From the NCBI GenBank assembly GCA_018401455.1, contig JAGYKU010000002.1:1-64000 (forward strand): a stretch of DNA of 64,000 nucleotides, in the 5' to 3' direction. Below are positions 1 to 64,000 of the stretch, in pieces. The position numbers and the translations under genes were made by a program. The DNA is from Flavobacteriales bacterium. GTDB taxonomy: Bacteria > Bacteroidota > Bacteroidia > Flavobacteriales_D > Parvicellaceae. The first letter of the stretch is position 1; the number at the start of each line of letters is the position of its first letter. The notes under the pieces are model-generated. The model worked only from the letters and a program-made list of their open reading frames with translations, was not told where the DNA came from and did no database searches.

Positions 1-43
1 CCGCTCGAATCCTTTCGAGTGGTATTTTGAACTTAGCAGAAAT
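1..43 (+). repeat. Structured repeat E0 (cut by window start)
   Basis: This is the right half of the E-element family described under findings. Stem CTCGAA (4-9) pairs perfectly with TTCGAG (14-19) around a TCCT loop, followed by the shared tail GTGGTATTTTGAACTTAGCA. The same tail recurs at 788-808 after a different stem sequence, so pairing rather than sequence is kept. The left arm would lie before the window. Confidence 0.7.
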
Positions 44-134
44 ATTTTAAAACAGGAAATATGGTATTCCTCAATCGGTAGTGGCCCCAATTAGGGGCTG
101 AGTAAATAAAAATCAACTAACGAGTTGGTATGTA

Positions 135-226
135 AGTTCTTTAAAATAGTGGCAGTAAAAGACAGAGTGAGAAACAGTGTGAGAGCGGAGGAGTTTTTTA
201 ATAAAAACGGAAATATGGTATTCCTC
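135..226 (+). repeat. Long direct repeat A, copy 1
   Basis: This block of about 92 bp recurs at 614-706 with only small differences. It begins AGTTCTTTAAAATAGTGGCA and ends in the shared 18-mer GGAAATATGGTATTCCTC, which also closes at 72 and starts another duplicated block at 460. No open reading frame with coding character covers it. Confidence 0.85.
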
Positions 227-307
227 CTCGTTCAGTCAGCAAAGAAAATCGCCAAACCATTGTAAAAGGTGGTTTTTGAATGTTTATTTCAAAGGAATAA
301 CCACCCC
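209..307 (+). repeat. Long direct repeat B, copy 1
   Basis: This block of about 100 bp starts with the 18-mer GGAAATATGGTATTCCTC and is repeated at 460-559 with one or two single-base indels. Both copies end in AAAGGAATAACCACCC. Copy 1 overlaps repeat A by the shared 18-mer, so A and B are chained through it. Confidence 0.85.
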
Positions 308-357
308 ATACAAAGCCCTTCGGGTGCTAAAGCAGTTTGTCACTTTTCTTGTGCCTG

Positions 358-445
358 CCCCCTGCTCCCGCACGAATAACTAAATAAAATTAGAAAGGCT
401 GGTGCGCGATTAGCGATAGCGTATCGCGTTCCATTTTTACATTTA
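358..445 (+). repeat. Structured repeat E1
   Basis: The left arm CCCTGCTCCCGCACGAA is followed by an A/T spacer and GGCTGGTGCGCGAT. Stem CGCGAT (405-410) pairs perfectly with ATCGCG (423-428). It belongs to the same family as E0 and E2 but has another stem sequence, and its tail is GTTCCATTTTTA rather than GTGGTATTTTGA. Confidence 0.7.
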
Positions 446-459
446 AGATAATTATACTA

Positions 460-559
460 GGAAATATGGTATTCCTTCTCGTTCAGTCAGCAAAGAAAAT
501 ACGCCAAACCATTGTAAAAGGTGGTTTTTGAATGTTTATTTTCAAAGGAATAACCACCC
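460..559 (+). repeat. Long direct repeat B, copy 2
   Basis: Second copy of the block at 209-307, differing by single-base insertions such as AAATACGCC for AAATCGCC. It begins immediately after element E1, so E1 sits exactly between the two B copies. Confidence 0.85.
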
Positions 560-562
560 GCT

Positions 563-585
563 CCGCTGGATTTGTAATCCTGCGG
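563..585 (+). repeat. REP-like hairpin CCGC-GGATT / AATCC-GCGG
   Basis: CCGC (563-566), T, GGATT (568-572), loop TGT, AATCC (576-580), T, GCGG (582-585) form a nine-pair stem with one T-T mismatch. A second copy lies at 4513-4535. Hairpins of this general form occur as dispersed REP-type sequences linked to IS200-like transposases in some bacteria. No such transposase gene is visible here. Confidence 0.6.
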
Positions 586-613
586 AACAAAACAAGAAGG
601 TAAAAAGTAAATG

Positions 614-706
614 AGTTCTTTAAAATAGTGGCAGTAAAAGACAGAGTGAGAATGAGTGTGAGAGCGGAGGAGTTTTTAAAATAAAAACGGAAATATGGTA
701 TTCCTC
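614..706 (+). repeat. Long direct repeat A, copy 2
   Basis: Second copy of 135-226, again ending in GGAAATATGGTATTCCTC (689-706). Apart from the A, B, E and hairpin repeats, bases 1-923 hold no gene that I can support. Confidence 0.85.
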
Positions 707-728
707 TTCCTCCCTCAGCAAAAAACCA

Positions 729-812
729 CCCCTGCTCACGCGCGAAGAAAAAAATAAATAAGTAGGGCTGCCGCGCGAATCTTTCGCGTGGTATTTTGAA
801 CTTAGCAGGATG
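729..812 (+). repeat. Structured repeat E2
   Basis: The most complete forward copy. The left arm CCCTGCTCACGCGCGAA is followed by an A/T spacer with AATAAATAA and by GGCTGCCGCGCGAA. Stem CGCGAA (774-779) pairs with TTCGCG (783-788) around a 3-nt loop, and the tail GTGGTATTTTGAACTTAGCA matches E0. The left arm could also pair with the right stem (CACGCG with CGCGTG), so two alternative folds are possible. Confidence 0.75.
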
Positions 813-826
813 ATTAAAAAAAATTG

Positions 827-834
827 TATTTTTG
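827..834 (+). promoter_or_regulatory. Candidate -7 box TATTTTTG
   Basis: Matches the Bacteroidota TAnnTTTG consensus. It lies just upstream of element E3 and the recombinase relic. A comparable box occupies the same place relative to element E6 (3821-3828). No clear -33 box at normal spacing was seen. Confidence 0.4.
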
Positions 835-844
835 AAGATTGAAT

Positions 845-907
845 AGAACTAAAAATAGTAAAGTCACACGAAAGGATTGGCTCTGCCGAACTTCGTTTCG
901 TGTGACA
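845..907 (-). repeat. Structured repeat E3 (inverted orientation)
   Basis: An 11-bp perfect inverted repeat, GTCACACGAAA (863-873) and TTTCGTGTGAC (896-906). Its loop carries AAAGGATTGG, the reverse complement of CCAATCCTTT in E4. The outer sequence GAACTAAAAATAGTAA resembles the left edge of E6. It lies directly upstream of the recombinase relic, where that gene's 5' part should be. Confidence 0.7.
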
Positions 908-923
908 GCGGAGGTTTCTTAGC

Positions 924-1183
924 ATGAGAGGAATGTCAATGACAGTTGACGGATTACACGCATTAATTAAATCTATGCAAGGTGCATTTGATAAGGAAAT
1001 ATCACCCAAAATTATTAGAGAAAGTGTGATTAGTTACTGGTTAAATGACCGAAAGATACCTCTGGAAGATGTTCAAATAATGGCTGGACACCGTTCCCAA
1101 GTTCAACTGAAAAACATCTTAAAACTGATAGTGAAGAACAACGTGGAATAGTTACTCAATTACATGCTGGAATATTTGGTTGA
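924..1183 (+). pseudogene. Tyrosine recombinase relic (C-terminal end)
   Basis: Only the last part of a phage-integrase-family recombinase remains. The visible stretch ends LEDVQIMAGHRS, the conserved helix with the HxxR-side motif. After base ~1100 the family pattern continues in another frame, reading STEKHLKTDSEEQRGIVTQL to a TGA at 1181-1183, so one base was gained or lost there. The residue expected to be the nucleophilic Tyr (EKY in relatives) is His here. The N-terminal two thirds are missing and element E3 lies at the break. It cannot encode an active recombinase. It may be the remnant of the enzyme that once moved this region. Confidence 0.85.
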
Positions 1184-1204
1184 GTAAATAAAAAAATAAA
1201 TTAC

Positions 1205-1235
1205 TTCGCAAAATGCGAAACATTTAGTATCTTTG
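1205..1235 (+). promoter_or_regulatory. hig promoter with palindromic operator
   Basis: TTCGC (1205-1209) and GCGAA (1215-1219) form a perfect palindrome with a 5-nt centre. A TAnnTTTG box (TATCTTTG) lies at 1228-1235. The palindrome covers the position where the -33 element should be, so a bound HigA dimer would block RNA polymerase. This is the expected autoregulation for the family but is inferred here. Confidence 0.6.
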
Positions 1236-1271
1236 TACGTAAATAAAGATGTGAAGTAGATAATAAAGTAA

Positions 1272-1592
1272 ATGAAAGTAAGGGTTATTAAGGTGGATTC
1301 CATCTGGGATTATTGTAGAAAGAATGCAAGGGCAGTACCAAGTTTTCACATCTTTTTGGAGAAGTTGAAGAACTGTGATTGGAATAATTTGAATGAAATT
1401 AAAACAGATTTTCCAAAAATGAGTTTAGTTGAAAATTGTGATAAAAATAGGATTGTGTTTGATATTGGAGGTAATAATTATAGGGTGATATGTGATTACA
1501 ACTTTTACAGGAATTGTTGTTTGTACGTTGCTTTCATTGGAACACATGCCGAATATGACAAAGTAGATGCTTGTACTGTACAGATGTACTAA
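1272..1592 (+). CDS. higB: HigB-type mRNA interferase toxin
   Basis: A 106-residue RelE/ParE-superfamily toxin of the HigB group, which in known members cleaves mRNA on the ribosome. The family signature is intact: NRIVFDIGGNNYRV at residues 59-72 and FIGTHAEYDK at 88-97. The length is typical. It is the first gene of a toxin-first pair, with the antitoxin 39 bp downstream, as is usual for hig and unlike most relBE loci. A promoter with an overlapping palindrome lies upstream. The pair is bracketed by structured repeats E3 and E4, which fits an accessory cargo. I see no inactivating lesion. Confidence 0.92.
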   Translation: MKVRVIKVDSIWDYCRKNARAVPSFHIFLEKLKNCDWNNLNEIKTDFPKMSLVENCDKNRIVFDIGGNNYRVICDYNFYRNCCLYVAFIGTHAEYDKVDACTVQMY

Positions 1593-1631
1593 TAGCAGAA
1601 ACAAATTTTAAAATCTTAAAACCAAAGTATT

Positions 1632-2036
1632 ATGAAATACTCAGAAATCGTAAATAAGAAACAATACCAAGAGTATTGTGATAGACACCTTGAATTAGGT
1701 AATATTCTTGGTGCTGGTAAAGGGAATTCCGATATGGAAGATGAATACTACATTCTTGACTTGATTATTGTAGACTATCAAAGTAAGCAGGCTAACCCTT
1801 TTGAGAAATTAACTCCCGTAGATTTATTCAAAGCCTTAATGGAAGAGCATGGATATTCTGGGTACAAATTATCAAGAGAACTGAACATTTCTCAATCAGT
1901 TATCTCTGACATCTTGAATTATAAGAGAGCATTTAGCAAAGATGTCATCAACAAACTTTCTAATCGGTTCGGTATTGGTAAAGGTTCCTTTATGAAGGAA
2001 TATGAACTGGTAGGAAAAAATGCCGAGGCTGCCTAA
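1632..2036 (+). CDS. higA: HigA-type antitoxin with HTH domain
   Basis: A 134-residue antitoxin paired with the HigB toxin upstream. Residues ~65-125 form a Cro/C1-type helix-turn-helix (YKLSRELNISQSVISDIL region). The acidic N-terminal ~60 residues are the probable toxin-binding part. As in other hig systems it should neutralise HigB in a complex and repress its own operon through the palindrome at 1205-1219. The ATG start is preceded by an A-rich leader without a clear Shine-Dalgarno sequence. Element E4 begins about 30 bp after the stop. Confidence 0.9.
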   Translation: MKYSEIVNKKQYQEYCDRHLELGNILGAGKGNSDMEDEYYILDLIIVDYQSKQANPFEKLTPVDLFKALMEEHGYSGYKLSRELNISQSVISDILNYKRAFSKDVINKLSNRFGIGKGSFMKEYELVGKNAEAA

Positions 2037-2067
2037 ACTGTAGTTAAATAAAACATTGAATAAAGAG

Positions 2068-2160
2068 CCCTCCGCTCCCGCAAGAGAAACATGAATAAAA
2101 CGGAGCGCTGCCGCGAGAAATAACATTCGGTGAAACCAATCCTTTCTCGTGGTAATTTGG
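2068..2160 (+). repeat. Structured repeat E4
   Basis: The left arm CCCTCCGCTCCCGCAAGAGAAA precedes a spacer with AATAAAA and GCTGCCGCGAGAAA. Stem CGAGAAA (2114-2120) pairs perfectly with TTTCTCG (2143-2149). The loop contains ATTCGGTGAAACCAAT, which matches the loop of E3 read in reverse. The tail GTGGTAATTTGG resembles E0 and E2. It separates higBA from the ATPase gene. Confidence 0.75.
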
Positions 2161-2267
2161 TTATAAAACACCAAACTCAATAACAGATTATATTAACATT
2201 TAGACCTAAAAAAAATATCTATTCAATAATTTATATAAAATATAAGGATTGTAATCTATTATTTATA

Positions 2268-2275
2268 TATATTTG
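2268..2275 (+). promoter_or_regulatory. -7 box TATATTTG for the ATPase gene
   Basis: Exact TAnnTTTG match, 20 bp before the ATG at 2296. A TTG lies at 2249-2251 but the spacing is shorter than ideal for a -33 box. Confidence 0.5.
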
Positions 2276-2295
2276 TGTGAATTTAAGAAAAGATT

Positions 2296-3408
2296 ATGCA
2301 ATATAGTAGAATATTAAAAAGTGAGATTTATGCAGAATGGAATTCTGGAAAAGTAATTATAATCACTGGTCCAAGGCAGGTTGGAAAGACTACTTTACTT
2401 CATCAAATTTGTAAAGAAAAAGACCCGAAGTACCTTTTTCTGAATGGCGATGATATTGAAATTCGAAACCTCCTTTTTGAAATTTCTGAAAAGGAACTCG
2501 TGAAAATAATTGGAAATAAAACTACTGTATTTATTGATGAGGCACAAAGAATTCACAATATTGGTTTAACTTCAAAGATTATTCATGACAGGTTGCCTAC
2601 AGTTAGATTGCTTTTAAGTGGTTCTTCTGCAATTGACATATCAAGCGAGATAAATGAACCATTAACAGGTAGAAAGTGGGAATATCATTTATATCCTATT
2701 TCATGGTCAGAGTTTAAAGATAAAAATGGCTATTTAGAAGCTAAAAAAGATTTGAAAGAGAGACTTATTTATGGAATGTATCCTGAAGTGCTTACCAGCC
2801 CAGATAATCAAAGGAGAGTTTTAACAGAGCTAACTGGAAGTTATCTATATAAAGATATTTTGGAATATGGAGGAATTAGAAAGCCGGAAGTTTTAGAAAA
2901 ACTTTTGGTGAGCCTTGCCTTACAAATTGGATCTGAGGTCAACTACAATGAACTAGCAAATAGTTTAATGATTGATAGAAACACTATCGAGAATTACATT
3001 ATACTTTTAGAAAAAGCATTTGTAATATTTAGATTAAACCCATTGAGTAGAAATGTACGTAACGAAATAAATACAGGAAGAAAAATTTACTTTTTCGATA
3101 ATGGAATTCGAAATGCAATAATAAGCGACTTTAAACCTATTGAATTAAGAATAGATAAAGGATATTTGTGGGAAAATTTTATAATTAGCGAAAGAATCAA
3201 AAAACATAACTATCAAAATTGGTATGGTAAGCATTACTTTTGGAGAACTTATCAGCAACAAGAAATTGACTTAATTGAGGAATGCAATGGAGCGTTTTAT
3301 GCTTTTGAATTCAAATATAATCCAAAGAAAAATCAAACTTTTTCTAAAAACATTTATAAAAACTACGAGCCAATTGAAACAGAAATTATCAATTCAAGAA
3401 AATTTTGA
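2296..3408 (+). CDS. AAA ATPase with DUF4143 domain
   Basis: A 370-residue member of the AAA_14/DUF4143 group, common in bacterial accessory regions and of unsettled function. The Walker A GPRQVGKT is at residues 25-32 and the Walker B VFIDE at 78-82. The C-terminal part has the DUF4143 pattern IYFFDNGIRN ... ENFI ... YFWRTYQQQEIDLIE, a PD-(D/E)xK-like core. The frame stops at TGA 3406-3408 right after INSRKF. One base fewer in the AGAAAATTTT run would give NFDDFLA and stop at 3422, which looks more like the family end. So the gene may have a small 3' frameshift, with little effect on the domains. It lies between elements E4 and E5. Confidence 0.88.
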   Translation: MQYSRILKSEIYAEWNSGKVIIITGPRQVGKTTLLHQICKEKDPKYLFLNGDDIEIRNLLFEISEKELVKIIGNKTTVFIDEAQRIHNIGLTSKIIHDRLPTVRLLLSGSSAIDISSEINEPLTGRKWEYHLYPISWSEFKDKNGYLEAKKDLKERLIYGMYPEVLTSPDNQRRVLTELTGSYLYKDILEYGGIRKPEVLEKLLVSLALQIGSEVNYNELANSLMIDRNTIENYIILLEKAFVIFRLNPLSRNVRNEINTGRKIYFFDNGIRNAIISDFKPIELRIDKGYLWENFIISERIKKHNYQNWYGKHYFWRTYQQQEIDLIEECNGAFYAFEFKYNPKKNQTFSKNIYKNYEPIETEIINSRKF

Positions 3409-3464
3409 TGATTTTTTAGCGTAAAAACAATGATAATTAATTTTAGAGAAGTACTTTTTTTAAT

Positions 3465-3621
3465 TTACCTTGCTCTGTAAAACTTTATCGTTCCTTTGGT
3501 CTTTGTGCTCAAATCCAAATCTAGTTTTTGAACTTTTCTAATGTTGTGATTTTGATGTGCAATTACAATTTCATTTTTGTTTTTCACTTCATAAACAATG
3601 GCATAATGTTGTGGAAAGTGA
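3465..3621 (-). pseudogene. Truncated duplicate of the 4590-5045 gene
   Basis: The last ~50 codons (HYAIVYEVKNKNEIVIAHQN to the terminal FYRAR) match the C-terminal end of the intact minus-strand gene at 4590-5045 almost residue for residue, with one Asn codon lost and an L-for-E change. The match ends at about 3621 (GTGAC), exactly where structured repeat E5 begins. The frame upstream is element sequence, not protein. The upstream Cys-containing part of the enzyme is missing, so no function is expected. It is evidence that E5 is linked to a rearrangement. Confidence 0.85.
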
Positions 3622-3770
3622 CCCTTGCTCATACGAAGAAAATTAAAATAAGAAGTTCGCTGCCGCTCGAATCTCCCTGCTCCCGCTCGAAAATTAAAAT
3701 AAAGTTCGCTGGTGCTCAGAGCAAAGTTCGACAAAAGTCAATCACTTTCCGAGTTCCATTCTAATTTTTA
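3622..3770 (+). repeat. Structured repeat E5 (compound)
   Basis: Two partial units in tandem. The first has CCCTTGCTCATACGAAGAAAA and GTTCGCTGCCGCTCGAAT. The second has CCCTGCTCCCGCTCGAAAA and GTTCGCTGGTGCTC, followed by a CTTTCCGAGTTCCATT tail like that of E1. Both share the AATTAAAATAA spacer. It looks like one element inserted into or recombined with another, at the breakpoint of the truncated duplicate at 3465-3621. Confidence 0.65.
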
Positions 3771-3820
3771 GCAAAGATTTTTACCCAAAAACTTAAAAAC
3801 AAAAAATAAAAGTTGTAATT

Positions 3821-3828
3821 TAGATTTG
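3821..3828 (+). promoter_or_regulatory. Candidate -7 box TAGATTTG
   Basis: TAnnTTTG match upstream of element E6 and the secreted-protein gene at 3902. Transcription from here would place the E6 hairpin in the 5' leader. Confidence 0.45.
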
Positions 3829-3833
3829 TGAAA

Positions 3834-3893
3834 GAAACTGAAATAGTAATACCAAGCGATGGTTCCGAAACTTCGGAAGCGCGGGAGCATTGG
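3834..3893 (-). repeat. Structured repeat E6 (inverted orientation)
   Basis: TTCCGAA (3863-3869) and TTCGGAA (3872-3878) form a 7-bp perfect stem with a 2-nt loop, followed by GCGCGGGAGC, the reverse complement of the GCTCCCGC left arm of forward copies. The outer edge GAAACTGAAATAGTAA resembles that of E3. It lies just before the ATG at 3902. Confidence 0.65.
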
Positions 3894-3901
3894 GAAGTAA
3901 A

Positions 3902-4495
3902 ATGAGATTGTTAGCTTTCATAATACTAATTACAACCTCATTAACATGTGTGATTTCACAAGTTGAATGGTATATGTATCCGCTTAATTGTGAGTTAAAT
4001 GATTCTTCTCACTACAAGGTTGTAGAAAAATTTGAGTTAGGCTCTTTGAATGAATCCTATTATTTTCTGGAGTTTAAAACAAAGTATAACGAAAAAGTAG
4101 GTTATTTACTCTCCAAAGTTAATGGAAGTTTAGTATGTGGTTTTTATAACTCAACTCCCGACACAGTAGTTTATAACAATCGACTTCACGTATTTATAAA
4201 CCCCTATCCTGATGTTTACATTCATACTTATTGTATTGATGAAACTCTCCATCCCTGTCCAATTGGCCAAAAAGGTTACACTACAGTGAGAGACTCTGTA
4301 TTTCTTTCAACTTGTGTTAAAAACGACTCAATAGGAACTTTAGTGTATTTTTTTGAAAACAATTGTTTACATATGGAAGGACATTTTTCTGATAATAAGA
4401 AAGAAGGTGTTTGGAAGATTTATAACAACTCAGGAAGACTTGTTGAAACAGAAGTTTACTCTGATGACGTTTTGATTAAAAAAAACAGGGAGTAG
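3902..4495 (+). CDS. Secreted protein with MORN-2-like C-terminus
   Basis: A 197-residue protein starting MRLLAFIILITTSLTCVISQ, a signal peptide. This start is preferred over the in-frame ATG 12 bp upstream. The body is not recognised; it is Cys-containing (CNLEL-type spacing is absent) and rich in Tyr and Asn. Residues ~160-190 (HFSDNKKEGVWKIYNNSGRL) match the MORN-2/YwqK-type repeat, a short beta-hairpin motif common in secreted Bacteroidota proteins. Only one or two repeats are present. The leader before it contains element E6. The REP-like hairpin follows at 4513. Function unknown. Confidence 0.7.
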   Translation: MRLLAFIILITTSLTCVISQVEWYMYPLNCELNDSSHYKVVEKFELGSLNESYYFLEFKTKYNEKVGYLLSKVNGSLVCGFYNSTPDTVVYNNRLHVFINPYPDVYIHTYCIDETLHPCPIGQKGYTTVRDSVFLSTCVKNDSIGTLVYFFENNCLHMEGHFSDNKKEGVWKIYNNSGRLVETEVYSDDVLIKKNRE

Positions 4496-4512
4496 TTATG
4501 CCCCCTCCCGCT

Positions 4513-4535
4513 CCGCTGGATTTGCAATACTGCGG
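4513..4535 (+). repeat. REP-like hairpin, second copy
   Basis: CCGC, T, GGATT, TGC, AATAC, T, GCGG: the same layout as 563-585 with one extra mismatch in the stem. It is followed at ~4550-4570 by GTTTTTAAAATAAAAACGGA, which also occurs at ~673-692 within direct repeat A. So pieces of the left-end repeats recur here. Confidence 0.55.
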
Positions 4536-4589
4536 CAGTTAAAAGCAGGTTTTTAAAATAAAAACGGAAATAAATTTAAAGTAGTTTGT

Positions 4590-5045
4590 TTACCTCGCTC
4601 TGTAAAACTTTATCGTTCCTTTGGTCTTTGTGCTCAAATCCAATTCTAGTTTCTGAACTTTTCTAATGTTGTTGTGATTTTGATGTGCAATTACAATTTC
4701 ATTTTTGTTTTTCACTTCATATACAATGGCATAATGTTGCGGGAAAGTGACGTATCCTCCTTCGAATTCAAATTTTACATTCTCAAAAGAGATAATGTCA
4801 CCAGGTTTTAAATCTGTTTTTGGATACTTTATTTCATCACCAAAATCAAAAGGTGCTTTCCAATCTGCTTTGGCTTCATTGAGAGCAAAAGCAACCAAAT
4901 CCCAACATTCGCCTCGATCTATTTTTTTGTTGAGGTTTTTATTGACGAAAGCAATAATGCTTTTGTTTTTGTCTTGAGCTATCGTTGGCGTGCTGTGAAA
5001 AATTCCAAAGAGAAATATTGTAAGTGTGAATGCGAAGAATTTCAT
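4590..5045 (-). CDS. Exported cysteine-protease-fold protein (BBC1/AIM3-like)
   Basis: A 151-residue protein with signal peptide MKFFAFTLTIFLFGIFHS. The body has the pattern of the papain-like BBC1/AIM3 fold seen in Bacteroidota hypothetical proteins: GECWDLVAFALNEA with the candidate nucleophile Cys, DLKPGDIISFE, then QHYAIVYEV with a candidate His, and AHQNHN. This resembles NlpC/P60-type hydrolases, so a peptide or cell-wall substrate is possible but unproven. An in-frame ATG at 5072 exists. A -7 box (TATTTTTG on this strand, 5070-5077) overlaps it, which favours the 5045 start. A truncated duplicate lies at 3465-3621. Confidence 0.75.
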   Translation of the reverse strand: MKFFAFTLTIFLFGIFHSTPTIAQDKNKSIIAFVNKNLNKKIDRGECWDLVAFALNEAKADWKAPFDFGDEIKYPKTDLKPGDIISFENVKFEFEGGYVTFPQHYAIVYEVKNKNEIVIAHQNHNNIRKVQKLELDLSTKTKGTIKFYRAR

Positions 5046-5107
5046 AGTTTTTATTTTTTTAAATCTTATCAAAAATAGTGCTAATAATTTGGGTTTCTAT
5101 AATTAAC

Positions 5108-5452
5108 TTACCCAATTCGCAATCCATTTTTGGTTTTTTTGTCTGTAGTAAGCAAAGTTACTTCATCATTATGTATTGCACCAAGAATCAAACATTCACT
5201 TTGCATATTAGCGATTTGTTTGGAGGGAAAATTTACCACAGCCACAACTTGTTTTCCAATGAGTTCATCAGGTGAATATAGTTTTGTGATTTGAGCAGAA
5301 GTTTTGCGTGTTCCTAAATCTCCAAAGTCTATTGTAACTTTATATGCGGGTTTTTTAGCTTCTTTGAATATTTCGGCTGTAATGATTGTACCAACTCTCA
5401 TATCGATCTTAGAAAAGTCGCTCCATTGTATTGGGTTTTCGATAGTATTCAT
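5108..5452 (-). CDS. csaA: CsaA-like tRNA-binding chaperone
   Basis: A 114-residue single-domain protein with the EMAP/Trbp111 OB-fold tRNA-binding pattern: FSKIDMRVGTIITAEIF at the start, KPAYKVTIDFGDLG, TSAQIT, GKQVVAVVNFPSKQIA, and SECLILGA. CsaA proteins bind tRNA and have been described as export-related chaperones. The start MNTIENPIQ at 5452 is chosen because the longer frame adds a segment that does not match the family. A box reading TAATTTTG on this strand lies at 5511-5518. It is a complete, normal-length copy. Confidence 0.88.
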   Translation of the reverse strand: MNTIENPIQWSDFSKIDMRVGTIITAEIFKEAKKPAYKVTIDFGDLGTRKTSAQITKLYSPDELIGKQVVAVVNFPSKQIANMQSECLILGAIHNDEVTLLTTDKKTKNGLRIG

Positions 5453-5588
5453 AAAAGATTTTAGATTTAAAAGAATGCTCAAATAAAGTGGAAATCCCAA
5501 CTTCATATTCCAAAATTAAAGAAAACTCTTGAATGTACCCATTTTATTGCTTTCTCTGTTTTAATAGGATTGTGAAAAACAAAATTTA

Positions 5589-5627
5589 GTTTACAGTAAA
5601 TAGTTTACTGTAAACTTTATATATTTG
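5589..5627 (+). promoter_or_regulatory. Palindromic operator and -7 box of the HTH-PRTase gene
   Basis: GTTTACAGTAAA (5589-5600) and TTTACTGTAAAC (5604-5615) form a perfect 12+12 bp palindrome with a 3-nt centre (TAG). The -7 box TATATTTG follows at 5620-5627. The ATG is at 5632, four bases after the box, so the transcript should have almost no leader. The operator covers the -33 region, as expected for a repressor site. Confidence 0.75.
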
Positions 5628-5631
5628 CATT

Positions 5632-6609
5632 ATGAAAACGAAAGATACTATTCTTAAACTCTTGGGGAAACATGGACAGATGACAGTGCATGAACTGGCA
5701 ACTATATTGAATGTGTCTCGACAATATGTACATCGCATGTTAAATGAATTGGAAGACTCAGAAATGATAATGTCTATGGGAAAAGCTCCAAAGGTATATT
5801 ACATGTTGAAACAACAAGAAAAACAAGTTGCTATTCAATCTATCACTTATGACAAAGAACGCTTTCTAAAAGAGCATTTTTTATTAGTCGATCCATTGGG
5901 TAATATGCTGGAAGGAATTGACGCAATGAATTATTGGTGTCAAAAACAAACTTTACCAATCGAAAAGACTGTTGCTGAATACACCTCAACAAGACAAAAA
6001 TATTTGGACTATTTCAATGAACAAAACCTTATAGATGGAACTGAAAAGTTGAAGCACACAAAAGGTATGGAACACATAGCGATTGACAAAATATTTTATC
6101 TTGATTTTTATGCAATAGAACGCTTTGGAAAAACCAGATTGGGAACTTTAATGCATTATGCCAAACAAGGGCAAAATAAAATGCTTATGAAAATGATTGT
6201 CAATGAAATTCTACATCGAGTTCATCATCTTGTGGTAAATCAGAAAATAGATGCAGTACTTTATGTTCCTCCTACTATTGACAGGAAATTACAAATCATG
6301 ACTGTTTTGGAGAAATCACTAAAGATAGAAAAACCTAAAGTTAAAATAGAAAAAATTAAGAACCAAATAGTTGTACCTCAAAAGGCTTTGTCAAAGATTT
6401 TTGAGCGTGTAGCTAATGCTAAGAATTCTTTTTACGTTCCTAAACAGACAAAATATAATCGAATATTGATAATTGATGATGCCATAGGAAGTGGCGCTAC
6501 AATTAATGAAATTGCTATTAAACTTAAAGAAAAGCATCTTTGTAAAGAGATTGTAGGATTGGCAATAACAGGAAGTTACAAAGGTTTTGAAGTGATTTCG
6601 GAGTTGTAA
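5632..6609 (+). CDS. Winged-helix / phosphoribosyltransferase regulator
   Basis: A 325-residue protein. Residues 1-60 form a winged helix (KHGQMTVHELATILNVSRQY, MLNELEDSEMI). The middle ~60-200 is helical and unrecognised. The C-terminal part has a type I phosphoribosyltransferase fold with the PRPP loop ILIIDDAIGSGATINE at about 278-293. The layout is like B. subtilis PurR, where a PRTase domain senses PRPP, but I do not claim orthology. ComF-type PRTases are the nearest visible resemblance. The perfect palindrome over its own promoter suggests autoregulation. It is probably a transcription factor using PRPP or a nucleotide as signal. Target genes are unknown. Confidence 0.82.
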   Translation: MKTKDTILKLLGKHGQMTVHELATILNVSRQYVHRMLNELEDSEMIMSMGKAPKVYYMLKQQEKQVAIQSITYDKERFLKEHFLLVDPLGNMLEGIDAMNYWCQKQTLPIEKTVAEYTSTRQKYLDYFNEQNLIDGTEKLKHTKGMEHIAIDKIFYLDFYAIERFGKTRLGTLMHYAKQGQNKMLMKMIVNEILHRVHHLVVNQKIDAVLYVPPTIDRKLQIMTVLEKSLKIEKPKVKIEKIKNQIVVPQKALSKIFERVANAKNSFYVPKQTKYNRILIIDDAIGSGATINEIAIKLKEKHLCKEIVGLAITGSYKGFEVISEL

Positions 6610-6686
6610 TGAAATTTTAAATTAGAATTAATTGTACTTATATGTCTCAAAATTAGGAATAAAAAAATGAAAAGCATTAGATTTAA

Positions 6687-6694
6687 TATATTTG
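6687..6694 (+). promoter_or_regulatory. -7 box TATATTTG
   Basis: TAnnTTTG match 24 bp before the ATG at 6718. It supports that start over the longer frame beginning at 6667, which would overlap the promoter. Confidence 0.5.
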
Positions 6695-6717
6695 TAAAAC
6701 AATCAATATTGTTTAAG

Positions 6718-7182
6718 ATGAAATCTTTGCTGTTTTTTTTGATGATATTTTTTCCGTCAATTATGTTTTGTCAATTACTTGATGACTCGAATTACGAGAA
6801 AGAAGTTAATGAAATTGTTTTTAACTATAAGGGATTCAACGTCAAAAAATTTAAGATTAAATATGAGTCAAAATTTAATAATAATGACCTTAATTTGGAT
6901 ACTTACTATTATAATTTTATAAATGATTCAACCTTGATTCATAATTTTCAAAAATATGATGCTACTTACGTTATAAGAGGTGATAAATTTGTGTATCAAG
7001 AAACAGAAAGTGATACTAAAAGAATTAAAAAGTATTTTAGCGAAAATTACACAAAGTCAAAAGATTCTGCAAATATTAGTTTTAAAGAATATTATAAAAT
7101 AATTGATGAAGATACAATTTTAGCTTGTAGTTTATCTGCAGCAGATGCTGAAAAAATCATTTTGATTCACTACCCAATATGA
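6718..7182 (+). CDS. Secreted protein of unknown function, possibly 5' half of a split gene
   Basis: A 154-residue protein with signal peptide MKSLLFFLMIFFPSIMFCQ. The rest is unrecognised; it is Lys/Asn/Tyr-rich and predicted to be mostly beta. It ends with ...KIILIHYPI and TGA, which overlaps the ATG of the next frame (ATGA, 7179-7182). The next frame has no signal peptide and similar composition, so the two could be one secreted protein broken by a single-base frameshift, or a translationally coupled pair. A bidirectional terminator-like hairpin follows the pair at 7610-7643. Confidence 0.6.
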   Translation: MKSLLFFLMIFFPSIMFCQLLDDSNYEKEVNEIVFNYKGFNVKKFKIKYESKFNNNDLNLDTYYYNFINDSTLIHNFQKYDATYVIRGDKFVYQETESDTKRIKKYFSENYTKSKDSANISFKEYYKIIDEDTILACSLSAADAEKIILIHYPI

Positions 7183-7562
7183 ATATAACAACTAGATTTT
7201 ATTCTAACGACACTTTAGAAAAATTTATAAAAAAAGAGATAATCATCTTAAAAAATGATACAATTCAAGAGATATATTATGTTGATAATGGAGATGGAAT
7301 GTTTGAAACCAACAATTTTAAACAATTTACAAGTACTCAGAAAAAAGGAAATAAAGAGTTGTTTAGTACTTATAGATATGAAAAAACATGGATTTATAAT
7401 TCTTCTCCAAAAAAATATTGGTATTCAAAATATATTGAGAAAAAGACAGTGTATTATAATCATAAAGGATTAATAAAGAAAATCGTTATTTCAAATGATG
7501 AACTTGATACTAGATATAAGAATATTGAAATTACAACTTTGACTCCTAAAAAGTTGAATTAG
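7179..7562 (+). CDS. Unknown protein, possibly 3' half of a split gene
   Basis: A 127-residue frame rich in Lys, Tyr and Asn (KTWIYNSSPKKYWYSKYIEK), without a signal peptide or recognised domain. It overlaps the preceding stop by four bases. Bacteroidota secreted proteins of this kind often have repeats such as YNHKGLIKKI near the end. That fits the C-terminal part of the upstream protein better than an independent cytoplasmic protein. Not recognised. Confidence 0.5.
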   Translation: MNITTRFYSNDTLEKFIKKEIIILKNDTIQEIYYVDNGDGMFETNNFKQFTSTQKKGNKELFSTYRYEKTWIYNSSPKKYWYSKYIEKKTVYYNHKGLIKKIVISNDELDTRYKNIEITTLTPKKLN

Positions 7563-7609
7563 TCAAAAGTTTATTTCTTGCATTTTCTTTTTGTAAAAAT
7601 CTTCACAAA

Positions 7610-7643
7610 AAAAATGCCCAAACGTTTCCATTTGAGCATTTTT
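7610..7643. terminator. Bidirectional terminator-like hairpin
   Basis: AAAAATGCCCAAA (7610-7622) pairs with TTTGAGCATTTTT (7631-7643) with one C-A mismatch and an 8-nt loop. A and T runs flank the stem on both sides. It lies between the ends of the plus-strand gene at 7562 and the minus-strand thiolase at 7664 and can serve both. Confidence 0.7.
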
Positions 7644-7663
7644 AAAGTGTATCATATATTCTT

Positions 7664-8839
7664 TTAGCACATTTCAACTACCATTGCAGATGCGCCTCCG
7701 CCACCGTTGCAAATTCCAGCAGCACCTAATTTACCTCCATTTTGTTGAAGTACATTAAGTAATGTTACAATAATTCTAGAACCACTATTTCCAAGTGGAT
7801 GTCCTAAAGAAACTGCACCTCCATTCACATCAACTTTGGTAGCATCTAATCCTAATTTTTGGATATTTGCCAATCCAACAACAGAAAACGCTTGGTTTAA
7901 TTCCCAAAAATCAATGTCAGAAATTTCTAAATTAGCTTTTTTCAATGCTTTTGGAATTGCTAAAGATGGAGCAGTTGTAAACCATTCTGGTGCTTGAGCA
8001 GCATCAGCGTATCCAACTATTTTTGCAATTGGTTTTAATCCCAAAGCTTCCATTTTTTCTTTACTCATCAATATCAATGCAGATGCACCGTCATTCAATG
8101 TAGAAGCATTGGCAGCAGTAACTGTTCCATCTTTTTTGAAAACAGGATTCAAGGTTGGAATTTTATCCATTTTCACGTTGGTAAATTCTTCATCTTTACT
8201 CACGATGATGGCATCACCTCTTCTTTGAGGAACTTCTACCGGTACCACTTCATTATCAAATTTTCCAGCTTCCCAAGCAGCAGCAGATCTTTGGTAAGAA
8301 GTAATCGCAAAGTTATCTTGGTCTTCTCTTGAAATTTTGTACTCTTCAGCACATTTTTCAGCACAAACGCCCATATGTACGTTGTTGTAAACATCTGTCA
8401 AACCATCGTTTACCATTCCGTCAACCATGGTTACATTTCCTAATTTCACAGCATTTCTAGCCACCATATAGTGTGGAACTAAAGACATATTTTCCATTCC
8501 CCCAGCAATTACTACATCTGCGTCACCACATTGAATTGCTTGAGCAGCTAAACTAATCGCTTTCATTCCCGAAGCACATACTTTGTTTACTGTAGTACAA
8601 GGTACATTTTCGTTGATTCCAGCAAAAATAGCCGCTTGTCTTGCAGGTGCTTGTCCTAAGTTGGCTTGCAAAACATTGCCCATATAAACTTCATTTACTT
8701 CTTTGGGATCCAAGTTGATTTTTGATAAAGCACCTTTTATTGCTGCTGCACCCAATCTTGGTGCAGGAACAGTAGATAATGCACCTCCAAAACTTCCAAT
8801 AGGCGTTCTTACAGCAGAAACGATATAAACTTCTTTCAT
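7664..8839 (-). CDS. Acetyl-CoA C-acyltransferase (thiolase)
   Basis: A 391-residue thiolase, probably an acetoacetyl-CoA thiolase, joining or splitting acetyl-CoA units in the cytoplasm. The acyl-binding Cys is in VNKVCASGM (Cys88), the base His in GGAVSLGHPLGNSGSR, and the C-terminal GICNGGGGASA carries the second active-site Cys. The start MKEVYIVSAVRTPIGSF at 8839 is the family start. The longer frame includes promoter sequence. A -7 box (TACTTTTG on this strand) lies at 8884-8891. It is divergent from the hydrolase gene at 8955. Whether it serves beta-oxidation or synthesis cannot be told from context. Confidence 0.93.
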   Translation of the reverse strand: MKEVYIVSAVRTPIGSFGGALSTVPAPRLGAAAIKGALSKINLDPKEVNEVYMGNVLQANLGQAPARQAAIFAGINENVPCTTVNKVCASGMKAISLAAQAIQCGDADVVIAGGMENMSLVPHYMVARNAVKLGNVTMVDGMVNDGLTDVYNNVHMGVCAEKCAEEYKISREDQDNFAITSYQRSAAAWEAGKFDNEVVPVEVPQRRGDAIIVSKDEEFTNVKMDKIPTLNPVFKKDGTVTAANASTLNDGASALILMSKEKMEALGLKPIAKIVGYADAAQAPEWFTTAPSLAIPKALKKANLEISDIDFWELNQAFSVVGLANIQKLGLDATKVDVNGGAVSLGHPLGNSGSRIIVTLLNVLQQNGGKLGAAGICNGGGGASAMVVEMC

Positions 8840-8937
8840 TTTTATGATATTAATATGATTAGTAATTTGTATAAATTCGATTGCAAAAGTAATCATTATT
8901 CTCAAGTATTGTTGACCGCTTATCAAATGAAGTTGTT

Positions 8938-8945
8938 TACATTTG
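8938..8945 (+). promoter_or_regulatory. -7 box TACATTTG
   Basis: TAnnTTTG match 9 bp before the ATG at 8955. It makes the TTG at 8943 an unlikely start and implies a very short leader. Confidence 0.5.
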
Positions 8946-8954
8946 TTTTTGAAA

Positions 8955-9839
8955 ATGGAGGAAGAATTTTATATACCTGAGCAAGACATCACTTTTTCAA
9001 TGAAAATGGTTCGTTTTTATTTTCAAAGAATGAGTTGGATCGCACCTAATTATTCTGCAAAATTATTTTGGAAACTTTTTACACAACCAAGAAAAAGACC
9101 CTTGAATTTACATCATCAAAATTTTCTTCAAAAAGCACAGTCTAAAAATTACACTTCAGAACAATTTAAAGCACCCTATACAGTGCATCGTTTTGGATGT
9201 GGAAGTAAAAAAGTTTTGATATGTCATGGTTGGGAGGGCAGAACTGTAGATTTCAAAAATATTATCGCAGGGTTAATTCAGGTAAAAGAATTAGAAATTA
9301 TCAGTATAGATTTCCCTGGTCACGGAACTAGCCCTCAAAATGAAGCACACCTTCCTATATTTGTAGATGTAATTTCTCATTTTATTCAAACAGAACCTGA
9401 TGTTTCAGTTTTCTTAGGGCATTCACTAGGAGCGGCCTCATTGGCAGTTGCCGTTGGAGAAATGGGTACAGATATTCGTGATAAAAAAATGATTTTAATG
9501 GGATTGCATCCAGAACCTTCTCAGTTCTTTTTTCAATATAAGAAAATCACTAGAATCAATGAAAAAGTTTTTAAGAAATGTGTGAATTTGGCTGAGCAAA
9601 AAGTGAGTAGAACTTTACTAGATTTAGACTGTCATCATTATGTTGAGGTTTATAATCAAAATAAAATGTTGTTTGTTCATGATACTGAAGACAAAATAAT
9701 TCACCTAAGAAGAGTAGTTGATTTTGCTCAGAAATTGGAAAATGCAAAAGTTTACCATTCCAAAGGAGGAGGGCATTTCAAACATTTTAAAAATCAAGAT
9801 GTTTTAGAGGTAATAATTAAATATGTTAATGAAGATTAA
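8955..9839 (+). CDS. Alpha/beta hydrolase
   Basis: A 294-residue serine hydrolase fold. HGWEGRTVDF (residues 91-100) gives the oxyanion-hole region, GHSLGA the nucleophile elbow (Ser157), FVHDTEDKII the acid region and GGGHFKHF the catalytic His near the end. The substrate is not predictable; esters, thioesters or lipids are possible. The first ~60 residues are an extra basic, aromatic-rich N-terminus. It is divergent from the thiolase with under 120 bp between them, but I would not infer a shared pathway from that alone. Confidence 0.82.
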   Translation: MEEEFYIPEQDITFSMKMVRFYFQRMSWIAPNYSAKLFWKLFTQPRKRPLNLHHQNFLQKAQSKNYTSEQFKAPYTVHRFGCGSKKVLICHGWEGRTVDFKNIIAGLIQVKELEIISIDFPGHGTSPQNEAHLPIFVDVISHFIQTEPDVSVFLGHSLGAASLAVAVGEMGTDIRDKKMILMGLHPEPSQFFFQYKKITRINEKVFKKCVNLAEQKVSRTLLDLDCHHYVEVYNQNKMLFVHDTEDKIIHLRRVVDFAQKLENAKVYHSKGGGHFKHFKNQDVLEVIIKYVNED

Positions 9840-9913
9840 TCTTATAAAACTGACCATTTATAATTTTATTAGATGCTTCAACACAAAATCTTGTAAAAAC
9901 TAAAGTTATATCA

Positions 9914-9921
9914 TACATTTG
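9914..9921 (+). promoter_or_regulatory. -7 box TACATTTG
   Basis: TAnnTTTG match 31 bp before the ATG at 9953. Confidence 0.5.
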
Positions 9922-9952
9922 CAAAACTTTATAAATAAAAGTTCAGAAACAA

Positions 9953-11557
9953 ATGAAAAATACTTTCAAAATACTTACAACGACACTAGTTGTCTGTTTG
10001 TTAATACTATCTTCTTGCGGAAGCGATGCTGAAGATAAAGAAGCTAATTTAAAGAATTCTACTCGTTTTAATATGATTAGCGCTGTTGATAATTTAGCAG
10101 TAGTTGGCTCTGTTGACCTTATTACAATGATTGAAAAATCTGATTTTGAACACAACAAAGATGTTCCTTTTGAGGTTTTGGCAGGTTTCAAAATGTTTGT
10201 AAAAGGAAACATTGATGCTGAATTGACAGGTTTGGAATTGAAAGGAAACAATCATTTTGCTGTTTCTATGAAAGAAGAGGAACCTGAATACGTTATGTTT
10301 ACTGCAAAAGTAACCAACAAAGAAAAAATTAAGCAAACATTAACTAATCTTAAACTTTCAAAAGGAGAATACACTAAAGAAGAGATTGAAGGAAAGGAAT
10401 ACGAGTTTATTTCAGAAAAAAATGTTACGGCAATGTGGGACGACAAAGACTTCATCGTGGTAGCAAGTCAAAAAGAGGAAACTAAAAAAATTGCTCAAAA
10501 ATTATTATTGGCAAGATATATTGATGCACAAGAAAATCAAAACTTAGACACCTATTTAAAGAGAGTGGATGATATGAATATATTTGTAAATCTTGAAAGC
10601 ATAATGAAATCGGCAAAAAACACTAAGGAAGGCAAACAAATTTCGGGTGAGGTTTTAGAAATGTTTAATGATGCCTATTATGTTGGTACTGGTAATTTTA
10701 ATGCAGGTGAAATAGTTTTTGACATGAATGTTTATGCCGATAAAGTGAAAAACTCTGAATACAATGCACTTTCAAAAGAAGTAGTATCTAAAACGGTTTT
10801 TAATTATCTTTCTAATGACAAATTATTGGCTTTTGGTGTTGCTTCGTTGGATATGAGCGCCATTTTTAATGCAATGAATTTAGTGCCTGAAAATGAATTT
10901 AACATGTCTGATATTGAGAAAGTAACAGGAATGAGTCAGACAGAATTAAAAGAACTTTTGACTGGAGATTTCTCAGTTTCAATAATGGACATTAAATCAC
11001 AAGAAGTAACATCAACTTATGATGCCTATAGTGAAGACGATGACTTTTTTGAAGAAGAAACTTATACCTATCAACAAACCATGCCTTTAGTTGTTTTTAC
11101 GGTAGGAATTAAAGATTCATCTAAGATAGGAAGCCTCTTGAGAATGTCGGGAGAACTTATTTTTGAAAATGGTGTTTGTAAGTTAGAAAAAGATGCTTAC
11201 TTAACGATGAATGAAGAAAAATTAATCCTTTCAACAGATTTAGAAACAGCCACTTTTTTTGCAAAAGGAAACAAGTTTAAAGCGTTTTCATTGCCATCTT
11301 CTACCCAAATGGAAAAACCAGTTTATGGATTTTACAACACTGATGTAACACAAATGCCAAAAGGAGTACTCAAATTAGCAGAAACTGAAGAAGGGCAAAT
11401 GGCTTTAGAATTTTCTAACCTTTTTGAATCTGTAGATTTTAATGGTGACTTTGAAAGAATGGCATTTACTGTTAAATTGAAAAACAAATCCGACAACGCT
11501 CTAAAAGTGATTACAGATTTTGTACTTTCTGTTACTAAAAACAAACAGTTTATGTAA
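9953..11557 (+). CDS. DUF4836-like lipoprotein
   Basis: A 534-residue lipoprotein: MKNTFKILTTTLVVCLLILS followed by the lipobox Cys in SSCG. The remainder has the alternating pattern of DUF4836 proteins (STRFNMISAVDNLAVVGSVD, KLLAFGVASLDMSAIFNAMN, PLVVFTVGIKDSSKIGSLL, GFYNTDVTQMPKG), secreted Bacteroidota proteins of unknown role. An acidic patch (EDDDFFEEET) sits near residue 360. It is anchored to a membrane, probably facing the periplasm or surface. It starts a run of five plus-strand genes. Function unknown. Confidence 0.75.
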   Translation: MKNTFKILTTTLVVCLLILSSCGSDAEDKEANLKNSTRFNMISAVDNLAVVGSVDLITMIEKSDFEHNKDVPFEVLAGFKMFVKGNIDAELTGLELKGNNHFAVSMKEEEPEYVMFTAKVTNKEKIKQTLTNLKLSKGEYTKEEIEGKEYEFISEKNVTAMWDDKDFIVVASQKEETKKIAQKLLLARYIDAQENQNLDTYLKRVDDMNIFVNLESIMKSAKNTKEGKQISGEVLEMFNDAYYVGTGNFNAGEIVFDMNVYADKVKNSEYNALSKEVVSKTVFNYLSNDKLLAFGVASLDMSAIFNAMNLVPENEFNMSDIEKVTGMSQTELKELLTGDFSVSIMDIKSQEVTSTYDAYSEDDDFFEEETYTYQQTMPLVVFTVGIKDSSKIGSLLRMSGELIFENGVCKLEKDAYLTMNEEKLILSTDLETATFFAKGNKFKAFSLPSSTQMEKPVYGFYNTDVTQMPKGVLKLAETEEGQMALEFSNLFESVDFNGDFERMAFTVKLKNKSDNALKVITDFVLSVTKNKQFM

Positions 11558-11572
11558 TCTAATTTTTTTATA

Positions 11573-12004
11573 ATGAAAGATAAAAAATTACAAGAAACCA
11601 AAGATGCTGATGGAAACTTAATCAGCCCTTTACTTCCAGAAGACGTTAAAAATTATCTTATTGATATAGATGGAACTATTACAGAAGATGTTCCTAACGA
11701 AGAACCAGAAAGAATGGCAACTTGCGAACCTTTCTTAGATGCTTTGGAAACGTTGAACAAATGGTATGATGAAGGGCATATGATTACTTTTTTCACCTCA
11801 AGGACAGAAGAGCATAGAGAAGTAACAGAAAATTGGCTGCAAAAACATGGGTTTAAATATCATGGTGCTTTATTTGGGAAACCAAGAGGAGGTAATTACC
11901 ATTGGATTGATAATCATCTTGTAAAAGCCACGAGGTATAAAGGAAAATTTACTGATTTGGTAACCGTGGAAAAAGAAATCCAAGTTTTTGATGATGAAAA
12001 TTAA
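11573..12004 (+). CDS. HAD-family phosphatase-like protein
   Basis: A 143-residue cytoplasmic protein with the HAD motif I DIDGT at residues 31-35, motif II as FTSRTEEHR, and a conserved GKPRGGNYHWIDNHLV segment holding the lysine. Close relatives in Flavobacteriia are often labelled phosphoheptose isomerase, which the visible motifs do not support. The substrate is unknown. It follows the DUF4836 lipoprotein by 15 bp. Confidence 0.8.
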   Translation: MKDKKLQETKDADGNLISPLLPEDVKNYLIDIDGTITEDVPNEEPERMATCEPFLDALETLNKWYDEGHMITFFTSRTEEHREVTENWLQKHGFKYHGALFGKPRGGNYHWIDNHLVKATRYKGKFTDLVTVEKEIQVFDDEN

Positions 12005-12074
12005 ACAAAAAAGTATTTGAAAAATATTTTTTAATATCTTTACGCAATATCTTATTGAATTAAAACAATATAAA

Positions 12075-12944
12075 ATGAAATTAAATTATGTAATTATTGC
12101 CGCAGCTATATGCGGATTGTCATTTCAAAGTTGTTCTGAAACTGCTACTGCAGATGAGAAAAAAACACCTGAAAACACTGTAAAAGAAAAAGAAAATTTA
12201 GGCGAAGACGAAGATCAAGAAAAATTCACTTTTGTTCCACCTTCACCACTTCAAATTGCATCTATTTTCAACAAAGCTGGATTAATTTACGATGCTAATT
12301 TACCCAATAAAGTAGAAAACATTTCCAATTATACTAATAAATTCAAACAATCTTTAAACTTTGGAGTGTATAGTTCAGATTTAGCTTATAGTGTTAAAAA
12401 CGAAAAATATGATGAGGCTTCAAAATATCTTAAAGCGCTTAAAGATTTAAGTGGAAAAATTGGATTAGAAACTGTTTTTGCATCAGAAGATTTAATTGAA
12501 CGCTTTAATAGTAATGTTGGAAATCAAGATTCTATTATCGATATTTTAATTTTCGTACAAGAAAACACAGATGACTACATTGCTCAAAATGGTAAAGTTG
12601 ACTTGTCTGTAGTCTATTACAGTGGCGCTTGGGTAGAAGGAATGTATTTTGGCGCAGTTTCTGTAAAAGGTAAATCTGACAACTCAGAAATAGGCGCTTT
12701 AATTTCTGAACAAATGACCATTGCAAGGTCTATTGTTAAGGGTTTAAATAGTCTGGAAGATAAAGATGTGGATTCAGATGATATGGCAAACAGCATTCAA
12801 GAAATAATTGATATGTTTGACAATTTTGAATCTGTTAAAGCTCTAGGAGAAGATGCAGCCTACTTTGACATTTATCTTACAGAAGCAGAGGTAACTCAAA
12901 TAACTAATGCAATAATAGAATTAAGAAATAGTATTGTAGAATAA
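12075..12944 (+). CDS. Lipoprotein of unknown function
   Basis: A 289-residue lipoprotein with MKLNYVIIAAAICGLSF and lipobox Cys in QSCSE. A charged, disordered linker (residues ~22-55) precedes a largely helical body without recognised domain. Possible -7 box TATCTTTA at 12035-12042. It sits 20 bp before the next secreted protein and is probably co-transcribed with it. Confidence 0.7.
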   Translation: MKLNYVIIAAAICGLSFQSCSETATADEKKTPENTVKEKENLGEDEDQEKFTFVPPSPLQIASIFNKAGLIYDANLPNKVENISNYTNKFKQSLNFGVYSSDLAYSVKNEKYDEASKYLKALKDLSGKIGLETVFASEDLIERFNSNVGNQDSIIDILIFVQENTDDYIAQNGKVDLSVVYYSGAWVEGMYFGAVSVKGKSDNSEIGALISEQMTIARSIVKGLNSLEDKDVDSDDMANSIQEIIDMFDNFESVKALGEDAAYFDIYLTEAEVTQITNAIIELRNSIVE

Positions 12945-12964
12945 ATTAAAAAACATTATATAAA

Positions 12965-13591
12965 ATGAAAAAAGTTAATTACATTCTTCTTGTAGTATCA
13001 AGTTTGCTTTATACAAGTGTAATAAGTGCTCAACTTATTGGAGGGAATAAGGGTTCTAAAGATGTAGAACTAGACGAAAAAGCTCAGTTCGATGCAGGCG
13101 TCCAAGAAGGAAGAGTTGCTGCAAGAGCAAAGTTAAAGCCTTTCAAATATGATGGAACAAAAAGTACTTATTTCAACTATAAAACTTTTACGCATGCCAA
13201 AGAAGTTGAAATACTTACGGTTCAAAAAACGAATTATAAGTTTTGTTTTAGCGGCAATATGATAAAAGGAGAAAGTATTGCTATCGAAATTTATGACAAG
13301 CCTAGAGGTGCTAATGGAAGAACTTTGGTTTATAGTAAAGAAAACATTGGTAGTGGAGATTTTGAAGTGACATTAGATGAAATGAATGAAACATTTAGAT
13401 CTGAAAAAGGGAAAGTAATAGAAGATCAAAAACTATTGTCTCAAATGAGATTAAAGAAAGTTTATATCAATTATATCATTCCTGCATCTGATAGAGAATT
13501 TGAAACCGTAGAAACTTACGAAGGAACTAAAGAAATTACTACTATTCAATACAGTGCTATAGTACTTGCTGTGGGATATGAGTTTCTATAA
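12965..13591 (+). CDS. Secreted protein of unknown function
   Basis: A 208-residue protein with signal peptide MKKVNYILLVVSSLLYTSVI ending at SAQ. Residues ~60-100 (FKYDGTKSTYFNYKTFTHAK) and the rest are beta-rich without a recognised domain. No lipobox, so periplasmic or secreted. It lies between a lipoprotein gene and a phosphoesterase gene in the same direction with short gaps. Confidence 0.7.
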   Translation: MKKVNYILLVVSSLLYTSVISAQLIGGNKGSKDVELDEKAQFDAGVQEGRVAARAKLKPFKYDGTKSTYFNYKTFTHAKEVEILTVQKTNYKFCFSGNMIKGESIAIEIYDKPRGANGRTLVYSKENIGSGDFEVTLDEMNETFRSEKGKVIEDQKLLSQMRLKKVYINYIIPASDREFETVETYEGTKEITTIQYSAIVLAVGYEFL

Positions 13592-13606
13592 AATCCTGAC
13601 TCTTAA

Positions 13607-14104
13607 TTGAAAAGAATCGGCTTAATTTCTGACACACACGGTCATATTGATGAGAAATACAAAAAGTACTTTTCGTCATGCGATGAAATTTGGCATGCTG
13701 GCGATGTTGGTGATATTGCTGTAACTGATTATCTCAAAGAAATTGCACCTTTAAAATGTGTCTATGGCAATATAGATAATCATATCATACGTACTGAATT
13801 TCCCGAAAAACAAAGATTCACGCTAAATAATGTTCATTTCCTAATGACTCATATAGGAGGAAAACCTTATGCTTACACACAAAATATTAGGTTTGATATT
13901 GAAAGAAATACCCCCAAAGTTTTTATATGTGGTCATTCACATATTTGTAAAGTACAAATGGATAAAAAACTTAACATGCTATACATAAATCCTGGTGCCG
14001 CTGGGATTCATGGATTTCACAAAGTGAGAACGATGATGCGTTTTTCAGTTACGAATGGTATATTGAAAGATATGGAAGTGATTGAATTAGGTGATAGAGC
14101 CTAA
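13607..14104 (+). CDS. Metallophosphoesterase, YfcE/MJ0936 type
   Basis: A 165-residue calcineurin-like phosphoesterase. All metal-ligand blocks are present: DTHGH (9-13), GDVGD (32-36), GNIDN, THIGG and GHSH. Such small cytoplasmic enzymes hydrolyse phosphodiesters in vitro; physiological substrates are often unclear. The start is TTG (TTGAAAAGAATCGG), giving the typical MKRIGLISDTHG beginning. It follows the secreted-protein gene by 15 bp. Confidence 0.88.
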   Translation: MKRIGLISDTHGHIDEKYKKYFSSCDEIWHAGDVGDIAVTDYLKEIAPLKCVYGNIDNHIIRTEFPEKQRFTLNNVHFLMTHIGGKPYAYTQNIRFDIERNTPKVFICGHSHICKVQMDKKLNMLYINPGAAGIHGFHKVRTMMRFSVTNGILKDMEVIELGDRA

Positions 14105-14108
14105 GAAT

Positions 14109-14357
14109 CTACATTTCAATATTTTCTTCAATTTTTATTGTAAATTTTGCTTTTACCAATTCTTTTTCTAACTCTTTAGGTAGTTCTTGACTAACAATAG
14201 CCGCTATTTCTTGCGCTACAGCAAGATTGATTTTTCTTTTTTTACTTTCTTTATTCATTACTACTCCTGTAAGCAATCCCATCAATTGCCCTTTATGCGC
14301 TTTGATGACCTCTTCCGGATTTTCAACATCTAGGTCAAGTATGATTCTAACAGCCAT
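14109..14357 (-). CDS. Small conserved-looking protein, unknown
   Basis: An 82-residue soluble protein, convergent with the phosphoesterase gene. It starts MAVRIILDLDVENPEEVIKA and is mainly helical and charged. A -7 box (TACATTTG on this strand) at 14388-14395 supports it as a real gene. Not recognised. The following ~220 bp (14358-14576) hold nothing else that I can name apart from two GTAACAAAA repeats. Confidence 0.6.
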   Translation of the reverse strand: MAVRIILDLDVENPEEVIKAHKGQLMGLLTGVVMNKESKKRKINLAVAQEIAAIVSQELPKELEKELVKAKFTIKIEENIEM

Positions 14358-14576
14358 TTATCTTAAATTCAGATTTGTTATTTTATCCAAATGTAATAAA
14401 ACTTGAGTTTAATTGATTGGTTTAGGAAAATACTTTATCCTAAAGTAGTGTTGATAAAGTGAGAAAGATGTATGGGTTTTGTAACAAAATAGGGGGTGTT
14501 CTTCATGCTTCTTGTAACAAAACACAGGGTCTTTTTCTATTTTGATAATCAAAATTGAAGGAATTCAAAAAAACTT

Positions 14577-15438
14577 TTATTCTTCAACGATACTATATTT
14601 AGTTCCGGACTTGTTGTCGATTAATGTTTTTCCATCTTCGCTTACAGTAAAACTTATTTCTTTTCCTATTACAACTTGTTTTTCTGTTTGAATATAATCT
14701 CCAAATCCTATAATATCTGATCCAGATAAAAGGAATTCCACAGATTTTCCATTTTTTTTGAATTCAAATGATCCTAGATTACCACATCCTTCACATCCTT
14801 CTTGATAAATGGCTTCTCCTTCCTCTATAAATTTTTTACCTTTTACATCTAGGATGGAAGTGTTTTCTATTTCTTTAAGAATCAATTGAATTTTTTTGGC
14901 AACTGATGGGTTATTTGAAATGTTGTAAACACTTGTAGCAATAATAATGGTATCCTCTTTCCATTCTTCCACCATCAATTCATCGTTCTGAGTAGAGAAA
15001 AACTCGATGGTTCTTATTCCGTATATTTTGTTACCTTTAAAATAAATACTGTCAAATGAATGATGTTTTTCATCTTCAAAACTTATGGTAGTTTTTATTT
15101 CTCCATTCCATGCTCTTATACTTTTATCTTCATTGAAATAACCATCAGCGCCACCAAATTCCGAATTCTTAAGTATAGAATCCATTAATGATGCTTTGGA
15201 ATTAAAAGCATTTTGCATTATTTTATTGTTCCCAGCAATCAAACTCCATTGAAGTGGAGTGGAAAAAGTATAAACCAAAGCAAAAGGAGTTTTATCAATA
15301 ATTGCTTCATTATTTTTTATTTTTATTTCCTTACCATTTTGAATTAAACTAAGTTCAAAGTTTTCTTTTTGCGGAATTAGAAAAGAATATTAGGATAGAT
15401 AAAATGAAAAACAGATTTCAGTATGTGTCAATTTTCAT
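14577..15438 (-). pseudogene. Secreted protein gene with damaged 5' end
   Basis: The main frame (14577-15278) lacks a proper start. Its reading continues upstream through codons for LIPQKENFELSLIQNGKEIK before a stop. A signal-peptide-like stretch (NLFFILSILIFFSNSA) lies just upstream in another frame. An ATG at 15438 is separated from it by an in-frame TGA at 15418-15420. So at least one frameshift and one stop interrupt the N-terminus. The mature part has a CxxC-like GCEGCGNLG motif. Unrecognised family. It could be pseudogenised or contain sequence errors. Confidence 0.6.
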
Positions 15439-15515
15439 TATTGTAAAAATTAAGTTTAAGTCAAAAGTATAAATAATTATCTTCAAATAATATTAGTTCA
15501 CTTTTTAGTAATAAA

Positions 15516-15548
15516 AAAAGAGGCTTCCTTAAAAAGGAAGCCTCTTTT
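15516..15548 (-). terminator. Strong intrinsic terminator
   Basis: AAAAGAGGCTTCCTT (15516-15530) pairs perfectly with AAGGAAGCCTCTTTT (15534-15548), a 15-bp stem with 3-nt loop. It lies 22 bp past the stop of the minus-strand protease gene. Confidence 0.85.
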
Positions 15549-15569
15549 AGAAAAGAATAAATTAAATTC

Positions 15570-18500
15570 TTATTTAATTTTATTGAACTTGTCAGTAGCG
15601 ATTATTAATCCGCTAGCATCTTTAATCAATAATAAATAAACTCCTTGTCCTAAATCATTTAATTGAATATTCAATTGATTAGAAGTAATAATGAAATTTT
15701 CAATTAATTTTCCTGAGATGTCTATAAGAGCAATCTCTTTTACTTCAGAAGGAATTTCTGTGATAAACAATTGCTCTTTTGCAGGAACAGGAAATAAATT
15801 TAAGAACATTTCTGAATTTTCAGCAACACTAGAAGCGTCTTCAATAGTAACATCATTACATGTTGATTCGTTTCCACAAGAAGAAGTGACTGTCAAACAA
15901 ACTGTATAAGTTCCATAATCAGGATATGTATTTGAAGGATTTGTCATTGTAGATGTATTTCCATCTCCAAAATCCCAACTGTATGATCCAGTTGAGGATG
16001 TGTTTGTAAAATTAACAGTAGTTCCTGAAACAGATGAAGTAAAACTAGCCGACACAGGTGCTGGCTCTCCAACCACACCATTTGATGTTGCTGTACAGCC
16101 ATCATTATCAGATACAGTAACTGTATAATTTCCAGCCTCTAAATTATCGTTGTTTGCTGTTGTTACTGAATTATCCCATAAATAGGTAAATCCAGTACTT
16201 CCTGTTGCTAATGCCATAACTGAACCATCAGCGCTTCCATTACATGAAGCGTTTACTGCATTTACTGTTAAAGCAATTTGAGTTGTATAATCCAATTGAA
16301 AACTCATTGTAGTATCACAACCGGTAGCATCTGTAACTACTACTTCATAAGCTCCATCAGAAAGGTTATTGATAGATGATGTAGTTGCAGCATTGTCCCA
16401 AGCATAAGTGTAAGGAGCAGTTCCTCCAGAAATATTAACAGAAATACTTCCATTGTCTAAATCTGCACAAGTTGGATCAACTACAGTATTTACTGCTGTA
16501 TAATTACAGAAGACAGCAGGAACTAACTCAATACAGTAGTCTTCAACTTCTCCCCAAGTAAAAGAGCCACAAACATCTGGGAAAGCCGTTTGGCCTGTAC
16601 CGATATATGCCATTTGAACTCTCATTCTAGTACCTCCCATAGTTGCACTAGCAGGTATTGTTATAGTTCCAGTAGCAGGAGTTTGAGTTGCAGTCCCTTG
16701 GTCATAAACCAAATCTCCAGCGTCAAATGTTCCATTTTGGTCTAAGTCAATCCAAATTTTGAATTGTTCATTATATTGAGTTCCTCCCCATGCAGGAGTA
16801 AGAGTTGTACTGTAAGTTGAACCGATATCTAATGTCAAAGCAGCAGTTCCTCCATTTGTATAATCTCCATAGCCATTGTCATTGCCAGTAGTGCTTACCC
16901 AAGAACCAATTTCAACAGAAGCAATCCATTCATCAACAGCATCTGTTGCATTGTTGGTACAATAGGGTAAATCAATACAATTTCCACAACCTGAAGTACT
17001 GAAAGTAACTGTAGAAGTTATGCCACTTGAATCTTGATCACAAATAGACTGCATATAGAATTCATATTCAGTACATGGCATTAAGTTTGTCAAACTGTAA
17101 GGAGATGTAGGGTTTTGAACATGTGTCCAAGATCCAGAGCCTGCTTCTCTATAGTATAAATCACTTTCAGTTGCTCCTGAAAAATTATTCCAAGTGATGT
17201 CAGCAGAAGTTTCTAGAATATTAGAAGTGTTTAGTGAAGAAGGTGTAAGACAAATGTTTCCAGAACAAGAAACAGTCATTAATTCATCCAAAGTATTTTT
17301 AGCATTTAACCTTCCTCCTGTAACAAATCGAGTTGCTAATTGTGGTTTTTGATCTACACCATTATTTAAAGCTTGTAGTACAAGGTCTGCACCTTGCTGT
17401 GGGTTATTTTTAACAATATCCATAAAAGAAGGACAAGGAATAGCATAAGCCAATCCGACTACACCAGCAGTAAGTGGACATGAAAATGAAGTTCCCGTAG
17501 TAGTAGTATATCCATTACTATTAGCTGTAGTTCTTACATTAATTCCAGGAGCACCAAAATTAATTGTGTTTACACCATAGCCTCCAGCAGTATTGTCATT
17601 ATGGTCTGTTCTACCTACTCCTACCATATATGGACTCGGACATGCAGTAGGCATATCACCTTGTATATCCACATTTACATTACTGTTTGATGTAGCACCT
17701 ACGTTGATAATTCCGTACAATCCTAAAGTGTCGTAAAAATTACACCACAACGGATAGTTAGAAGGATCTGCTTGATCGATTCCCCAAGAAGCACTTGTAG
17801 CCACCACAAATGCACCATCAGCACCGTTTGAATTGTTCCATCTTTGTCTTTGGATTAGTGGGTAAGTATAAGAAGCAATTACATTAGCTTGAGTTGCACT
17901 TCCAACTGTAACAATCATAATTTTAACATCCCAGTTGGCTCCAACTACACCTATTCCATTATCTCCTACTGCGCCAATCATTCCAGCACAATTCGTTCCA
18001 TGTGAAGTTCCTCCGTTGTTTGTTCCATAGCCAACATTTCCATTATTTCCACCAGGATTCCAACCATAAACATCATCAATATATCCATTTCCGTCATCAT
18101 CAATTCCATTACCAGGTATTTCTGCAGTATTGATCCATTTGTTTGCATCCAAATCTGTATGATTTAAGTTGGTGCTTTCAATTATACAAACTACAATATC
18201 TTCTCCTGAAGCAGCTGTGCCGCCAGTAGTTATGTCCCATGCTTCGTCTGAATCGATATCCGCATCTGCAGTACCACCTGTTTGCCCGGTGTTTACATGA
18301 TGCCACTGTTGTCCAAACTGAGGGTCACCTGGAATGGTACTTCTCATTTCAACAAAATGATTCAAATCTACTAAAGTGATGTCTTTTTGGTCATAAAGTA
18401 CATCCATCATTTTTTCGTGTGAAATGGCTTGATGATTAAATTGAATGAGCCAAACTCTCATAGGTTTGGAAACTTCTTCGATAATATTTGCTTCCAAATT

Positions 18501-18677
18501 TGACGGTAGATTGTTTATAATCCTTCTGATATCTCCTTTTGCTGAAATTTGGACAAGCATTTCACCTTCTACGAAAGATTTCTTTTCAAAAACTGATTTG
18601 CTGTGATGTTGTGCTGAATATTCACTCCAAATAAATGGAGTTATAAACATACATAAAATGGTTAAAATTTTTTTCAT
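15570..18677 (-). CDS. T9SS-exported subtilisin-like protease, multidomain
   Basis: A 1035-residue secreted protein: signal peptide, propeptide (~35-110), S8 domain (~120-460), fibronectin-III-like (~476-560), GEVED domain (~568-715), two SprB-like repeats (~725-870), PKD domain (~875-940) and a type A T9SS sorting domain (from about 957). The S8 domain keeps His226 (SHGTNCAG) and Ser397 (GTSFSCP). The position of the catalytic Asp reads IIESTNLNHTDL, with Glu167. The SprB and PKD parts point to a large surface or released protein acting on external polymers. Activity is uncertain because of the Asp-to-Glu change. It stands alone with its own terminator. Confidence 0.9.
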   Translation of the reverse strand: MKKILTILCMFITPFIWSEYSAQHHSKSVFEKKSFVEGEMLVQISAKGDIRRIINNLPSNLEANIIEEVSKPMRVWLIQFNHQAISHEKMMDVLYDQKDITLVDLNHFVEMRSTIPGDPQFGQQWHHVNTGQTGGTADADIDSDEAWDITTGGTAASGEDIVVCIIESTNLNHTDLDANKWINTAEIPGNGIDDDGNGYIDDVYGWNPGGNNGNVGYGTNNGGTSHGTNCAGMIGAVGDNGIGVVGANWDVKIMIVTVGSATQANVIASYTYPLIQRQRWNNSNGADGAFVVATSASWGIDQADPSNYPLWCNFYDTLGLYGIINVGATSNSNVNVDIQGDMPTACPSPYMVGVGRTDHNDNTAGGYGVNTINFGAPGINVRTTANSNGYTTTTGTSFSCPLTAGVVGLAYAIPCPSFMDIVKNNPQQGADLVLQALNNGVDQKPQLATRFVTGGRLNAKNTLDELMTVSCSGNICLTPSSLNTSNILETSADITWNNFSGATESDLYYREAGSGSWTHVQNPTSPYSLTNLMPCTEYEFYMQSICDQDSSGITSTVTFSTSGCGNCIDLPYCTNNATDAVDEWIASVEIGSWVSTTGNDNGYGDYTNGGTAALTLDIGSTYSTTLTPAWGGTQYNEQFKIWIDLDQNGTFDAGDLVYDQGTATQTPATGTITIPASATMGGTRMRVQMAYIGTGQTAFPDVCGSFTWGEVEDYCIELVPAVFCNYTAVNTVVDPTCADLDNGSISVNISGGTAPYTYAWDNAATTSSINNLSDGAYEVVVTDATGCDTTMSFQLDYTTQIALTVNAVNASCNGSADGSVMALATGSTGFTYLWDNSVTTANNDNLEAGNYTVTVSDNDGCTATSNGVVGEPAPVSASFTSSVSGTTVNFTNTSSTGSYSWDFGDGNTSTMTNPSNTYPDYGTYTVCLTVTSSCGNESTCNDVTIEDASSVAENSEMFLNLFPVPAKEQLFITEIPSEVKEIALIDISGKLIENFIITSNQLNIQLNDLGQGVYLLLIKDASGLIIATDKFNKIK

Positions 18678-18840
18678 TGGTTAGTTGATTTTTAAATTCG
18701 TGGTTCAATTTACTAATTTTTGTTAAATTAGGACATATATAATTATAAATATTTTTGTGGTTAATCCATAATTGGCAAATTAAATTTATGAACGGTAATC
18801 CATAATTATATTAATTTTACCATTAAATCAAACACAAACA

Positions 18841-19401
18841 ATGAACGCATGCATTCCTTTAATAGTTGCCTTAGAAATTGAAAAAAGTAATAAAAACGCT
18901 CAATTAATTTTTGATTTAAATAAATTTTGCAATCTAAAAAAAGGAATTGATTTCAATATTCATATTCCACATGTTACATTTTGGATGGGTTTTGTAGACA
19001 ATAATGACTTGGAAATACTTAAAAAATCATTTTATAAAGTGTTTTACAATATTACCATTCAAGCAAAAATTGAAAACGCAATTTTGTTCAATGGCTTAGA
19101 AGGAAACGTTTTGTCATTGAATGTAAAAAAAAATAAGTTTCTCGAAACTTTACAAAACAGAATACATCACTTTTTTGAACCTCATAGAAAACAAGTGAAA
19201 GCGTATAATGCTTTTAGTAATGCAACTATAAATTATATCAATCATTTTAATGAAAAATCTTTAGATCACTACGACCCTCATATCACTGTAGGTTTTGCAG
19301 AAAAAAATGTTGATTTTAAACCAATGAAAATTCAATTATCCAATCCAAAAATATTTTTGATGGGAAATAATTGTACATGTCTTGAAGTTATATCGTCTTA
19401 A
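18841..19401 (+). CDS. 2H phosphoesterase superfamily protein
   Basis: A 186-residue protein with the two HxT motifs of the 2H (LigT/2'-5' RNA ligase-like) fold: HVTFWMG at residues 44-50 and HITVGFA at 147-153. Such enzymes act on cyclic phosphodiesters or 2'-5' linkages in RNA or nucleotides; the substrate here is unknown. In the upstream intergenic region a 12-bp direct repeat TAATCCATAATT occurs at 18762 and 18796. It is followed by the flippase gene after 16 bp. Confidence 0.78.
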   Translation: MNACIPLIVALEIEKSNKNAQLIFDLNKFCNLKKGIDFNIHIPHVTFWMGFVDNNDLEILKKSFYKVFYNITIQAKIENAILFNGLEGNVLSLNVKKNKFLETLQNRIHHFFEPHRKQVKAYNAFSNATINYINHFNEKSLDHYDPHITVGFAEKNVDFKPMKIQLSNPKIFLMGNNCTCLEVISS

Positions 19402-19405
19402 GGTT

Positions 19406-19413
19406 TAATTTTG
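19406..19413 (+). promoter_or_regulatory. -7 box TAATTTTG
   Basis: TAnnTTTG match ending 4 bp before the ATG at 19418. If used, the flippase mRNA would be close to leaderless. Confidence 0.35.
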
Positions 19414-19417
19414 TGCC

Positions 19418-20875
19418 ATGCAAAAGAAATTTTTGTCGAGTTTAATTCTTGTTTTGATTCTAAATGTATTGGTCAAGCCCTTTTACATCTTGGGAATTGA
19501 TGCAGAGTTTCTCAAAAGAATAGAAGGCACAAATCCAGGGGATTATGGAGAGTATTTTTCTTTAGTAGGACTCACTTTTATTTTTAATATTTTTCTGGAT
19601 TTAGGAATTACCAACTACAACACTAGAAACATTGCCAAAAGTGAAAACCAATTACAGACTCAGTTTTCTGGAATTTTGTCTTTGAGATTGTTTTTGGTTT
19701 TAGGATATCTATTCATCTTGGCTTTATCAGGTGTTTTGTTGGGATATTCTTCACATCAATTTTATTTACTTTCTATTCTTGGACTAAATCAAGTTTTGGT
19801 AGCATTTATTTTGTTTTTTAGATCTAATCTAACTGGTTTGATGCGTTTTAAAGAAGATAGTATTATTAGCGTTTTGGACAGAGCCATCTTAATTGTAATT
19901 TGTTCATTTATTTTGTGGGGAAGTTGGAATGGAGATATCGTTTCTGTCGAACTTTTTGTGTGGCTTCAAACATTGAGTTATTTCATAACATTTTTAGTTT
20001 CTTTTTTCTTGGTATTTAGGCATACTAATTCCATAAAAATAAACGTTGATATTGTATTTTTCAAACGTATTCTTAGGAGAAGCTTGCCTTATGCACTTTT
20101 GATTTTATTGATGATGATTTACTACAGAGTAGATAGTGTAATGCTGGAAAGAATGTTGCCCAACGGAAAAAGAGAAGCAGCATTATATGCCCAAGGATTT
20201 CGATTCTTTGAAGCTTTCACCATGATTGGCTATTTGTTTGCTGGTTTGTTATTACCAATTTTCGCAAAGATGATTATCAAAAAATCTCCTTTATCTCCAA
20301 TGGTATATTTATCATCTAAGATTATTTTGGCAATAGGCTTTCTTATAGGAATTGGATGTTATATGTACAGTTACGACATCATGAATAGAAGATATGAAAC
20401 TGTGAGATTGGATTTGGAGCAAAGTGCGGCTGCTTTTAGATTTTTGATGGTGTGCTTTGTTGCGATGTGCAGCACTTATATTTTTGGAACACTGCTTACA
20501 GCCAAAGGAAGTCTTAAAACCTTGAATTATGTTGCGCTTTGCGGTGTAATCATCAATTTGGTTTTGAACTTTTATTTTATTCATAAGGAAGGGGCAATTG
20601 GCGCTGCTAAAGCAAGTATGATAACACAAGTTTTAACTGCTATTGCGCAAGTGTATTTGGCATTTAAAATATTAAAAATTAACGTTGAATACAAAGAAAT
20701 CTTTCGACTTATTATTTTTGTTGTGGGAATTGCAGCACTTTCAAAATTGCAATTTCTTGATTATTGGATGTACAACATTTTAATATTTTTCACATTAGGG
20801 GGACTTTGGATATTTATTTCGGGAATGATTCAGCCTAAGAGTATTTTGCTAATTCTAAAAGAAAGAGAAGATTGA
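19418..20875 (+). CDS. Polysaccharide flippase family membrane protein
   Basis: A 485-residue integral membrane protein of the MATE/Wzx-like polysaccharide biosynthesis group, with about 12-14 hydrophobic segments. The family carries lipid-linked sugars or similar substrates across the inner membrane. The beginning has FLKRIEGTNPGDYGEYFSLV, typical of this group. Unlike the two flippases at 51480 and 57469 it is not in a glycosylation locus, so its substrate is uncertain. The stop overlaps the TTG start of recX (TTGA). Confidence 0.82.
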   Translation: MQKKFLSSLILVLILNVLVKPFYILGIDAEFLKRIEGTNPGDYGEYFSLVGLTFIFNIFLDLGITNYNTRNIAKSENQLQTQFSGILSLRLFLVLGYLFILALSGVLLGYSSHQFYLLSILGLNQVLVAFILFFRSNLTGLMRFKEDSIISVLDRAILIVICSFILWGSWNGDIVSVELFVWLQTLSYFITFLVSFFLVFRHTNSIKINVDIVFFKRILRRSLPYALLILLMMIYYRVDSVMLERMLPNGKREAALYAQGFRFFEAFTMIGYLFAGLLLPIFAKMIIKKSPLSPMVYLSSKIILAIGFLIGIGCYMYSYDIMNRRYETVRLDLEQSAAAFRFLMVCFVAMCSTYIFGTLLTAKGSLKTLNYVALCGVIINLVLNFYFIHKEGAIGAAKASMITQVLTAIAQVYLAFKILKINVEYKEIFRLIIFVVGIAALSKLQFLDYWMYNILIFFTLGGLWIFISGMIQPKSILLILKERED

Positions 20876-21342
20876 CCAAAATCATCACACATATTGAAGC
20901 ATTAGAAAAAGCAAGAAATTACTGTGCATACCAAGAGCGTTGTCAGCAGGAAGTCATCGAAAAACTAAAATCTTTTCAATTGACAAAAGATGAAATGGAT
21001 TATGTGTTGTTGCTTTTAATTCAGGGAAATTATCTCAATGAAGAGAGATTTGCAAGAGCCTATGCTTCAGGAAAATTCAGAATAAAAAAGTGGGGGAAAC
21101 GAAAAATCGCTTTTCATTTAGGAAGTAAAGGACTTACCAAAAAGTGCATTGAACTTGGACTTTCTGAGATTGATAATGATGAATATTTCGAAACATTAAA
21201 TCAATTGGTTTCTTCAAAATTAGAAACTACACAAGAACCTAATCCATACAAGAAAAAAAGCAAAATTTATTCATATCTTTACGGCCGAGGTTATGAATCC
21301 AATTTGATTAATGAAATTTTTCAAGATAAATTTGAAGATTGA
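20872..21342 (+). CDS. recX: RecX-family regulatory protein
   Basis: A 156-residue RecX, which modulates RecA filament growth. The repeated helical pattern is visible (ALEKARNYCAYQERCQQEVI, LIQGNYLNEERFARAYASGK, KIAFHLGSKGL). The TTG start overlaps the previous stop by four bases, so translation is probably coupled to the flippase. This is common for recX in Bacteroidota, where it is not next to recA. Normal length, no lesion. Confidence 0.88.
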   Translation: MTKIITHIEALEKARNYCAYQERCQQEVIEKLKSFQLTKDEMDYVLLLLIQGNYLNEERFARAYASGKFRIKKWGKRKIAFHLGSKGLTKKCIELGLSEIDNDEYFETLNQLVSSKLETTQEPNPYKKKSKIYSYLYGRGYESNLINEIFQDKFED

Positions 21343-21397
21343 AGATAAACGCTAAAAAATAACCACTAATAACTAAAGCCTAAACAATAATCAAAAA

Positions 21398-22165
21398 ATG
21401 AAACAAATCATCATTATATTTTCGCTATGTATATTTGGTCTTCAAATATTTGGACAAGGCGGATACAACAGAAAAAAAAGAGATTTAATAGAAATGCACT
21501 ATTGGAAACCTGCGGGTTGGCATTTTGCTCCAGGTTTGACCTATATGGCTCCTTTCAAACCAAAAGGAGAGAACGCTCCTGATGTTGATCCTAATGGAAG
21601 ATTAGCACTATATCTCGAAGTGGGTAGATGGAAATTGTTTCCTGGCGGAGGAAATGTTTTTAATTATTTTGATTATAGTTTGGCTTACAAAAGATTAAGT
21701 GGTTCAGAAAAATTTCTAGACAATAAAAGTATCTTCAAACAAAACTTTTTGTTAGGAAATTTCAATATCAATAATGTCATCCAACTTTCTGATTATACTT
21801 TTATTCAAAATAGTTTGGGCGTAAATTTAGATTTTAAATTTAGCGAAAGAATGGACGCACACGCACTTCCTGAAATTCAAAATACCCAAAGATTATTATT
21901 TTCGCTACATTATAAGTTTGGATTTGGCTACAAAGCAACTCAGCGATTGTTCATAATTCCAACTCTAGAAACACCCATTTTGAACGTAAAACAGTGGGAA
22001 AGGGCAAGGTCTGATTACGGAATTTATAGCAGTAGATATCGTCCTGTGATTTTTACAGTTAGGTTTGCTTGGCTTTTGAAGCCAGCAAAAGGAGATTGCC
22101 CTCCAGACCCAAGAGGTAAAAATAAAGATGGAAAGAATTTTGATGAAATGCTAAAAATGGAATAA
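21398..22165 (+). CDS. Exported protein, probable outer-membrane beta-barrel
   Basis: A 255-residue protein with signal peptide MKQIIIIFSLCIFGLQIFGQ. Alternating hydrophobic strands with aromatic ends follow (LALYLEVGRWKLFPGG, LHYKFGFGYKATQRLFIIPT, IFTVRFAWLLK). No recognised domain. It probably sits in the outer membrane. Function unknown. Confidence 0.65.
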   Translation: MKQIIIIFSLCIFGLQIFGQGGYNRKKRDLIEMHYWKPAGWHFAPGLTYMAPFKPKGENAPDVDPNGRLALYLEVGRWKLFPGGGNVFNYFDYSLAYKRLSGSEKFLDNKSIFKQNFLLGNFNINNVIQLSDYTFIQNSLGVNLDFKFSERMDAHALPEIQNTQRLLFSLHYKFGFGYKATQRLFIIPTLETPILNVKQWERARSDYGIYSSRYRPVIFTVRFAWLLKPAKGDCPPDPRGKNKDGKNFDEMLKME

Positions 22166-22216
22166 GATTAATATTTATTTAATTTTTAGTTCATTAGAAG
22201 CATCTTTAAAATGTGG

Positions 22217-22224
22217 TATTTTTG
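22217..22224 (+). promoter_or_regulatory. -7 box TATTTTTG
   Basis: TAnnTTTG match 33 bp before the ATG at 22258. Confidence 0.4.
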
Positions 22225-22257
22225 ATAAAGTTATTTTACTTCATTTGAATACACATT

Positions 22258-22842
22258 ATGAAAAGTCAAACTAAGCCACAACCCCACACAAAGTTGAGCA
22301 ATAATGCTTACTTTTTTTGGAATTTTATCAAAAACCCTCTGAAAAATGCATCCATAACTCCAAGTTCGAAAAGCGCAAGCATTGCCATGTTTGATGGAAT
22401 TGATTTTAGTAAAATAAGAACGATTGTAGAACTAGGGCCTGGTTTTGGAGAATTTACAAAAACATATATCGATAAAATTCACCCAGATACAAAAGTGATT
22501 TTGTTTGAAATTGATGATATATATGTGCAATATCTTCAAAATGAATTTGGAAATAAAGTGATTATTGAACATTCCAGCGCTCACTTGATGAACGAAAAAT
22601 TACCCTTGCTTGGAATCGAAAAAGTGGATTTAATCATTTCGGGGTTGCCTTTTGCAATCGAAAAAAATATTTTTAAAGACATCAAAAAAGCGATCAAAGA
22701 GAAAACGGATGAAGGAACAATTCTGAGGTATTTTACCTATATGCCTTTCATTATGAAAAAGTATTATACAGACTTGCCAACTTCAAAGCAAAGATTTGTT
22801 TTGAAAAACGTCCCTCCGATGTGGATTTACGGAATAAACTAA
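22258..22842 (+). CDS. SAM-dependent methyltransferase, PmtA/rRNA-dimethylase-like
   Basis: A 194-residue class I methyltransferase with motif I VELGPGFGEFT, acidic residue in VILFEIDD, and ISGLPFA at the motif IV position. The layout resembles phospholipid N-methyltransferases such as PmtA, which are close to the KsgA family. Helical N-terminus (FFWNFIKNPLKNASITPSS) is typical for that group. Substrate, lipid or other, is uncertain. A single gene with its own promoter box. Confidence 0.78.
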   Translation: MKSQTKPQPHTKLSNNAYFFWNFIKNPLKNASITPSSKSASIAMFDGIDFSKIRTIVELGPGFGEFTKTYIDKIHPDTKVILFEIDDIYVQYLQNEFGNKVIIEHSSAHLMNEKLPLLGIEKVDLIISGLPFAIEKNIFKDIKKAIKEKTDEGTILRYFTYMPFIMKKYYTDLPTSKQRFVLKNVPPMWIYGIN

Positions 22843-22880
22843 AAACAAGTTTTTATAGATACTTTTTAGTCACGAATAAC

Positions 22881-22888
22881 TAACTTTG
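22881..22888 (+). promoter_or_regulatory. -7 box TAACTTTG
   Basis: TAnnTTTG match 16 bp before the ATG at 22905. Confidence 0.5.
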
Positions 22889-22904
22889 TAAAAAAGTTTT
22901 TATA

Positions 22905-23429
22905 ATGACTCAAATTTCTAAATCTCCTAGAGAATCACTGACCATTCAAACGCATTTGGTAATGCCAAATGATGCCAATCAACTGGGAAACCTATTCGGT
23001 GGCCAATTGATGGCTTGGATGGATGAAGTAGCAAGTATCACCGCTTTCAGACATTGTGGCAATGTGGCAGTTACGGCTTCCATTAATAATGTTTCATTTA
23101 CTCAACCCATTCCATTAGGTTCCTATGTTATTTTGGAATCTAAAGTATCTCGTTCTTTCAAAACTTCTATGGAAATTTATGTAGATGTGTATTTGGAAAC
23201 AAGAAACGGAAAAAGATCCAAATGCAATGAAGCCATATTTCTTTTCGTAGCCTTGGACGATGAAGGAAACAAAATTGAAGTTCCCGAATTGACTCCAGAA
23301 ACGGATGAAGAAATTAGACGATTTGAAGGCGCATTGAGAAGAAAACAATTGAGTTTGATTTTGAGCGGCAGATTAAAACCTGATGATGCTTTAGAATTGA
23401 AAAAACTTTTTGTACCCATTACTTTATAA
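22905..23429 (+). CDS. Hotdog-fold acyl-CoA thioesterase
   Basis: A 174-residue cytoplasmic acyl-CoA hydrolase of the YciA/BACH type. The motif NQLGNLFGGQLMAWMDEVAS holds the Asn and Asp expected for the active site. TASINNVSFTQPIPLG is also family-typical. It releases fatty acids from CoA. An operon is likely with the next two genes: DUF4254 starts 10 bp later and menA 2 bp after that. Confidence 0.9.
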   Translation: MTQISKSPRESLTIQTHLVMPNDANQLGNLFGGQLMAWMDEVASITAFRHCGNVAVTASINNVSFTQPIPLGSYVILESKVSRSFKTSMEIYVDVYLETRNGKRSKCNEAIFLFVALDDEGNKIEVPELTPETDEEIRRFEGALRRKQLSLILSGRLKPDDALELKKLFVPITL

Positions 23430-23439
23430 AACTTTTAGC

Positions 23440-24042
23440 ATGAAAGCGTCAGCGTGTATAGCAATATTTAATCATTCAATTCTTGAATATCACAAAACAG
23501 ATGATGTGGATAGAGAAATGCCTTTCATTTATCAACCCAACACCATAGAGCACTTGATGTTTAAGAAAAACTGGATTGATACCGTACAGTGGCACCTCGA
23601 AGATATCATCAGAGATCCGAATATTCTTCAAGAAAAAGGAATGGAAATCAAAAGAAGAATAGATGCTTCCAATCAAGACAGAACAGACACGGTAGAATAT
23701 ATTGATGATTATTATATCAATTTATTCAAAGATGTTGAGGTTCAAGAAAATGTCTTCATCAATACCGAAAGTCCTGCTTGGGTTGTGGACAGGTTGTCTA
23801 TTTTGTGCTTGAAAATTTTTCACATGCAAGAACAAGTGGAAAGAAATGACGTGGATGAAACTCATTTGAAAAAATGTCAACAAAAATTGGATATTTTGCT
23901 CGATCAACAAAGAGATTTATCTTCCTCATTTGACCAATTATTGGATGATTATGCTCAAGGTAAAAAGCGCATTAAAGTATATCGTCAAATGAAAATGTAC
24001 AATGACGATTCTTTGAATCCAATGCTTTATAAAAATAAATAA
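23440..24042 (+). CDS. DUF4254 protein
   Basis: A 200-residue soluble helical protein of the DUF4254 family, found in Bacteroidota with no known function. The conserved start MKASACIAIFNHSILEYHK is used; the longer frame from 23410 overlaps the thioesterase. NWIDTVQWHLEDIIRDPN and DRTDTVEYID are the recognisable blocks. Located between thioesterase and menA genes, 2 bp before the latter. Confidence 0.8.
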   Translation: MKASACIAIFNHSILEYHKTDDVDREMPFIYQPNTIEHLMFKKNWIDTVQWHLEDIIRDPNILQEKGMEIKRRIDASNQDRTDTVEYIDDYYINLFKDVEVQENVFINTESPAWVVDRLSILCLKIFHMQEQVERNDVDETHLKKCQQKLDILLDQQRDLSSSFDQLLDDYAQGKKRIKVYRQMKMYNDDSLNPMLYKNK

Positions 24043-24044
24043 TT

Positions 24045-24950
24045 TTGGCAACAGTAAAAGATTGGCTGGCATCATTTAGGTTGAGAACACTTCCTTTGGC
24101 ATTGTCTTGTATTTTTGGCGGAAGTTTTTTGGCTTATGCTGGAAATCAATTGAACACCAATGTCTTAATTTGGGCTGTAATTACAACCATATTATTGCAA
24201 GTTCTTTCTAATATAGCCAACGATTACGGTGATGGAGTGAAAGGAACCGACAACGAAGATAGGGTAGGGCCAGTAAGAGCGATACAAAGCAAAGCCATTT
24301 CACCTCAAGCCATGAAAAAGGCAGTGATTATCAATGCCATTCTCGCTTTTGTGTCAGGAACTATACTTATTTATACCGCTTTAAAAGACGCTTCGCTCAC
24401 TTCTATTTTTGTTTTTTTAGGTCTGGGAGTATTTAGTATTCTGGCTGCAATCACTTATACTGTTGGCAAAAAAGCGTATGGCTACTCAGGTTTTGGAGAC
24501 GTTTTTGTGTTTCTCTTTTTTGGTCTCATCGGAGTTTTTGGGGTGTATTATTTACATACGCTACAATTAAGTATTCATGTGTTATGGATGGCTTTGTTTA
24601 CGGGGTTTTTAAGCACCGCAGTGTTGAATATGAACAATATGAGAGATATTGTAAACGACAAAAAAAGTCAAAAAAATACTTTAGTGGTAAAGTTAGGATT
24701 TGAAAAGTCCAAATGGTACCATACTTTTTTGATTTTAGGAGGTGTTGTTTCCCTTCAAATAGGCTTTACAGTTTGGGAACTGCCTTCCATTTTCTATATC
24801 GCTTTTATTCCTTCTTTTCTATTTTTGAAAAATGCTTTTTTTGTGCATACCAACAAAAAACCAGAATTACTAGACCCAGAATTGAAAAAATTGGCGTTAG
24901 GAACTTTTGCCACTATTTTATTATTATGGTTGGGTATTTGGGTGTATTGA
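24045..24950 (+). CDS. menA: 1,4-dihydroxy-2-naphthoate polyprenyltransferase
   Basis: A 301-residue UbiA-family membrane prenyltransferase making demethylmenaquinone from DHNA and a polyprenyl diphosphate. The two Asp-rich motifs are NDYGDGVKGTDNED (residues 59-72) and NMRDIVNDKKSQ. About nine transmembrane segments are visible. TTG start (TTGGCAACAGTAAAAG), 2 bp after the DUF4254 gene. The end GTFATILLLWLGIWVY is also found as a diverged relic at 25728-25814, see findings. Confidence 0.92.
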   Translation: MATVKDWLASFRLRTLPLALSCIFGGSFLAYAGNQLNTNVLIWAVITTILLQVLSNIANDYGDGVKGTDNEDRVGPVRAIQSKAISPQAMKKAVIINAILAFVSGTILIYTALKDASLTSIFVFLGLGVFSILAAITYTVGKKAYGYSGFGDVFVFLFFGLIGVFGVYYLHTLQLSIHVLWMALFTGFLSTAVLNMNNMRDIVNDKKSQKNTLVVKLGFEKSKWYHTFLILGGVVSLQIGFTVWELPSIFYIAFIPSFLFLKNAFFVHTNKKPELLDPELKKLALGTFATILLLWLGIWVY

Positions 24951-25092
24951 TTGATAAAAGGAATGTTCTATTCATTAATTGAAATTAATAGCGCTTTAGG
25001 TATTTATCTGTAATCAAATTTATTTTTTGTATAATTGCATTAAAGTAATGAGTTTATCTAGGAAATATTTTTTATTATTCTCAAAAAATACA

Positions 25093-25727
25093 ATGAAAGT
25101 GAAACCTTTTAAATTAAATCAATTATGTAGCGTAATGTTATTAATGTTAGTGCCACAAGTATTTTTTGGACAAGAGATTGGTATTCGAAGTGGCTATGAG
25201 TTAGCAGAAAAAAAGCAAGTTAGTAATTCCTTTGGTAGTGGTTTTTATGTGATGCATGATAACTTTTCAGAAAAAATGCATCTAATGATTGCTTTAGATT
25301 ATTTTAGAAAAGATAAGAAATTTTTAGAAAATGATTTAAGAACATCATTTTCCAAATACCGATTTTCAACTGGGGTGCTTTTTGCTGAATCTTTAAATAA
25401 AATTTTAGTATTAAAATAGGACCTTCTTTAAGTTACAACTTTTGGGGTGCCAACACACCAAGGAATAACATCTAGGTATTATCAAAGTTATAATGCTCAT
25501 GTCTTTGAATAGAAGCGATTACATGTTTTGAAGTAAGAAAAAAGTATTGATTCACCATTTCGTATTAACTTTATGTTCACTCCATCTTATTTGATTAATA
25601 TTAGTAGCAATATTGAGCCTCAATATAGTGAATGGAATAAGACCTGAATATAGTGACTATTTTTTCACATTTAATTTTCAAGCTTGGTTTAATATATAAA
25701 TTTAGGAAGAAAATTAAACGATTTTAA
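25093..25727 (+). pseudogene. Outer-membrane beta-barrel protein relic
   Basis: Signal peptide MKVKPFKLNQLCSVMLLMLV is intact and the frame stays open to 25419. Then the protein continues in other frames: FSIKIGPSLSYNFWGANTP at ~25401, FRINFMFTPSYLINISSN at ~25560 and a typical barrel end FKLGLIYKFRKK to a TAA at 25725-25727. At least three frame changes separate these pieces. The original was probably a ~210-residue outer-membrane barrel. Not functional as it stands. Confidence 0.7.
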
Positions 25728-25814
25728 ATATTACCTTGATATTCTGAAACTAAAAATTATCTCTAGGAACTTTCGCTACCATTCTTTGTTATGGGTTGGA
25801 ATTTGATGTATTGA
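25728..25814 (+). pseudogene. Diverged copy of the menA 3' end
   Basis: With one- or two-base corrections this reads LKKLSLGTFATILLLWVGIW and stops, like the end of the intact menA at 24950 (LKKLALGTFATILLLWLGIW). Many differences are at third codon positions (TTT/TTC, GCC/GCT, ACT/ACC), so it looks like the tail of an ortholog from a relative, not a recent duplication. Only about the last 25 codons remain. Confidence 0.65.
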
Positions 25815-25924
25815 GTCTGATTTGAAGACTTTTCTTTAAATCATTTTAAAAACTTGCAAAATACAATTTGGTCATGTCATTAGCTTGTTTAGTTTAGTCG
25901 ATTATATTACTAACTAATCGAAAA

Positions 25925-27215
25925 ATGAAAACAACCCAAAAGATTATTACTAACTGTAATTATGAACACATTAGGAATCACTCTTACGCTCAAAACACAT
26001 TGCCAACTTCCTTGGAAACGTAGGTTGGTACTATATCTCCTGAATCCAGTTTGATGTGAAAGGTTGCTCTAAATGGATACTGTTATAAGGAGAATCTCTT
26101 ATCAGTGAAAACCTGTTTATATGAGAGATAGTTTGACAATCGAAAGAACTTTGAAAATTGAAGAGAATATAGGTATACTTGGGGATGCAAATTTTCATAG
26201 TGATTTGAGAATTGATGATCGGTAAAGTTAAACAACTACGCTGGTCAAAATCTGAAGAAAATCCTTGTTTGTTAAAGACGATGGAAGTCTTGATGATGGA
26301 GAAAAGGACTAAAAGACTTAATTCAACTTGATGCATAGAGTAATAATGCAAATTTGGTATAGGTCAAGAAATAACATCTTTATGGAAATCAAACCCCTAA
26401 TATAAATTATGGTATATTATCAACTGGTATGATTGTCTGTACTGAGTTGGTATAGGAACCAATGCTCCTTTAGGTAATTTGGATGTTAGAGGTAATGCAT
26501 TTGTTGGAGCAGGACAAACAGCCAATGGGACGATGCTGGTAAACCAAAATGTGCCTAACAAAATGGATTGGATGTTTTTTTGACAAGTACTTCTGGCCTA
26601 CACTTACAGGAATAGGAATCAATACAGTTGTTGACAAAGATGGTAGAAAAAGCGTTGAATGTTCATAATGCGGAAAGTAATACAGATGTGTTTTTTCTGT
26701 ACAAGGTGATGGCAAAGTTACCATAAATGGTACAGCCCACATTCTTGGTGTAATCAAAAACCAATAATTTCAACAATGCTTGTGTGCTCTTTTACCCTCA
26801 GAGTGAACAATCTGATTTATTGTTTTTTGACACAAATAGTGAGTTAAGAGGAGTTTTAGGCATTATATAGAGAATGGAAAAAGTGTTTACACTTGGGATG
26901 ATGATAGAAGTGGAGGAAATTACAATCAATTAATGAAACTTTCGTCTGATGGCATTATACGCTCATGAAATTGTTGTCAAGACAGGTGCTTTTCCTGATT
27001 ATGTGTTTAAAGAAGATTATGAGTTAATGTCCCTTAACGATTTACGGAATTACATTTATTCAAATGGACATTTGCCAAATATACCTTCTGCAAAAGAAGG
27101 TAGAAGATGGAATGCCTCTAAAAGAAATGGTAATTTTGCAAATGGAAAAATTGAAGAGTTGACGTTGTATATTTTAGAATTACAGAAACAAATTAATGAG
27201 ATAAATAATGATTAA
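25925..27215 (+). pseudogene. Fibre-like secreted protein relic
   Basis: Start MKTTQKII with a broken signal region (LTVIMNTLGITLTL in another frame). Pieces typical of repetitive Bacteroidota surface or tail-fibre-like proteins follow in changing frames: VGIGTISPESSLDVKG, DSLTIERTLKIEENIGILGD, VGIGTNAPLGNLDVRGNAF, DVFSVQGDGKVTINGTA. The C-terminal part, AHEIVVKTGAFPDYVFKEDY ... NGHLPNIPSAKE ... KIEELTLYILELQKQINEI, is the conserved trimerising, chaperone-like end. The open frame at 26949-27215 is an accident: a pair of opposite frameshifts lies between IPSAKE and KIEELTLY. Clearly not functional. Confidence 0.8.
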
Positions 27216-27940
27216 AAGACTATATTTCATATTTACTTTTTTTAATAAACTTTACAAACAGTTTATATGGTTATCAAAGGGCTTTTTATCCAAACCTTGG
27301 ATAACTCCAAATGCTTGAATCAATAATAATGACTCTTTGCATCATAAGAGGAAAGTTGAAATAGAATCGAGTCTTATTTTTATTAGTAATAAAAATCGAC
27401 TTAACTCATTCAATGTTGGAGCAAGTTATAATTTTTTAAATATAAAAACATTTCAACCATATTTCGGAGTTGGTTTTTCAAAGCCTAAGAATAGTAAATA
27501 AAGGTTATGAATCAATGTCTGGAATTTAATGGTGGACCAGAAGATAATAAGAATGTGACAATTCATCAATATTCAATGGATTTTAAAATGGGAGGAAGGT
27601 ATAATATTAAAACGATCGTAATCAATTGTCGTTAAAATTTGGGTGTATTCCATAACCAGTATTAATTTCTCATAAGAATTATGAAAAGGCATGTTACCCT
27701 AGTTTTAAAGATAGTTTGTACTGCAAGAACTTGAGGGGAGAGTTATGTTTTTGGAAAGAAAGAGTCTGATGAACAGCCATTCTTAAACTTATGGCTTCTG
27801 TTGATTTATTGTTTGTTAAAAATAAATGTGGATTTACGTTGGGTATTGCTAAAATGGTTAATGATTATCAAAAGAAAATAAATAGTAATGTATTTAAAGG
27901 AGTTAATAGAGTTTCAATTGGTTTAATATATAGCATATGA
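27208..27940 (+). pseudogene. Second beta-barrel protein relic
   Basis: Begins MIKRLYFIFTFF (signal-like) and after frame changes shows VGASYNFLNIKTFQPYFGVG and, at the end, FSIGLIYSI to a TGA at 27938-27940. These are outer-membrane barrel strands. Several frame changes and stops interrupt it. The start overlaps the end of the preceding relic. Confidence 0.6.
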
Positions 27941-29307
27941 TGAAAGTTTTAATAGTTTTTTGACAATTCTTTAAATCATGAAAGTTTCAGTCAAGTAGAA
28001 TGTGGTACTAAAGTGTTAAATAAAAATCCTTTTATTAATAACGCATTTATTAACAAAAGTCATAACAACAATGCAAAAATTTTTTTGTTAAGTTTCATAT
28101 TGTAAGAAAATAATGGAAATGGAAAGAACATTGTTTCATATTCTGACTGTGAAATGGCTTTTGGAACTTCAAAATGTTTTCTTCTGTTAATATTTGCTTT
28201 ATTAAATTTAGGATTTGATTTTGTTGATAAATCAAAGTTTTACAATTTTAATAATAAGTTTAATGAATTGATTCTTTGGAAAATACTACAAGTAATGCAA
28301 TTGATATTTATATTGTTCCAAAGCATTCTAGTCAAGTAGGTTGGTAGGGGTAATGCAGGTTCTATAATTTCAAAAGCCTTTTAGTAATTACTTCATGATG
28401 CTTTAGATAATGGTTCAACTTTAGCCCATGAAGTTGGTCATTGTTTAGGTTTATAACACACTCACGAAACTTTTTTTGTGTTGAAGACATTAATGGAGCC
28501 TAATTGTAATTCATGTGGAGATTTAATTTGTGATACACCAGCCGATCCACTTGACATCAAATAATACATCAAATTGTATTTATAATGGAAGTGGTGGTTA
28601 TTCGCCTTAACAGAAAATGTTATGTCTTTATTCTGACCCTTCGTGCAGAATTAACTTTACTCATGGTCAAGGTGATTATATTATAAATACTATCTTACCT
28701 AATAGTCCTATTTTGCAGAGTTATCCAAGACCATATAATTACAATAACAAATAAAACTTATCCTTCAATATTGTTTTTTAATTCTCCATCAGTTTTTAAT
28801 TTTAATATACTTTCAGATGGGAAATATTCACAAGTCAGGTTTATATACATGAAAAATGCTGAGGTAGTTTATTTAGCAGGTAATCAAATTAACTTAAACC
28901 CTGGTTTTAGAGTTGTTGAAGGAGGTTATTTTAAAGTTTCAAAATAGGGAGAAACCTGTCCCGCTGATTTTACAAAATCTTTAACTAATTATCAAGCATT
29001 ATTTTCAAGAGTCTATAAGTGAGGAGTCTATAAGTGAATTGAAAGATAATTTTAATTTAAAGCCTAGGTTTAATATCATATATCCCAACCTAACTAATTC
29101 AATATTAAACATCGAAGTCTCAGAAGAATTCTTAGATGGCGAACTCAAAATCTATGATATACTCTTGGAAATCAAGTTTTGGATAGAAACTATAAAATCT
29201 AATAGATTTACTATAGACAAATTTTGCAAATCTAAGTGAAGGTGTATATACCATTTTCCTTTCAAAAGATGGATATTTCGGAAACGCAAAAAGTGGTAAA
29301 GCAATAG
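27940..29307 (+). pseudogene. M43-type metalloprotease relic with T9SS sorting domain
   Basis: Frame-corrected pieces show a pappalysin-like zinc protease: FHIVRKNNGNGKNIV, then AHEVGHCLGL-x-HTHE at ~28430, whose Tyr codon is TAA (a stop), then CDTPADP and VMSYSDPSCRINFTHGQGDY. QINLNPGFRVVEGG is the domain before the sorting domain. The sorting domain itself reads PNLTNSILNIEVSEEFLDGE ... LSEGVYTIFLSKDGYFGNAK and ends VVKQ at 29307. Multiple frameshifts and stops. An intact protease of this class lies at 58931. Confidence 0.82.
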
Positions 29308-29419
29308 AGGAAGATATAAGATTTTTTGAGGGGAGATGTTTGATGGAAAGGTGAAATTTGCATAGGAAATTGAAATAATTGCTACATTAGACGTAATACA
29401 TTGTACAAAAATACAGGTC

Positions 29420-29920
29420 TTAAAGTCTTTTGTCTTCCCAGTCTTTTATTATTATGGCTGATTTGGAAATAAATATCCCCATTGTGTTCTCGAGCATATT
29501 GTTGGAAAAACTCCAAAATACAACAGGCATTAACACCCAAATCAGCAAGGGAGTCCAAGATAAGTTTTGAGGTAATTTTAGATTTCGCCAAATACAAACG
29601 ATTAAAAATCCATTTGCAATCCAAGTAAACAAACTATAGATTCTTTCTGATAAAAAGGAACCCGAAAAAAGATGATGAAACCAACTTTCGAGATAAATAG
29701 CCAAAGGTGGATGCCCACGAAAAGGACCAATAATGGTATCGCTAAAACTCAAATCCCAAAAACTACCATAGCCTTCATATAAATTATTTGCAACAGCAGC
29801 GTAAATCACACCATCCATAAACATTCCTTCGGAAAATAAAGGATATGCCAAAGGAAGTAACCCAATACAAAAAACCAAGATTATTTTATAATCTAAAAAA
29901 CTTTTAAGAGAATTGTTCAA
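29420..29920 (-). pseudogene. Truncated GT39-like glycosyltransferase
   Basis: The first 166 residues of a membrane glycosyltransferase of the PMT/ArnT (GT39) type: MDGVIYAAVANNLYEG and GPFRGHPPLAIYLESWFHHL with the conserved acidic loop. Members of the family have around 450-550 residues. The similarity stops at NMLENTMGIF, followed by unrelated residues and a stop. The missing part is not found downstream, where the decay tract begins. So the gene was cut at ~29470 and is probably inactive. Confidence 0.7.
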
Positions 29921-29944
29921 TGAAATTAGTCTTTTTGAAACAAA

Positions 29945-30250
29945 TTATAGATTCAATTCCACAACTCTATCCACTGGAATAGAAACACCTTTTTTCAGTA
30001 CGATAAATTTATCGTCAGCGGCCCAAATGGTGGTACGAACTTCTTTCAAGCCTTCGGAATCTTCGAAAACAATTCTTATTTTTTGGTGATGAATACTTCC
30101 CAAAACCATTGAATCTCTCAGTTTTTTTCTCAAAATGCTAAGTTCGTCTTTGCTTCTGCTAAGAGGTTCTTTTGGAAAAATCAAAGAAGGAATTTCCTCT
30201 TTTTGTATCAATTTTGGAGTAGTCATTGCGATAGTAGATGTTGTGCTCAT
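29945..30250 (-). CDS. Small conserved protein, unknown
   Basis: A 101-residue soluble protein. Low-complexity start (MSTTSTIAMTTPK), a basic helix (KDELSILRKKLRDSM) and a beta part (HQKIRIVFEDSEGLKEVRTT, VDRVVELNL). It resembles short, uncharacterised flavobacterial proteins, but I cannot name a family. It lies between the truncated glycosyltransferase and tilS, in the same direction. Confidence 0.6.
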   Translation of the reverse strand: MSTTSTIAMTTPKLIQKEEIPSLIFPKEPLSRSKDELSILRKKLRDSMVLGSIHHQKIRIVFEDSEGLKEVRTTIWAADDKFIVLKKGVSIPVDRVVELNL

Positions 30251-30335
30251 AGTATAAGGTGTATTAGGTCATCTGAAAGGTTAAATCAGACTAAAAATTA
30301 AACAATAAGTTTTTTGGAAACATATATTATTACGT

Positions 30336-31649
30336 TTACTTTTTAAAAATAGTTTCAATTTTTAGAATATTTTTTGAAGAATTTTTAATTTTAAATGGGT
30401 TGCTTAAAGCACAATTAACAACCCAAAGAATTTTTTGATTAGAAATCAATACTTTAATATTTTTTTTGCGATGCAAAGGAATTTTTAAATCTGTGAGAAA
30501 ATCACTAATTTTTTTGCTCCCACTCATTCCAAGCGGTGAAAATTTATCTCCTTCTTTCCAATTTCTAATGATTAGAGGAAAAGAAATAGCATCTGCATCT
30601 ATATAAATACAACTCAAATTTTGAGTGAAAGTTTTCGGTTTTTCAGTTTTTTCAATTATTAAATCAAAAGTTTCAAAGGAATGAACTCCCAATTCTTTAA
30701 TCTCAACTTCTAGAAATTCGTTTTTTGAAATAGGAAAAACAATCAAATCATCTTGATGAGCCACCGCTCCAAATTTTTCATTCTCGATGGATTTTCCTGT
30801 TTGCGAAGATGAAATAATATCTTCCATTTGGTAAGAATTAAAATCATAAGATTCTAATATGAAAAACAAAAGTCTTTTATGTAAGTTTTTATAGTTTTTA
30901 ATGATACAATCTTCACCTTCAAAATAACAAACACTTTCTTTTTCTTTATATAAAGTGTTTTGCAAATATTCATAATCTAATTTTAGCTTAGAAATACTTT
31001 GTGTAATACCTTTTCCAAAGCCTACCAAAAGATTTTCTGCTAATGGCAAAAACTCATTTCTAATTAAGTTTCTTTGATAGTGATTTTGGTTATTGCTGGC
31101 GTCTTGACGGAAATTAATTTTATTGGTTTCTGCATATTCATCAATTTCATTTCTAGAAATGTACAACAAAGGTTTGAATCTACTGTTTTGCAAAATCACC
31201 ATACTTTTCAGACCCCTCAGTCCGCTTCCTCTTTTGAGGTTTTGAATGAATGTTTCCTTATTATCTTCCTCGTGATGTGCAGTAGTCATCCAATCAAGTT
31301 GATGCTCTTGAATGAGTTCTTCAAACCACGAATATCTCAAAATCCTTGCACCTTCTTGCGTGCTTACTTGTTGCTCTTTACAGAAAAGTGAGGTATCTAC
31401 TTTTTTGGTGAAATATGGAATTTTTAATTTTTCGCAAGTTTCAATGACTAATGCTTCATCAAGGTTGGAGTCGTTTGCTCTCAATTGGTAGTTCATGTGT
31501 GCGACCACAAAATTTACTTTAAGACGGAACAAAATATCCAGTAAAGCCATACTGTCTTTACCTCCACTTACTGCTAAAAGTAATTTTTTGGAGTGAATGT
31601 CTATTTTTTCTCTTTTGAGATTTTGGATTATTTGGTCTTCCAATGTCAT
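30336..31649 (-). CDS. tilS: tRNA(Ile)-lysidine synthetase
   Basis: A 437-residue TilS that converts C34 of the CAU-anticodon tRNA-Ile to lysidine, an essential step for AUA decoding. PP-loop SGGKDS at residues 28-33, AHMNYQLRANDSNLDE and TAHHEEDNKET are family motifs. The C-terminal tRNA-binding region has RNWKEGDKFSPLGMSGSKKI. The start overlaps the end of pabB by four bases, so they are co-transcribed. Confidence 0.93.
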   Translation of the reverse strand: MTLEDQIIQNLKREKIDIHSKKLLLAVSGGKDSMALLDILFRLKVNFVVAHMNYQLRANDSNLDEALVIETCEKLKIPYFTKKVDTSLFCKEQQVSTQEGARILRYSWFEELIQEHQLDWMTTAHHEEDNKETFIQNLKRGSGLRGLKSMVILQNSRFKPLLYISRNEIDEYAETNKINFRQDASNNQNHYQRNLIRNEFLPLAENLLVGFGKGITQSISKLKLDYEYLQNTLYKEKESVCYFEGEDCIIKNYKNLHKRLLFFILESYDFNSYQMEDIISSSQTGKSIENEKFGAVAHQDDLIVFPISKNEFLEVEIKELGVHSFETFDLIIEKTEKPKTFTQNLSCIYIDADAISFPLIIRNWKEGDKFSPLGMSGSKKISDFLTDLKIPLHRKKNIKVLISNQKILWVVNCALSNPFKIKNSSKNILKIETIFKK

Positions 31650-32845
31650 TCTGTAAGTGCTTTTATGAGGGCTTCTGCTTTGAGTAAAGTTTCTTCATAC
31701 TCTTGTTCTGGCAAAGATAAATCAGTAATGGCACCTCCTACAGAAAAAGAAATATTTTTTTGATTATCGTCATACAAAATTGTTCTGATAGCCACATTAA
31801 AATCAAAATCACCATTAGGAGCAAAGTAGCCAATAGCACCTGAATATAAACCTCTTTTTTGTTCTTCGTATCGTTCCATGAGATCCATAGCTCTAATTTT
31901 TGGCGCTCCCGTCATAGACCCCATAGGGAAAAGTGCTTTGATAATCTCAACAGAAGATATGTTCTCTACCTGAGCACTCACAGTAGAAATCATTTGATGA
32001 ATGTTTTTGAAAGTATATATTTTACAAAGTTCCTCCACTTCAACTGAAGAGGGTAGGGCAATTTTAGACAAATCATTTCTTACCAAATCTACAATCATGA
32101 TATTTTCACTTTTGTCTTTGGGATTATTTTGAAGAAACGCTATCAATTCGGCATCTTCTGTTGCGTTTTTACCTCTCTTTACGGTTCCTTTGATAGGTTG
32201 TGAAGTAACTTTACTACCTACTTTTTTTAAGAATCTTTCGGGACTTGCAGAGAGGATGAATTGGTGATTGATTTTTCCAAAAACCGAAAAAGGCGCTTTG
32301 GTATTTTCATTCAATTTTTGGTACAATCCTAATGGGTTGATTTCAATATTTTTAGCGTGATATTCATAGCAAAAATTGGCTTCGTAAATGTCACCCAGTT
32401 GAATATGATTTTTTATAGTATTAAGTTTTTCTAAATACTTTTCTTTTTCAAGATCTGTTTGAATTGCTTTTCTACTTATAGTTTTTGAAATTTGTTGGGA
32501 TTGAATTTCAATGTAAAGATTCTTCAGTGTTGCTTTATTTCCAAACAGAACTTCTAAATTCCCTTTAATGTCTATTTTTGCTAAATGCTGAGGAGCAAAA
32601 AAATAAGCTTCCGGAAAATCAATGCTTTTTGCGTTTTCTGAAGTTAAATTTTCTAAATCATTCTTCAAATCATATCCAAAATATCCGAAAATATATTGGT
32701 TTTGGTTTTCGTTAAGGAAGACTTCGATTTTATCAAATGCACCTAGTGTTTCATTGATGATTAATTCACTTTTACAACCTATTGCTAGCCAACTTTCTGA
32801 GGTTTGATTACCGTTAAGAAAAAAGATATGTGAGTGAGATGTCAA
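31646..32845 (-). CDS. pabB: Aminodeoxychorismate synthase component I
   Basis: A 399-residue chorismate-using enzyme of the TrpE/PabB family, for 4-aminobenzoate and folate synthesis. Conserved blocks are LGDIYEANFCYEY, FILSASPERFLKK, PIKGTVKRG, MIVDLVRNDL, and GSMTGAPKIRAMDLMERYE. The PIKGT motif with Lys favours PabB over TrpE. Aminodeoxychorismate lyase and glutaminase partner genes are not visible here. Coupled to tilS. Confidence 0.85.
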   Translation of the reverse strand: MTSHSHIFFLNGNQTSESWLAIGCKSELIINETLGAFDKIEVFLNENQNQYIFGYFGYDLKNDLENLTSENAKSIDFPEAYFFAPQHLAKIDIKGNLEVLFGNKATLKNLYIEIQSQQISKTISRKAIQTDLEKEKYLEKLNTIKNHIQLGDIYEANFCYEYHAKNIEINPLGLYQKLNENTKAPFSVFGKINHQFILSASPERFLKKVGSKVTSQPIKGTVKRGKNATEDAELIAFLQNNPKDKSENIMIVDLVRNDLSKIALPSSVEVEELCKIYTFKNIHQMISTVSAQVENISSVEIIKALFPMGSMTGAPKIRAMDLMERYEEQKRGLYSGAIGYFAPNGDFDFNVAIRTILYDDNQKNISFSVGGAITDLSLPEQEYEETLLKAEALIKALTE

Positions 32846-32860
32846 GGGTTGAAGAAAGTT

Positions 32861-33796
32861 TTAGTTTACAAAGTGCGCTATAATTTTCTTACAAAGATAG
32901 TCTCCCATTTTAAATTGCGCTTCATGCGTCCAACCTGCAATGTGAGGAGATAAAAGTACTTTGGGTGAGGCAGCTAATTTTTGGAAAATTGGATTTTGAA
33001 AAGCGTTTTCTTCAAAAGAAGAACTTTCAAACTCCAAAACATCAAGACAAGCACCTAATATTTTTCCTTTTTCGATACTTTCCAACACATCTTGTGTAAC
33101 TACCGATTTTCCTCTTGCGGTATTAATCAGATAAAAGGATTTTGCACATTTTTCGATAAAAACTTTGTTAATGTAATGGATGGTTTCTTCACTTTGCGGT
33201 AAGTGCAATGATATAAAGTCGCTTTGTTGTTGAAGTTCCGAAAGCTTTACTTCTTGAGCAAATTCATCTGAAAAATCTTTTAAATATTTATCGTAAGCCA
33301 TCACTTTAACGCCAAAACCGCTCAGTCTTTTTGCAACCGCTTTTCCCATATATCCGTAACCGATGATTCCAAAAGTTTTGCCCATCAATTCGTAACCTCG
33401 ATTTTCTTCTCTTTTCCAAATGCCATTTCTTACTTCTTCATCTGCTCTTTTCAAGTTGTTGAGCATCATCAAAATCATTCCTAAAGTATGTTCTGCAACG
33501 GCATCTCTATTTCCTTCGGGTGAGCGAAACACAGCGATGTTCTTTTGTTGAGCAAAATCTAAATCGATGTTTTCCAGTCCAGCACCAGGGCGACCAATAA
33601 ATTTGAGTTGTGTTGCTTTTTCGAGAAATACTTTATCGAGTTTGAATCTGCTTCTAATGATGATGCCGTCATACAAATGAATGATGTTTTCAATTTCACT
33701 TTGAGAAGTTTTGTAATGAAAATCTGTTGTCCATCCCAATTCTTGAAACGCTTGAGCTACACAATCGTGTACATTATCAATAAAAATAATTTTCAA
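32861..33796 (-). CDS. 2-hydroxyacid dehydrogenase (phosphoglycerate-dehydrogenase-like)
   Basis: A 311-residue NAD-dependent D-2-hydroxyacid dehydrogenase. The nucleotide loop is GIIGYGYMGKAVAKRL; the catalytic Arg lies in LINTARGKSVV, and Glu and His in the C-terminal part (LSPHIAGWTHE). Without the ACT domain of classic SerA. The substrate may be 3-phosphoglycerate or another hydroxyacid. It precedes pabB by 15 bp and is probably in its operon. Confidence 0.86.
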   Translation of the reverse strand: MKIIFIDNVHDCVAQAFQELGWTTDFHYKTSQSEIENIIHLYDGIIIRSRFKLDKVFLEKATQLKFIGRPGAGLENIDLDFAQQKNIAVFRSPEGNRDAVAEHTLGMILMMLNNLKRADEEVRNGIWKREENRGYELMGKTFGIIGYGYMGKAVAKRLSGFGVKVMAYDKYLKDFSDEFAQEVKLSELQQQSDFISLHLPQSEETIHYINKVFIEKCAKSFYLINTARGKSVVTQDVLESIEKGKILGACLDVLEFESSSFEENAFQNPIFQKLAASPKVLLSPHIAGWTHEAQFKMGDYLCKKIIAHFVN

Positions 33797-33808
33797 AATA
33801 ATGTAAGT

Positions 33809-34729
33809 TTAAAAATTTACAAATTGTTTAGGATCTAGAGCGATTCCATTATACCAAAGTTCGAAAACTAGACCTATATTTTTGGAGTTGGCATTATTAC
33901 TCCCCACGATAGCGATTGGCTCTCCACTTTTTACAATATCTCCTTGGTTTTTCAATAAATAGGAATTGTGTTTATACACAGAAACCAAATTATGCGCATG
34001 TTGAACATGGATTACGTGACCATTGCTTGAACTCCAATCAGTATGAATTACTGTTCCGTCTAGCGTTGACTTCACCGCTTCATCATTTGGAGCATTGATT
34101 TGAATTCCAAAAACACCTTTTTTGGGGTCGAAAATTTCAATAACTTCACCGTTTAAAGGAGTGAAAAAATATACGCCTGAGATATTATCCGAAATACTAT
34201 TTTTTTGTTTGCTTGTAAGGCTAAATCCGTATTTTTCTTTCTCAGCCACTTTCTTTCTCAACAAAGAATCTTGTTCACTAATATCAAAGTTTAAATTGTT
34301 TAATACAGAGGAATCCAAAGGCATTAGAGAATCGGCAGTGCTAAATTCATCTGGTAAATCTTCATTGAGAATATCCAAAAGAGTTTTGTTGTATTGATAG
34401 GTAATTTGTTCTTTCTTTTGAAGTTCTTCGAGCAGCTTAATATTTTCAATTTGCTGTCTTTTTAGTTTTTCCGTTTCTGCAATTTTTGGATATCCGGGTA
34501 TCGATTGTCGGAGTGGAGAATAAGCAATAGTAAACCAAGTTCCTGTGACGATAAGAATGATAAAAAATAAAGTTCCAATAAAAATATTCCAAGGAGAAAG
34601 CAAGAAATATCTTTTCATCTCAAAGGAGTCAATATCATAAATTGAGATACGTGACTTTTTTCTTAGTCTAGCAAACCAACTGATGCTTTCTGCCTTTTCT
34701 TTATTGTCTTTCTTTTTAGCCACATGCAA
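33809..34729 (-). CDS. M23-like protein with degenerate metal site
   Basis: A 306-residue inner-membrane protein. A basic cytoplasmic N-terminus is followed by a transmembrane segment (~48-70), a coiled-coil part (EKLKRQQIENIKLLEELQKK) and a C-terminal LytM/M23 fold. The M23 end, normally HxHFE, reads LVFELWYNG, so both His are gone, though YKHNSYLL remains. It therefore resembles non-catalytic LytM proteins that activate amidases or scaffold envelope complexes. It precedes the dehydrogenase by 12 bp. Confidence 0.82.
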   Translation of the reverse strand: MHVAKKKDNKEKAESISWFARLRKKSRISIYDIDSFEMKRYFLLSPWNIFIGTLFFIILIVTGTWFTIAYSPLRQSIPGYPKIAETEKLKRQQIENIKLLEELQKKEQITYQYNKTLLDILNEDLPDEFSTADSLMPLDSSVLNNLNFDISEQDSLLRKKVAEKEKYGFSLTSKQKNSISDNISGVYFFTPLNGEVIEIFDPKKGVFGIQINAPNDEAVKSTLDGTVIHTDWSSSNGHVIHVQHAHNLVSVYKHNSYLLKNQGDIVKSGEPIAIVGSNNANSKNIGLVFELWYNGIALDPKQFVNF

Positions 34730-34820
34730 ATATGCTAAATTTATCTATGAAAAAGAATCTTGAGCGAACATTTGTTGTAAACCAAGATTAATTTTAACCA
34801 AAATTAACGAGAAACGATTT

Positions 34821-35696
34821 TTAAAAAGTAATTTTCTTTCTTGAAATATTCACTCCTGCAAAAATTCCCAAACCGTTTTCAATATTGCTGTGCACTTGAA
34901 CTGGCTGAGAAAATACATTCCCAAAACCGAAATTATTAGAAAATGCTTGGTAGGATTTGGCATATTTATATGCACTTTCTGAAAGTGAAGACAACCTAAC
35001 TTCAATGTAGGTGTCATAAAGTCTTGTATCTTCTGTATATACAGTAATTGTTTTCAGGTTACCATCAAACAAAATATCATCAAAGAAAATGTAGCGGTAA
35101 TATTCTGGGTCGTTTCCAGTAGAGAGATCGTCAGCTCTTAAATATGTTGGGTTTTCGAAAATGCTTCCATCAAAATCTTGTGCTCTTATTATTTCTATTT
35201 GGTAATAGTTTTTGGTGTTGGCAATATCTTGAAAACTAATTTCTAATTTTAATTCTTGATAACCGTCCAAATTTGAAACGCCTGCTGTGTCCACATTTGA
35301 AATGTTTACTAAAAATGGAATATAATCCTCTGCGAAAATACTTTTGTATCCATTAGCAGATACATTTAGTTGATATTTTTGTCCTGCAATAGGTTGTAAA
35401 ATCCCTCTATATTCTCCAAATTGATTATGGGTAAGAGTTTCAATTAAATTCCCATTTTCATTCAAAATTTCTACAGTACCATTTTCTATGGAAGTTAATT
35501 CTCCATTGTCGATTACACTTAAACTTCTGCTTAAGTGAACTTTAAAAACGCTATCTTGATGAATCATTGCGTTCACAACAATTTTAGGGTCTGTGATATC
35601 TTCGTCAAATTCTAAGTATTTTTCGCAAGATGAAAGACTCAAAAGCATGCCCAAAATGATGAGAAAAAACAAAGTTGATATTTTTCTAATAATCAT
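34821..35696 (-). CDS. DUF4249 lipoprotein
   Basis: A 291-residue lipoprotein of the DUF4249 family with signal MIIRKISTLFFLIILGMLLS and lipobox Cys in SSCEKY. Members occur next to TonB-dependent receptors, and here the gene starts only 5 bp after the end of one. The pair probably works together at the outer membrane in uptake of an unknown ligand. A C-terminal SRKKITF and beta-rich body are typical. Confidence 0.85.
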   Translation of the reverse strand: MIIRKISTLFFLIILGMLLSLSSCEKYLEFDEDITDPKIVVNAMIHQDSVFKVHLSRSLSVIDNGELTSIENGTVEILNENGNLIETLTHNQFGEYRGILQPIAGQKYQLNVSANGYKSIFAEDYIPFLVNISNVDTAGVSNLDGYQELKLEISFQDIANTKNYYQIEIIRAQDFDGSIFENPTYLRADDLSTGNDPEYYRYIFFDDILFDGNLKTITVYTEDTRLYDTYIEVRLSSLSESAYKYAKSYQAFSNNFGFGNVFSQPVQVHSNIENGLGIFAGVNISRKKITF

Positions 35697-35701
35697 AATT
35701 T

Positions 35702-38086
35702 CTAGAATTTAAAACTGTAACTAAATGAGGGTATCAAAGGAAAAAGACTGATTTGTGTCAATCTATTGTTTCCAGCATCATCTCTACTAAAATATAAGAA
35801 AAAGGGATTCTGACGACTGTAAACATTATATACACCAAAACTCCAAGTTCTTTCGAATCTTTTACTTACTTGTTTGTGAAGGTTTACTCCTATATCTAAT
35901 CTATGATAAGCAGGCATTCTATATCCATTTCTCGAAGAAATATGTTCTATTTGTTGATATCCAAAGTTGTTGTTTCCATACATCGCCATATCTTGGGCTC
36001 CATTAAATGACAAATATCTTTCTGTTCCCAAAGTTACGGCATTTCCAGTTCCATATACCCAAACAATTCCAATGTCAACTCTATCGTTGAATTTGTGGGT
36101 CAAAGCGGCCCCGATATCATGTCTTCTATCATATCTGTATGGGAATGTTTGTCCAAAATTAAGGTTTTCAAATGTTCTATTGCTCCAAGATAGCGTATAA
36201 CCAATCCAACCACTAGTTTTTCCGATTTTTTTCTCAAACAAAAACTCTGCTCCATAGGCCAATCCATTTCCAACTTCTACTTTTTGATCCCACTGTTCAT
36301 TATTTCCAAAAAATGATGCGCCATCTTTGTATTCGATAAGGTTTTCCATTGTTTTATAATATCCTTCCACACTGAATTGATATTTTTTGGCAATGGTTTG
36401 TGCATATCCCATCGCTACTTGATGCGAATATTGAGGCTTTATATTAGCAGTTGGAGGAACCCAAAGATCTGTTGGAAGTCCAATTCCAGCATTGGTGAGC
36501 AAATGAAGAAACTGCGCCATATGAGCATAAGATGCTTTGATAGAACTATTTTCATTGAGCAAATATCTTCCCGAAAATCTAGGTTGCAAAGAAGGATAAA
36601 ATACATCTTCAACCGAAAATCCAGCAATATGCATTCCTAGATTTATCTTTGTTCTGGTTCCAATTTTAAAATCATCTTCAACATAAGCCCAAAATTCATT
36701 TGCAAATGTTGGTGTTGCACCAAAAGTGGTATCAAAATCATTGCTGCCAGTAGCTCCTGCCCTGAATGTATTTACGCCAGGTGTAAATGTGTGAAAGGTA
36801 TATCCTGTTCCAAATTTCACATAATGGTCTGGATGTGGATTATAATCAAAATCAATTTTAGCAGAAAAATCTCTAATTCCAGATAAATAATCAAATGAGA
36901 AAAAGTTGGTTTCAGTACCAGATGAAGATGTGCTAATATTTTCTTGACTAAATCCTACGTTGAAATTGTACTTACTATATGTAATGGTGGTATTGCTAAA
37001 CAATTTTGGATTGATAAGGTAATTCCATCTAATGGCAGCTATAGCATTACCCCAATTGATAGAATTGTCTGATTCAAATTCTTCTGTGACGCCATCTAAT
37101 ACATATTTATCTCTTAAAACGGCATAAAATTTATCGTTGCCTAAATAAGCGCTAGCATACAATCTACTTCTATCAGAAAACTTGTGGTTCACTTTCATAT
37201 TCACATCATAGAAATAATATCCACCAAATCCAGTGTTATCAGAGGCTTGATTAATGAACGGTCTGGACAATAGATCGATATAAGTTCTTCTTGCGGAAAT
37301 TGCAAAAGAGGTTTTGTCTTTGATAATTGGGCCTTCAAGCATCATTTTGGCAGAGATTAAGCCCACTGAACCTTCTCCATGAAACTCTTTCATATTACCT
37401 TCTTTCATTCTGATATCAATTACAGATGATAGCCTTCCTCCATAATGCGCTGGAAAACCACCTTTGATGAGTTGTACAGAATTGATAGCATCAGCGTTGA
37501 AGACAGAGAAAAATCCAAAAAGATGTGAAGCATTATAAACTGGAACACCATCCAACAAAATTAAGTTTTGATCTGGACCACCACCTCTTACATAAATTCC
37601 TGATGCACCTTCCGAACCACTTTGAACACCTGGTAATAATTGAATTGTTTTGAGTACATCTTTTTCTCCCAAAAGTACAGGTAAAGACTTGACTTTTTCC
37701 ATAGAAATGTCATTCGTACTCATCTGAGAGGTTTCTTGAATTTCATTGGATTCACCGGTTATTATAACTTCCTCCAACTGATTGTCTGCGAGCATTGAAA
37801 CACTCAAATTGATGTTTTTTGAGAGTTCTACAGCAAATCTTTGACTTGAATACCCAACGTAAGAAAATCTCAAAGTGGCACTATCTCCACCAAGAGTGAT
37901 ACTATAAAATCCATACACGTTACTTGTAGTTCCTTTTAAGGAATTTTCATCAAAAATTGTAGCGCCAATCAATGGCTCACCAGAACTTTCTTCAGTGATA
38001 TAACCAGAAATTGTAACTTGAGCGTTAATGTCTTGAGAAACTAAAGAAACCAAAACAAAAAAATATAGGAATAGGAGTTGATTCAC
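35702..38086 (-). CDS. TonB-dependent outer-membrane receptor
   Basis: A 794-residue receptor. Signal peptide, then a carboxypeptidase-D-like regulatory domain (~25-105: ISGYITEESSGEPLIGATIF), a plug (~110-230: VRGGGPDQNLILLDGVPVYN) and a 22-strand-type barrel ending in SYSFKF. TonB-driven import of an unidentified ligand. The DUF4249 lipoprotein follows. This is the frequent Bacteroidota pair, not a SusCD pair, since no SusD is present. Confidence 0.92.
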   Translation of the reverse strand: MNQLLFLYFFVLVSLVSQDINAQVTISGYITEESSGEPLIGATIFDENSLKGTTSNVYGFYSITLGGDSATLRFSYVGYSSQRFAVELSKNINLSVSMLADNQLEEVIITGESNEIQETSQMSTNDISMEKVKSLPVLLGEKDVLKTIQLLPGVQSGSEGASGIYVRGGGPDQNLILLDGVPVYNASHLFGFFSVFNADAINSVQLIKGGFPAHYGGRLSSVIDIRMKEGNMKEFHGEGSVGLISAKMMLEGPIIKDKTSFAISARRTYIDLLSRPFINQASDNTGFGGYYFYDVNMKVNHKFSDRSRLYASAYLGNDKFYAVLRDKYVLDGVTEEFESDNSINWGNAIAAIRWNYLINPKLFSNTTITYSKYNFNVGFSQENISTSSSGTETNFFSFDYLSGIRDFSAKIDFDYNPHPDHYVKFGTGYTFHTFTPGVNTFRAGATGSNDFDTTFGATPTFANEFWAYVEDDFKIGTRTKINLGMHIAGFSVEDVFYPSLQPRFSGRYLLNENSSIKASYAHMAQFLHLLTNAGIGLPTDLWVPPTANIKPQYSHQVAMGYAQTIAKKYQFSVEGYYKTMENLIEYKDGASFFGNNEQWDQKVEVGNGLAYGAEFLFEKKIGKTSGWIGYTLSWSNRTFENLNFGQTFPYRYDRRHDIGAALTHKFNDRVDIGIVWVYGTGNAVTLGTERYLSFNGAQDMAMYGNNNFGYQQIEHISSRNGYRMPAYHRLDIGVNLHKQVSKRFERTWSFGVYNVYSRQNPFFLYFSRDDAGNNRLTQISLFPLIPSFSYSFKF

Positions 38087-38151
38087 TTTTTAAAAATTTT
38101 GCATTTGTAATTCTCTTAACGAAGTAAAAGTTAAATTATTTTGGCAACTTA

Positions 38152-39606
38152 TTATTCTATATAACTTAATTTCAACATATTTGTATTCCCTTTATCTTCA
38201 ATAGGCATACTTGCAGTGTTGATGATTAAATCACCTTCTTGTACGTGCCCATTTTTCTTTAAAATATATTTAATATCTGCAATGGTATGATCCGTGCTTA
38301 CCATTTTGTCGTAATAAAATGTTTCCACTCCCCAAACTAATGACATCATAGATAATAATTTTTTGTTTCCAGAGAATACAAAAATCTTTGCTTTTGGTCT
38401 TTGGCTACTTATTTTGAATGCCGTATAACCAGAATGAGTCATCGTGATGATTGCATTTGCATTCACTCTGGCTGATAATCTGCAAGCGTTAAAACAAATA
38501 CTATCGGTTATAAATCTTTCTTGATTTTTCTCTGGCATTTTATCTCTTTGATACAATTCATCGTAGTCTGATTCTATTTTGTCAATAATTTTTGCCATAG
38601 CTTTAATCACTTCATTTGGATGTTTGCCAACAGAAGTTTCGCCACTCAACATTACTGCATCTGCTCCGTCCATTACAGCGTTAGCAACATCTGTAACTTC
38701 AGCTCTTGTGGGAGAAATATTGGTAATCATACTTTCCATCATCTGTGTTGCAATGATTACGGGTTTGGCATGCTCAATACATTTTTTGATGATTTCTTTT
38801 TGAATCAATGGGACATTTTGCATAGGAATTTCTACCCCCAAATCTCCTCTTGCCACCATCACGGCATCTGTTACTTTGATGATGTCGTTCAGTTCTGCTA
38901 CAGCTTCAGGTTTTTCGATTTTTGCAACTACTCTAGCGTGTTTGTTTTGAGAAGAAATGATATGTTTCAATTCAATAATATCTCTTGCAGATCTCACGAA
39001 TGAAAGTCCAATCCAATCGATATTTAGAGAAAGTGCAAAATCTAAATCTTTTAAATCTTTTTCAGTCAAACAAGGTTGTGAAATTTTAGTGTTTGGAAGG
39101 TTTACACCTTTGTTTGAAGATAAAATTCCTCCATGAATTACTTTGAGAATTACTTCATCTACTTGATTTGTTTCAACTACTTGTAATTGTAATTTTCCAT
39201 CGTCCATCAAAACAAATTCTCCAGGCTTCACATCTCTTGGCATTTCCAGGTATGAAATATAAATTCGTTCAGCATTTCCTACACATTTGGTACTTGTCAT
39301 TTTGATGGTTGCTCCTGTTTCAAGCATCACACCATTGTTTTCCATTTCACCCACACGAATTTTTGGACCTTGTAAATCAGCCAATAGTGATGTGTGTAAA
39401 CCAAGTTCCGAATCTATCTTTCTTATGGTTTCTACCAATACTTTTACATCTTCGTGCTTCCCGTGAGAGAAATTTAATCTGCACACATTTACACCAGATT
39501 CGATGATTCCCTTAATTTGTTCGTATGATGAGGTTGCAGGCCCTAAGGTTGCAACAATTTTTGTTCTTCTTTTGTTCGTCATAATTGTTTGATGAGTATT
39601 TGCCAT
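38152..39606 (-). CDS. pyk: Pyruvate kinase
   Basis: A 484-residue glycolytic enzyme making ATP and pyruvate from PEP and ADP. Conserved blocks include TKIVATLGPATSS, CRLNFSHGKHE, the active-site MVARGDLGVE, and ATQMMESMI. The frame begins MANTHQTIMTNKRRTK; the in-frame ATG at 39582 (MTNKRRTK) is the other candidate start. The IPExxxVDY gene lies just upstream, as in many Bacteroidota. Confidence 0.95.
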   Translation of the reverse strand: MANTHQTIMTNKRRTKIVATLGPATSSYEQIKGIIESGVNVCRLNFSHGKHEDVKVLVETIRKIDSELGLHTSLLADLQGPKIRVGEMENNGVMLETGATIKMTSTKCVGNAERIYISYLEMPRDVKPGEFVLMDDGKLQLQVVETNQVDEVILKVIHGGILSSNKGVNLPNTKISQPCLTEKDLKDLDFALSLNIDWIGLSFVRSARDIIELKHIISSQNKHARVVAKIEKPEAVAELNDIIKVTDAVMVARGDLGVEIPMQNVPLIQKEIIKKCIEHAKPVIIATQMMESMITNISPTRAEVTDVANAVMDGADAVMLSGETSVGKHPNEVIKAMAKIIDKIESDYDELYQRDKMPEKNQERFITDSICFNACRLSARVNANAIITMTHSGYTAFKISSQRPKAKIFVFSGNKKLLSMMSLVWGVETFYYDKMVSTDHTIADIKYILKKNGHVQEGDLIINTASMPIEDKGNTNMLKLSYIE

Positions 39607-39662
39607 TTTTCAGATTTCAAAGATGGCGTTTTCAATTCTAGTATAAAGTTAAGAAATTATTA

Positions 39663-40082
39663 TCAAAAGATAAGATTTTTTTTAGATTTTAAACTTTCAG
39701 GATCAATTTTAAATGTTGTTAATACAAATGGAATATGATTAATTAGTGTACTAATTTTTTCGAAATCCAAGTGATATCCATCTGAAATATGTAAAAAATA
39801 ATCCGCTTGCGGTGACTCAGGAACTAGAAATCCTAAATTACTTCTATTTGCTATTAGTCTGTAAATTGTTTCTTGATTATCGTCATAGAAGGTGTACATG
39901 GAGTGCAAACTTGTTCGGTTAGACTTTTTAACAGAAACTTCTATGTCTCTTTCTTCTTTTTCTAGTGAAATTTCAAGTATGTTATTGATGGCCCAACAGA
40001 TTCTGTAGTCCTTTTCGTGGCTACTAATACCTAATAAAAAGAAATCAAATTCGTATTCTTCTTCTAATTCAAATTTACTCAT
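39663..40082 (-). CDS. IPExxxVDY family protein
   Basis: A 139-residue soluble protein of the IPExxxVDY family, unknown function, usually adjacent to pyk in Bacteroidota. The family motif is seen as LVPESPQADYFLHI with variation at the Ile and Val positions. It overlaps the end of the transglycosylase gene upstream by four bases. Confidence 0.8.
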   Translation of the reverse strand: MSKFELEEEYEFDFFLLGISSHEKDYRICWAINNILEISLEKEERDIEVSVKKSNRTSLHSMYTFYDDNQETIYRLIANRSNLGFLVPESPQADYFLHISDGYHLDFEKISTLINHIPFVLTTFKIDPESLKSKKNLIF

Positions 40083-41569
40083 TTCATTGCAATTTTCAGC
40101 TTGGTACCTGTTTGCAATTTGTTCATGTCAATGTGTTTGTTCATCTTCATGATTTCATCAACAGAAGTTTTGTTTTTCTGAGCAATATCCCATAAAGTAT
40201 CTCCTTTTTGTACTACGTGATATTTATACTCACCATTGTTGGAAACTTTTGTAGGTTCAGATTCAGAATTTTCTTTTGTAGGCGTTGTAGTTTTAGCATA
40301 ATTATTCGGTGATGGCATTGTTTTACCTCCATCTACTAATTGAAACATAACCAGTTTTTTACCTGTTCTTATGTTTATTTTAGTCAACACATTCCACGCT
40401 TTAATGTCTTGTTCTGTGCATTGGTATTTTTCGGTTAACGAAGCCAAAGTTTCACCTGATTTTACTGTGTGAATTACTTCTTTTCGTGCAGGTTTTTGAT
40501 TGGCAACCCAGTATTTGTAGTCCAAAGATGAATATTTATATATAGAATCTTGAAGAGAAATAAATTTTCCTACCAAAGTTAATGGCAGTTTAAAAGGTAG
40601 TTTTTCAGAATTATCAGCAGGAATTATTTCAGTTAAATACATTGGATTAAGATAACTCAATTTTACTCTATTGTAATCAAGCCATTCTTCTACAACACCC
40701 ATATCTACCCTTTGGTCAACTAATATTGTGTCCATTTCATAATGATGAAAATGAGGTTTTGTTGGATAAATATTATGTTCAGATGCATAATTCATTACAT
40801 AATTAACGGCAATAAATGCAGGAACGTAATTTTGAGTTTCTTTAGGTAAAAAAGGTCTTATACTCCAATAATCTTTTTGTCCACCTGCTCTTCTTATTGC
40901 CTTTGTAACTGTTCCCTGTCCTGCATTATAAGCTGCTAAAGCCAAACTCCAATCTCCATAAATTGCAAATAATTTTGAAAGATATTTACATGCTGCTTCT
41001 GTAGCCAAATAAGGGTCGTATCTTTGGTCGATAAAAGAATTTACTTCCAAACCATAACCCCTTCCTGTAGCAGGCATAAATTGCCAAAGCCCTCCAGCAC
41101 CAGACCTTGAAACAGCAGTTGGGTTTAAAGCCGATTCAACAATAGGCAAGTATTTGAGTTCCATTGGTAAGTGATAAGCACTCAATTTTTCTTCAAATAA
41201 AGGAAAGTACAATTGACTCAATCCAAGCATTCTGGAAGTTAATCTATACCTTTTTTTGACGTACAAATTTACCATTGCCAATGCAACGTCATTGTCCAAA
41301 AAGTCAAATGGAGATTTCTCATCTAGTGCTCTAATTCGTTCTTTAATGGTGTTTTCAGAAAAAACAGGAATTGAATCTTCAGCATAGTTATAGACATTCA
41401 AAACATTTGTATCTGTTGTGAATGAATCCAAAAAACTAAAATGAGCAACCATTAAACTGTCACACCTATCTATAAATGATAATTCAGAATCAGAAAGATG
41501 GTTTTGAGCGGTTTTATTTTGAGTGAAAATAAAACATAAAACAATCGATATGACTTTCCAAAATTTCAT
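40079..41569 (-). CDS. LysM-containing lytic transglycosylase (MltD-like)
   Basis: A 496-residue exported peptidoglycan lyase. Signal peptide (MKFWKVISIVLCFIFTQN), SLT domain (~100-260) with the catalytic Glu in LPIVESALNPTAVSRSGAGG, then WQFMPATGRGYGL and AYNAGQGTV. Two LysM repeats (~355-405 and ~445-495, YHVVQKGDTLWDIAQKNKTS). It cleaves glycan strands during wall turnover. Overlap with the next gene and closeness to gatA suggest one transcription unit. Confidence 0.92.
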   Translation of the reverse strand: MKFWKVISIVLCFIFTQNKTAQNHLSDSELSFIDRCDSLMVAHFSFLDSFTTDTNVLNVYNYAEDSIPVFSENTIKERIRALDEKSPFDFLDNDVALAMVNLYVKKRYRLTSRMLGLSQLYFPLFEEKLSAYHLPMELKYLPIVESALNPTAVSRSGAGGLWQFMPATGRGYGLEVNSFIDQRYDPYLATEAACKYLSKLFAIYGDWSLALAAYNAGQGTVTKAIRRAGGQKDYWSIRPFLPKETQNYVPAFIAVNYVMNYASEHNIYPTKPHFHHYEMDTILVDQRVDMGVVEEWLDYNRVKLSYLNPMYLTEIIPADNSEKLPFKLPLTLVGKFISLQDSIYKYSSLDYKYWVANQKPARKEVIHTVKSGETLASLTEKYQCTEQDIKAWNVLTKINIRTGKKLVMFQLVDGGKTMPSPNNYAKTTTPTKENSESEPTKVSNNGEYKYHVVQKGDTLWDIAQKNKTSVDEIMKMNKHIDMNKLQTGTKLKIAMK

Positions 41570-41577
41570 AAAGTTTT

Positions 41578-43011
41578 TTAGCTAGATAATGCTGACATTA
41601 CATTTTTTGAAAATGTTAATAAAGCAGCATCTTCATGTTTAGCTGCCATCAATTGCAAACCTATTGGCATTCCATTTGAATGTGTTCCTAAAGGAAGTGA
41701 AATGGCAGGAATTCCAGCAAGATTAGCATGAACTGTGAAAATATCTTGAAGATACATTGTGATGGGGTCGTCTATATTTTCTCCAATTTTGAAAGCGGTA
41801 GTTGGTGCAGTAGGAAGTAATAGAAAGTCATATTCTTTGAATAACTCCTCCGTTTTTTCTTTAATAAGTCTTCTTACTTTCAAACCTTTGGTGTAGTAAG
41901 CATCAAAATAACCAGCGCTTAATACAAATGTCCCCAACATGATTCTTCTTTTGACTTCGGTACCGAATCCTTCACTTCTAGACTTCACATAAGTAGTTTC
42001 AATATCTTGAGCAGCCTCACTTCTGTATCCAAAGTGAGCGCCATCGTATCTTGCTAAATTTGAAGATGCCTCAGCAGTTGTAAGTATATAGTAGTTTGGA
42101 ATCATATACTCCAAAAGTGGGAAATCAATGCCTTCGAGTGTATGTCCTTTTTCTTTTAAACTTTCGATGATAGATTCCGTAAAACTTTTTACTTCGTTAT
42201 CTATCCCTTCGTTGTTGATACAATCTTTGATGTATCCAATTTTGTATTTCTTGTCTGAATTTTCATTCAACATTTGAGCATAGTTCAGTACCTCTTTTTG
42301 AGAAACTGTACTATCATATTCATCTGGTCCGGCAATCACTTCCAAAATTAATGCAGTATCTTCTACATTTTTGGTCAATGGTCCAATTTGATCAAAACTT
42401 GAAGCATAAGCCAAAAGTCCATATCTAGAAACTCTACCGTAAGTTGGTTTAAAACCGACTAGACCACAATATGAAGCTGGTTGTCTTATAGATCCTCCTG
42501 TATCACTTCCTAAGGATGCAATACAAAGCCCTTCTGCTACAGCAGCTGCAGAACCTCCTGAAGAACCACCTGGAACTCTATCTAATTGAATGGGGTTCTT
42601 TACAATTCCGTAAGCAGAATTTTCGTTGGAACCACCCATCGCAAATTCATCACAGTTTACTCTGCCTATGATTATAGCATCTTCTACCAATAATTTTTTG
42701 ACAACAGTGGCATTGTAAATCGATTCGAAATTTTCTAAAATTTTTGAAGCCCCAGAAACTTTGTGGTTTGCATAACAGATATTATCCTTAATCGCAATCA
42801 CCATTCCAGCTAATTTACCTTGCGTTCCATTTTGAATTTTTTCATCTACTTCTTTAGCTTTTTCAAGCGCAGATGATTCAAAAACTTCCAAAAAAGCATT
42901 GGATTGTGAATTTTTTATTTTTTGAGCATAATTATTCACTAAAGTTACACAGTTGGTAACTCCATTTTCCAAATCTTGTCTTATTTCTGAATAAGATTGA
43001 TAATCTTTCAA
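41578..43011 (-). CDS. gatA: Asp-tRNA(Asn)/Glu-tRNA(Gln) amidotransferase subunit A
   Basis: A 477-residue amidase-signature protein. The triad is Lys75 (AIKDNICY), Ser150 (PGGSSGGS) and Ser174 (DTGGSIRQP). GatA releases ammonia from Gln for transamidation of mischarged tRNA. GatB and GatC are not in the window, as is common in this phylum. It lies 18 bp from tatA. Confidence 0.94.
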   Translation of the reverse strand: MKDYQSYSEIRQDLENGVTNCVTLVNNYAQKIKNSQSNAFLEVFESSALEKAKEVDEKIQNGTQGKLAGMVIAIKDNICYANHKVSGASKILENFESIYNATVVKKLLVEDAIIIGRVNCDEFAMGGSNENSAYGIVKNPIQLDRVPGGSSGGSAAAVAEGLCIASLGSDTGGSIRQPASYCGLVGFKPTYGRVSRYGLLAYASSFDQIGPLTKNVEDTALILEVIAGPDEYDSTVSQKEVLNYAQMLNENSDKKYKIGYIKDCINNEGIDNEVKSFTESIIESLKEKGHTLEGIDFPLLEYMIPNYYILTTAEASSNLARYDGAHFGYRSEAAQDIETTYVKSRSEGFGTEVKRRIMLGTFVLSAGYFDAYYTKGLKVRRLIKEKTEELFKEYDFLLLPTAPTTAFKIGENIDDPITMYLQDIFTVHANLAGIPAISLPLGTHSNGMPIGLQLMAAKHEDAALLTFSKNVMSALSS

Positions 43012-43029
43012 AATAAAAGCGTTTTAGAA

Positions 43030-43254
43030 TTAAGATTTTTCTTGTTCTGATGTCGAAGTAGTAGAAGGTGTTTCGGCATCTTTAGAACTTCCATTAGAAG
43101 CATCTTTAAATTCCTTCATTCCTTGTCCAAGCCCTCTCATCAATTGAGGTATTTTTCTACCTCCGAATAAAAGCAATACGATTACTGCAATCAAAATGAC
43201 TTGAGGCATCCCAATGAAACCTGCTTGAATGATATTTAATGTTGTTAATGTCAT
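43030..43254 (-). CDS. tatA: Twin-arginine translocase subunit TatA
   Basis: A 74-residue protein with one transmembrane helix (VILIAVIVLLLFG), the FGGRKIPQLMRGLGQGMKEF amphipathic helix, and an acidic Ser/Thr-rich tail. It forms the variable pore of the Tat export pathway. TatC is not next to it. A -7 box (TACTTTTG on this strand) at 43277-43284 gives it a promoter, possibly driving gatA too. Confidence 0.93.
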   Translation of the reverse strand: MTLTTLNIIQAGFIGMPQVILIAVIVLLLFGGRKIPQLMRGLGQGMKEFKDASNGSSKDAETPSTTSTSEQEKS

Positions 43255-43380
43255 GACATTATGTTTAATTATACTGCAAAAGTACGAAAAAAGAAATCAC
43301 AAAACAGAATTTTACCCAAATTAAGTTGTTTACAAAGAAAAACTGTTCAAAATCAAAAATTTCAAAAGACAAAAGATTTA

Positions 43381-43430
43381 ATCTTGTAGTCTTGAATCTT
43401 GTAGTCTTGAATCTTGTAGTCTTGAATCTT
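43381..43430. repeat. 15-bp tandem repeat (ATCTTGTAGTCTTGA x3)
   Basis: Three perfect copies of ATCTTGTAGTCTTGA at 43381, 43396 and 43411, followed by a partial copy, in the gap between tatA and the M42 peptidase gene. It is downstream of the peptidase stop. Possibly a polymorphic simple repeat. Confidence 0.9.
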
Positions 43431-43444
43431 TAAATCTTAATAAA

Positions 43445-44488
43445 TCAAAACTTCCAGTCGAATTTCTGAATATCTTTAATACCATTAAGTAATAAATCAA
43501 TGCTTCCTTTGATATCCTCTTTATGTGCCATCTCTATTACTTGATGAATATGTCTTGTCGGAATGCTTATAGCCCCTGCAATCGAACCTCCAGCAGTCAT
43601 TTGTTGTAATGCTGAAGTATCTGTTCCGCCAGCTGTAAGGATTTCATTTTGCCATTTAATTTTGTGTTTGTCAGCCGTTTGTTTCAAGTAGTTGACCATT
43701 CTATAATCACAAATAGTTCTCGAATCCATTATTTTGATGGCTGTACCTTTTCCTAGTTCAGTTACTTTTTCATGTGCTGGTGCACCGGGTACATCAAAAG
43801 CGATTGTTGTATCTAGACAAAATGAAAAGTCAGGTTGGATTTCTTGGGTTGCTACTTGAGCACCTCTAATCCCAACTTCTTCTTGAACTGTAAAAACACC
43901 ATAAACATCGTAAGGAGGATTTTTTAATTTTCTTAAAGTTTCAATCAAAATAAAAACAGAAACTCTATTATCAATTGATTTGCAATTTACACAATCTCCC
44001 ATTTCGATGAGTTCTCTATCTCTAGTCACAGGATTTCCAACTTCGATGTATTTTTCAACCTCAGATTTTGGCATCCCTAGGTCTATAAAATAATCGGTAG
44101 TTTTTGGAACTTTGTTTCTTTCCTCAGCACTCATTACATGGATAGGTTTGCTACCCATTACTCCGACTAAATCTTTTTTTCCATGTACAATCACTCTTTG
44201 AGCAGTAAGTGTTTTGGGATCAAAACCACCTAAAGTATGAAATCTCACAAAACCGGCATCATCAATATGAGTTACAATGAATCCGATTTCGTCCATGTGA
44301 GCCGCAATCATTATTTTTTTGCTACTGTCTTTTCCTTTTACAAAAGCAGTTACATTACCCATATTGTCTAAAGAAACGTTATTAACCAAAGGTGATACTT
44401 CTTTGATGACCATCTCTCTGATTCTTTGTTCAAAACCTGGAGCTCCTGCTACCTCACATATTTCTTTAAGTAATTTTATGTTTTTCAT
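43445..44488 (-). CDS. M42 family metallopeptidase
   Basis: A 347-residue aminopeptidase of the M42 (TET-type glutamyl aminopeptidase) family. MIAAHMDEIGFIV carries a metal His and Asp; SIDNRVSVF and VQEEVGIRGA hold the bridging Asp and Glu pair; the C-terminal PTRHIHQVIEM supplies another His. A cytoplasmic oligomeric peptidase that trims N-terminal residues. Confidence 0.9.
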   Translation of the reverse strand: MKNIKLLKEICEVAGAPGFEQRIREMVIKEVSPLVNNVSLDNMGNVTAFVKGKDSSKKIMIAAHMDEIGFIVTHIDDAGFVRFHTLGGFDPKTLTAQRVIVHGKKDLVGVMGSKPIHVMSAEERNKVPKTTDYFIDLGMPKSEVEKYIEVGNPVTRDRELIEMGDCVNCKSIDNRVSVFILIETLRKLKNPPYDVYGVFTVQEEVGIRGAQVATQEIQPDFSFCLDTTIAFDVPGAPAHEKVTELGKGTAIKIMDSRTICDYRMVNYLKQTADKHKIKWQNEILTAGGTDTSALQQMTAGGSIAGAISIPTRHIHQVIEMAHKEDIKGSIDLLLNGIKDIQKFDWKF

Positions 44489-44491
44489 ATT

Positions 44492-44580
44492 TCTTAGTTG
44501 TTAGTATTTAGCGATTGGTGATTAGTATTTAGTATTTAGTGGTTAGTTTTTAGTGATTAGCGATTAGTTGATAGTTGTTG
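44492..44580. repeat. Degenerate TTAGT-rich repeat tract
   Basis: Repeated variants of TTAGTATTTAG and GATTAGTGATTAG fill about 90 bp upstream of the M42 gene start. Similar low-complexity tracts are frequent between Bacteroidota genes. The sequence up to 44646 continues with AAACTCCGAAC-like repeats. Confidence 0.8.
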
Positions 44581-44646
44581 CTTAATTTTCAATAGTTTAA
44601 GACCTCAAACTCCGAACAACAAACTCCAAACCCCGAACTCAAAAAA

Positions 44647-46059
44647 CTATCTCAAAGTACTTGGACAAACACCTTCGGTCATTTCTAAACCAAGGTTTTT
44701 GATGGCTCCAAATCCTCCTTTTACATCTACCATGTTGTGAATTCCTCTACTTTTTAGTATAGAAGATGCAATTACAGAACGATAACCTCCAGCACAATGT
44801 ATGAAGAATTTCCCTTCAGATGGAAATGAGGCTAAGTAATCATTTAGATAATCCAAAGGAGCAAAGTGTGCTTCGCTCAATCTAGCGCTGTTAAATTCTC
44901 CGTCTTTTCTTACATCAAAAACAGGCAGTTTTTCTGAAATCAATCTCGATTTGAACTCTTCAGCACTTATAGATTCTATCATATCAATTTCTTTACCTGA
45001 ATTTTTCCAAGACTCAAAACCACCTTTCAAAAATCCAATAGTACCATCAAAACCTACTCTAGACAACCTTGTAATGACTTCGCTTTCTTTTCCTTCGGGT
45101 GCAACTAATAATATCGGTTGTTTAACATCTTTAATCAAAGCGCCTACCCATGGCGCAAAACCACCATCAATTCCGATGAAAATAGATCTTGGAATATGTC
45201 CTTTTACAAAATCATCTTGGTGTCTTACGTCTAAAACAATAGCGCCAGTTTCGTTGGCCGCTGCTTCAAAAGCCTCTGGCGAAAGTGCTGTTTCTCCTCT
45301 TTCCAATACATCATCAATGCTTTCGTATCCTTCTTTGTTCATCTTCACATTAAGAGGAAAATAAGCAGGTGGAGGTAATAAACCATCCGTAACTTCTTTG
45401 ATAAATTCTTCTTTGGTCATGTCTGCTCTCAAAGCATAATTGATTCTTTTTTGTTCTCCTATAGAACCAACAGTCTCTTTACTCATGTTTTTACCACAAG
45501 CACTTCCAGCGCCATGTCCAGGATACACAATAGTTTCGTCAGGCAAAGTCATGATTTTGTTTCTCAAACTTTCGTAAAGAATTCCGGCTAAATCTTCTTG
45601 TGTCATACTGGCAGCTTTTTGAGCCAAATCAGGTCTTCCTACATCGCCTAGGAATAATGTGTCGCCACTAAAAATAGCGTGTTCTTTTCCATTTTCATCT
45701 AGTAATAAAAAAGTAGTACTTTCCATAGTGTGCCCTGGCGTGTGCAAAACTTTAATGGAAACATTTCCTAATTTAAATACTTGATTGTCTTCTGCAATAT
45801 GTGCATCGAAATTTGGGTTTGCAGTTGGTCCGTAAATAATTGTAGCTCCTGTTTTTTCTGCAAGGGTAACGTGCCCACTTACAAAGTCCGCATGAAAATG
45901 AGTTTCTAAGATATATTTGATAGTAGCGTTGTGTTTCTCAGCCCAATCAATATATTGTTGTACTTCTCTTAGTGGATCAATTATGGCAACTTCACCATTA
46001 CTTTCGATAATGTATGCCCCTTGAGCCAAACATCCAGTATATATTTGTTCTATTTTCAT
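44647..46059 (-). CDS. MBL-fold hydrolase fused to two rhodanese domains
   Basis: A 470-residue protein. N-terminal metallo-beta-lactamase domain (THFHADFVSGH, GHTMESTT, FSGDTLFLGDVGRPD) of the persulfide dioxygenase (ETHE1-like) type. Two rhodanese domains follow. The first has LLVAPEGKES in place of the Cys loop, so it is inactive. The second has FIHCAGGYRS with the persulfide-carrying Cys. It probably handles glutathione-like or protein persulfides. A -7 box (TACCTTTG on this strand) lies at 46085-46092. Confidence 0.9.
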   Translation of the reverse strand: MKIEQIYTGCLAQGAYIIESNGEVAIIDPLREVQQYIDWAEKHNATIKYILETHFHADFVSGHVTLAEKTGATIIYGPTANPNFDAHIAEDNQVFKLGNVSIKVLHTPGHTMESTTFLLLDENGKEHAIFSGDTLFLGDVGRPDLAQKAASMTQEDLAGILYESLRNKIMTLPDETIVYPGHGAGSACGKNMSKETVGSIGEQKRINYALRADMTKEEFIKEVTDGLLPPPAYFPLNVKMNKEGYESIDDVLERGETALSPEAFEAAANETGAIVLDVRHQDDFVKGHIPRSIFIGIDGGFAPWVGALIKDVKQPILLVAPEGKESEVITRLSRVGFDGTIGFLKGGFESWKNSGKEIDMIESISAEEFKSRLISEKLPVFDVRKDGEFNSARLSEAHFAPLDYLNDYLASFPSEGKFFIHCAGGYRSVIASSILKSRGIHNMVDVKGGFGAIKNLGLEMTEGVCPSTLR

Positions 46060-46242
46060 TTTGAATAAAATTTATAATTTTTGACAAAGGTAAAGTGTTT
46101 AATAAAAACATACAGTTACAATTGTTACAAAGTTTACACAATCCTTTTGTAAGTGAAATGTTCGTTTTCCACTACAATTAAATCTAAACCCTTTAATGAA
46201 CAATAAATTACTCTTAAAATAACAGCAAAGGCTTGAGAAATT

Positions 46243-46315
46243 TTAGATTTTAATCTCTAAAACACCCAAGCCTTTCTGACTAACCTTTGGGAACTTACTC
46301 ATAAGTTCCCTCCTT
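46243..46315 (-). other. Hairpin-covered small ORF with strong Shine-Dalgarno
   Basis: On the minus strand AAGGAGGG (46308-46315) precedes an ATG (46300-46302) by 5 bases, opening a 19-codon frame MSKFPKVSQKGLGVLEIKI that ends at 46243. The ATG lies in the loop of a perfect 9-bp hairpin, GGGAACTTA/TAAGTTCCC (46289-46310). A second stem, AAAGGCTTG/CAAGCCTTT (46227-46235 and 46267-46275), covers the 3' part. It may be a leader peptide, a small protein or a structured 3' region of the upstream operon. Confidence 0.4.
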
Positions 46316-46342
46316 AACTATGAGGTCTTTATAATATGTGTT

Positions 46343-46732
46343 TTACGCTCTTCTTTCGTTTTCGTGAAATTGAGCCCTTTCCATTTGTTCTTTGATGGTC
46401 CAATTATCCGTTGAGGTGGTTTGAATCCAATGATTGTTTGTAAATCTAAAGATTTGAATATTCAAGTTCAACCTAGACTTGAAAATGTGTTCCACTAAGT
46501 TGGTGGAATAATCTTCAAAAATAATGATTTCGACCTCTTTATCATTTCCATTGTTTTTATAACCAATATCAGCAATTGAAGTGTTTTCAGTTACGATACT
46601 TGAGTTGGAACTTCCTTCTCCCATTTGATGTTCAGTAGCATAAAATTCAATTTTCAAAAGAGGAAACTTGTCAGAAAACCAGTTTTTGATGGTGTCTGTA
46701 GTAGTATTTGGTGTGATAACTAATTTCGACAT
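46343..46732 (-). CDS. Uncharacterised protein
   Basis: A 129-residue soluble protein, last of a three-gene cluster on this strand. No recognised domain. It starts MSKLVITPNTTTDTIKNWFS, is beta-rich in the middle, and ends in a charged helix (TIKEQMERAQFHENERRA). Only 1 bp separates it from the membrane-protein gene upstream, so an operon is likely. Confidence 0.7.
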   Translation of the reverse strand: MSKLVITPNTTTDTIKNWFSDKFPLLKIEFYATEHQMGEGSSNSSIVTENTSIADIGYKNNGNDKEVEIIIFEDYSTNLVEHIFKSRLNLNIQIFRFTNNHWIQTTSTDNWTIKEQMERAQFHENERRA

Positions 46733-46733
46733 T

Positions 46734-47045
46734 TTAAAATAAAAGTGTTAAAAGGATTAATAAATCTACTATAGCCGTGATGATTCCTGCTGCCAAAATA
46801 TACTTTATTGGTTGTACTGAAAGAATCAATGCTAAAGTGGTCATCGTTGGGATAATAATAGCGATTAAAAATAAGTCGCTGTCAAATCCTCTTAGTCCTA
46901 CGGTGATTCCACTTAAACAACCAACAAAGACTAAAAGCATTGACATGATTCCATAAGGATGCGCTTCTGCATATTGTAAGAAAGTATTTGTTTTTTTCTC
47001 TGTTTGGTAAGTTGTGTGTGATGATGTTTTAGTTATAGTATTCAT
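46734..47045 (-). CDS. Small membrane protein, three helices
   Basis: A 103-residue protein. After a Thr/His-rich start it has three transmembrane segments (~30-50, 58-75, 80-103; YGIMSMLLVFVGCLSGITVG). Not recognised. Middle gene of the three-gene cluster. Confidence 0.7.
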   Translation of the reverse strand: MNTITKTSSHTTYQTEKKTNTFLQYAEAHPYGIMSMLLVFVGCLSGITVGLRGFDSDLFLIAIIIPTMTTLALILSVQPIKYILAAGIITAIVDLLILLTLLF

Positions 47046-47060
47046 AATATTTTGATTTTA

Positions 47061-47435
47061 TTAGTTACATTTTATATCGTTAGAAAATTTTCTGATAATT
47101 TCGAGTTCTTCTTCAGTAGAAGGAGGAAAAGCATCAGCCACTTTTTGTAAAATGGATTTGAATTTTTCTAATATTTCGGGAGTAAGATAATGATCTCCTA
47201 ATTTCATATTTTTACACACCTTGTTCGTATATTTCATCGACACTAAAGTGGTCTTTTTGTCAAGTAATTGGAATATTATCGAAGAAACTCTGCTTCCGTC
47301 AGTGTCTTTCAAGAAATGATTGTCGATGATTTCTTCTAATCGTTTTTTCTCCTCGATTTGTACTTTTCCATCTGAAAAAGCCAATCCGAAAACAATTTGT
47401 CCGAATCCATAATATAGGTAGTCTTTTGCGTCCAT
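47061..47435 (-). CDS. TerB-like protein
   Basis: A 124-residue helical protein resembling the TerB/DjlA-N fold: YGFGQIVFGLAFSDGKVQIE with the acidic, possibly metal-binding loop SDGKVQ, followed by KKRLEEIIDNHF. TerB-domain proteins are linked to membrane-associated stress complexes. First gene of the three-gene cluster, with a small membrane protein next. The upstream CATCTTTG (on this strand) is a near match to the -7 box. Confidence 0.65.
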   Translation of the reverse strand: MDAKDYLYYGFGQIVFGLAFSDGKVQIEEKKRLEEIIDNHFLKDTDGSRVSSIIFQLLDKKTTLVSMKYTNKVCKNMKLGDHYLTPEILEKFKSILQKVADAFPPSTEEELEIIRKFSNDIKCN

Positions 47436-47642
47436 TTTTGATTGTGTTTTTTTTAATTACAATGCAAAGATGAGACATCTATATTGCTTACAGAATGACG
47501 TTCATCAATTTAAAATATGATTTATGTCATTTTTTCAAAAAAAAATTGAATTGATTGTTTGGAGCGTGAAACCAAGATATGATTTAACTTGACTTCAATT
47601 GTTCAGATTTTTTATAGTTGATTTACAAATTCATAAAACCAA

Positions 47643-47671
47643 AAAGAGACCACTTTTTCAAGTAGTCTCTT
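47643..47671 (-). terminator. Intrinsic terminator
   Basis: AAAGAGACCACTT and AAGTAGTCTCTTT form a 12-pair stem with one mismatch around TTTC. It lies just past the stop of the minus-strand gene at 47700. Confidence 0.75.
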
Positions 47672-47699
47672 TAAAAATCTAGAATATTTATATCAGAAA

Positions 47700-49397
47700 T
47701 TATCTTGTAACTCCTACATTAAATGTAGAAGTCATTCCATTTTCAAAAATAATATTGAAAACATAAATTCCTGAAGTAAGATCTGAAACATTTACTTCAA
47801 CATTGTTTGCATTTGCAGCATTTATTCTTTGGTTTTTAACAATTTTACCAGTTAAATCCATTACTTTCAAATCAGCAAAACCATCCATTCCAGCAAGCGG
47901 TATGTTTACAATATCAGATGATGGATTAGGGAAAGGAGTGATTTCAACAGTGTTGTTTTCATCAATTCCAATTGGTGATTGTGTTTCTACAACAATTGCA
48001 GGATACACAGGGTTAATAAAACCTAATCCCCATGCTCCATCAACATTGATTAACATATTAGGGAAATCATATTTTGACTCGTTGTAATCATAGATTCTGC
48101 CATTTTCGTAACCCACAAAAATATCATTACTGTATGTAGTTACACAGAACAGGTATTTTTGATTATCCACCATATTAAAAGGATTTTCTAAATCTTGATA
48201 AACAGTAACTCCTTGATCATCTGCGTCATAGAAATATTCCCCAAAACCTACTTGAGTGATGTCAGATACAGTAACAGCATCTAATCCTGTAATTACATCG
48301 TTCCACTCATAAGCAACAACTTCCATAAGTTCACCTGTTAATTCAATTCCATCAACTGTACTTGTAGATGCTGAGAAGCCAATTGATTTAACAGATCTTC
48401 TAGATGCATTTGGGTCTTGGTAAACAATACAAGAAGTAAATGGTTGAGTACTCTCTGCAGGTCTAATTCCTCCAGAACTTGTAGTTTGTCCATTTGCATC
48501 AAGTTCAGCTAATGATAATCTGTCATTGTCTATTCTAAAAGGATAAACTAATTCGTCATCTTGTGTGAATTCGTCTGTTGCTGACATTGTGAAAGAATAT
48601 GTTAATGTATAGTCACCTGTAGCATACGATGATTGTGAAAAAGTATTAAACGTAACCGTAACAGAATCTTCAGATGCAATGTCAAAAGGACCAAATGTAT
48701 CAGAAAAAATGGTAGCACCTCCAAACGAAATCTCTGCGGTTGCTGTTACACCAAACTGGTCATTTTGACCAACGTTTACATAAACTGCTTCTAATTCCAC
48801 TTCATACTCTGAAGCATCTTGAGCGTTAGCGGAAAGTGTTGATCCCATTTTAGGTAAAAGTGCAAATCCATTAGTTAATCTTAAATTATTTGCATACAAT
48901 AAGAAAGTTGTTCCAATAAAAGCTTCTACTTGCACACTATTGTCAAGTTCGCTTCTTAAAGCAGCACCGTCAGCAGCAGAAATCATAATTACAGGAATAG
49001 TAACAGTTGCTCCTTGGTTTCCAGCTCCTGGATCAATATAACCATTAGGGTCATTGTTTACGATGATTACACCAATTGCACCAGCGTTTTGTGCGTATCT
49101 AGCCTTGTCACCAAATTGGCAAGCACCTCTGTATAATAATGCAATTTTACCGGTTAAATCAGCAACATTGTCAGCGCAACAAAGAGAATCAGCAGTGGTA
49201 GCATCTCTTGCTACTTCAACAAATCCCGTAACGGCATTTGCAGGGTTGTTCATGTCAGGAAATCCCCAACCATTGTCAGTAAATCCAATTCCATAACCAC
49301 CAGCGATAGAAGCGGGTTGAAGAATTTCTAAAGCAACTTGAGCTTGAGAAATACCTACACTTAATAGTATAGACAAAGAAAGTAATAGTTTTTTCAT
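47700..49397 (-). CDS. PA-domain secreted protein with T9SS sorting domain
   Basis: A 565-residue protein. Signal peptide MKKLLLSLSILLSVGISQAQ, PA (protease-associated) domain (~60-175: IALLYRGACQFGDKARYAQN, GVIIVNND), beta-sandwich middle (to ~480) without a peptidase motif, and a C-terminal type A sorting domain (ITPFPNPSSDIVNIP ... LTSGIYVFNIIFENG). So it is exported through the T9SS and attached or released at the surface. No catalytic domain is seen; the PA domain may bind substrate or partner. Start at 49397 chosen for the signal peptide. A -7 box (TACATTTG on this strand) lies at 49425-49432. Confidence 0.88.
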   Translation of the reverse strand: MKKLLLSLSILLSVGISQAQVALEILQPASIAGGYGIGFTDNGWGFPDMNNPANAVTGFVEVARDATTADSLCCADNVADLTGKIALLYRGACQFGDKARYAQNAGAIGVIIVNNDPNGYIDPGAGNQGATVTIPVIMISAADGAALRSELDNSVQVEAFIGTTFLLYANNLRLTNGFALLPKMGSTLSANAQDASEYEVELEAVYVNVGQNDQFGVTATAEISFGGATIFSDTFGPFDIASEDSVTVTFNTFSQSSYATGDYTLTYSFTMSATDEFTQDDELVYPFRIDNDRLSLAELDANGQTTSSGGIRPAESTQPFTSCIVYQDPNASRRSVKSIGFSASTSTVDGIELTGELMEVVAYEWNDVITGLDAVTVSDITQVGFGEYFYDADDQGVTVYQDLENPFNMVDNQKYLFCVTTYSNDIFVGYENGRIYDYNESKYDFPNMLINVDGAWGLGFINPVYPAIVVETQSPIGIDENNTVEITPFPNPSSDIVNIPLAGMDGFADLKVMDLTGKIVKNQRINAANANNVEVNVSDLTSGIYVFNIIFENGMTSTFNVGVTR

Positions 49398-49536
49398 AGT
49401 TTTATTTTTAGTGTTTATCAATCACAAATGTAATAAAAAATTATTAAAATGGTTACTTTACTTTAACAAATGAAAAAATTTATCTTCTCGTAATGAAATT
49501 TTGTAAATTTGTAACTCATTAATTAAGAATTGAAAT

Positions 49537-49874
49537 ATGAAATTATATCTACAATCCAAGATGCGGAAAAAGTAGAGATGCAAAAATTATTTAGAAGAAA
49601 ATAATATACCTCACAAAACGGTTTTGTATCTTAAAGAAGGAATTTCAAAAGAAGAAATTGTTGAGATTTTAGATAAATTAAGGTACTTCAGACAAAATTG
49701 TTAGAACAAAAGAAAATATTTTCAAGGAGAAATACAGCAAAACGGAATTGAATAAAGAAAATGTGGTAAAAATGATTTTAGAAAATCCTATTCTTTTGGA
49801 AAGACCAATTTTAGTCAAAGACAATATACCTTACAATTGGAAGACCTTTGGAAAATATTAAGAATATTATTTAA
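49537..49874 (+). pseudogene. ArsC-like arsenate reductase relic
   Basis: Frame-corrected, this reads YNPRCGKSRDAK (the ArsC Cys motif), YLEENNIPHKTVLYLKEGIS, GTSDKIVRTKENIFKEKYS, MILENPILLERPILVKDN and IGRPLENIKNII to a TAA at 49872-49874. That is a complete ArsC/Spx-type glutaredoxin-like reductase. At least four single-base indels break it (near 49550, 49590, 49682 and 49830). Not translatable as one protein. Confidence 0.85.
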
Positions 49875-49890
49875 TCCTAATATTTAAGTT

Positions 49891-50418
49891 GTGAATAGTT
49901 TCTTTCGATATATTATTGTAATTTGTTTCTTTTCATCATACATAAGTCACTTTGGGCAGGGGAAAGTGGTGTTGAGAAACGGAGAAGAATATTTAGGCAA
50001 GGTTAAAACAAAAATGTGTTTTGGGAGAAGTTGTGATTCCTTGAAAGTAATTGTATCAAACCATGGAAAAACTCAAACTTTTTCGGGTTATGAAATTGAG
50101 TATTTTGTTAAGAAAAGAGGTAAGTCTATTGTAAGAAAATACAAGGCATTGAATGATTTTTATCGACCTTATTTTCTAAAAGTGGATGGAACAATTAAAG
50201 TATTTGATTGTGACATAAGTGATCGTGACGAAATTTTTTGTTTGGAATTAGGAAACGGTATGTTTTTCCCAATCACTGAAAAAATTTATTACAAATGGAT
50301 TTTGCCTTATATGTTGGAAAAAGATACATTTAGAGATTGGTACGAGAAAAACAATGAAAATTTTGTCTATCCAAGTGCTAAGAAAGATAGGTTAGGCGGT
50401 AAAAATCAAAAACAGTAA
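49891..50418 (+). CDS. Secreted protein of unknown function
   Basis: A 175-residue protein with GTG start and signal peptide MNSFFRYIIVICFFSSYISH. The body (GKVVLRNGEEYLGKVKTKMC, HGKTQTFSGYEIEYF) resembles small secreted Bacteroidota proteins with SH3-like strands, but no family is certain. The Lys/Gln tail ends at 50418. Confidence 0.6.
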   Translation: MNSFFRYIIVICFFSSYISHFGQGKVVLRNGEEYLGKVKTKMCFGRSCDSLKVIVSNHGKTQTFSGYEIEYFVKKRGKSIVRKYKALNDFYRPYFLKVDGTIKVFDCDISDRDEIFCLELGNGMFFPITEKIYYKWILPYMLEKDTFRDWYEKNNENFVYPSAKKDRLGGKNQKQ

Positions 50419-50515
50419 ATAAATTCATTATCAAAATCTCAACGATTTATAATTTGTTGTAAAAGCAAGAATTCAAAAGTAATGTTTAATTTCGTGTTTT
50501 AATTGAAAGCAATAT

Positions 50516-51478
50516 TTGAAAATCTCAAAATTAAATATAAATCCCCCAATTGATGAAAAAGCACTTTTTTCATTAATCAATCAATGTGATACTTCGGTTT
50601 TTTTTAGTAAAGAATGGATCAAAGTTCTGTACAACGAAAATTTTGAAATTATTGGCATCAAAAATCTCAATGATGAATTGATTGGCGCATTTTATCTGCA
50701 AAAATACAAAAGAAAAAAAATATTTACGCAAATTAGTCCACCTCCTTTATGTCCTTACAATTGGTTGATTTTGAATTGTGATAGCGAAACTAATTTCAAC
50801 AAGGTGACTTTCTACAAGAAAGTATTTAAAGAGCTAGTTTCTTATTTAGAATCCATAAAATGTGATATTTATAAAATCAATTTCCCAACTTCCTTCCAAG
50901 ATTTGTCCCCATTTGTAAAAAATGGATTCGAAACAAAGTTAAAGTTTACTTACGTTATCGATTTGAATCTATCCGAAGAGGAAATTCTCAAGAATATGTC
51001 TTCTGAAAGAAGACGAAATATCAACAAGGGACTGAAATCAGATTTGAAAGTAGAAACCAACGGAAACAAAAAGGATTTGTTAGACTTGATTTACAAAACC
51101 ATTGACAGAGAAAATTTGGATTTGGATAAAGCTTTTGTTAAAAAAGTAATATTTGATTTTGCAACTGAAGACAATACTTTCTTCCAAGTGGCTTATCAAG
51201 AAGGGAAACCATGTGCAGCAACCTTTTTTGTATTTGACCAAAATCGGTCTTATTATTTGTTGGGTGGATATGACGCTTCATTTCAAAATGAATTTGCTGG
51301 CCCAATGTGTATGTGGAATGGCATTCTCAAAGCAAAATCTTTAGACATAGAAGTGTTTGATTTTGAAGGCTCCATGCAACCTAAAATTGAAAAGTATTTT
51401 AGAGGTTTTGGAGGTTCTATAGAAATGATTCCGATGATTTATAAAAGTCAGACGTTGAGTAAATTTGTAAAGACATAG
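50516..51478 (+). CDS. FemAB/GNAT-like acyltransferase
   Basis: A 320-residue protein of the FemABX/acetyltransferase-6 type: ILKNMSSERRRNINKGLKSD and PCAATFFVFDQNRSYYLLGG, then FDFEGSMQPKIEKYFRGFGG. Such proteins attach acyl or aminoacyl groups to polysaccharide or peptidoglycan precursors. It uses a TTG start and heads the polysaccharide locus; the flippase gene starts 1 bp after its stop. Confidence 0.8.
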   Translation: MKISKLNINPPIDEKALFSLINQCDTSVFFSKEWIKVLYNENFEIIGIKNLNDELIGAFYLQKYKRKKIFTQISPPPLCPYNWLILNCDSETNFNKVTFYKKVFKELVSYLESIKCDIYKINFPTSFQDLSPFVKNGFETKLKFTYVIDLNLSEEEILKNMSSERRRNINKGLKSDLKVETNGNKKDLLDLIYKTIDRENLDLDKAFVKKVIFDFATEDNTFFQVAYQEGKPCAATFFVFDQNRSYYLLGGYDASFQNEFAGPMCMWNGILKAKSLDIEVFDFEGSMQPKIEKYFRGFGGSIEMIPMIYKSQTLSKFVKT

Positions 51479-51479
51479 T

Positions 51480-52763
51480 TTGGAAGATTCAACTGAAAAT
51501 AAAATTTCTAAAAGACTTAAATTAAAGACTTTTCTCAAAGGTGATGCTTCAGTTTTGATATTAGGAACATTGATATCTCAAATGATTCCTTTTGCATTGC
51601 AGCCCATTTTAAGAAGGATATATTCTCCTGAGGAATTTGGAAATTTTGCGCTTTTCTTCTCTATCTATTCCATTGGCGCAGTGCTTAGTACATTGAATTA
51701 TCATTCTGCAATAACTTTACCTAAGGAAGATAAAAAAGCCAAAGACTTGATGAATGGTATCTTTTTCATTTGCACATCTATGAGCCTTTTTATGCTGTTA
51801 ATAGTTTTTGTGATGAAAGTTATTTTTGCACACGATTTATTAGGTTTAGGGCAATTAGTTTGGTTGTTACCTTTCTCAATTTTTTTAAATGGCTGTCATT
51901 TGACTTTTATAAACTGGTTTGTAAGAGAAAAGAAATTTTCATTCCTATCTTTTAATAAAATCTACAGAAGAGTTGCCGAAGGGACGAGTCAAATTTCATT
52001 AAAATATAGTTCGGTAAATTTTGGATTGGTGCTCGGAAGTATAATAGGCGATTTAGTGAATTTTTTGTTTTATGCTTCAAAGTTTTTTAAGAACAAAGAA
52101 AAGAGTGTTTTAAATTTTCAAGAAATTAAAAAAGTTTTAGTGAGATACAAAAACATGCCTTTTCAAGCATTGATTCCAAACCTTTTGAATACGCTAGCAG
52201 CATACATTCCTGTTTTTGCTATAACAGCGTTTTTTTCTAAAGAAATAACGGGCTATTTCGATTTGAGTAGGATGGTTTTGGCAATGCCACTAGCTCTTAT
52301 ATCTACAAGTATATCGAGTGTTCTACTTCAGAGATATAGTCAGTTAAAAAACAACAATCTTTCATTGATGAAAGTTACCCTTAGATACTTTAAGCCATTG
52401 TTTTTTATGTCTGTAATAGGTCTTTTGATTGTGTTTAATTTTGGTTCAGAAGTTTTTAGTTTTGTATTTGGAGAAAAAAACGAAATCGCAGGTAAATTTG
52501 CTTCAGTTATGATTTTTAGTTATGCAATCACCTTTCTCTCCTCTCCTTTTAGTACTGTTTTTATAGCTTTAGAAAAACTGAAAATTAATAGTTTATGGCA
52601 AATTGGAAGGTTTTTATCTCTTACGACTTTATTTTTTATTAAATTTAATTCAATAGAAGATTTTATCTTTGCACTTACAATACTCGAATCTATAAATTAT
52701 TTAATTTATTTTTTCTTGATTTACTTTGTAATTAAAAAGCACGAAAAAAGGTTAGCAAATTGA
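51480..52763 (+). CDS. Polysaccharide flippase 1 (Wzx-like)
   Basis: A 427-residue integral membrane protein of the polysaccharide-export MOP superfamily with ~12 helices. It should flip undecaprenyl-linked repeat units outward. N-terminal FLKGDASVLILGTLISQMIP and LRRIYSPEEFGNFALFFSIY match the group. The TTG start lies 1 bp after the upstream stop. The 3' end overlaps the next gene by four bases. Confidence 0.85.
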   Translation: MEDSTENKISKRLKLKTFLKGDASVLILGTLISQMIPFALQPILRRIYSPEEFGNFALFFSIYSIGAVLSTLNYHSAITLPKEDKKAKDLMNGIFFICTSMSLFMLLIVFVMKVIFAHDLLGLGQLVWLLPFSIFLNGCHLTFINWFVREKKFSFLSFNKIYRRVAEGTSQISLKYSSVNFGLVLGSIIGDLVNFLFYASKFFKNKEKSVLNFQEIKKVLVRYKNMPFQALIPNLLNTLAAYIPVFAITAFFSKEITGYFDLSRMVLAMPLALISTSISSVLLQRYSQLKNNNLSLMKVTLRYFKPLFFMSVIGLLIVFNFGSEVFSFVFGEKNEIAGKFASVMIFSYAITFLSSPFSTVFIALEKLKINSLWQIGRFLSLTTLFFIKFNSIEDFIFALTILESINYLIYFFLIYFVIKKHEKRLAN

Positions 52764-53994
52764 TAAATACAATTAAAACTCACATAGGTTATTTTCTTTA
52801 TCAAATAGTTTTATTACTGATTTTTATTGGAGTAATTAAATATTCTGGATTCGAATATATACATTACTTATTGATCGTTTTGATATCTTTTAATTTGTTT
52901 TATTGGATTGGTGATTACTTTCTGAAAAACAAACTTGACAAAATAAACCATAAAGTAATCACCTTTTTTTCAAAAATTAATTTCAAAAATTCAATATATT
53001 ATTTATTTGGATTTTCAATTCTAATTATTTTATTTGATATTTATTTCAATACAGGTCTTCCTGGATTCAAAATATTTGGCGTTGAATACTTATCTGAGGT
53101 TGTTTTTCTGAGAGAAAACATTCATACCAATAGTCCTTCGGTCATAAAGTATTTGTCTGGATTTAATATTCGAACCATTCTTCCTTTCTTAATTTTGTAT
53201 TTTTACATCACAAAGAATCATATTTGGCTTTATATTTCATTGATAATTGGCGCTTTATATTCTTTTGGTATGTTGCAGAAAAGTTTTATTATCTTTATGC
53301 TAATACCCACTATTTTGTATTTGCTATTACAAAAAAAATGGCTTTTTTCAGCAGTTTTATTTTCTGTTATTTTTATTAATTTTTATGTAATCATATCTAC
53401 TGCCACATCAAAAATAAATGATTTAACCGAAACCGAAGAGGTTGAAATTGCACAAGATGAAATAAAGGGAGATATACCAACGCCTTTAAGAGTAATTTTA
53501 GGAATAAGAAATAGAGTTGTTTATTTGCCCGGTGAAATTGTATCAAAATGGTTTGAGTATATTCCTGAAAAAAAACCTTTTTTATATGGCAGGGGCTATC
53601 CTGTTATTAATCATTTTTATGACGAAGGATATATAGATTATAATACGGAGCTATACAGGTCGTTTTATCCTGAACATTATGAGAAAGGTGTTCAAGGATC
53701 TGTAAATGCAGCCACATTTATGAGAGAGTATTCTAATTTCGGTTCTACAGGTTTGATTTTATCATCTTTGATGGTAAGTGTTTTTTTGTTATTTACAAAA
53801 GTTCTTTTTAAAAATTATTTTAGTTTGTTTGTTTCAATCAATTTATTTTATATTTTATTTTGAGTAGTACCAATTTACTTATACTTTTGTTTTCCGGAGG
53901 ATGGGGATTTTTATTGTTATTGTATGTTATTTATCAGAAAAATTTTGAAGATTTTTTAAATCCATTAAATGAGTCAGCGTCAAATGAAGTATAA
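52760..53994 (+). CDS. Polysaccharide polymerase-like membrane protein, probable frameshift near the end
   Basis: A 367-residue frame (to a TGA at 53861-53863) with ~10 hydrophobic helices, suggesting a Wzy-type oligosaccharide polymerase that joins repeat units in the periplasm. Immediately after the stop another frame reads TNLLILLFSGGWGFLLLLYV and LNPLNESASNEV to a TAA at 53992-53994. This looks like the last helix and tail of the same protein, with the shift inside the A/T-rich run around 53850. The protein should then have ~410 residues. No sequence motif fixes the function; assignment comes from topology and position. Confidence 0.65.
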
Positions 53995-55099
53995 AATATG
54001 TCATGTCACTTCCGTTCATCAATGGGAGGATATAAGAATATTCAAAAAAGAATGTACTTCACTTGCTAAACATTTTGAGGAAGTATATTTAGTGGCTCCA
54101 TTTGCTCCCAATACAACTGTCAATAATGTTGTATTAGTGCCCGTTCCTGGATTCAAAAAAGTGAATAAGATTCTAAGAATATTTTTCGAAAAGAAAAAAG
54201 TTTTAAAAGTTGCTTTATCGATTGATGCCGCTATTTATCATTTGCATGACCCAGAACTGTTATCTTTTGTAAAACCATTACAAAAAAAAGGTAAGAAAGT
54301 GATTTTTGATTCTCATGAAAATGTAGCAGCGACCATTCTTGAAAAAGAATGGATTCCATTCAAATGGATGAGAAAATTGGTTTCAAAACTTTATGCTAAT
54401 TATGAAAAACGAATTTGCCGTAAAGTTGATGGAGTGATTTCAGTCCTGCCAGAAATCACAAAAATATTTAATTACACGCTAACAGAAACTATTTATAATT
54501 ATCCTATCATTAATGAATTAAATAGAGAAATAGCAAGTAAAGAAATCAGTGACCCCTTCAAGATTATCTACAATGGAGGTTTGACAAAAATTAGAGGCAT
54601 CAAAGATATGTGTGAGGCATTGAATTTTTTGGAGAATGGCAAATACCAACTCATATTATTGGGCTCTTGGGAAAGTGAAAAGTATAAGGAAGATTGTATC
54701 GGTTCTGTAAAAAATAAAGCTATGGTCTGTTACAAAGGGAATATGTCGTTTGAAGATTGTCAAAAAGAATTAAGTCAAGCAAATATGGGGATTATTACAT
54801 TTCATAAAGTTCCAAATCATTTAGTATCTTTACCTAATAAATCTTTTGAATTTATCATGAATGGACTTCCAATGGTAATGTCTGATATTGATTTTTGGAA
54901 AAGTGAATTCAAAGCATCAGCTACGTTTGTAGATCCTTATCGTCCAGAACTTATTGCAAATGGTATAAAGAAAGTGAAAGAAAACTATAGCAATGAAATT
55001 CAAAATATTATGTTAAAACGCCAAGAGGTTATAGAAAATCAAAGTTGGCAGAGTCAAGAAAAGAAATTGGTTGACTTTTACTTAAAAATACTTCAATAA
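53984..55099 (+). CDS. Glycosyltransferase, GT4-like
   Basis: A 371-residue GT-B enzyme. Donor-side pattern IIYNGGLTKIRGIKDMCEAL, YQLILLGSWES and the acidic SFEFIMNGLPMVMSD. The acceptor side has AIYHLHDPELLSF. It transfers a sugar onto the lipid-linked repeat unit. MKYKICHVTSVHQW at 53984 is the better start; ATG 53969 also is in frame. It overlaps the end of the polymerase gene. Confidence 0.85.
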   Translation: MKYKICHVTSVHQWEDIRIFKKECTSLAKHFEEVYLVAPFAPNTTVNNVVLVPVPGFKKVNKILRIFFEKKKVLKVALSIDAAIYHLHDPELLSFVKPLQKKGKKVIFDSHENVAATILEKEWIPFKWMRKLVSKLYANYEKRICRKVDGVISVLPEITKIFNYTLTETIYNYPIINELNREIASKEISDPFKIIYNGGLTKIRGIKDMCEALNFLENGKYQLILLGSWESEKYKEDCIGSVKNKAMVCYKGNMSFEDCQKELSQANMGIITFHKVPNHLVSLPNKSFEFIMNGLPMVMSDIDFWKSEFKASATFVDPYRPELIANGIKKVKENYSNEIQNIMLKRQEVIENQSWQSQEKKLVDFYLKILQ

Positions 55100-55140
55100 T
55101 TTTCTTAAGTCGAACTTTATTTCGTGTTTATATTACAGAA

Positions 55141-56161
55141 TTATGGCTCAGTAAACAATAAAAATAGTTCGTTAAGAAATTTTTTTATTTCTTGCTTTTT
55201 GTAATTTTCATCCCAAAAAATAGCGTCTGAACCGATAAGAATTAATTTTCCATTAGAAACTTTTGACGTAGATACAGTCAAATATCCTTTTCCTTTATTG
55301 TTTTCTGTTTCTGTTAATTTTTGAATCCCCAGTTCTTTGTGGGTGTAGTTTGTGTCTCCCCAATAAGCGCTACTCCAAACTTCATTGATCAAACAAAGTT
55401 CTTTGGCACTTATTTTTTCATGATTCAATTTCAAACATCCATCAGTTTTTCCTCCATAGGAATAGTGTAATGGAATCTTAGGTTTAGGTTTTTTCCAATT
55501 GCCTAAAGTATCCTTTTGTTTGATTATTGATTTGTTTGAAAACTCAATATTGTATTCGCAAAACAAAGGGCACATTACAAGAATGTTACCGCCAGAATCA
55601 ACAAATTGAATTAAATTATTCATGATCTCTTGATTTAAATAATTTAAAGTGCCATACAGGATTAAGTATTTTGTATTCCCGAAGTATTTTAAGTCTAGCA
55701 AATCATTTTCAGAAATCACAGTGTATGAACGATCTTGCATCCAGTCAAAAAAGTTAGCATCAATGTGAGTGAAAGTAGAATATAAGTCGATGTCTAAACT
55801 GTCTGTAAATGTATTTATTCGTGTTTCGCCATCAACTTTTTCGTATAAGTAATTATTTATAAACGGATAAACTATTGTGATTTCTTTTGGAATTTCACTT
55901 TTGATGACAATTGGATAAGTGTCGTTAATGATATATAAACCAGGGGTTTTGATTGTAAAACTCGAGTTTTCTAATTTTATTTCCTTCGTATTTCCATCAT
56001 AAATACTCTTAAGAGATATTTCATTGCTTGTTAATGAAGGTAGCAAATTTCAATTGGTTCGTTTGAATAATAGGAGTATTTATTGAAAGACAAAGACGCT
56101 AATGGTGTCTTTAATATAATTTTACTATAATAATAATCATAAGTGATATTATTATTAGCAA
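55141..56161 (-). pseudogene. Unknown protein with apparent frameshift, opposite the locus
   Basis: The main frame (55141-56046, 301 residues) has Ig-like strands then a Rossmann-like ILVMCPLFCEYN and GKLILIGSDAIFWD segment, as in gatase-like domains of some amidases. It begins as if cut: MLPSLTSNEISLKS. In another frame just upstream the protein continues as NKYSYYSNEPIEICYL, so a 1-base shift occurs at ~56036. The upstream part may itself be truncated against the next gene. It is the only minus-strand gene in the polysaccharide locus. Not assigned. Confidence 0.55.
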
Positions 56162-56196
56162 CTTTACTATCTTTAGCTCTTGAAACATTTGAATTT

Positions 56197-57405
56197 TTGA
56201 ACAAAATTAAATTAAAATATAACTTAAACGAGTATAGTTTTTCAATTTTGGCTTTTGTCATTCCGATTTATCCAAAGTTAATTCCTTTTTCAATAGCAAT
56301 TTGTTTTTTAACAAGTTTGTTAGATTTTTCATTTTCTATCAAAAAAATAAAGATATACTTGCCTTTATTACTCTATTTTTTTGTAATTCTTTTAGGTTTT
56401 TTTCTAAGTTCTAATATAGAAAAGTATTTTTTTGAGGTTGAGTTAAACCTATCTTTTCTAATGATCCCACTTGCTTTAATTTTTTCAAAAACTTCATTGT
56501 TTCTAATAAGGAATAAGATTTTTATAAGTTTCGTAGAAGGTTTATTGATAAGTATTTTGCTTTCATTTTTTTCATTACTTGTGAATATAAACTCTATACA
56601 GAGTATTGAGGATGTATTGTACAATAATTTGAGTGTTTTTTATCACCCAAGTTATATGTCGATGTACTTTACTTTTGGAATTTTAATTTTATGGAACAGT
56701 AAAATAAATAAAGAGACATTTTTTTCAAAAAGAATTACAAACATATTGCTTATTATTTTTAGTTTTTATGTGATTCTTTTAATGTCGAAAACAGCTTTGT
56801 TATTGTTGGTGTTTATTCATTTATATTGCGGGTTTGTTTGGATGCATAAAACCAAGATTTGGAAATCTTTTGCTTTAGCATTTACATTAGGCATTACTTT
56901 CTTTATTATTGGATACTCCTCTTCTACATATGTTCAAAATAGAATAGATAATGTTTTTGAGATGTCTTCCAAAGACAATTCAGGCTCTACAGGAATGAGG
57001 ATTATAGCATGGAATGCATCATTGAAATTGATTAAGCAAAATCCAGTATTGGGTTGTGGAGTCGGTGATTTTGAAGATGAATTGTCGCTTGATTATATGA
57101 GAAATAAGAATTATAAAATGGCAAAATCCAAAATAAATGCACACAATCAATATTTGCAAACGACAGGAAAAAGTGGAGTCGTTGGTTTGCTATCATTGTT
57201 GTTGATTTTTTATGTTGCAATTGTAAAGAATAAATCTAGAATTTCTATTTTATTTTTATGGATAATTGGATTCAATTTTTTAACAGAATCTATACTGCAA
57301 ACGCAAGCAGGAATTGTCTTTTTTGTGTTTTTTATATCTTTGTTTTCTAGTAAAGAAAAAGAAGGTGTTTTTGAACCTAAGATCACAAAAGTATCTATTG
57401 AATAA
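56197..57405 (+). CDS. O-antigen ligase / Wzy_C family membrane protein
   Basis: A 402-residue protein with ~10-12 helices and the Wzy_C block: SSKDNSGSTGMRIIAWNASL, NPVLGCGVGDFEDEL and NAHNQYLQTTGKSGVVG. It either ligates polymer to a lipid carrier or polymerises units. Start at the TTG 56197 is preferred over GTG 56143 because the added residues would overlap the opposite gene's 5' end. Either is possible. Confidence 0.82.
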   Translation: MNKIKLKYNLNEYSFSILAFVIPIYPKLIPFSIAICFLTSLLDFSFSIKKIKIYLPLLLYFFVILLGFFLSSNIEKYFFEVELNLSFLMIPLALIFSKTSLFLIRNKIFISFVEGLLISILLSFFSLLVNINSIQSIEDVLYNNLSVFYHPSYMSMYFTFGILILWNSKINKETFFSKRITNILLIIFSFYVILLMSKTALLLLVFIHLYCGFVWMHKTKIWKSFALAFTLGITFFIIGYSSSTYVQNRIDNVFEMSSKDNSGSTGMRIIAWNASLKLIKQNPVLGCGVGDFEDELSLDYMRNKNYKMAKSKINAHNQYLQTTGKSGVVGLLSLLLIFYVAIVKNKSRISILFLWIIGFNFLTESILQTQAGIVFFVFFISLFSSKEKEGVFEPKITKVSIE

Positions 57406-57468
57406 TAGGTTTTAAACCGATTGTATTTTTGAATTATACTTTAATTAATATCGATACGTTTAGTCAAT

Positions 57469-58743
57469 ATGCCAGAGGGAATAGATAAGAAATCAACCAT
57501 AAGGAATGTCGCAACTTTAATGTCAGGAACTTTTCTTGCACAAATTGTGTCTTTGATTTCGCTTCCTATTTTACAAAGGTATTTTTATACGCCAGAAGAT
57601 TTTGGTAATTTCATGTGGTTTTTTGAATTTGTAGCAATTTTCGCAACAATTGGAGCGCTTAGATTAGAAACTGGTGTGATTTTAGAAAAAGAAGAAAGAA
57701 GCGCCAGAATACTTACCGAATTGTCGATTAAAATTTTAATCATTTCATCACTGGTGGGTTTAATTTTCGCTATTATTGGCAGTTTTTTTAGTGCAAGTTT
57801 TAATGCTGTCTTGAACAATTCAATATTGTTTTTTCTTATTCCAGTTGGGATATTTTCAATTGGATTGGTTCAAATATTTAATTCTTGGTTTACAAGAGCG
57901 CAAAAATTTAAAACAATTGCAGTCAATAAATTTGGTCAAAATGCTTTCGCTTCATTAGGGCAATTTGGTTTCGCAATCACTAAGTTATCAAGTTTAGGAC
58001 TTATATTGGGTAGAGTTTTTGGAAATGTGTATGCATCTATCTTTTTAGGTTATAGATATTTCAAGAATAAAACAATAAAAAATAAAGTTCAGAAAAATGA
58101 AGCAATCCAATTATTAAAAAAACACAAAAACTTCGTCTTATTCACAACTCCCGGAACACTCATAGGAACTTATATCAATTTTTTATTAATTGATTTGTTC
58201 TTGTACTATTATGGCGCTAGTGTATCGGGTGAAATAGGCGCTTCAAAATATTATATTGGTGTAGGTTTTTCACTTTTTTCAACTGCATTTGCTCAAGTTT
58301 TTTATAGTGATATTGCCAAAATAAATGATAAAAAACAGTTGAGGAATTTATATTCTTTTTGGTTAAAAAGATTGGTTTTAATTGGTGTGATAGCGGTCTT
58401 TGTCATTTTTATGATTCCCAATACTCTAGTGGTTTTGATTTTGGGTGAAAAATGGTCCAGTTTACTGCCAACACTAAAAATAATGTCTATTTGGATGTCC
58501 GTGATGTTTGTCTCATCTTCACTTTCTTATATATACATAAAATTGAACCGTCAAAAAACGACACTTATATTTGATATTTTTCACCTTATAGCTATTTATC
58601 TTAGTGTTTATATTTCATTCAAATTGTATAATGATTTTTATGTAAGTCTAATATGGTTTACACTAGCCCAAACAATTTACTATATTTTAGCAATATTTGC
58701 GGCTTACTTTTTTATGAGTAAATACGATCCGAAAGAAATTTAA
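57469..58743 (+). CDS. Polysaccharide flippase 2 (Wzx-like)
   Basis: A 424-residue membrane protein of the same group as the flippase at 51480. IRNVATLMSGTFLAQIVSLI and LQRYFYTPEDFGNFMWFFEF align with the N-terminus of that protein. A second lipid-linked-sugar flippase in one locus implies either two glycan products or the merging of two clusters. It is separated by over 60 bp from the ligase gene. Confidence 0.85.
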   Translation: MPEGIDKKSTIRNVATLMSGTFLAQIVSLISLPILQRYFYTPEDFGNFMWFFEFVAIFATIGALRLETGVILEKEERSARILTELSIKILIISSLVGLIFAIIGSFFSASFNAVLNNSILFFLIPVGIFSIGLVQIFNSWFTRAQKFKTIAVNKFGQNAFASLGQFGFAITKLSSLGLILGRVFGNVYASIFLGYRYFKNKTIKNKVQKNEAIQLLKKHKNFVLFTTPGTLIGTYINFLLIDLFLYYYGASVSGEIGASKYYIGVGFSLFSTAFAQVFYSDIAKINDKKQLRNLYSFWLKRLVLIGVIAVFVIFMIPNTLVVLILGEKWSSLLPTLKIMSIWMSVMFVSSSLSYIYIKLNRQKTTLIFDIFHLIAIYLSVYISFKLYNDFYVSLIWFTLAQTIYYILAIFAAYFFMSKYDPKEI

Positions 58744-58930
58744 TTTACCATTTATCGTTATTTTCTTTTATATGAAAGAAGTTGGAATTGCTCAAAATTG
58801 TAATGGGACAATTTTTTTAGAGTTTTTTCTACCCGTTCATAAAGTATTTGCCCCAACAATGTAATTTTTCATCAAAATTTATAAATTCTTCCTAAAATTG
58901 CTGAATATAATTTTAAAACCACAAGAAAAT

Positions 58931-60241
58931 ATGAAGTCGTTTACTTTTTTATTGATCCTAACTTTTCTATTAAAATCTTTAATTGCGCAAAATCCTGCTG
59001 ATTATGTTATGGGAAATACTGGAGTTATAAATGATGCTAAATACACAGAAGATGTTTTGGAAAATCAATATCCAGGTTTCAAACAAGCAATGCAAAATGC
59101 TTTTGAAAATTCACATCAATTTTCAACCAAAAGTGGACAAGTACATACTGTAAATGTTGTGGTGCATGTAGTTTGGAAAGAAAATGAAGAAAATATTCCA
59201 GATTCTGTAATTTACAATCAAATGGATATTCTCAACGCAGATTTTGGAAGAACAAACGCAGATACAGTTAATCTTAGACCTATATTTCATTCTGTAGCAG
59301 GAAATCCGCACATACAATATAATTTAGTGCATATAGAAAGAGTTCAAACCAACGAAACTTTTGGACTTACTTTTTCAGGATTGCCAGATAAAGTTAAGAG
59401 AACAGCAGAAGGCGGAAGTGATGCTTGGAACACTGAATACTATATGAATATTTGGGTTTGTAAAATTCAGAATACTTTTGGGGCTTTGTTTGGATATGCT
59501 TATCCACCTGCAGGATTATCTAATTGGCCTGCTGGAAGTTCTGCACCAAGCCCAGAATTAGATGGTGTTGTTTTAGATTTTAGAACCGTAGGCGACAACA
59601 ATCCTGTGCCATATCCTAATCCTGGTGGAGGTGGTGGAAATGTTGAATTCGCAGGAAGAACAGCGGTGCATGAGGTAGGACATTATCTCGGATTGAGACA
59701 CATCTGGGGAGATGGAGGAGGATTATTCGGAGGAGAAAGTTGTGGCGAAGATGACGGTATGGCAGATACTCCCAACCAAGGTTATCAAAGTGAATTTGAC
59801 TGTAATACTTCTAATAATACCTGTATAGATAGTATTGCAGGACAACCAGACCCTAACGATTTACCTGATTTGATTGAAAACCACATGGATTATTCTTCAG
59901 AAACATGCAAAAATATGTTCACGATAGATCAAGCAATGCACATGAGAGGTGTTTTGGAAAACGAAAGATTTGGATTGATTTCTGGGCTCGCAAGTATTGA
60001 GAATGTTGAACTTTTAAACTTTGATTTGTTTCCAAACCCATCTTCAGATGTGGTTACTTTAAGAATGGACCATCAAAATGCTAATGTTAAAGTGTTTGAT
60101 GCTTATGGTAGATTGATTTTTAGCGAGAATATCAGTAAAGAAATGCACACTATTTCTTGTAGCGATTGGGCAAAAGGTGTTTACTATTTTTCAATTGAAC
60201 AAGACCATAAGATGGCAACTAAGATGTTTGTGAAAAAATAG
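58931..60241 (+). CDS. M43-type metalloprotease with T9SS sorting domain
   Basis: A 436-residue zinc protease of the pappalysin (M43) type. Signal peptide MKSFTFLLILTFLLKSLIAQ, HEVGHYLGLRHIWGD with zinc His residues (about residue 240), Met-turn ENHMDYSSETC, and sorting domain (FDLFPNPSSDVVTLRMD ... WAKGVYYFSIEQ). It is exported by the T9SS. Start at 58931, since the longer frame adds residues before the signal peptide. It is inserted between polysaccharide genes. A related relic is at 27940-29307. Confidence 0.9.
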   Translation: MKSFTFLLILTFLLKSLIAQNPADYVMGNTGVINDAKYTEDVLENQYPGFKQAMQNAFENSHQFSTKSGQVHTVNVVVHVVWKENEENIPDSVIYNQMDILNADFGRTNADTVNLRPIFHSVAGNPHIQYNLVHIERVQTNETFGLTFSGLPDKVKRTAEGGSDAWNTEYYMNIWVCKIQNTFGALFGYAYPPAGLSNWPAGSSAPSPELDGVVLDFRTVGDNNPVPYPNPGGGGGNVEFAGRTAVHEVGHYLGLRHIWGDGGGLFGGESCGEDDGMADTPNQGYQSEFDCNTSNNTCIDSIAGQPDPNDLPDLIENHMDYSSETCKNMFTIDQAMHMRGVLENERFGLISGLASIENVELLNFDLFPNPSSDVVTLRMDHQNANVKVFDAYGRLIFSENISKEMHTISCSDWAKGVYYFSIEQDHKMATKMFVKK

Positions 60242-60335
60242 TTCATTTTTAAATTTAGTTTTTCCTAATTCTTTTCAGGTTTAAAATTATAACTTAGTTT
60301 TGTCGTTTAGATTTTAGTTATACCGAAAGAATTTA

Positions 60336-61571
60336 ATGAAATTACTCATTGTTACACAATATTTTCCTCCTGAAATAGGAGCGCCTCAAAACAGGTTGTT
60401 TGAATTAGCTGTGAGGTTGCAAAATTCTGGTGTGGATGTAACAGTGATTACTGCTATGCCCAATTATCCCCAAATGGTCATTCATAAAGAATATGTAGGT
60501 AAAAAGTATGCTTTTGAAAAAATAGGAGAAATAAAAGTGCATAGAACAAGTATTTATGTTTCCCAAAATAAATCAATCATTAGCAGGCTTAGAAATTATT
60601 TCTCCTTTGTTTGGAGTTCCTATTTTACAGGTTCTAAGAAAGTTGACGACAAATACGATTTTGTGCTTTGCGAATCTCCACCTTTGTTCTTGGGAATTTC
60701 GGCATACAAAATTGCCAAAAAGAAAAAAGCAAAATTTATATTCAATGTTTCAGATTTATGGCCAGAAAGTGCCGAAAAAATGGAGATTGTTACCAATAAG
60801 TTTTTTTTGAAATTAGCGACAAAATTAGAAGAGTTTCTCTACAAAAAATCTGATTTAATAACAGGGCAAACACAAGGAATTGTTGCAAATATCCAAACAA
60901 GATTCCCTCAAAAAAATGTTTATTGGCTTCCCAATGGTGTAGATTTAAACTATTTCCAACCTTCAAAAGACAAAAATACCCAATGGAGAAAAGACAATGA
61001 TTTCAAAAGTTATGATGTATTGTTTTTTTATGGTGGAATATTAGGGTATGCTCAAGGTTTGGAGACCATTCTTCATGCGGCTCATAAAATCAGTAATCAT
61101 AAAGCAAAGTTTATTTTTATGGGAAGTGGCCCAGAAAAAGATAAATTAATTCAAATTAAAAATCAACTTTCCTTAGTCAATGTTTTCTTTTTTGATGCAG
61201 TAAGTAAAGCAGAAATGCCAGAAATTCTTAATAGTATTGATGCTGCTATTATTCCATTGAAAAAACTAGATTTATTCAAAGGGGCAATTCCTTCCAAAAT
61301 ATTTGAAGCTTTAGCCATGGAAATTCCTTTGGTTTTAGGCGTAGATGGAGAAGCTCGAGAATTATTTATAGAGAAAGGAAACTGTGGATTGTATTTTGAG
61401 CCTGAAAATGTTCAAGAACTCCAAGAAGCCATTCAAAAAATACTTGACGAACCTCAATTAATGGAAACCTTTGGGAGCAACGGTAGAAAATTTGCCGATC
61501 AGCATTTTAATAGAAACAATATCGCAAACGCATTCAAAGTTGAATTAGAAAAGTTGAATGTAACTGATTAA
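60336..61571 (+). CDS. Glycosyltransferase family 4 (WbuB-like)
   Basis: A 411-residue GT4 enzyme. VTQYFPPEIGAPQNRLFELA, NVSDLWPESAEKM, FYGGILGYAQGLETILHAA and KIFEALAMEIPLVLG are typical of WbuB, which adds an amino-deoxy sugar in O-antigen synthesis. Donor not certain. Promoter box TAGTTTTG at 60295-60302. It precedes the aminotransferase gene by 39 bp. Confidence 0.9.
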   Translation: MKLLIVTQYFPPEIGAPQNRLFELAVRLQNSGVDVTVITAMPNYPQMVIHKEYVGKKYAFEKIGEIKVHRTSIYVSQNKSIISRLRNYFSFVWSSYFTGSKKVDDKYDFVLCESPPLFLGISAYKIAKKKKAKFIFNVSDLWPESAEKMEIVTNKFFLKLATKLEEFLYKKSDLITGQTQGIVANIQTRFPQKNVYWLPNGVDLNYFQPSKDKNTQWRKDNDFKSYDVLFFYGGILGYAQGLETILHAAHKISNHKAKFIFMGSGPEKDKLIQIKNQLSLVNVFFFDAVSKAEMPEILNSIDAAIIPLKKLDLFKGAIPSKIFEALAMEIPLVLGVDGEARELFIEKGNCGLYFEPENVQELQEAIQKILDEPQLMETFGSNGRKFADQHFNRNNIANAFKVELEKLNVTD

Positions 61572-61610
61572 TTGTTTATTTTTACAAAAATAATTTAACA
61601 TCATAGCATT

Positions 61611-62822
61611 ATGATTCCATTTTCACCACCTAGAATTGACCAAAAAACAATAGACTCTGTTACAGAAGCATTACAATCTGGTTGGATTTCTACAGGGCCC
61701 AAAACCAAACTTTTTGAAGAGCAATTGGCAAAATATGTTGGAACAGACCATATTGTTTGTCTCAATAGTGCTACTGCTGGTATGCAGTTGATTCTAAATT
61801 GGCTAGGTGTAAAAGAAGGGGATGAGGTAATTGTACCTGCCTACACTTATTGCGCAACTGCAAATGTAGTGTTTCACAGAGGCGCAACCCCCATTTTGGT
61901 GGACGTAAATCCAAATGATTTTAATATCAGCGTTGAAGCGATTAAAAAAGCAATTACTCACAAAACAAAGGCAATTATCGCTGTGGATATTGCAGGATTT
62001 CCTGCCGATTATGCCGAAATTATTTCGCTCATCAATTCTGAGGAATGTAAAGCAAAGTTTCAACCTAATAATCCAATTCAAGAAAAATTAGGAAGAATCA
62101 TGTTGATTGCGGATGCAGCACATAGTATTGGCGCAAAGTATAAAGAGGAATTTACAGGTCATCAGGCAGATATGTCATCCTATTCTTTTCATGCTGTAAA
62201 AAACCTAACTACTGCCGAAGGAGGTGCCGTTTGTTTCAATGTTGCTGATAAATTTGATCACGCTACTATAAAACAACAATTCAAAGTGTCATCTCTTCAT
62301 GGACAAACCAAAGATGCGTTCAGTAAAGTGCAATTAGGAGCTTGGAGATACGATATTATAGAAGCAGGTTTCAAATGTAATATGACTGATTTGCAGGCTG
62401 CAATAGGACTTGTAGAATTGGAACGTTATGAAGACACACTTCAGAGAAGAAAGCAGATTTTTGATGCTTATACCAAAGGTTTCGAAAGTGAATCGTGGGC
62501 AATAACTCCTACTTATGAAAATGAAGATAAAATCACTTCTTATCATTTGTATATGCTCAAAATAAAAGATGTTACAGAGTCGCAAAGAGATGAGATAATC
62601 AATGTGATTAGTGAAAATCAAGTGGCGGTAAATGTGCATTATATTCCTATTCCAATGTTAACTTTTTATAAAAACAAAGGCTACAAAATGGAAGATTACC
62701 CCAATGCTTATAATCATTTTAAAGGAGAAATAACGTTACCTGTTTTCTACAACCTTAATGATGAACAAGTACAAATAGTTATTCAAACTGTAAAAAATGC
62801 CATTACCAAAGTTTTGGGGTAA
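61611..62822 (+). CDS. DegT/DnrJ/EryC1 sugar aminotransferase
   Basis: A 403-residue PLP-dependent aminotransferase making an amino sugar nucleotide. The PLP Lys197 is in SFHAVKNLTTAEGG; Asp168 in LIADAAHSIGAK contacts the cofactor ring. Likely provides the donor for the WbuB-like transferase upstream. The dehydratase or acetyltransferase partner is not in the window. Confidence 0.92.
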   Translation: MIPFSPPRIDQKTIDSVTEALQSGWISTGPKTKLFEEQLAKYVGTDHIVCLNSATAGMQLILNWLGVKEGDEVIVPAYTYCATANVVFHRGATPILVDVNPNDFNISVEAIKKAITHKTKAIIAVDIAGFPADYAEIISLINSEECKAKFQPNNPIQEKLGRIMLIADAAHSIGAKYKEEFTGHQADMSSYSFHAVKNLTTAEGGAVCFNVADKFDHATIKQQFKVSSLHGQTKDAFSKVQLGAWRYDIIEAGFKCNMTDLQAAIGLVELERYEDTLQRRKQIFDAYTKGFESESWAITPTYENEDKITSYHLYMLKIKDVTESQRDEIINVISENQVAVNVHYIPIPMLTFYKNKGYKMEDYPNAYNHFKGEITLPVFYNLNDEQVQIVIQTVKNAITKVLG

Positions 62823-63129
62823 ATCAATTTTGACATTTTACATAGAAAACTTTGCGTCTTAGCGCCTTTGCGAGATAAAATAGAATTAACAAATGCCATA
62901 GACTAATGTCCTCAAAAGCACTAAGAAATAAAACATTTTCTAGAGTTTACCACTTTGAGCACTTTGCGGTTAAAAAATATTTTTTGTAGTTCAAGGTTTG
63001 AAAATTACGATAGGTCAAAAATTTATAGATGCTTTAGTCAATTCAAATGCGTCTATGCGAGAGATTTTTATACATCAAGCACATAAAGAATTCAATTAGT
63101 TTTTTTACATTTGTTTTTAAATCAATGAG
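62823..63129. repeat. Gap with TTTGCG/TTAGCG repeat words
   Basis: AACTTTGCGTCTTAGCGCCT followed by TTGCGAG lies at 62849-62875, and a looser match (CACTTTGAGCACTTTGCGGT) at 62951-62970. A 33-codon TTG-started frame at 62998-63099 (KITIGQKFIDALVNSNASMR) may be a gene remnant. Nothing else is supported here. Confidence 0.5.
63106..63113 (+). promoter_or_regulatory. -7 box TACATTTG
   Basis: TAnnTTTG match 16 bp before the ATG at 63130. Confidence 0.5.
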
Positions 63130-64000
63130 ATGAACTTTATAAAACCAGTTTTAGTTTTTGTTGCAATGCTATTACTTAGTGCTTGCAATGATATTTCTAA
63201 AAGTAAAAGTTCTTCTGAAAAACCAAAACAAAATACACTTCAACTTACTATTTCCGAGATTCCCAATTTACCAAGTTTTGAAGGCGAACATTTTAGAGGT
63301 TTGAATATACTAGGAGATAAAGTTGTGATTTCTGGCTCCAAAGGAAGTGTGATATATTATTTTTTTTCCAAAAATGAATTTACAATAGACTCTTTAGGCA
63401 CTCACCTTCACTTCAGAGATGCTCATGCTTTTGAAAACCACCATTTATTGATGTCGATTCAAAACCCGGCTCAAATTATAAAAGAAACAAATGGGACCAA
63501 AGAGGTAGTCCTAAACATGGATGACACGCTCAGTTTTCTGGATGGAATGGATTTTTGGGAAAATGGTTCTGGAATTTTATTTGGAGATCCTTTGCTGGGC
63601 AAACATTTAATCTACACTTCAAAAGATGAAGGCAATTCGTGGGAGCGAGTAGAGCTAGACAGTTTAATAATTCCTTTAGAAAATGAAGGAGGTTTTGCCG
63701 CTTCTGGAACCAGCATTGTTTGTGCGGGAAATGGAGTAGGTTATATCGGCTTTGGAGCCGAAGAAGTTAGAGTTTTAAAAACTTCAGACTTTGGAAAGAG
63801 TTGGATGGTTCAAAAAACACCAATGCCCAAAAATCAAACTGGAACAGGAATTTATGCTATGGCATTCAAAGATGAGTTGAATGGAGTAGCGGTAGGAGGA
63901 AATTGGGAGTTTCCTGATGGCGATTCCAGCAAAATATTCACAAAAGACGGAGGCGTTACATGGCAATTATCCAAAGGAGTTCAGGGATATAGAAGTTGCG
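63130..64000 (+). CDS. Ycf48-like lipoprotein (5' part, runs off the window)
   Basis: The first ~290 codons of a lipoprotein: MNFIKPVLVFVAMLLLSACN with lipobox Cys. Beta-propeller repeats of the Ycf48/BNR type are visible (YTSKDEGNSWERVELDS, KTSDFGKSWMVQKTP, FTKDGGVTWQLSKGVQGYRS). In non-photosynthetic bacteria these propellers are secreted proteins of unclear role. The reading frame is open to the end of the window. Confidence 0.8.
   Translation, partial: MNFIKPVLVFVAMLLLSACNDISKSKSSSEKPKQNTLQLTISEIPNLPSFEGEHFRGLNILGDKVVISGSKGSVIYYFFSKNEFTIDSLGTHLHFRDAHAFENHHLLMSIQNPAQIIKETNGTKEVVLNMDDTLSFLDGMDFWENGSGILFGDPLLGKHLIYTSKDEGNSWERVELDSLIIPLENEGGFAASGTSIVCAGNGVGYIGFGAEEVRVLKTSDFGKSWMVQKTPMPKNQTGTGIYAMAFKDELNGVAVGGNWEFPDGDSSKIFTKDGGVTWQLSKGVQGYRSC

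Follow-up and report, generated by a model that had tools for sequence, protein, structure and literature searches.

Hairpin–leader repeats associated with small AT-rich genes in a Flavobacteriales genome

The start of a contig from a Flavobacteriales (Parvicellaceae) bacterium carries a family of palindromic repeats, here designated E, whose stems differ from copy to copy. This raises the question of what kind of element they represent. The 64,000-nucleotide stretch that was analysed (the window) was examined together with the rest of the genome and with outside collections. At roughly even confidence, the E repeats are considered intergenic modules belonging to a lineage-specific system of small-gene cassettes and not a new kind of RNA.

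Anatomy of the repeats in the window

The sequence-only reading had listed seven copies, and the repeat sequences that it quoted were all found where it had placed them. These copies are not independent, however: E2+E3 and E5b+E6 are composites, E0 is truncated, and E5 comprises two partial units (3622–3671 and 3672–3770), an arrangement that occurs again at C1:33260. The general plan of the module runs from a 5' arm through hairpin 1, an AT-rich leader and an optional hairpin 2 to a right end. In composite elements the leader spans about 75–100 nt, and the right end approximates the inverted 5' arm. E2+E3 (about 729–914) and E5b+E6 (3672–3893) are each one composite element, because the same order of parts recurs at C1:32483–32733 and C81:16.9k; E3 is the composite's hairpin 2, rather than hairpin 1 copied in inverse. 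Two sequence types are distinguished, namely type A (GCCGC...GTGGT followed by TATTTTGAAC; E0, E2, E4) and type B (GGTGC...GTTCC followed by ATTCTAG; E1, E5b). Individual features are collected in Table 1.

Table 1. E repeat parts and intervening genes, in window coordinates.
Feature	Position	Strand	Basis or remark
E0: hairpin 1 type A, CCGCTCGAA/TTCGAGTGG, and leader start	1..43	+	5' side lost at contig end (C64 base 1)
E1 5' arm (CCCCTGCTCCCGCACGAA) and AT-rich spacer	358..397	+	
E1 hairpin 1 type B, GGTGCGCGAT...ATCGCGTTCC	398..440	+	Fold, covariation, pattern scan
E2 5' arm (CCCCTGCTCACGC) and AT-rich spacer	729..766	+	
E2 hairpin 1 type A, GCTG-CCGCGCGAA...TTCGCGTGG	767..792	+	Fold, covariation, pattern scan
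Leader type A, TATTTTGAACTTAGCAGGATGATTA8TTGTATTTTTGAAGATTGAATAGAACTAAAAATAGTAAA	793..862	+	
E3: hairpin 2 of E2+E3 composite, GTCACACGAAA/TTTCGTGTGAC, loop GGATTGGCTCTGCCGAACTTCG	863..906	+	Fold
E2+E3 right end, AGCGGAGG, inverted-repeat-like partner of 5' arm	907..914	+	
Tyrosine recombinase, frameshifted C-terminal remnant	924..1151	+	73% identical to a congener's 295-aa recombinase
HigB-type toxin gene, between E3 and E4	1272..1592	+	PF09907, 9.9e-23
HigA-type antitoxin gene (HTH)	1632..2036	+	PF01381
E4: 5' arm and hairpin 1 type A, CCGCGAGAAA/TTTCTCGTGG	2068..2160; hairpin 2108–2153	+	Fold, covariation, pattern scan
AAA_14/DUF4143 ATPase gene, flanked by E4 and E5	2296..3408	+	
E5a: partial unit (TGCTCATACGAAG...GCTGCCGCTCGAATC)	3622..3671	+	
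E5b: 5' arm and degenerate hairpin 1 type B, without stable fold	3672..3758	+	
Leader type B (ATTCTAATTTTTAGCAAAGATTTTTACC...AAAAGTTGTAATTTAGATTTGTG...)	3759..3855	+	89% to C107 copy over 3753–3855
E6: hairpin 2/right end of E5b+E6 composite, TTCCGAA/TTCGGAA then GCGCGGGAGCATTGG	3856..3893	+	
Orphan small gene directly 3' of E6, cassette-like cargo	3902..4495	+	

Positions 1–730 of the window contain no genes and form a mosaic of E and two other palindromic families, which resembles repeat nesting.

Fold and covariation of the hairpin

A scan pattern was composed of CTG[GC][CT]GC, a 5-bp stem, a loop of at most 40 and G-T-[TG]-[CG]-[CT]. It fitted exactly three sites in the 64 kb (E1 399–432, E2 768–792 and E4 2108–2153), against a mean chance expectation of 0.03 per window in 30 dinucleotide shuffles. 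As single-stranded DNA, five copies folded better than shuffles, with z scores of -5.6 (E0), -2.9 (E1), -3.5 (E2), -5.9 (E3) and -2.8 (E4); E5b, at -0.17, was no better than shuffles. Elsewhere in the genome, the stem of the C81 copy is broken (z +0.39), and at C1:32483 and C1:72278 a second palindrome (TTCCGA..TCGGAA) replaces part of one arm. With E5b and these three copies broken or interrupted, the earlier statement that each copy keeps perfect pairing proved too strong.

The compensatory nature of the stem changes was upheld. Across 14 hairpins of the same genome, the covariation score reached 0.382 compared with 0.162 +/- 0.029 in shuffles; none of 500 shuffles scored as high, none reached the observed percent paired, and the score far exceeded all slid controls. 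The arms were aligned by hand for this test, as MAFFT misaligns the variable arms, and the two-sided change dividing the type A and type B subfamilies may be a single event, a caveat on the covariation. A G.T pair is near-invariant in the stem (13 of 14 hairpins), G.U intermediates occur (GCGAT/ATTGC), and the 13 hairpins with a readable foot carry CTG (11) or CTT (2). It is proposed that only the hairpin base (CTG, the conserved G.T pair and the flanks) would be read by sequence and that the remainder need merely pair, so that the stem would be free to change. Small palindromes inserted into the arms have additionally reshaped copies.

Distribution of the module and its link to small genes

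About 20 further copies are dispersed over more than ten contigs of the same 3.06-Mb genome, a single draft that is 82% complete and offers a small set of arrays. The hairpin–leader module is 75–92% identical between copies. Arrays of co-oriented small genes are headed by these repeats, which the sequence-only reading had overlooked. For instance, C141:19.6–23.3k holds five leaders, all on one strand and mostly preceding short same-strand ORFs (101, 123 and 103 aa); the array is bounded by a membrane-protein gene and by a His-rich leader peptide that precedes hisG. Two leaders at C96 are each followed by an orphan ORF, and further leader-plus-ORF cases lie at window position 3902, C1:32483, C108 and C130.

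Copies are co-oriented within all seven multi-copy clusters (C64, C141, C96, C81, C107 and two on C1; 20 copies), for which the chance under random orientation is 2^-13. In a scripted count, 12 of 19 leaders are followed by an ORF of 60 aa or more on the same strand, and the C73 leader is a thirteenth that enters a same-strand gene, here cut by the locus end. Two leaders meet an opposite-strand gene, one adjoining an IS-type transposase and one at an array end; four run into no gene, and 13 of the 15 informative leaders are thus same-strand. The conserved block begins at the hairpin and stops just short of the ORF. Orphan ORFs have a G+C content of 21–28%, compared with 34–38% in neighbouring genes, several cargo ORFs are frameshifted, and no Pfam family was found above cut-off among the orphan genes tested. 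Modules also occur as scattered single copies, some of them next to ordinary genes, such as the TspO-like gene at C13.

In the proposed cassette system, the hairpin would act as punctuation closing the preceding cassette, and the AT-rich leader would probably supply a promoter and 5' untranslated region that drives the next gene. Hairpin 1 may end or insulate transcription of one cassette, serve as a folded recombination site for cassettes, or both, while hairpin 2 would be an optional hairpin of the leader. The cargo would consist mostly of short AT-rich orphan genes; other copies adjoin a toxin–antitoxin pair, an ATPase gene or an Rhs tip. In the type A leader at 793–862, TATTTTTG resembles a Bacteroidota -7 box and the -33 TTTG is absent at the right spacing, making this a promoter candidate only. 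Against the cassette reading counts that no recombinase adjoins any of the arrays; the isolated copies beside ordinary genes, the gene-free mosaic at 1–730, the missing -33 element, the frameshifted cargo ORFs, the leaderless hairpin of a congener and the small number of arrays from one draft genome weigh in the same direction.

Outside this genome, the earlier remark that no named element matches was borne out: Rfam and the phage set gave no match, and the plasmid set gave one 31-base match, judged to be at chance level. The exact pattern was confined to this genome among 399 genomes of the order. A looser pattern gave 118 stretches in a genome-contig collection, of which six labelled Bacteroidetes were examined and judged chance (coding-like sequence in GC-richer DNA); viral contigs gave none, or chance matches in GC-rich DNA. 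The sole relative found is one hairpin without leader in a congener. In an empty-site comparison at hisG, the neighbour gene differs in the congener.

Alternative readings and related systems

A possible alternative, held tentatively, is a REP/MITE-like palindromic mobile repeat moved in trans by a Y1 HUH or other transposase. Such a non-autonomous element would spread intergenically and nest in palindromes, its link to small genes being secondary. The dispersal of the copies, the palindromes nested within arms and the congener's bare hairpin are consistent with it, as are inverted ends that beat 97% of shuffles in three of six composites. The stem variation had been called unusual for a simple MITE, which needs qualifying: in GTAG-tagged REP families, stems with alternative complementary residues are the norm (PMC3733652), and the compensatory stem alone is therefore not new. 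Like GTAG/CGTC-tagged REPs with their Y1 transposases, E comprises small extragenic hairpins with compensatory subfamilies, a short conserved foot and mosaic clusters (PMC3733652, PMC6006769). However, its foot is CTG/GCTG instead of GTAG, GTGG or CGTC, copies are few, and the long one-sided conserved leader (~100 nt), co-orientation and AT-rich orphan cargo are unexpected for REPs. The 82%-complete genome encodes three Y1 transposase genes, but these are flanked by other palindromes and none by E hairpins, the C108 gene having a leader fragment on its 3' side; their motifs (YINNQ/YIKNQ) resemble the class without reported REPs, and no group-2 RAYT was found. Like bacterial MITEs (PMC10969869), E elements are non-coding and dispersed, measure about 190–290 bp and have ends with some inverted similarity. 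The inversion of the ends is only partial, orientation follows the downstream gene, and no target-site duplication was seen by eye at three composites (window 725–925, C1:32483 and C1:72278). Should this alternative hold, E would be another REP/MITE family, of use mainly to illustrate how strongly stems can covary in DNA repeats.

It is unlikely that hairpin 1 is an attC-like site, read mainly by structure, at which a tyrosine-recombinase integrase shuffles leader–gene–hairpin cassettes. The array layout, a structure better conserved than sequence and the recombinase remnant in the window argue for it; integron cassette arrays and CALIN likewise have small genes in a common orientation, with a structured repeat of variable sequence after each gene (PMC9024848). 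Classical integrons are rare in Bacteroidota (PMC9024848). Of 11 sites tested, none has a RYYYAAC...GTTRRRY pair on one strand or the other, conserved sequence extends ~100 nt beyond the hairpin, unlike attC, and E cassettes, unlike those of integrons, seem to carry their own leader. A 377-aa XerA/integron-integrase-like protein at C86 passes one cut-off (NF040815, 237 bits; cut-off 220) but falls under that for integron integrases (TIGR02249, 211.9 versus 265 bits), and the 82%-complete genome yielded no curated integron integrase. As no E copies lie in its vicinity, the C86 integrase was ruled out as an integron platform. Besides the remnant in the window, three integrase genes lie elsewhere in the genome; the C86 and C85 regions are without an E copy. 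Rather doubtful, too, is the reading of hairpin 1 as the single-strand-folded recombination site of a non-integron Bacteroidota cassette system, in which shape and the CTG/G.T foot would be recognised, each cassette would carry a leader and stems would drift as long as they pair.

Also improbable is a transcribed structured RNA, a terminator plus 5'-leader regulator multiplied through ordinary duplication of intergenic regions: the RNA fold of the composite at 725–925 beats shuffles (z -3.5), the leader sits directly upstream of genes and the stem has wobble pairs, but no Rfam match exceeds the gathering score, a U-run after the hairpin is absent, and the G.T pair would suit a DNA hairpin too.

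Among known systems, E resembles the recombinase-associated acquired interbacterial defence (rAID) arrays of Bacteroidales (PMC12247911) and, loosely, integrons. Both rAID and E show co-oriented arrays of short low-G+C genes (<41% for rAID; here 21–28%) with conserved intergenic motifs in a Bacteroidota host, and an Rhs-type tip adjoins the C73 copy. Unlike rAID arrays, E arrays are not headed by a tyrosine recombinase, the window having only the frameshifted remnant; E modules are scattered singly too, and their ordered hairpin anatomy is known from the present analysis alone. By analogy only, E cargo might confer immunity to T6SS toxins. If the cassette reading is true, E would combine a structure-read site with a promoter of its own, by which small genes for defence or immunity could be shuffled independently of integrons, and hairpin plus leader would provide a search handle for such arrays in Bacteroidota.

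The remnant at 924–1151 was also considered as the E recombinase. In the congener, a recombinase of the same type belongs to a separate element and is immediately followed by HigBA, so the remnant is more simply explained as cargo that arrived with HigBA.

Anatomy and stem covariation of the E elements

The repeats listed in the sequence-only reading are all present in the window, which spans bases 1-64000 of contig C64 in a 3.06-Mb draft genome (82% complete, 151 contigs). By our own reading of its gene content, e.g., a PorP/SprF-like protein on contig C1, this genome is Bacteroidota-like. The draft state conceals copies, as E elements stand at the start of two contigs (C64 and C107). Scanning the window for a hairpin with a CTG foot that pairs, a 5-bp stem and a loop of at most 40 returned three places (E1, E2 and E4), against an average of 0.03 in 30 dinucleotide shuffles; these three are therefore not chance occurrences. 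A full element has a 5' arm (CCCCTGCTCCCGC), which an AT-rich spacer separates from hairpin 1. Behind hairpin 1 come a conserved leader, AT-rich and about 75-100 nt long, optionally a second hairpin (hairpin 2), and finally a right end (AGCGGAGG or GCGGGAGCA) that repeats part of the 5' arm in inverted form. Type A has the foot GCCGC...GTGGT and the leader TATTTTGAACTTAGC...TTGTATTTTTG, and type B has GGTGC...GTTCC and ATTCTAGTATTTAGC...GTTGTAATTTAG. Seven separate copies had been counted, but two pairs of them each form one composite.

Features in the window and sites of the D/Q family
Feature	Position	Remark
E0	1-43	truncated by contig end
E1	358-440	ends shortly after hairpin 1
E2+E3	729-792, 863-906	composite
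E4	2068-2160	ends shortly after hairpin 1
E5a	3622-3671	
E5b+E6	3672-3758, 3856-3893	composite
Tyrosine recombinase remnant	924-1151	frameshifted; full-length kin 73% identical in congener G028
Cargo of E units		HigBA pair; AAA_14/DUF4143 ATPase; orphan gene
D/Q sites	55, 209, 460, 689 and 556-672; C1:73.1k; C99:22.0k; C1:31.3k	

Covariation statistics, suggested earlier as a check, were obtained by aligning the arms of 14 hairpins by position with loops omitted. Paired cells reached 84.9% (69.9 +/- 2.4 in shuffles) and the covariation score 0.382 (0.162 +/- 0.029), with 0/500 shuffles as high for either, in a set of mutually related sequences where a two-sided foot change may represent a single event. 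Slid versions of the alignment scored at most 0.178. Two-sided changes occur at five pairs, the series GCGAT/ATCGC, GCGAT/ATTGC, GCAAT/ATTGC has a G.U pair as intermediate, and one pair is G.T in 13/14 hairpins. E is a real, covarying repeat family. The perfect pairing ascribed to each copy holds for most rather than all, since three copies (C81, C1:32483 and C1:72278) have broken or interrupted hairpins and E5b folds no better than shuffles.

Gene context and distribution

The important context falls outside window 1-3893, the span of the sequence-only reading, in arrays on contigs C141 and C96. At 19.6-23.3 kb of C141, five successive leaders lie on one strand, most of them followed by a short ORF. 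A membrane-protein gene bounds them on one side and a His-rich leader peptide, which precedes hisG, on the other; a low-scoring IS3/IS481-like transposase gene lies within the array. C96 carries two leader-ORF units. Genome-wide, all multi-copy E clusters (7/7) are internally co-oriented. A scripted count of ORFs of at least 60 aa downstream of 19 leaders gave 12 same-strand, 3 opposite-strand and 4 without; the C73 leader, followed by a 515-aa same-strand frame with a Rhs-core-like start, was scored as opposite because the locus ends there, and the corrected tally is 13 same and 2 opposite. Co-orientation and placement before genes are, with order and covariation, established for the E module. 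The orphan ORFs have 21-28% G+C (neighbours 34-38%), and no Pfam family scored above cut-off for them.

The C73 locus (L208, from 1352) places a type-B leader immediately upstream of its open frame, an orphan Rhs tip whose start falls within an Rhs-like core. In the C141 locus (L206), the short ORF MNQNFTHHHAHHPFVQTSR at about 4462-4521 (-) and then a terminator-like hairpin lie upstream of hisG, forming a histidine attenuation leader. The 3' end of a CHAP/NlpC-like gene (4590-5072, -) is duplicated at window 3464-3622 and 4589-4751 (154/163 identical); E5 starts at the end of the displaced copy, and a block of ~970 bp (E5/E6, orphan gene, D fragment) lies between the two. On C81 (L210, about 3922-4001), an E element is directly followed by 80 bp that match, at 86% identity, the 3' end of L206 gene 8304-9086, which adjoins the C141 array; this hints that flanking gene ends may be carried along with E elements.

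Query C1:32483-32733 matched 24 stretches of the source genome and had no match in three congeners. A type-B query gave 21 matches in the source genome; beyond it, a single congener yielded one weak match, and four further genomes of the family yielded marginal ones. Of 160 genomes of the order, two have the type-B hairpin GGTGCGCGAT...ATCGCGTTCC, namely the source genome and, as one bare copy, G028; the complete module was found in the source genome only.

Probable cassette arrays and alternative readings

The most probable reading, of moderate confidence, is that the E module provides the leader and hairpin of small-gene cassette arrays. It would serve as intergenic punctuation: hairpin 1 would close one cassette, the leader would express the next cassette's gene, and the set would be shuffled as whole units. 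Only the hairpin foot (CTG, G.T pair) would be read by sequence, so that the stem may vary. Transcription, recombination at the hairpin and movement of the module are putative. The confidences of the readings overlap, because recombination-site and regulatory-RNA readings could be parts of the cassette reading. Three features define Bacteroidales rAIDs (PMC12247911), namely a tyrosine recombinase, conserved motifs between the genes, and a shared orientation of these genes, which have 100-300 codons; E arrays share co-oriented small genes and conserved intergenic motifs but are without the recombinase.

The main rival, a REP/MITE-like repeat, is possible, if somewhat unlikely. REP families often comprise subfamilies whose stems differ but remain complementary (PMC3733652), so the stem variation that had been considered unusual is known in this class. 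E hairpins, however, have no GTAG/GTGG foot, and no REP-associated transposase flanked by them was found among the three Y1 transposase genes of the draft genome, which have other palindromes at their flanks. By their YINNQ/YIKNQ motifs these genes resemble Y1 subclass 1.2, for which no REPs are reported (PMC6006769); despite this similarity, short palindromes of their own, CTCCTACGGAG, CCCCAGCGGGG and CCAACGGTTTAAACCGTTGG, border loci L002, L003 and L004.

The tyrosine recombinase remnant is probably not the E recombinase. Its G028 kin is part of an element that encodes two recombinases and a ~755-aa protein, and has HigBA behind it; the matching remnant-HigBA order in the window suggests that the remnant arrived with the toxin-antitoxin pair. 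Canonical integron features were not found: none of 11 E sites has an R-box pair, and no protein of the draft genome passes the cut-off for an integron integrase.

Other repeats and mobile elements

A conserved three-gene block in G028 (L221 7109-12019, L222 3648-7838) encodes a ~755-760-aa HTH-ending protein and two tandem tyrosine recombinases, with HigBA directly behind in one of two cases; it resembles a recombinase-pair mobile element. A second mosaic family, D, reads CCGCTCCGCTGGATTTGTAATCC...AGCGGAGG and continues with GGAAATATGGTATTCC; hairpins Q come next. These have a conserved loop, TTTCAAAGGA, and differing stems (GGTGGTT/AACCACC, CCAGTAGG/CCTACTGG, GTTGCAC../..GTGCAAC); D/Q, like E, shows variable stems, here with a conserved loop. 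Furthermore, a palindrome, CCTGCCTCCCGTCACCATGTCTGCCGACAGGTAGAGGCAGG, is dispersed over L168 (2136-2180), C13, C105, C107, C64:101625, C2, C118 and C130, and is at times nested within hairpin 2 of E elements.
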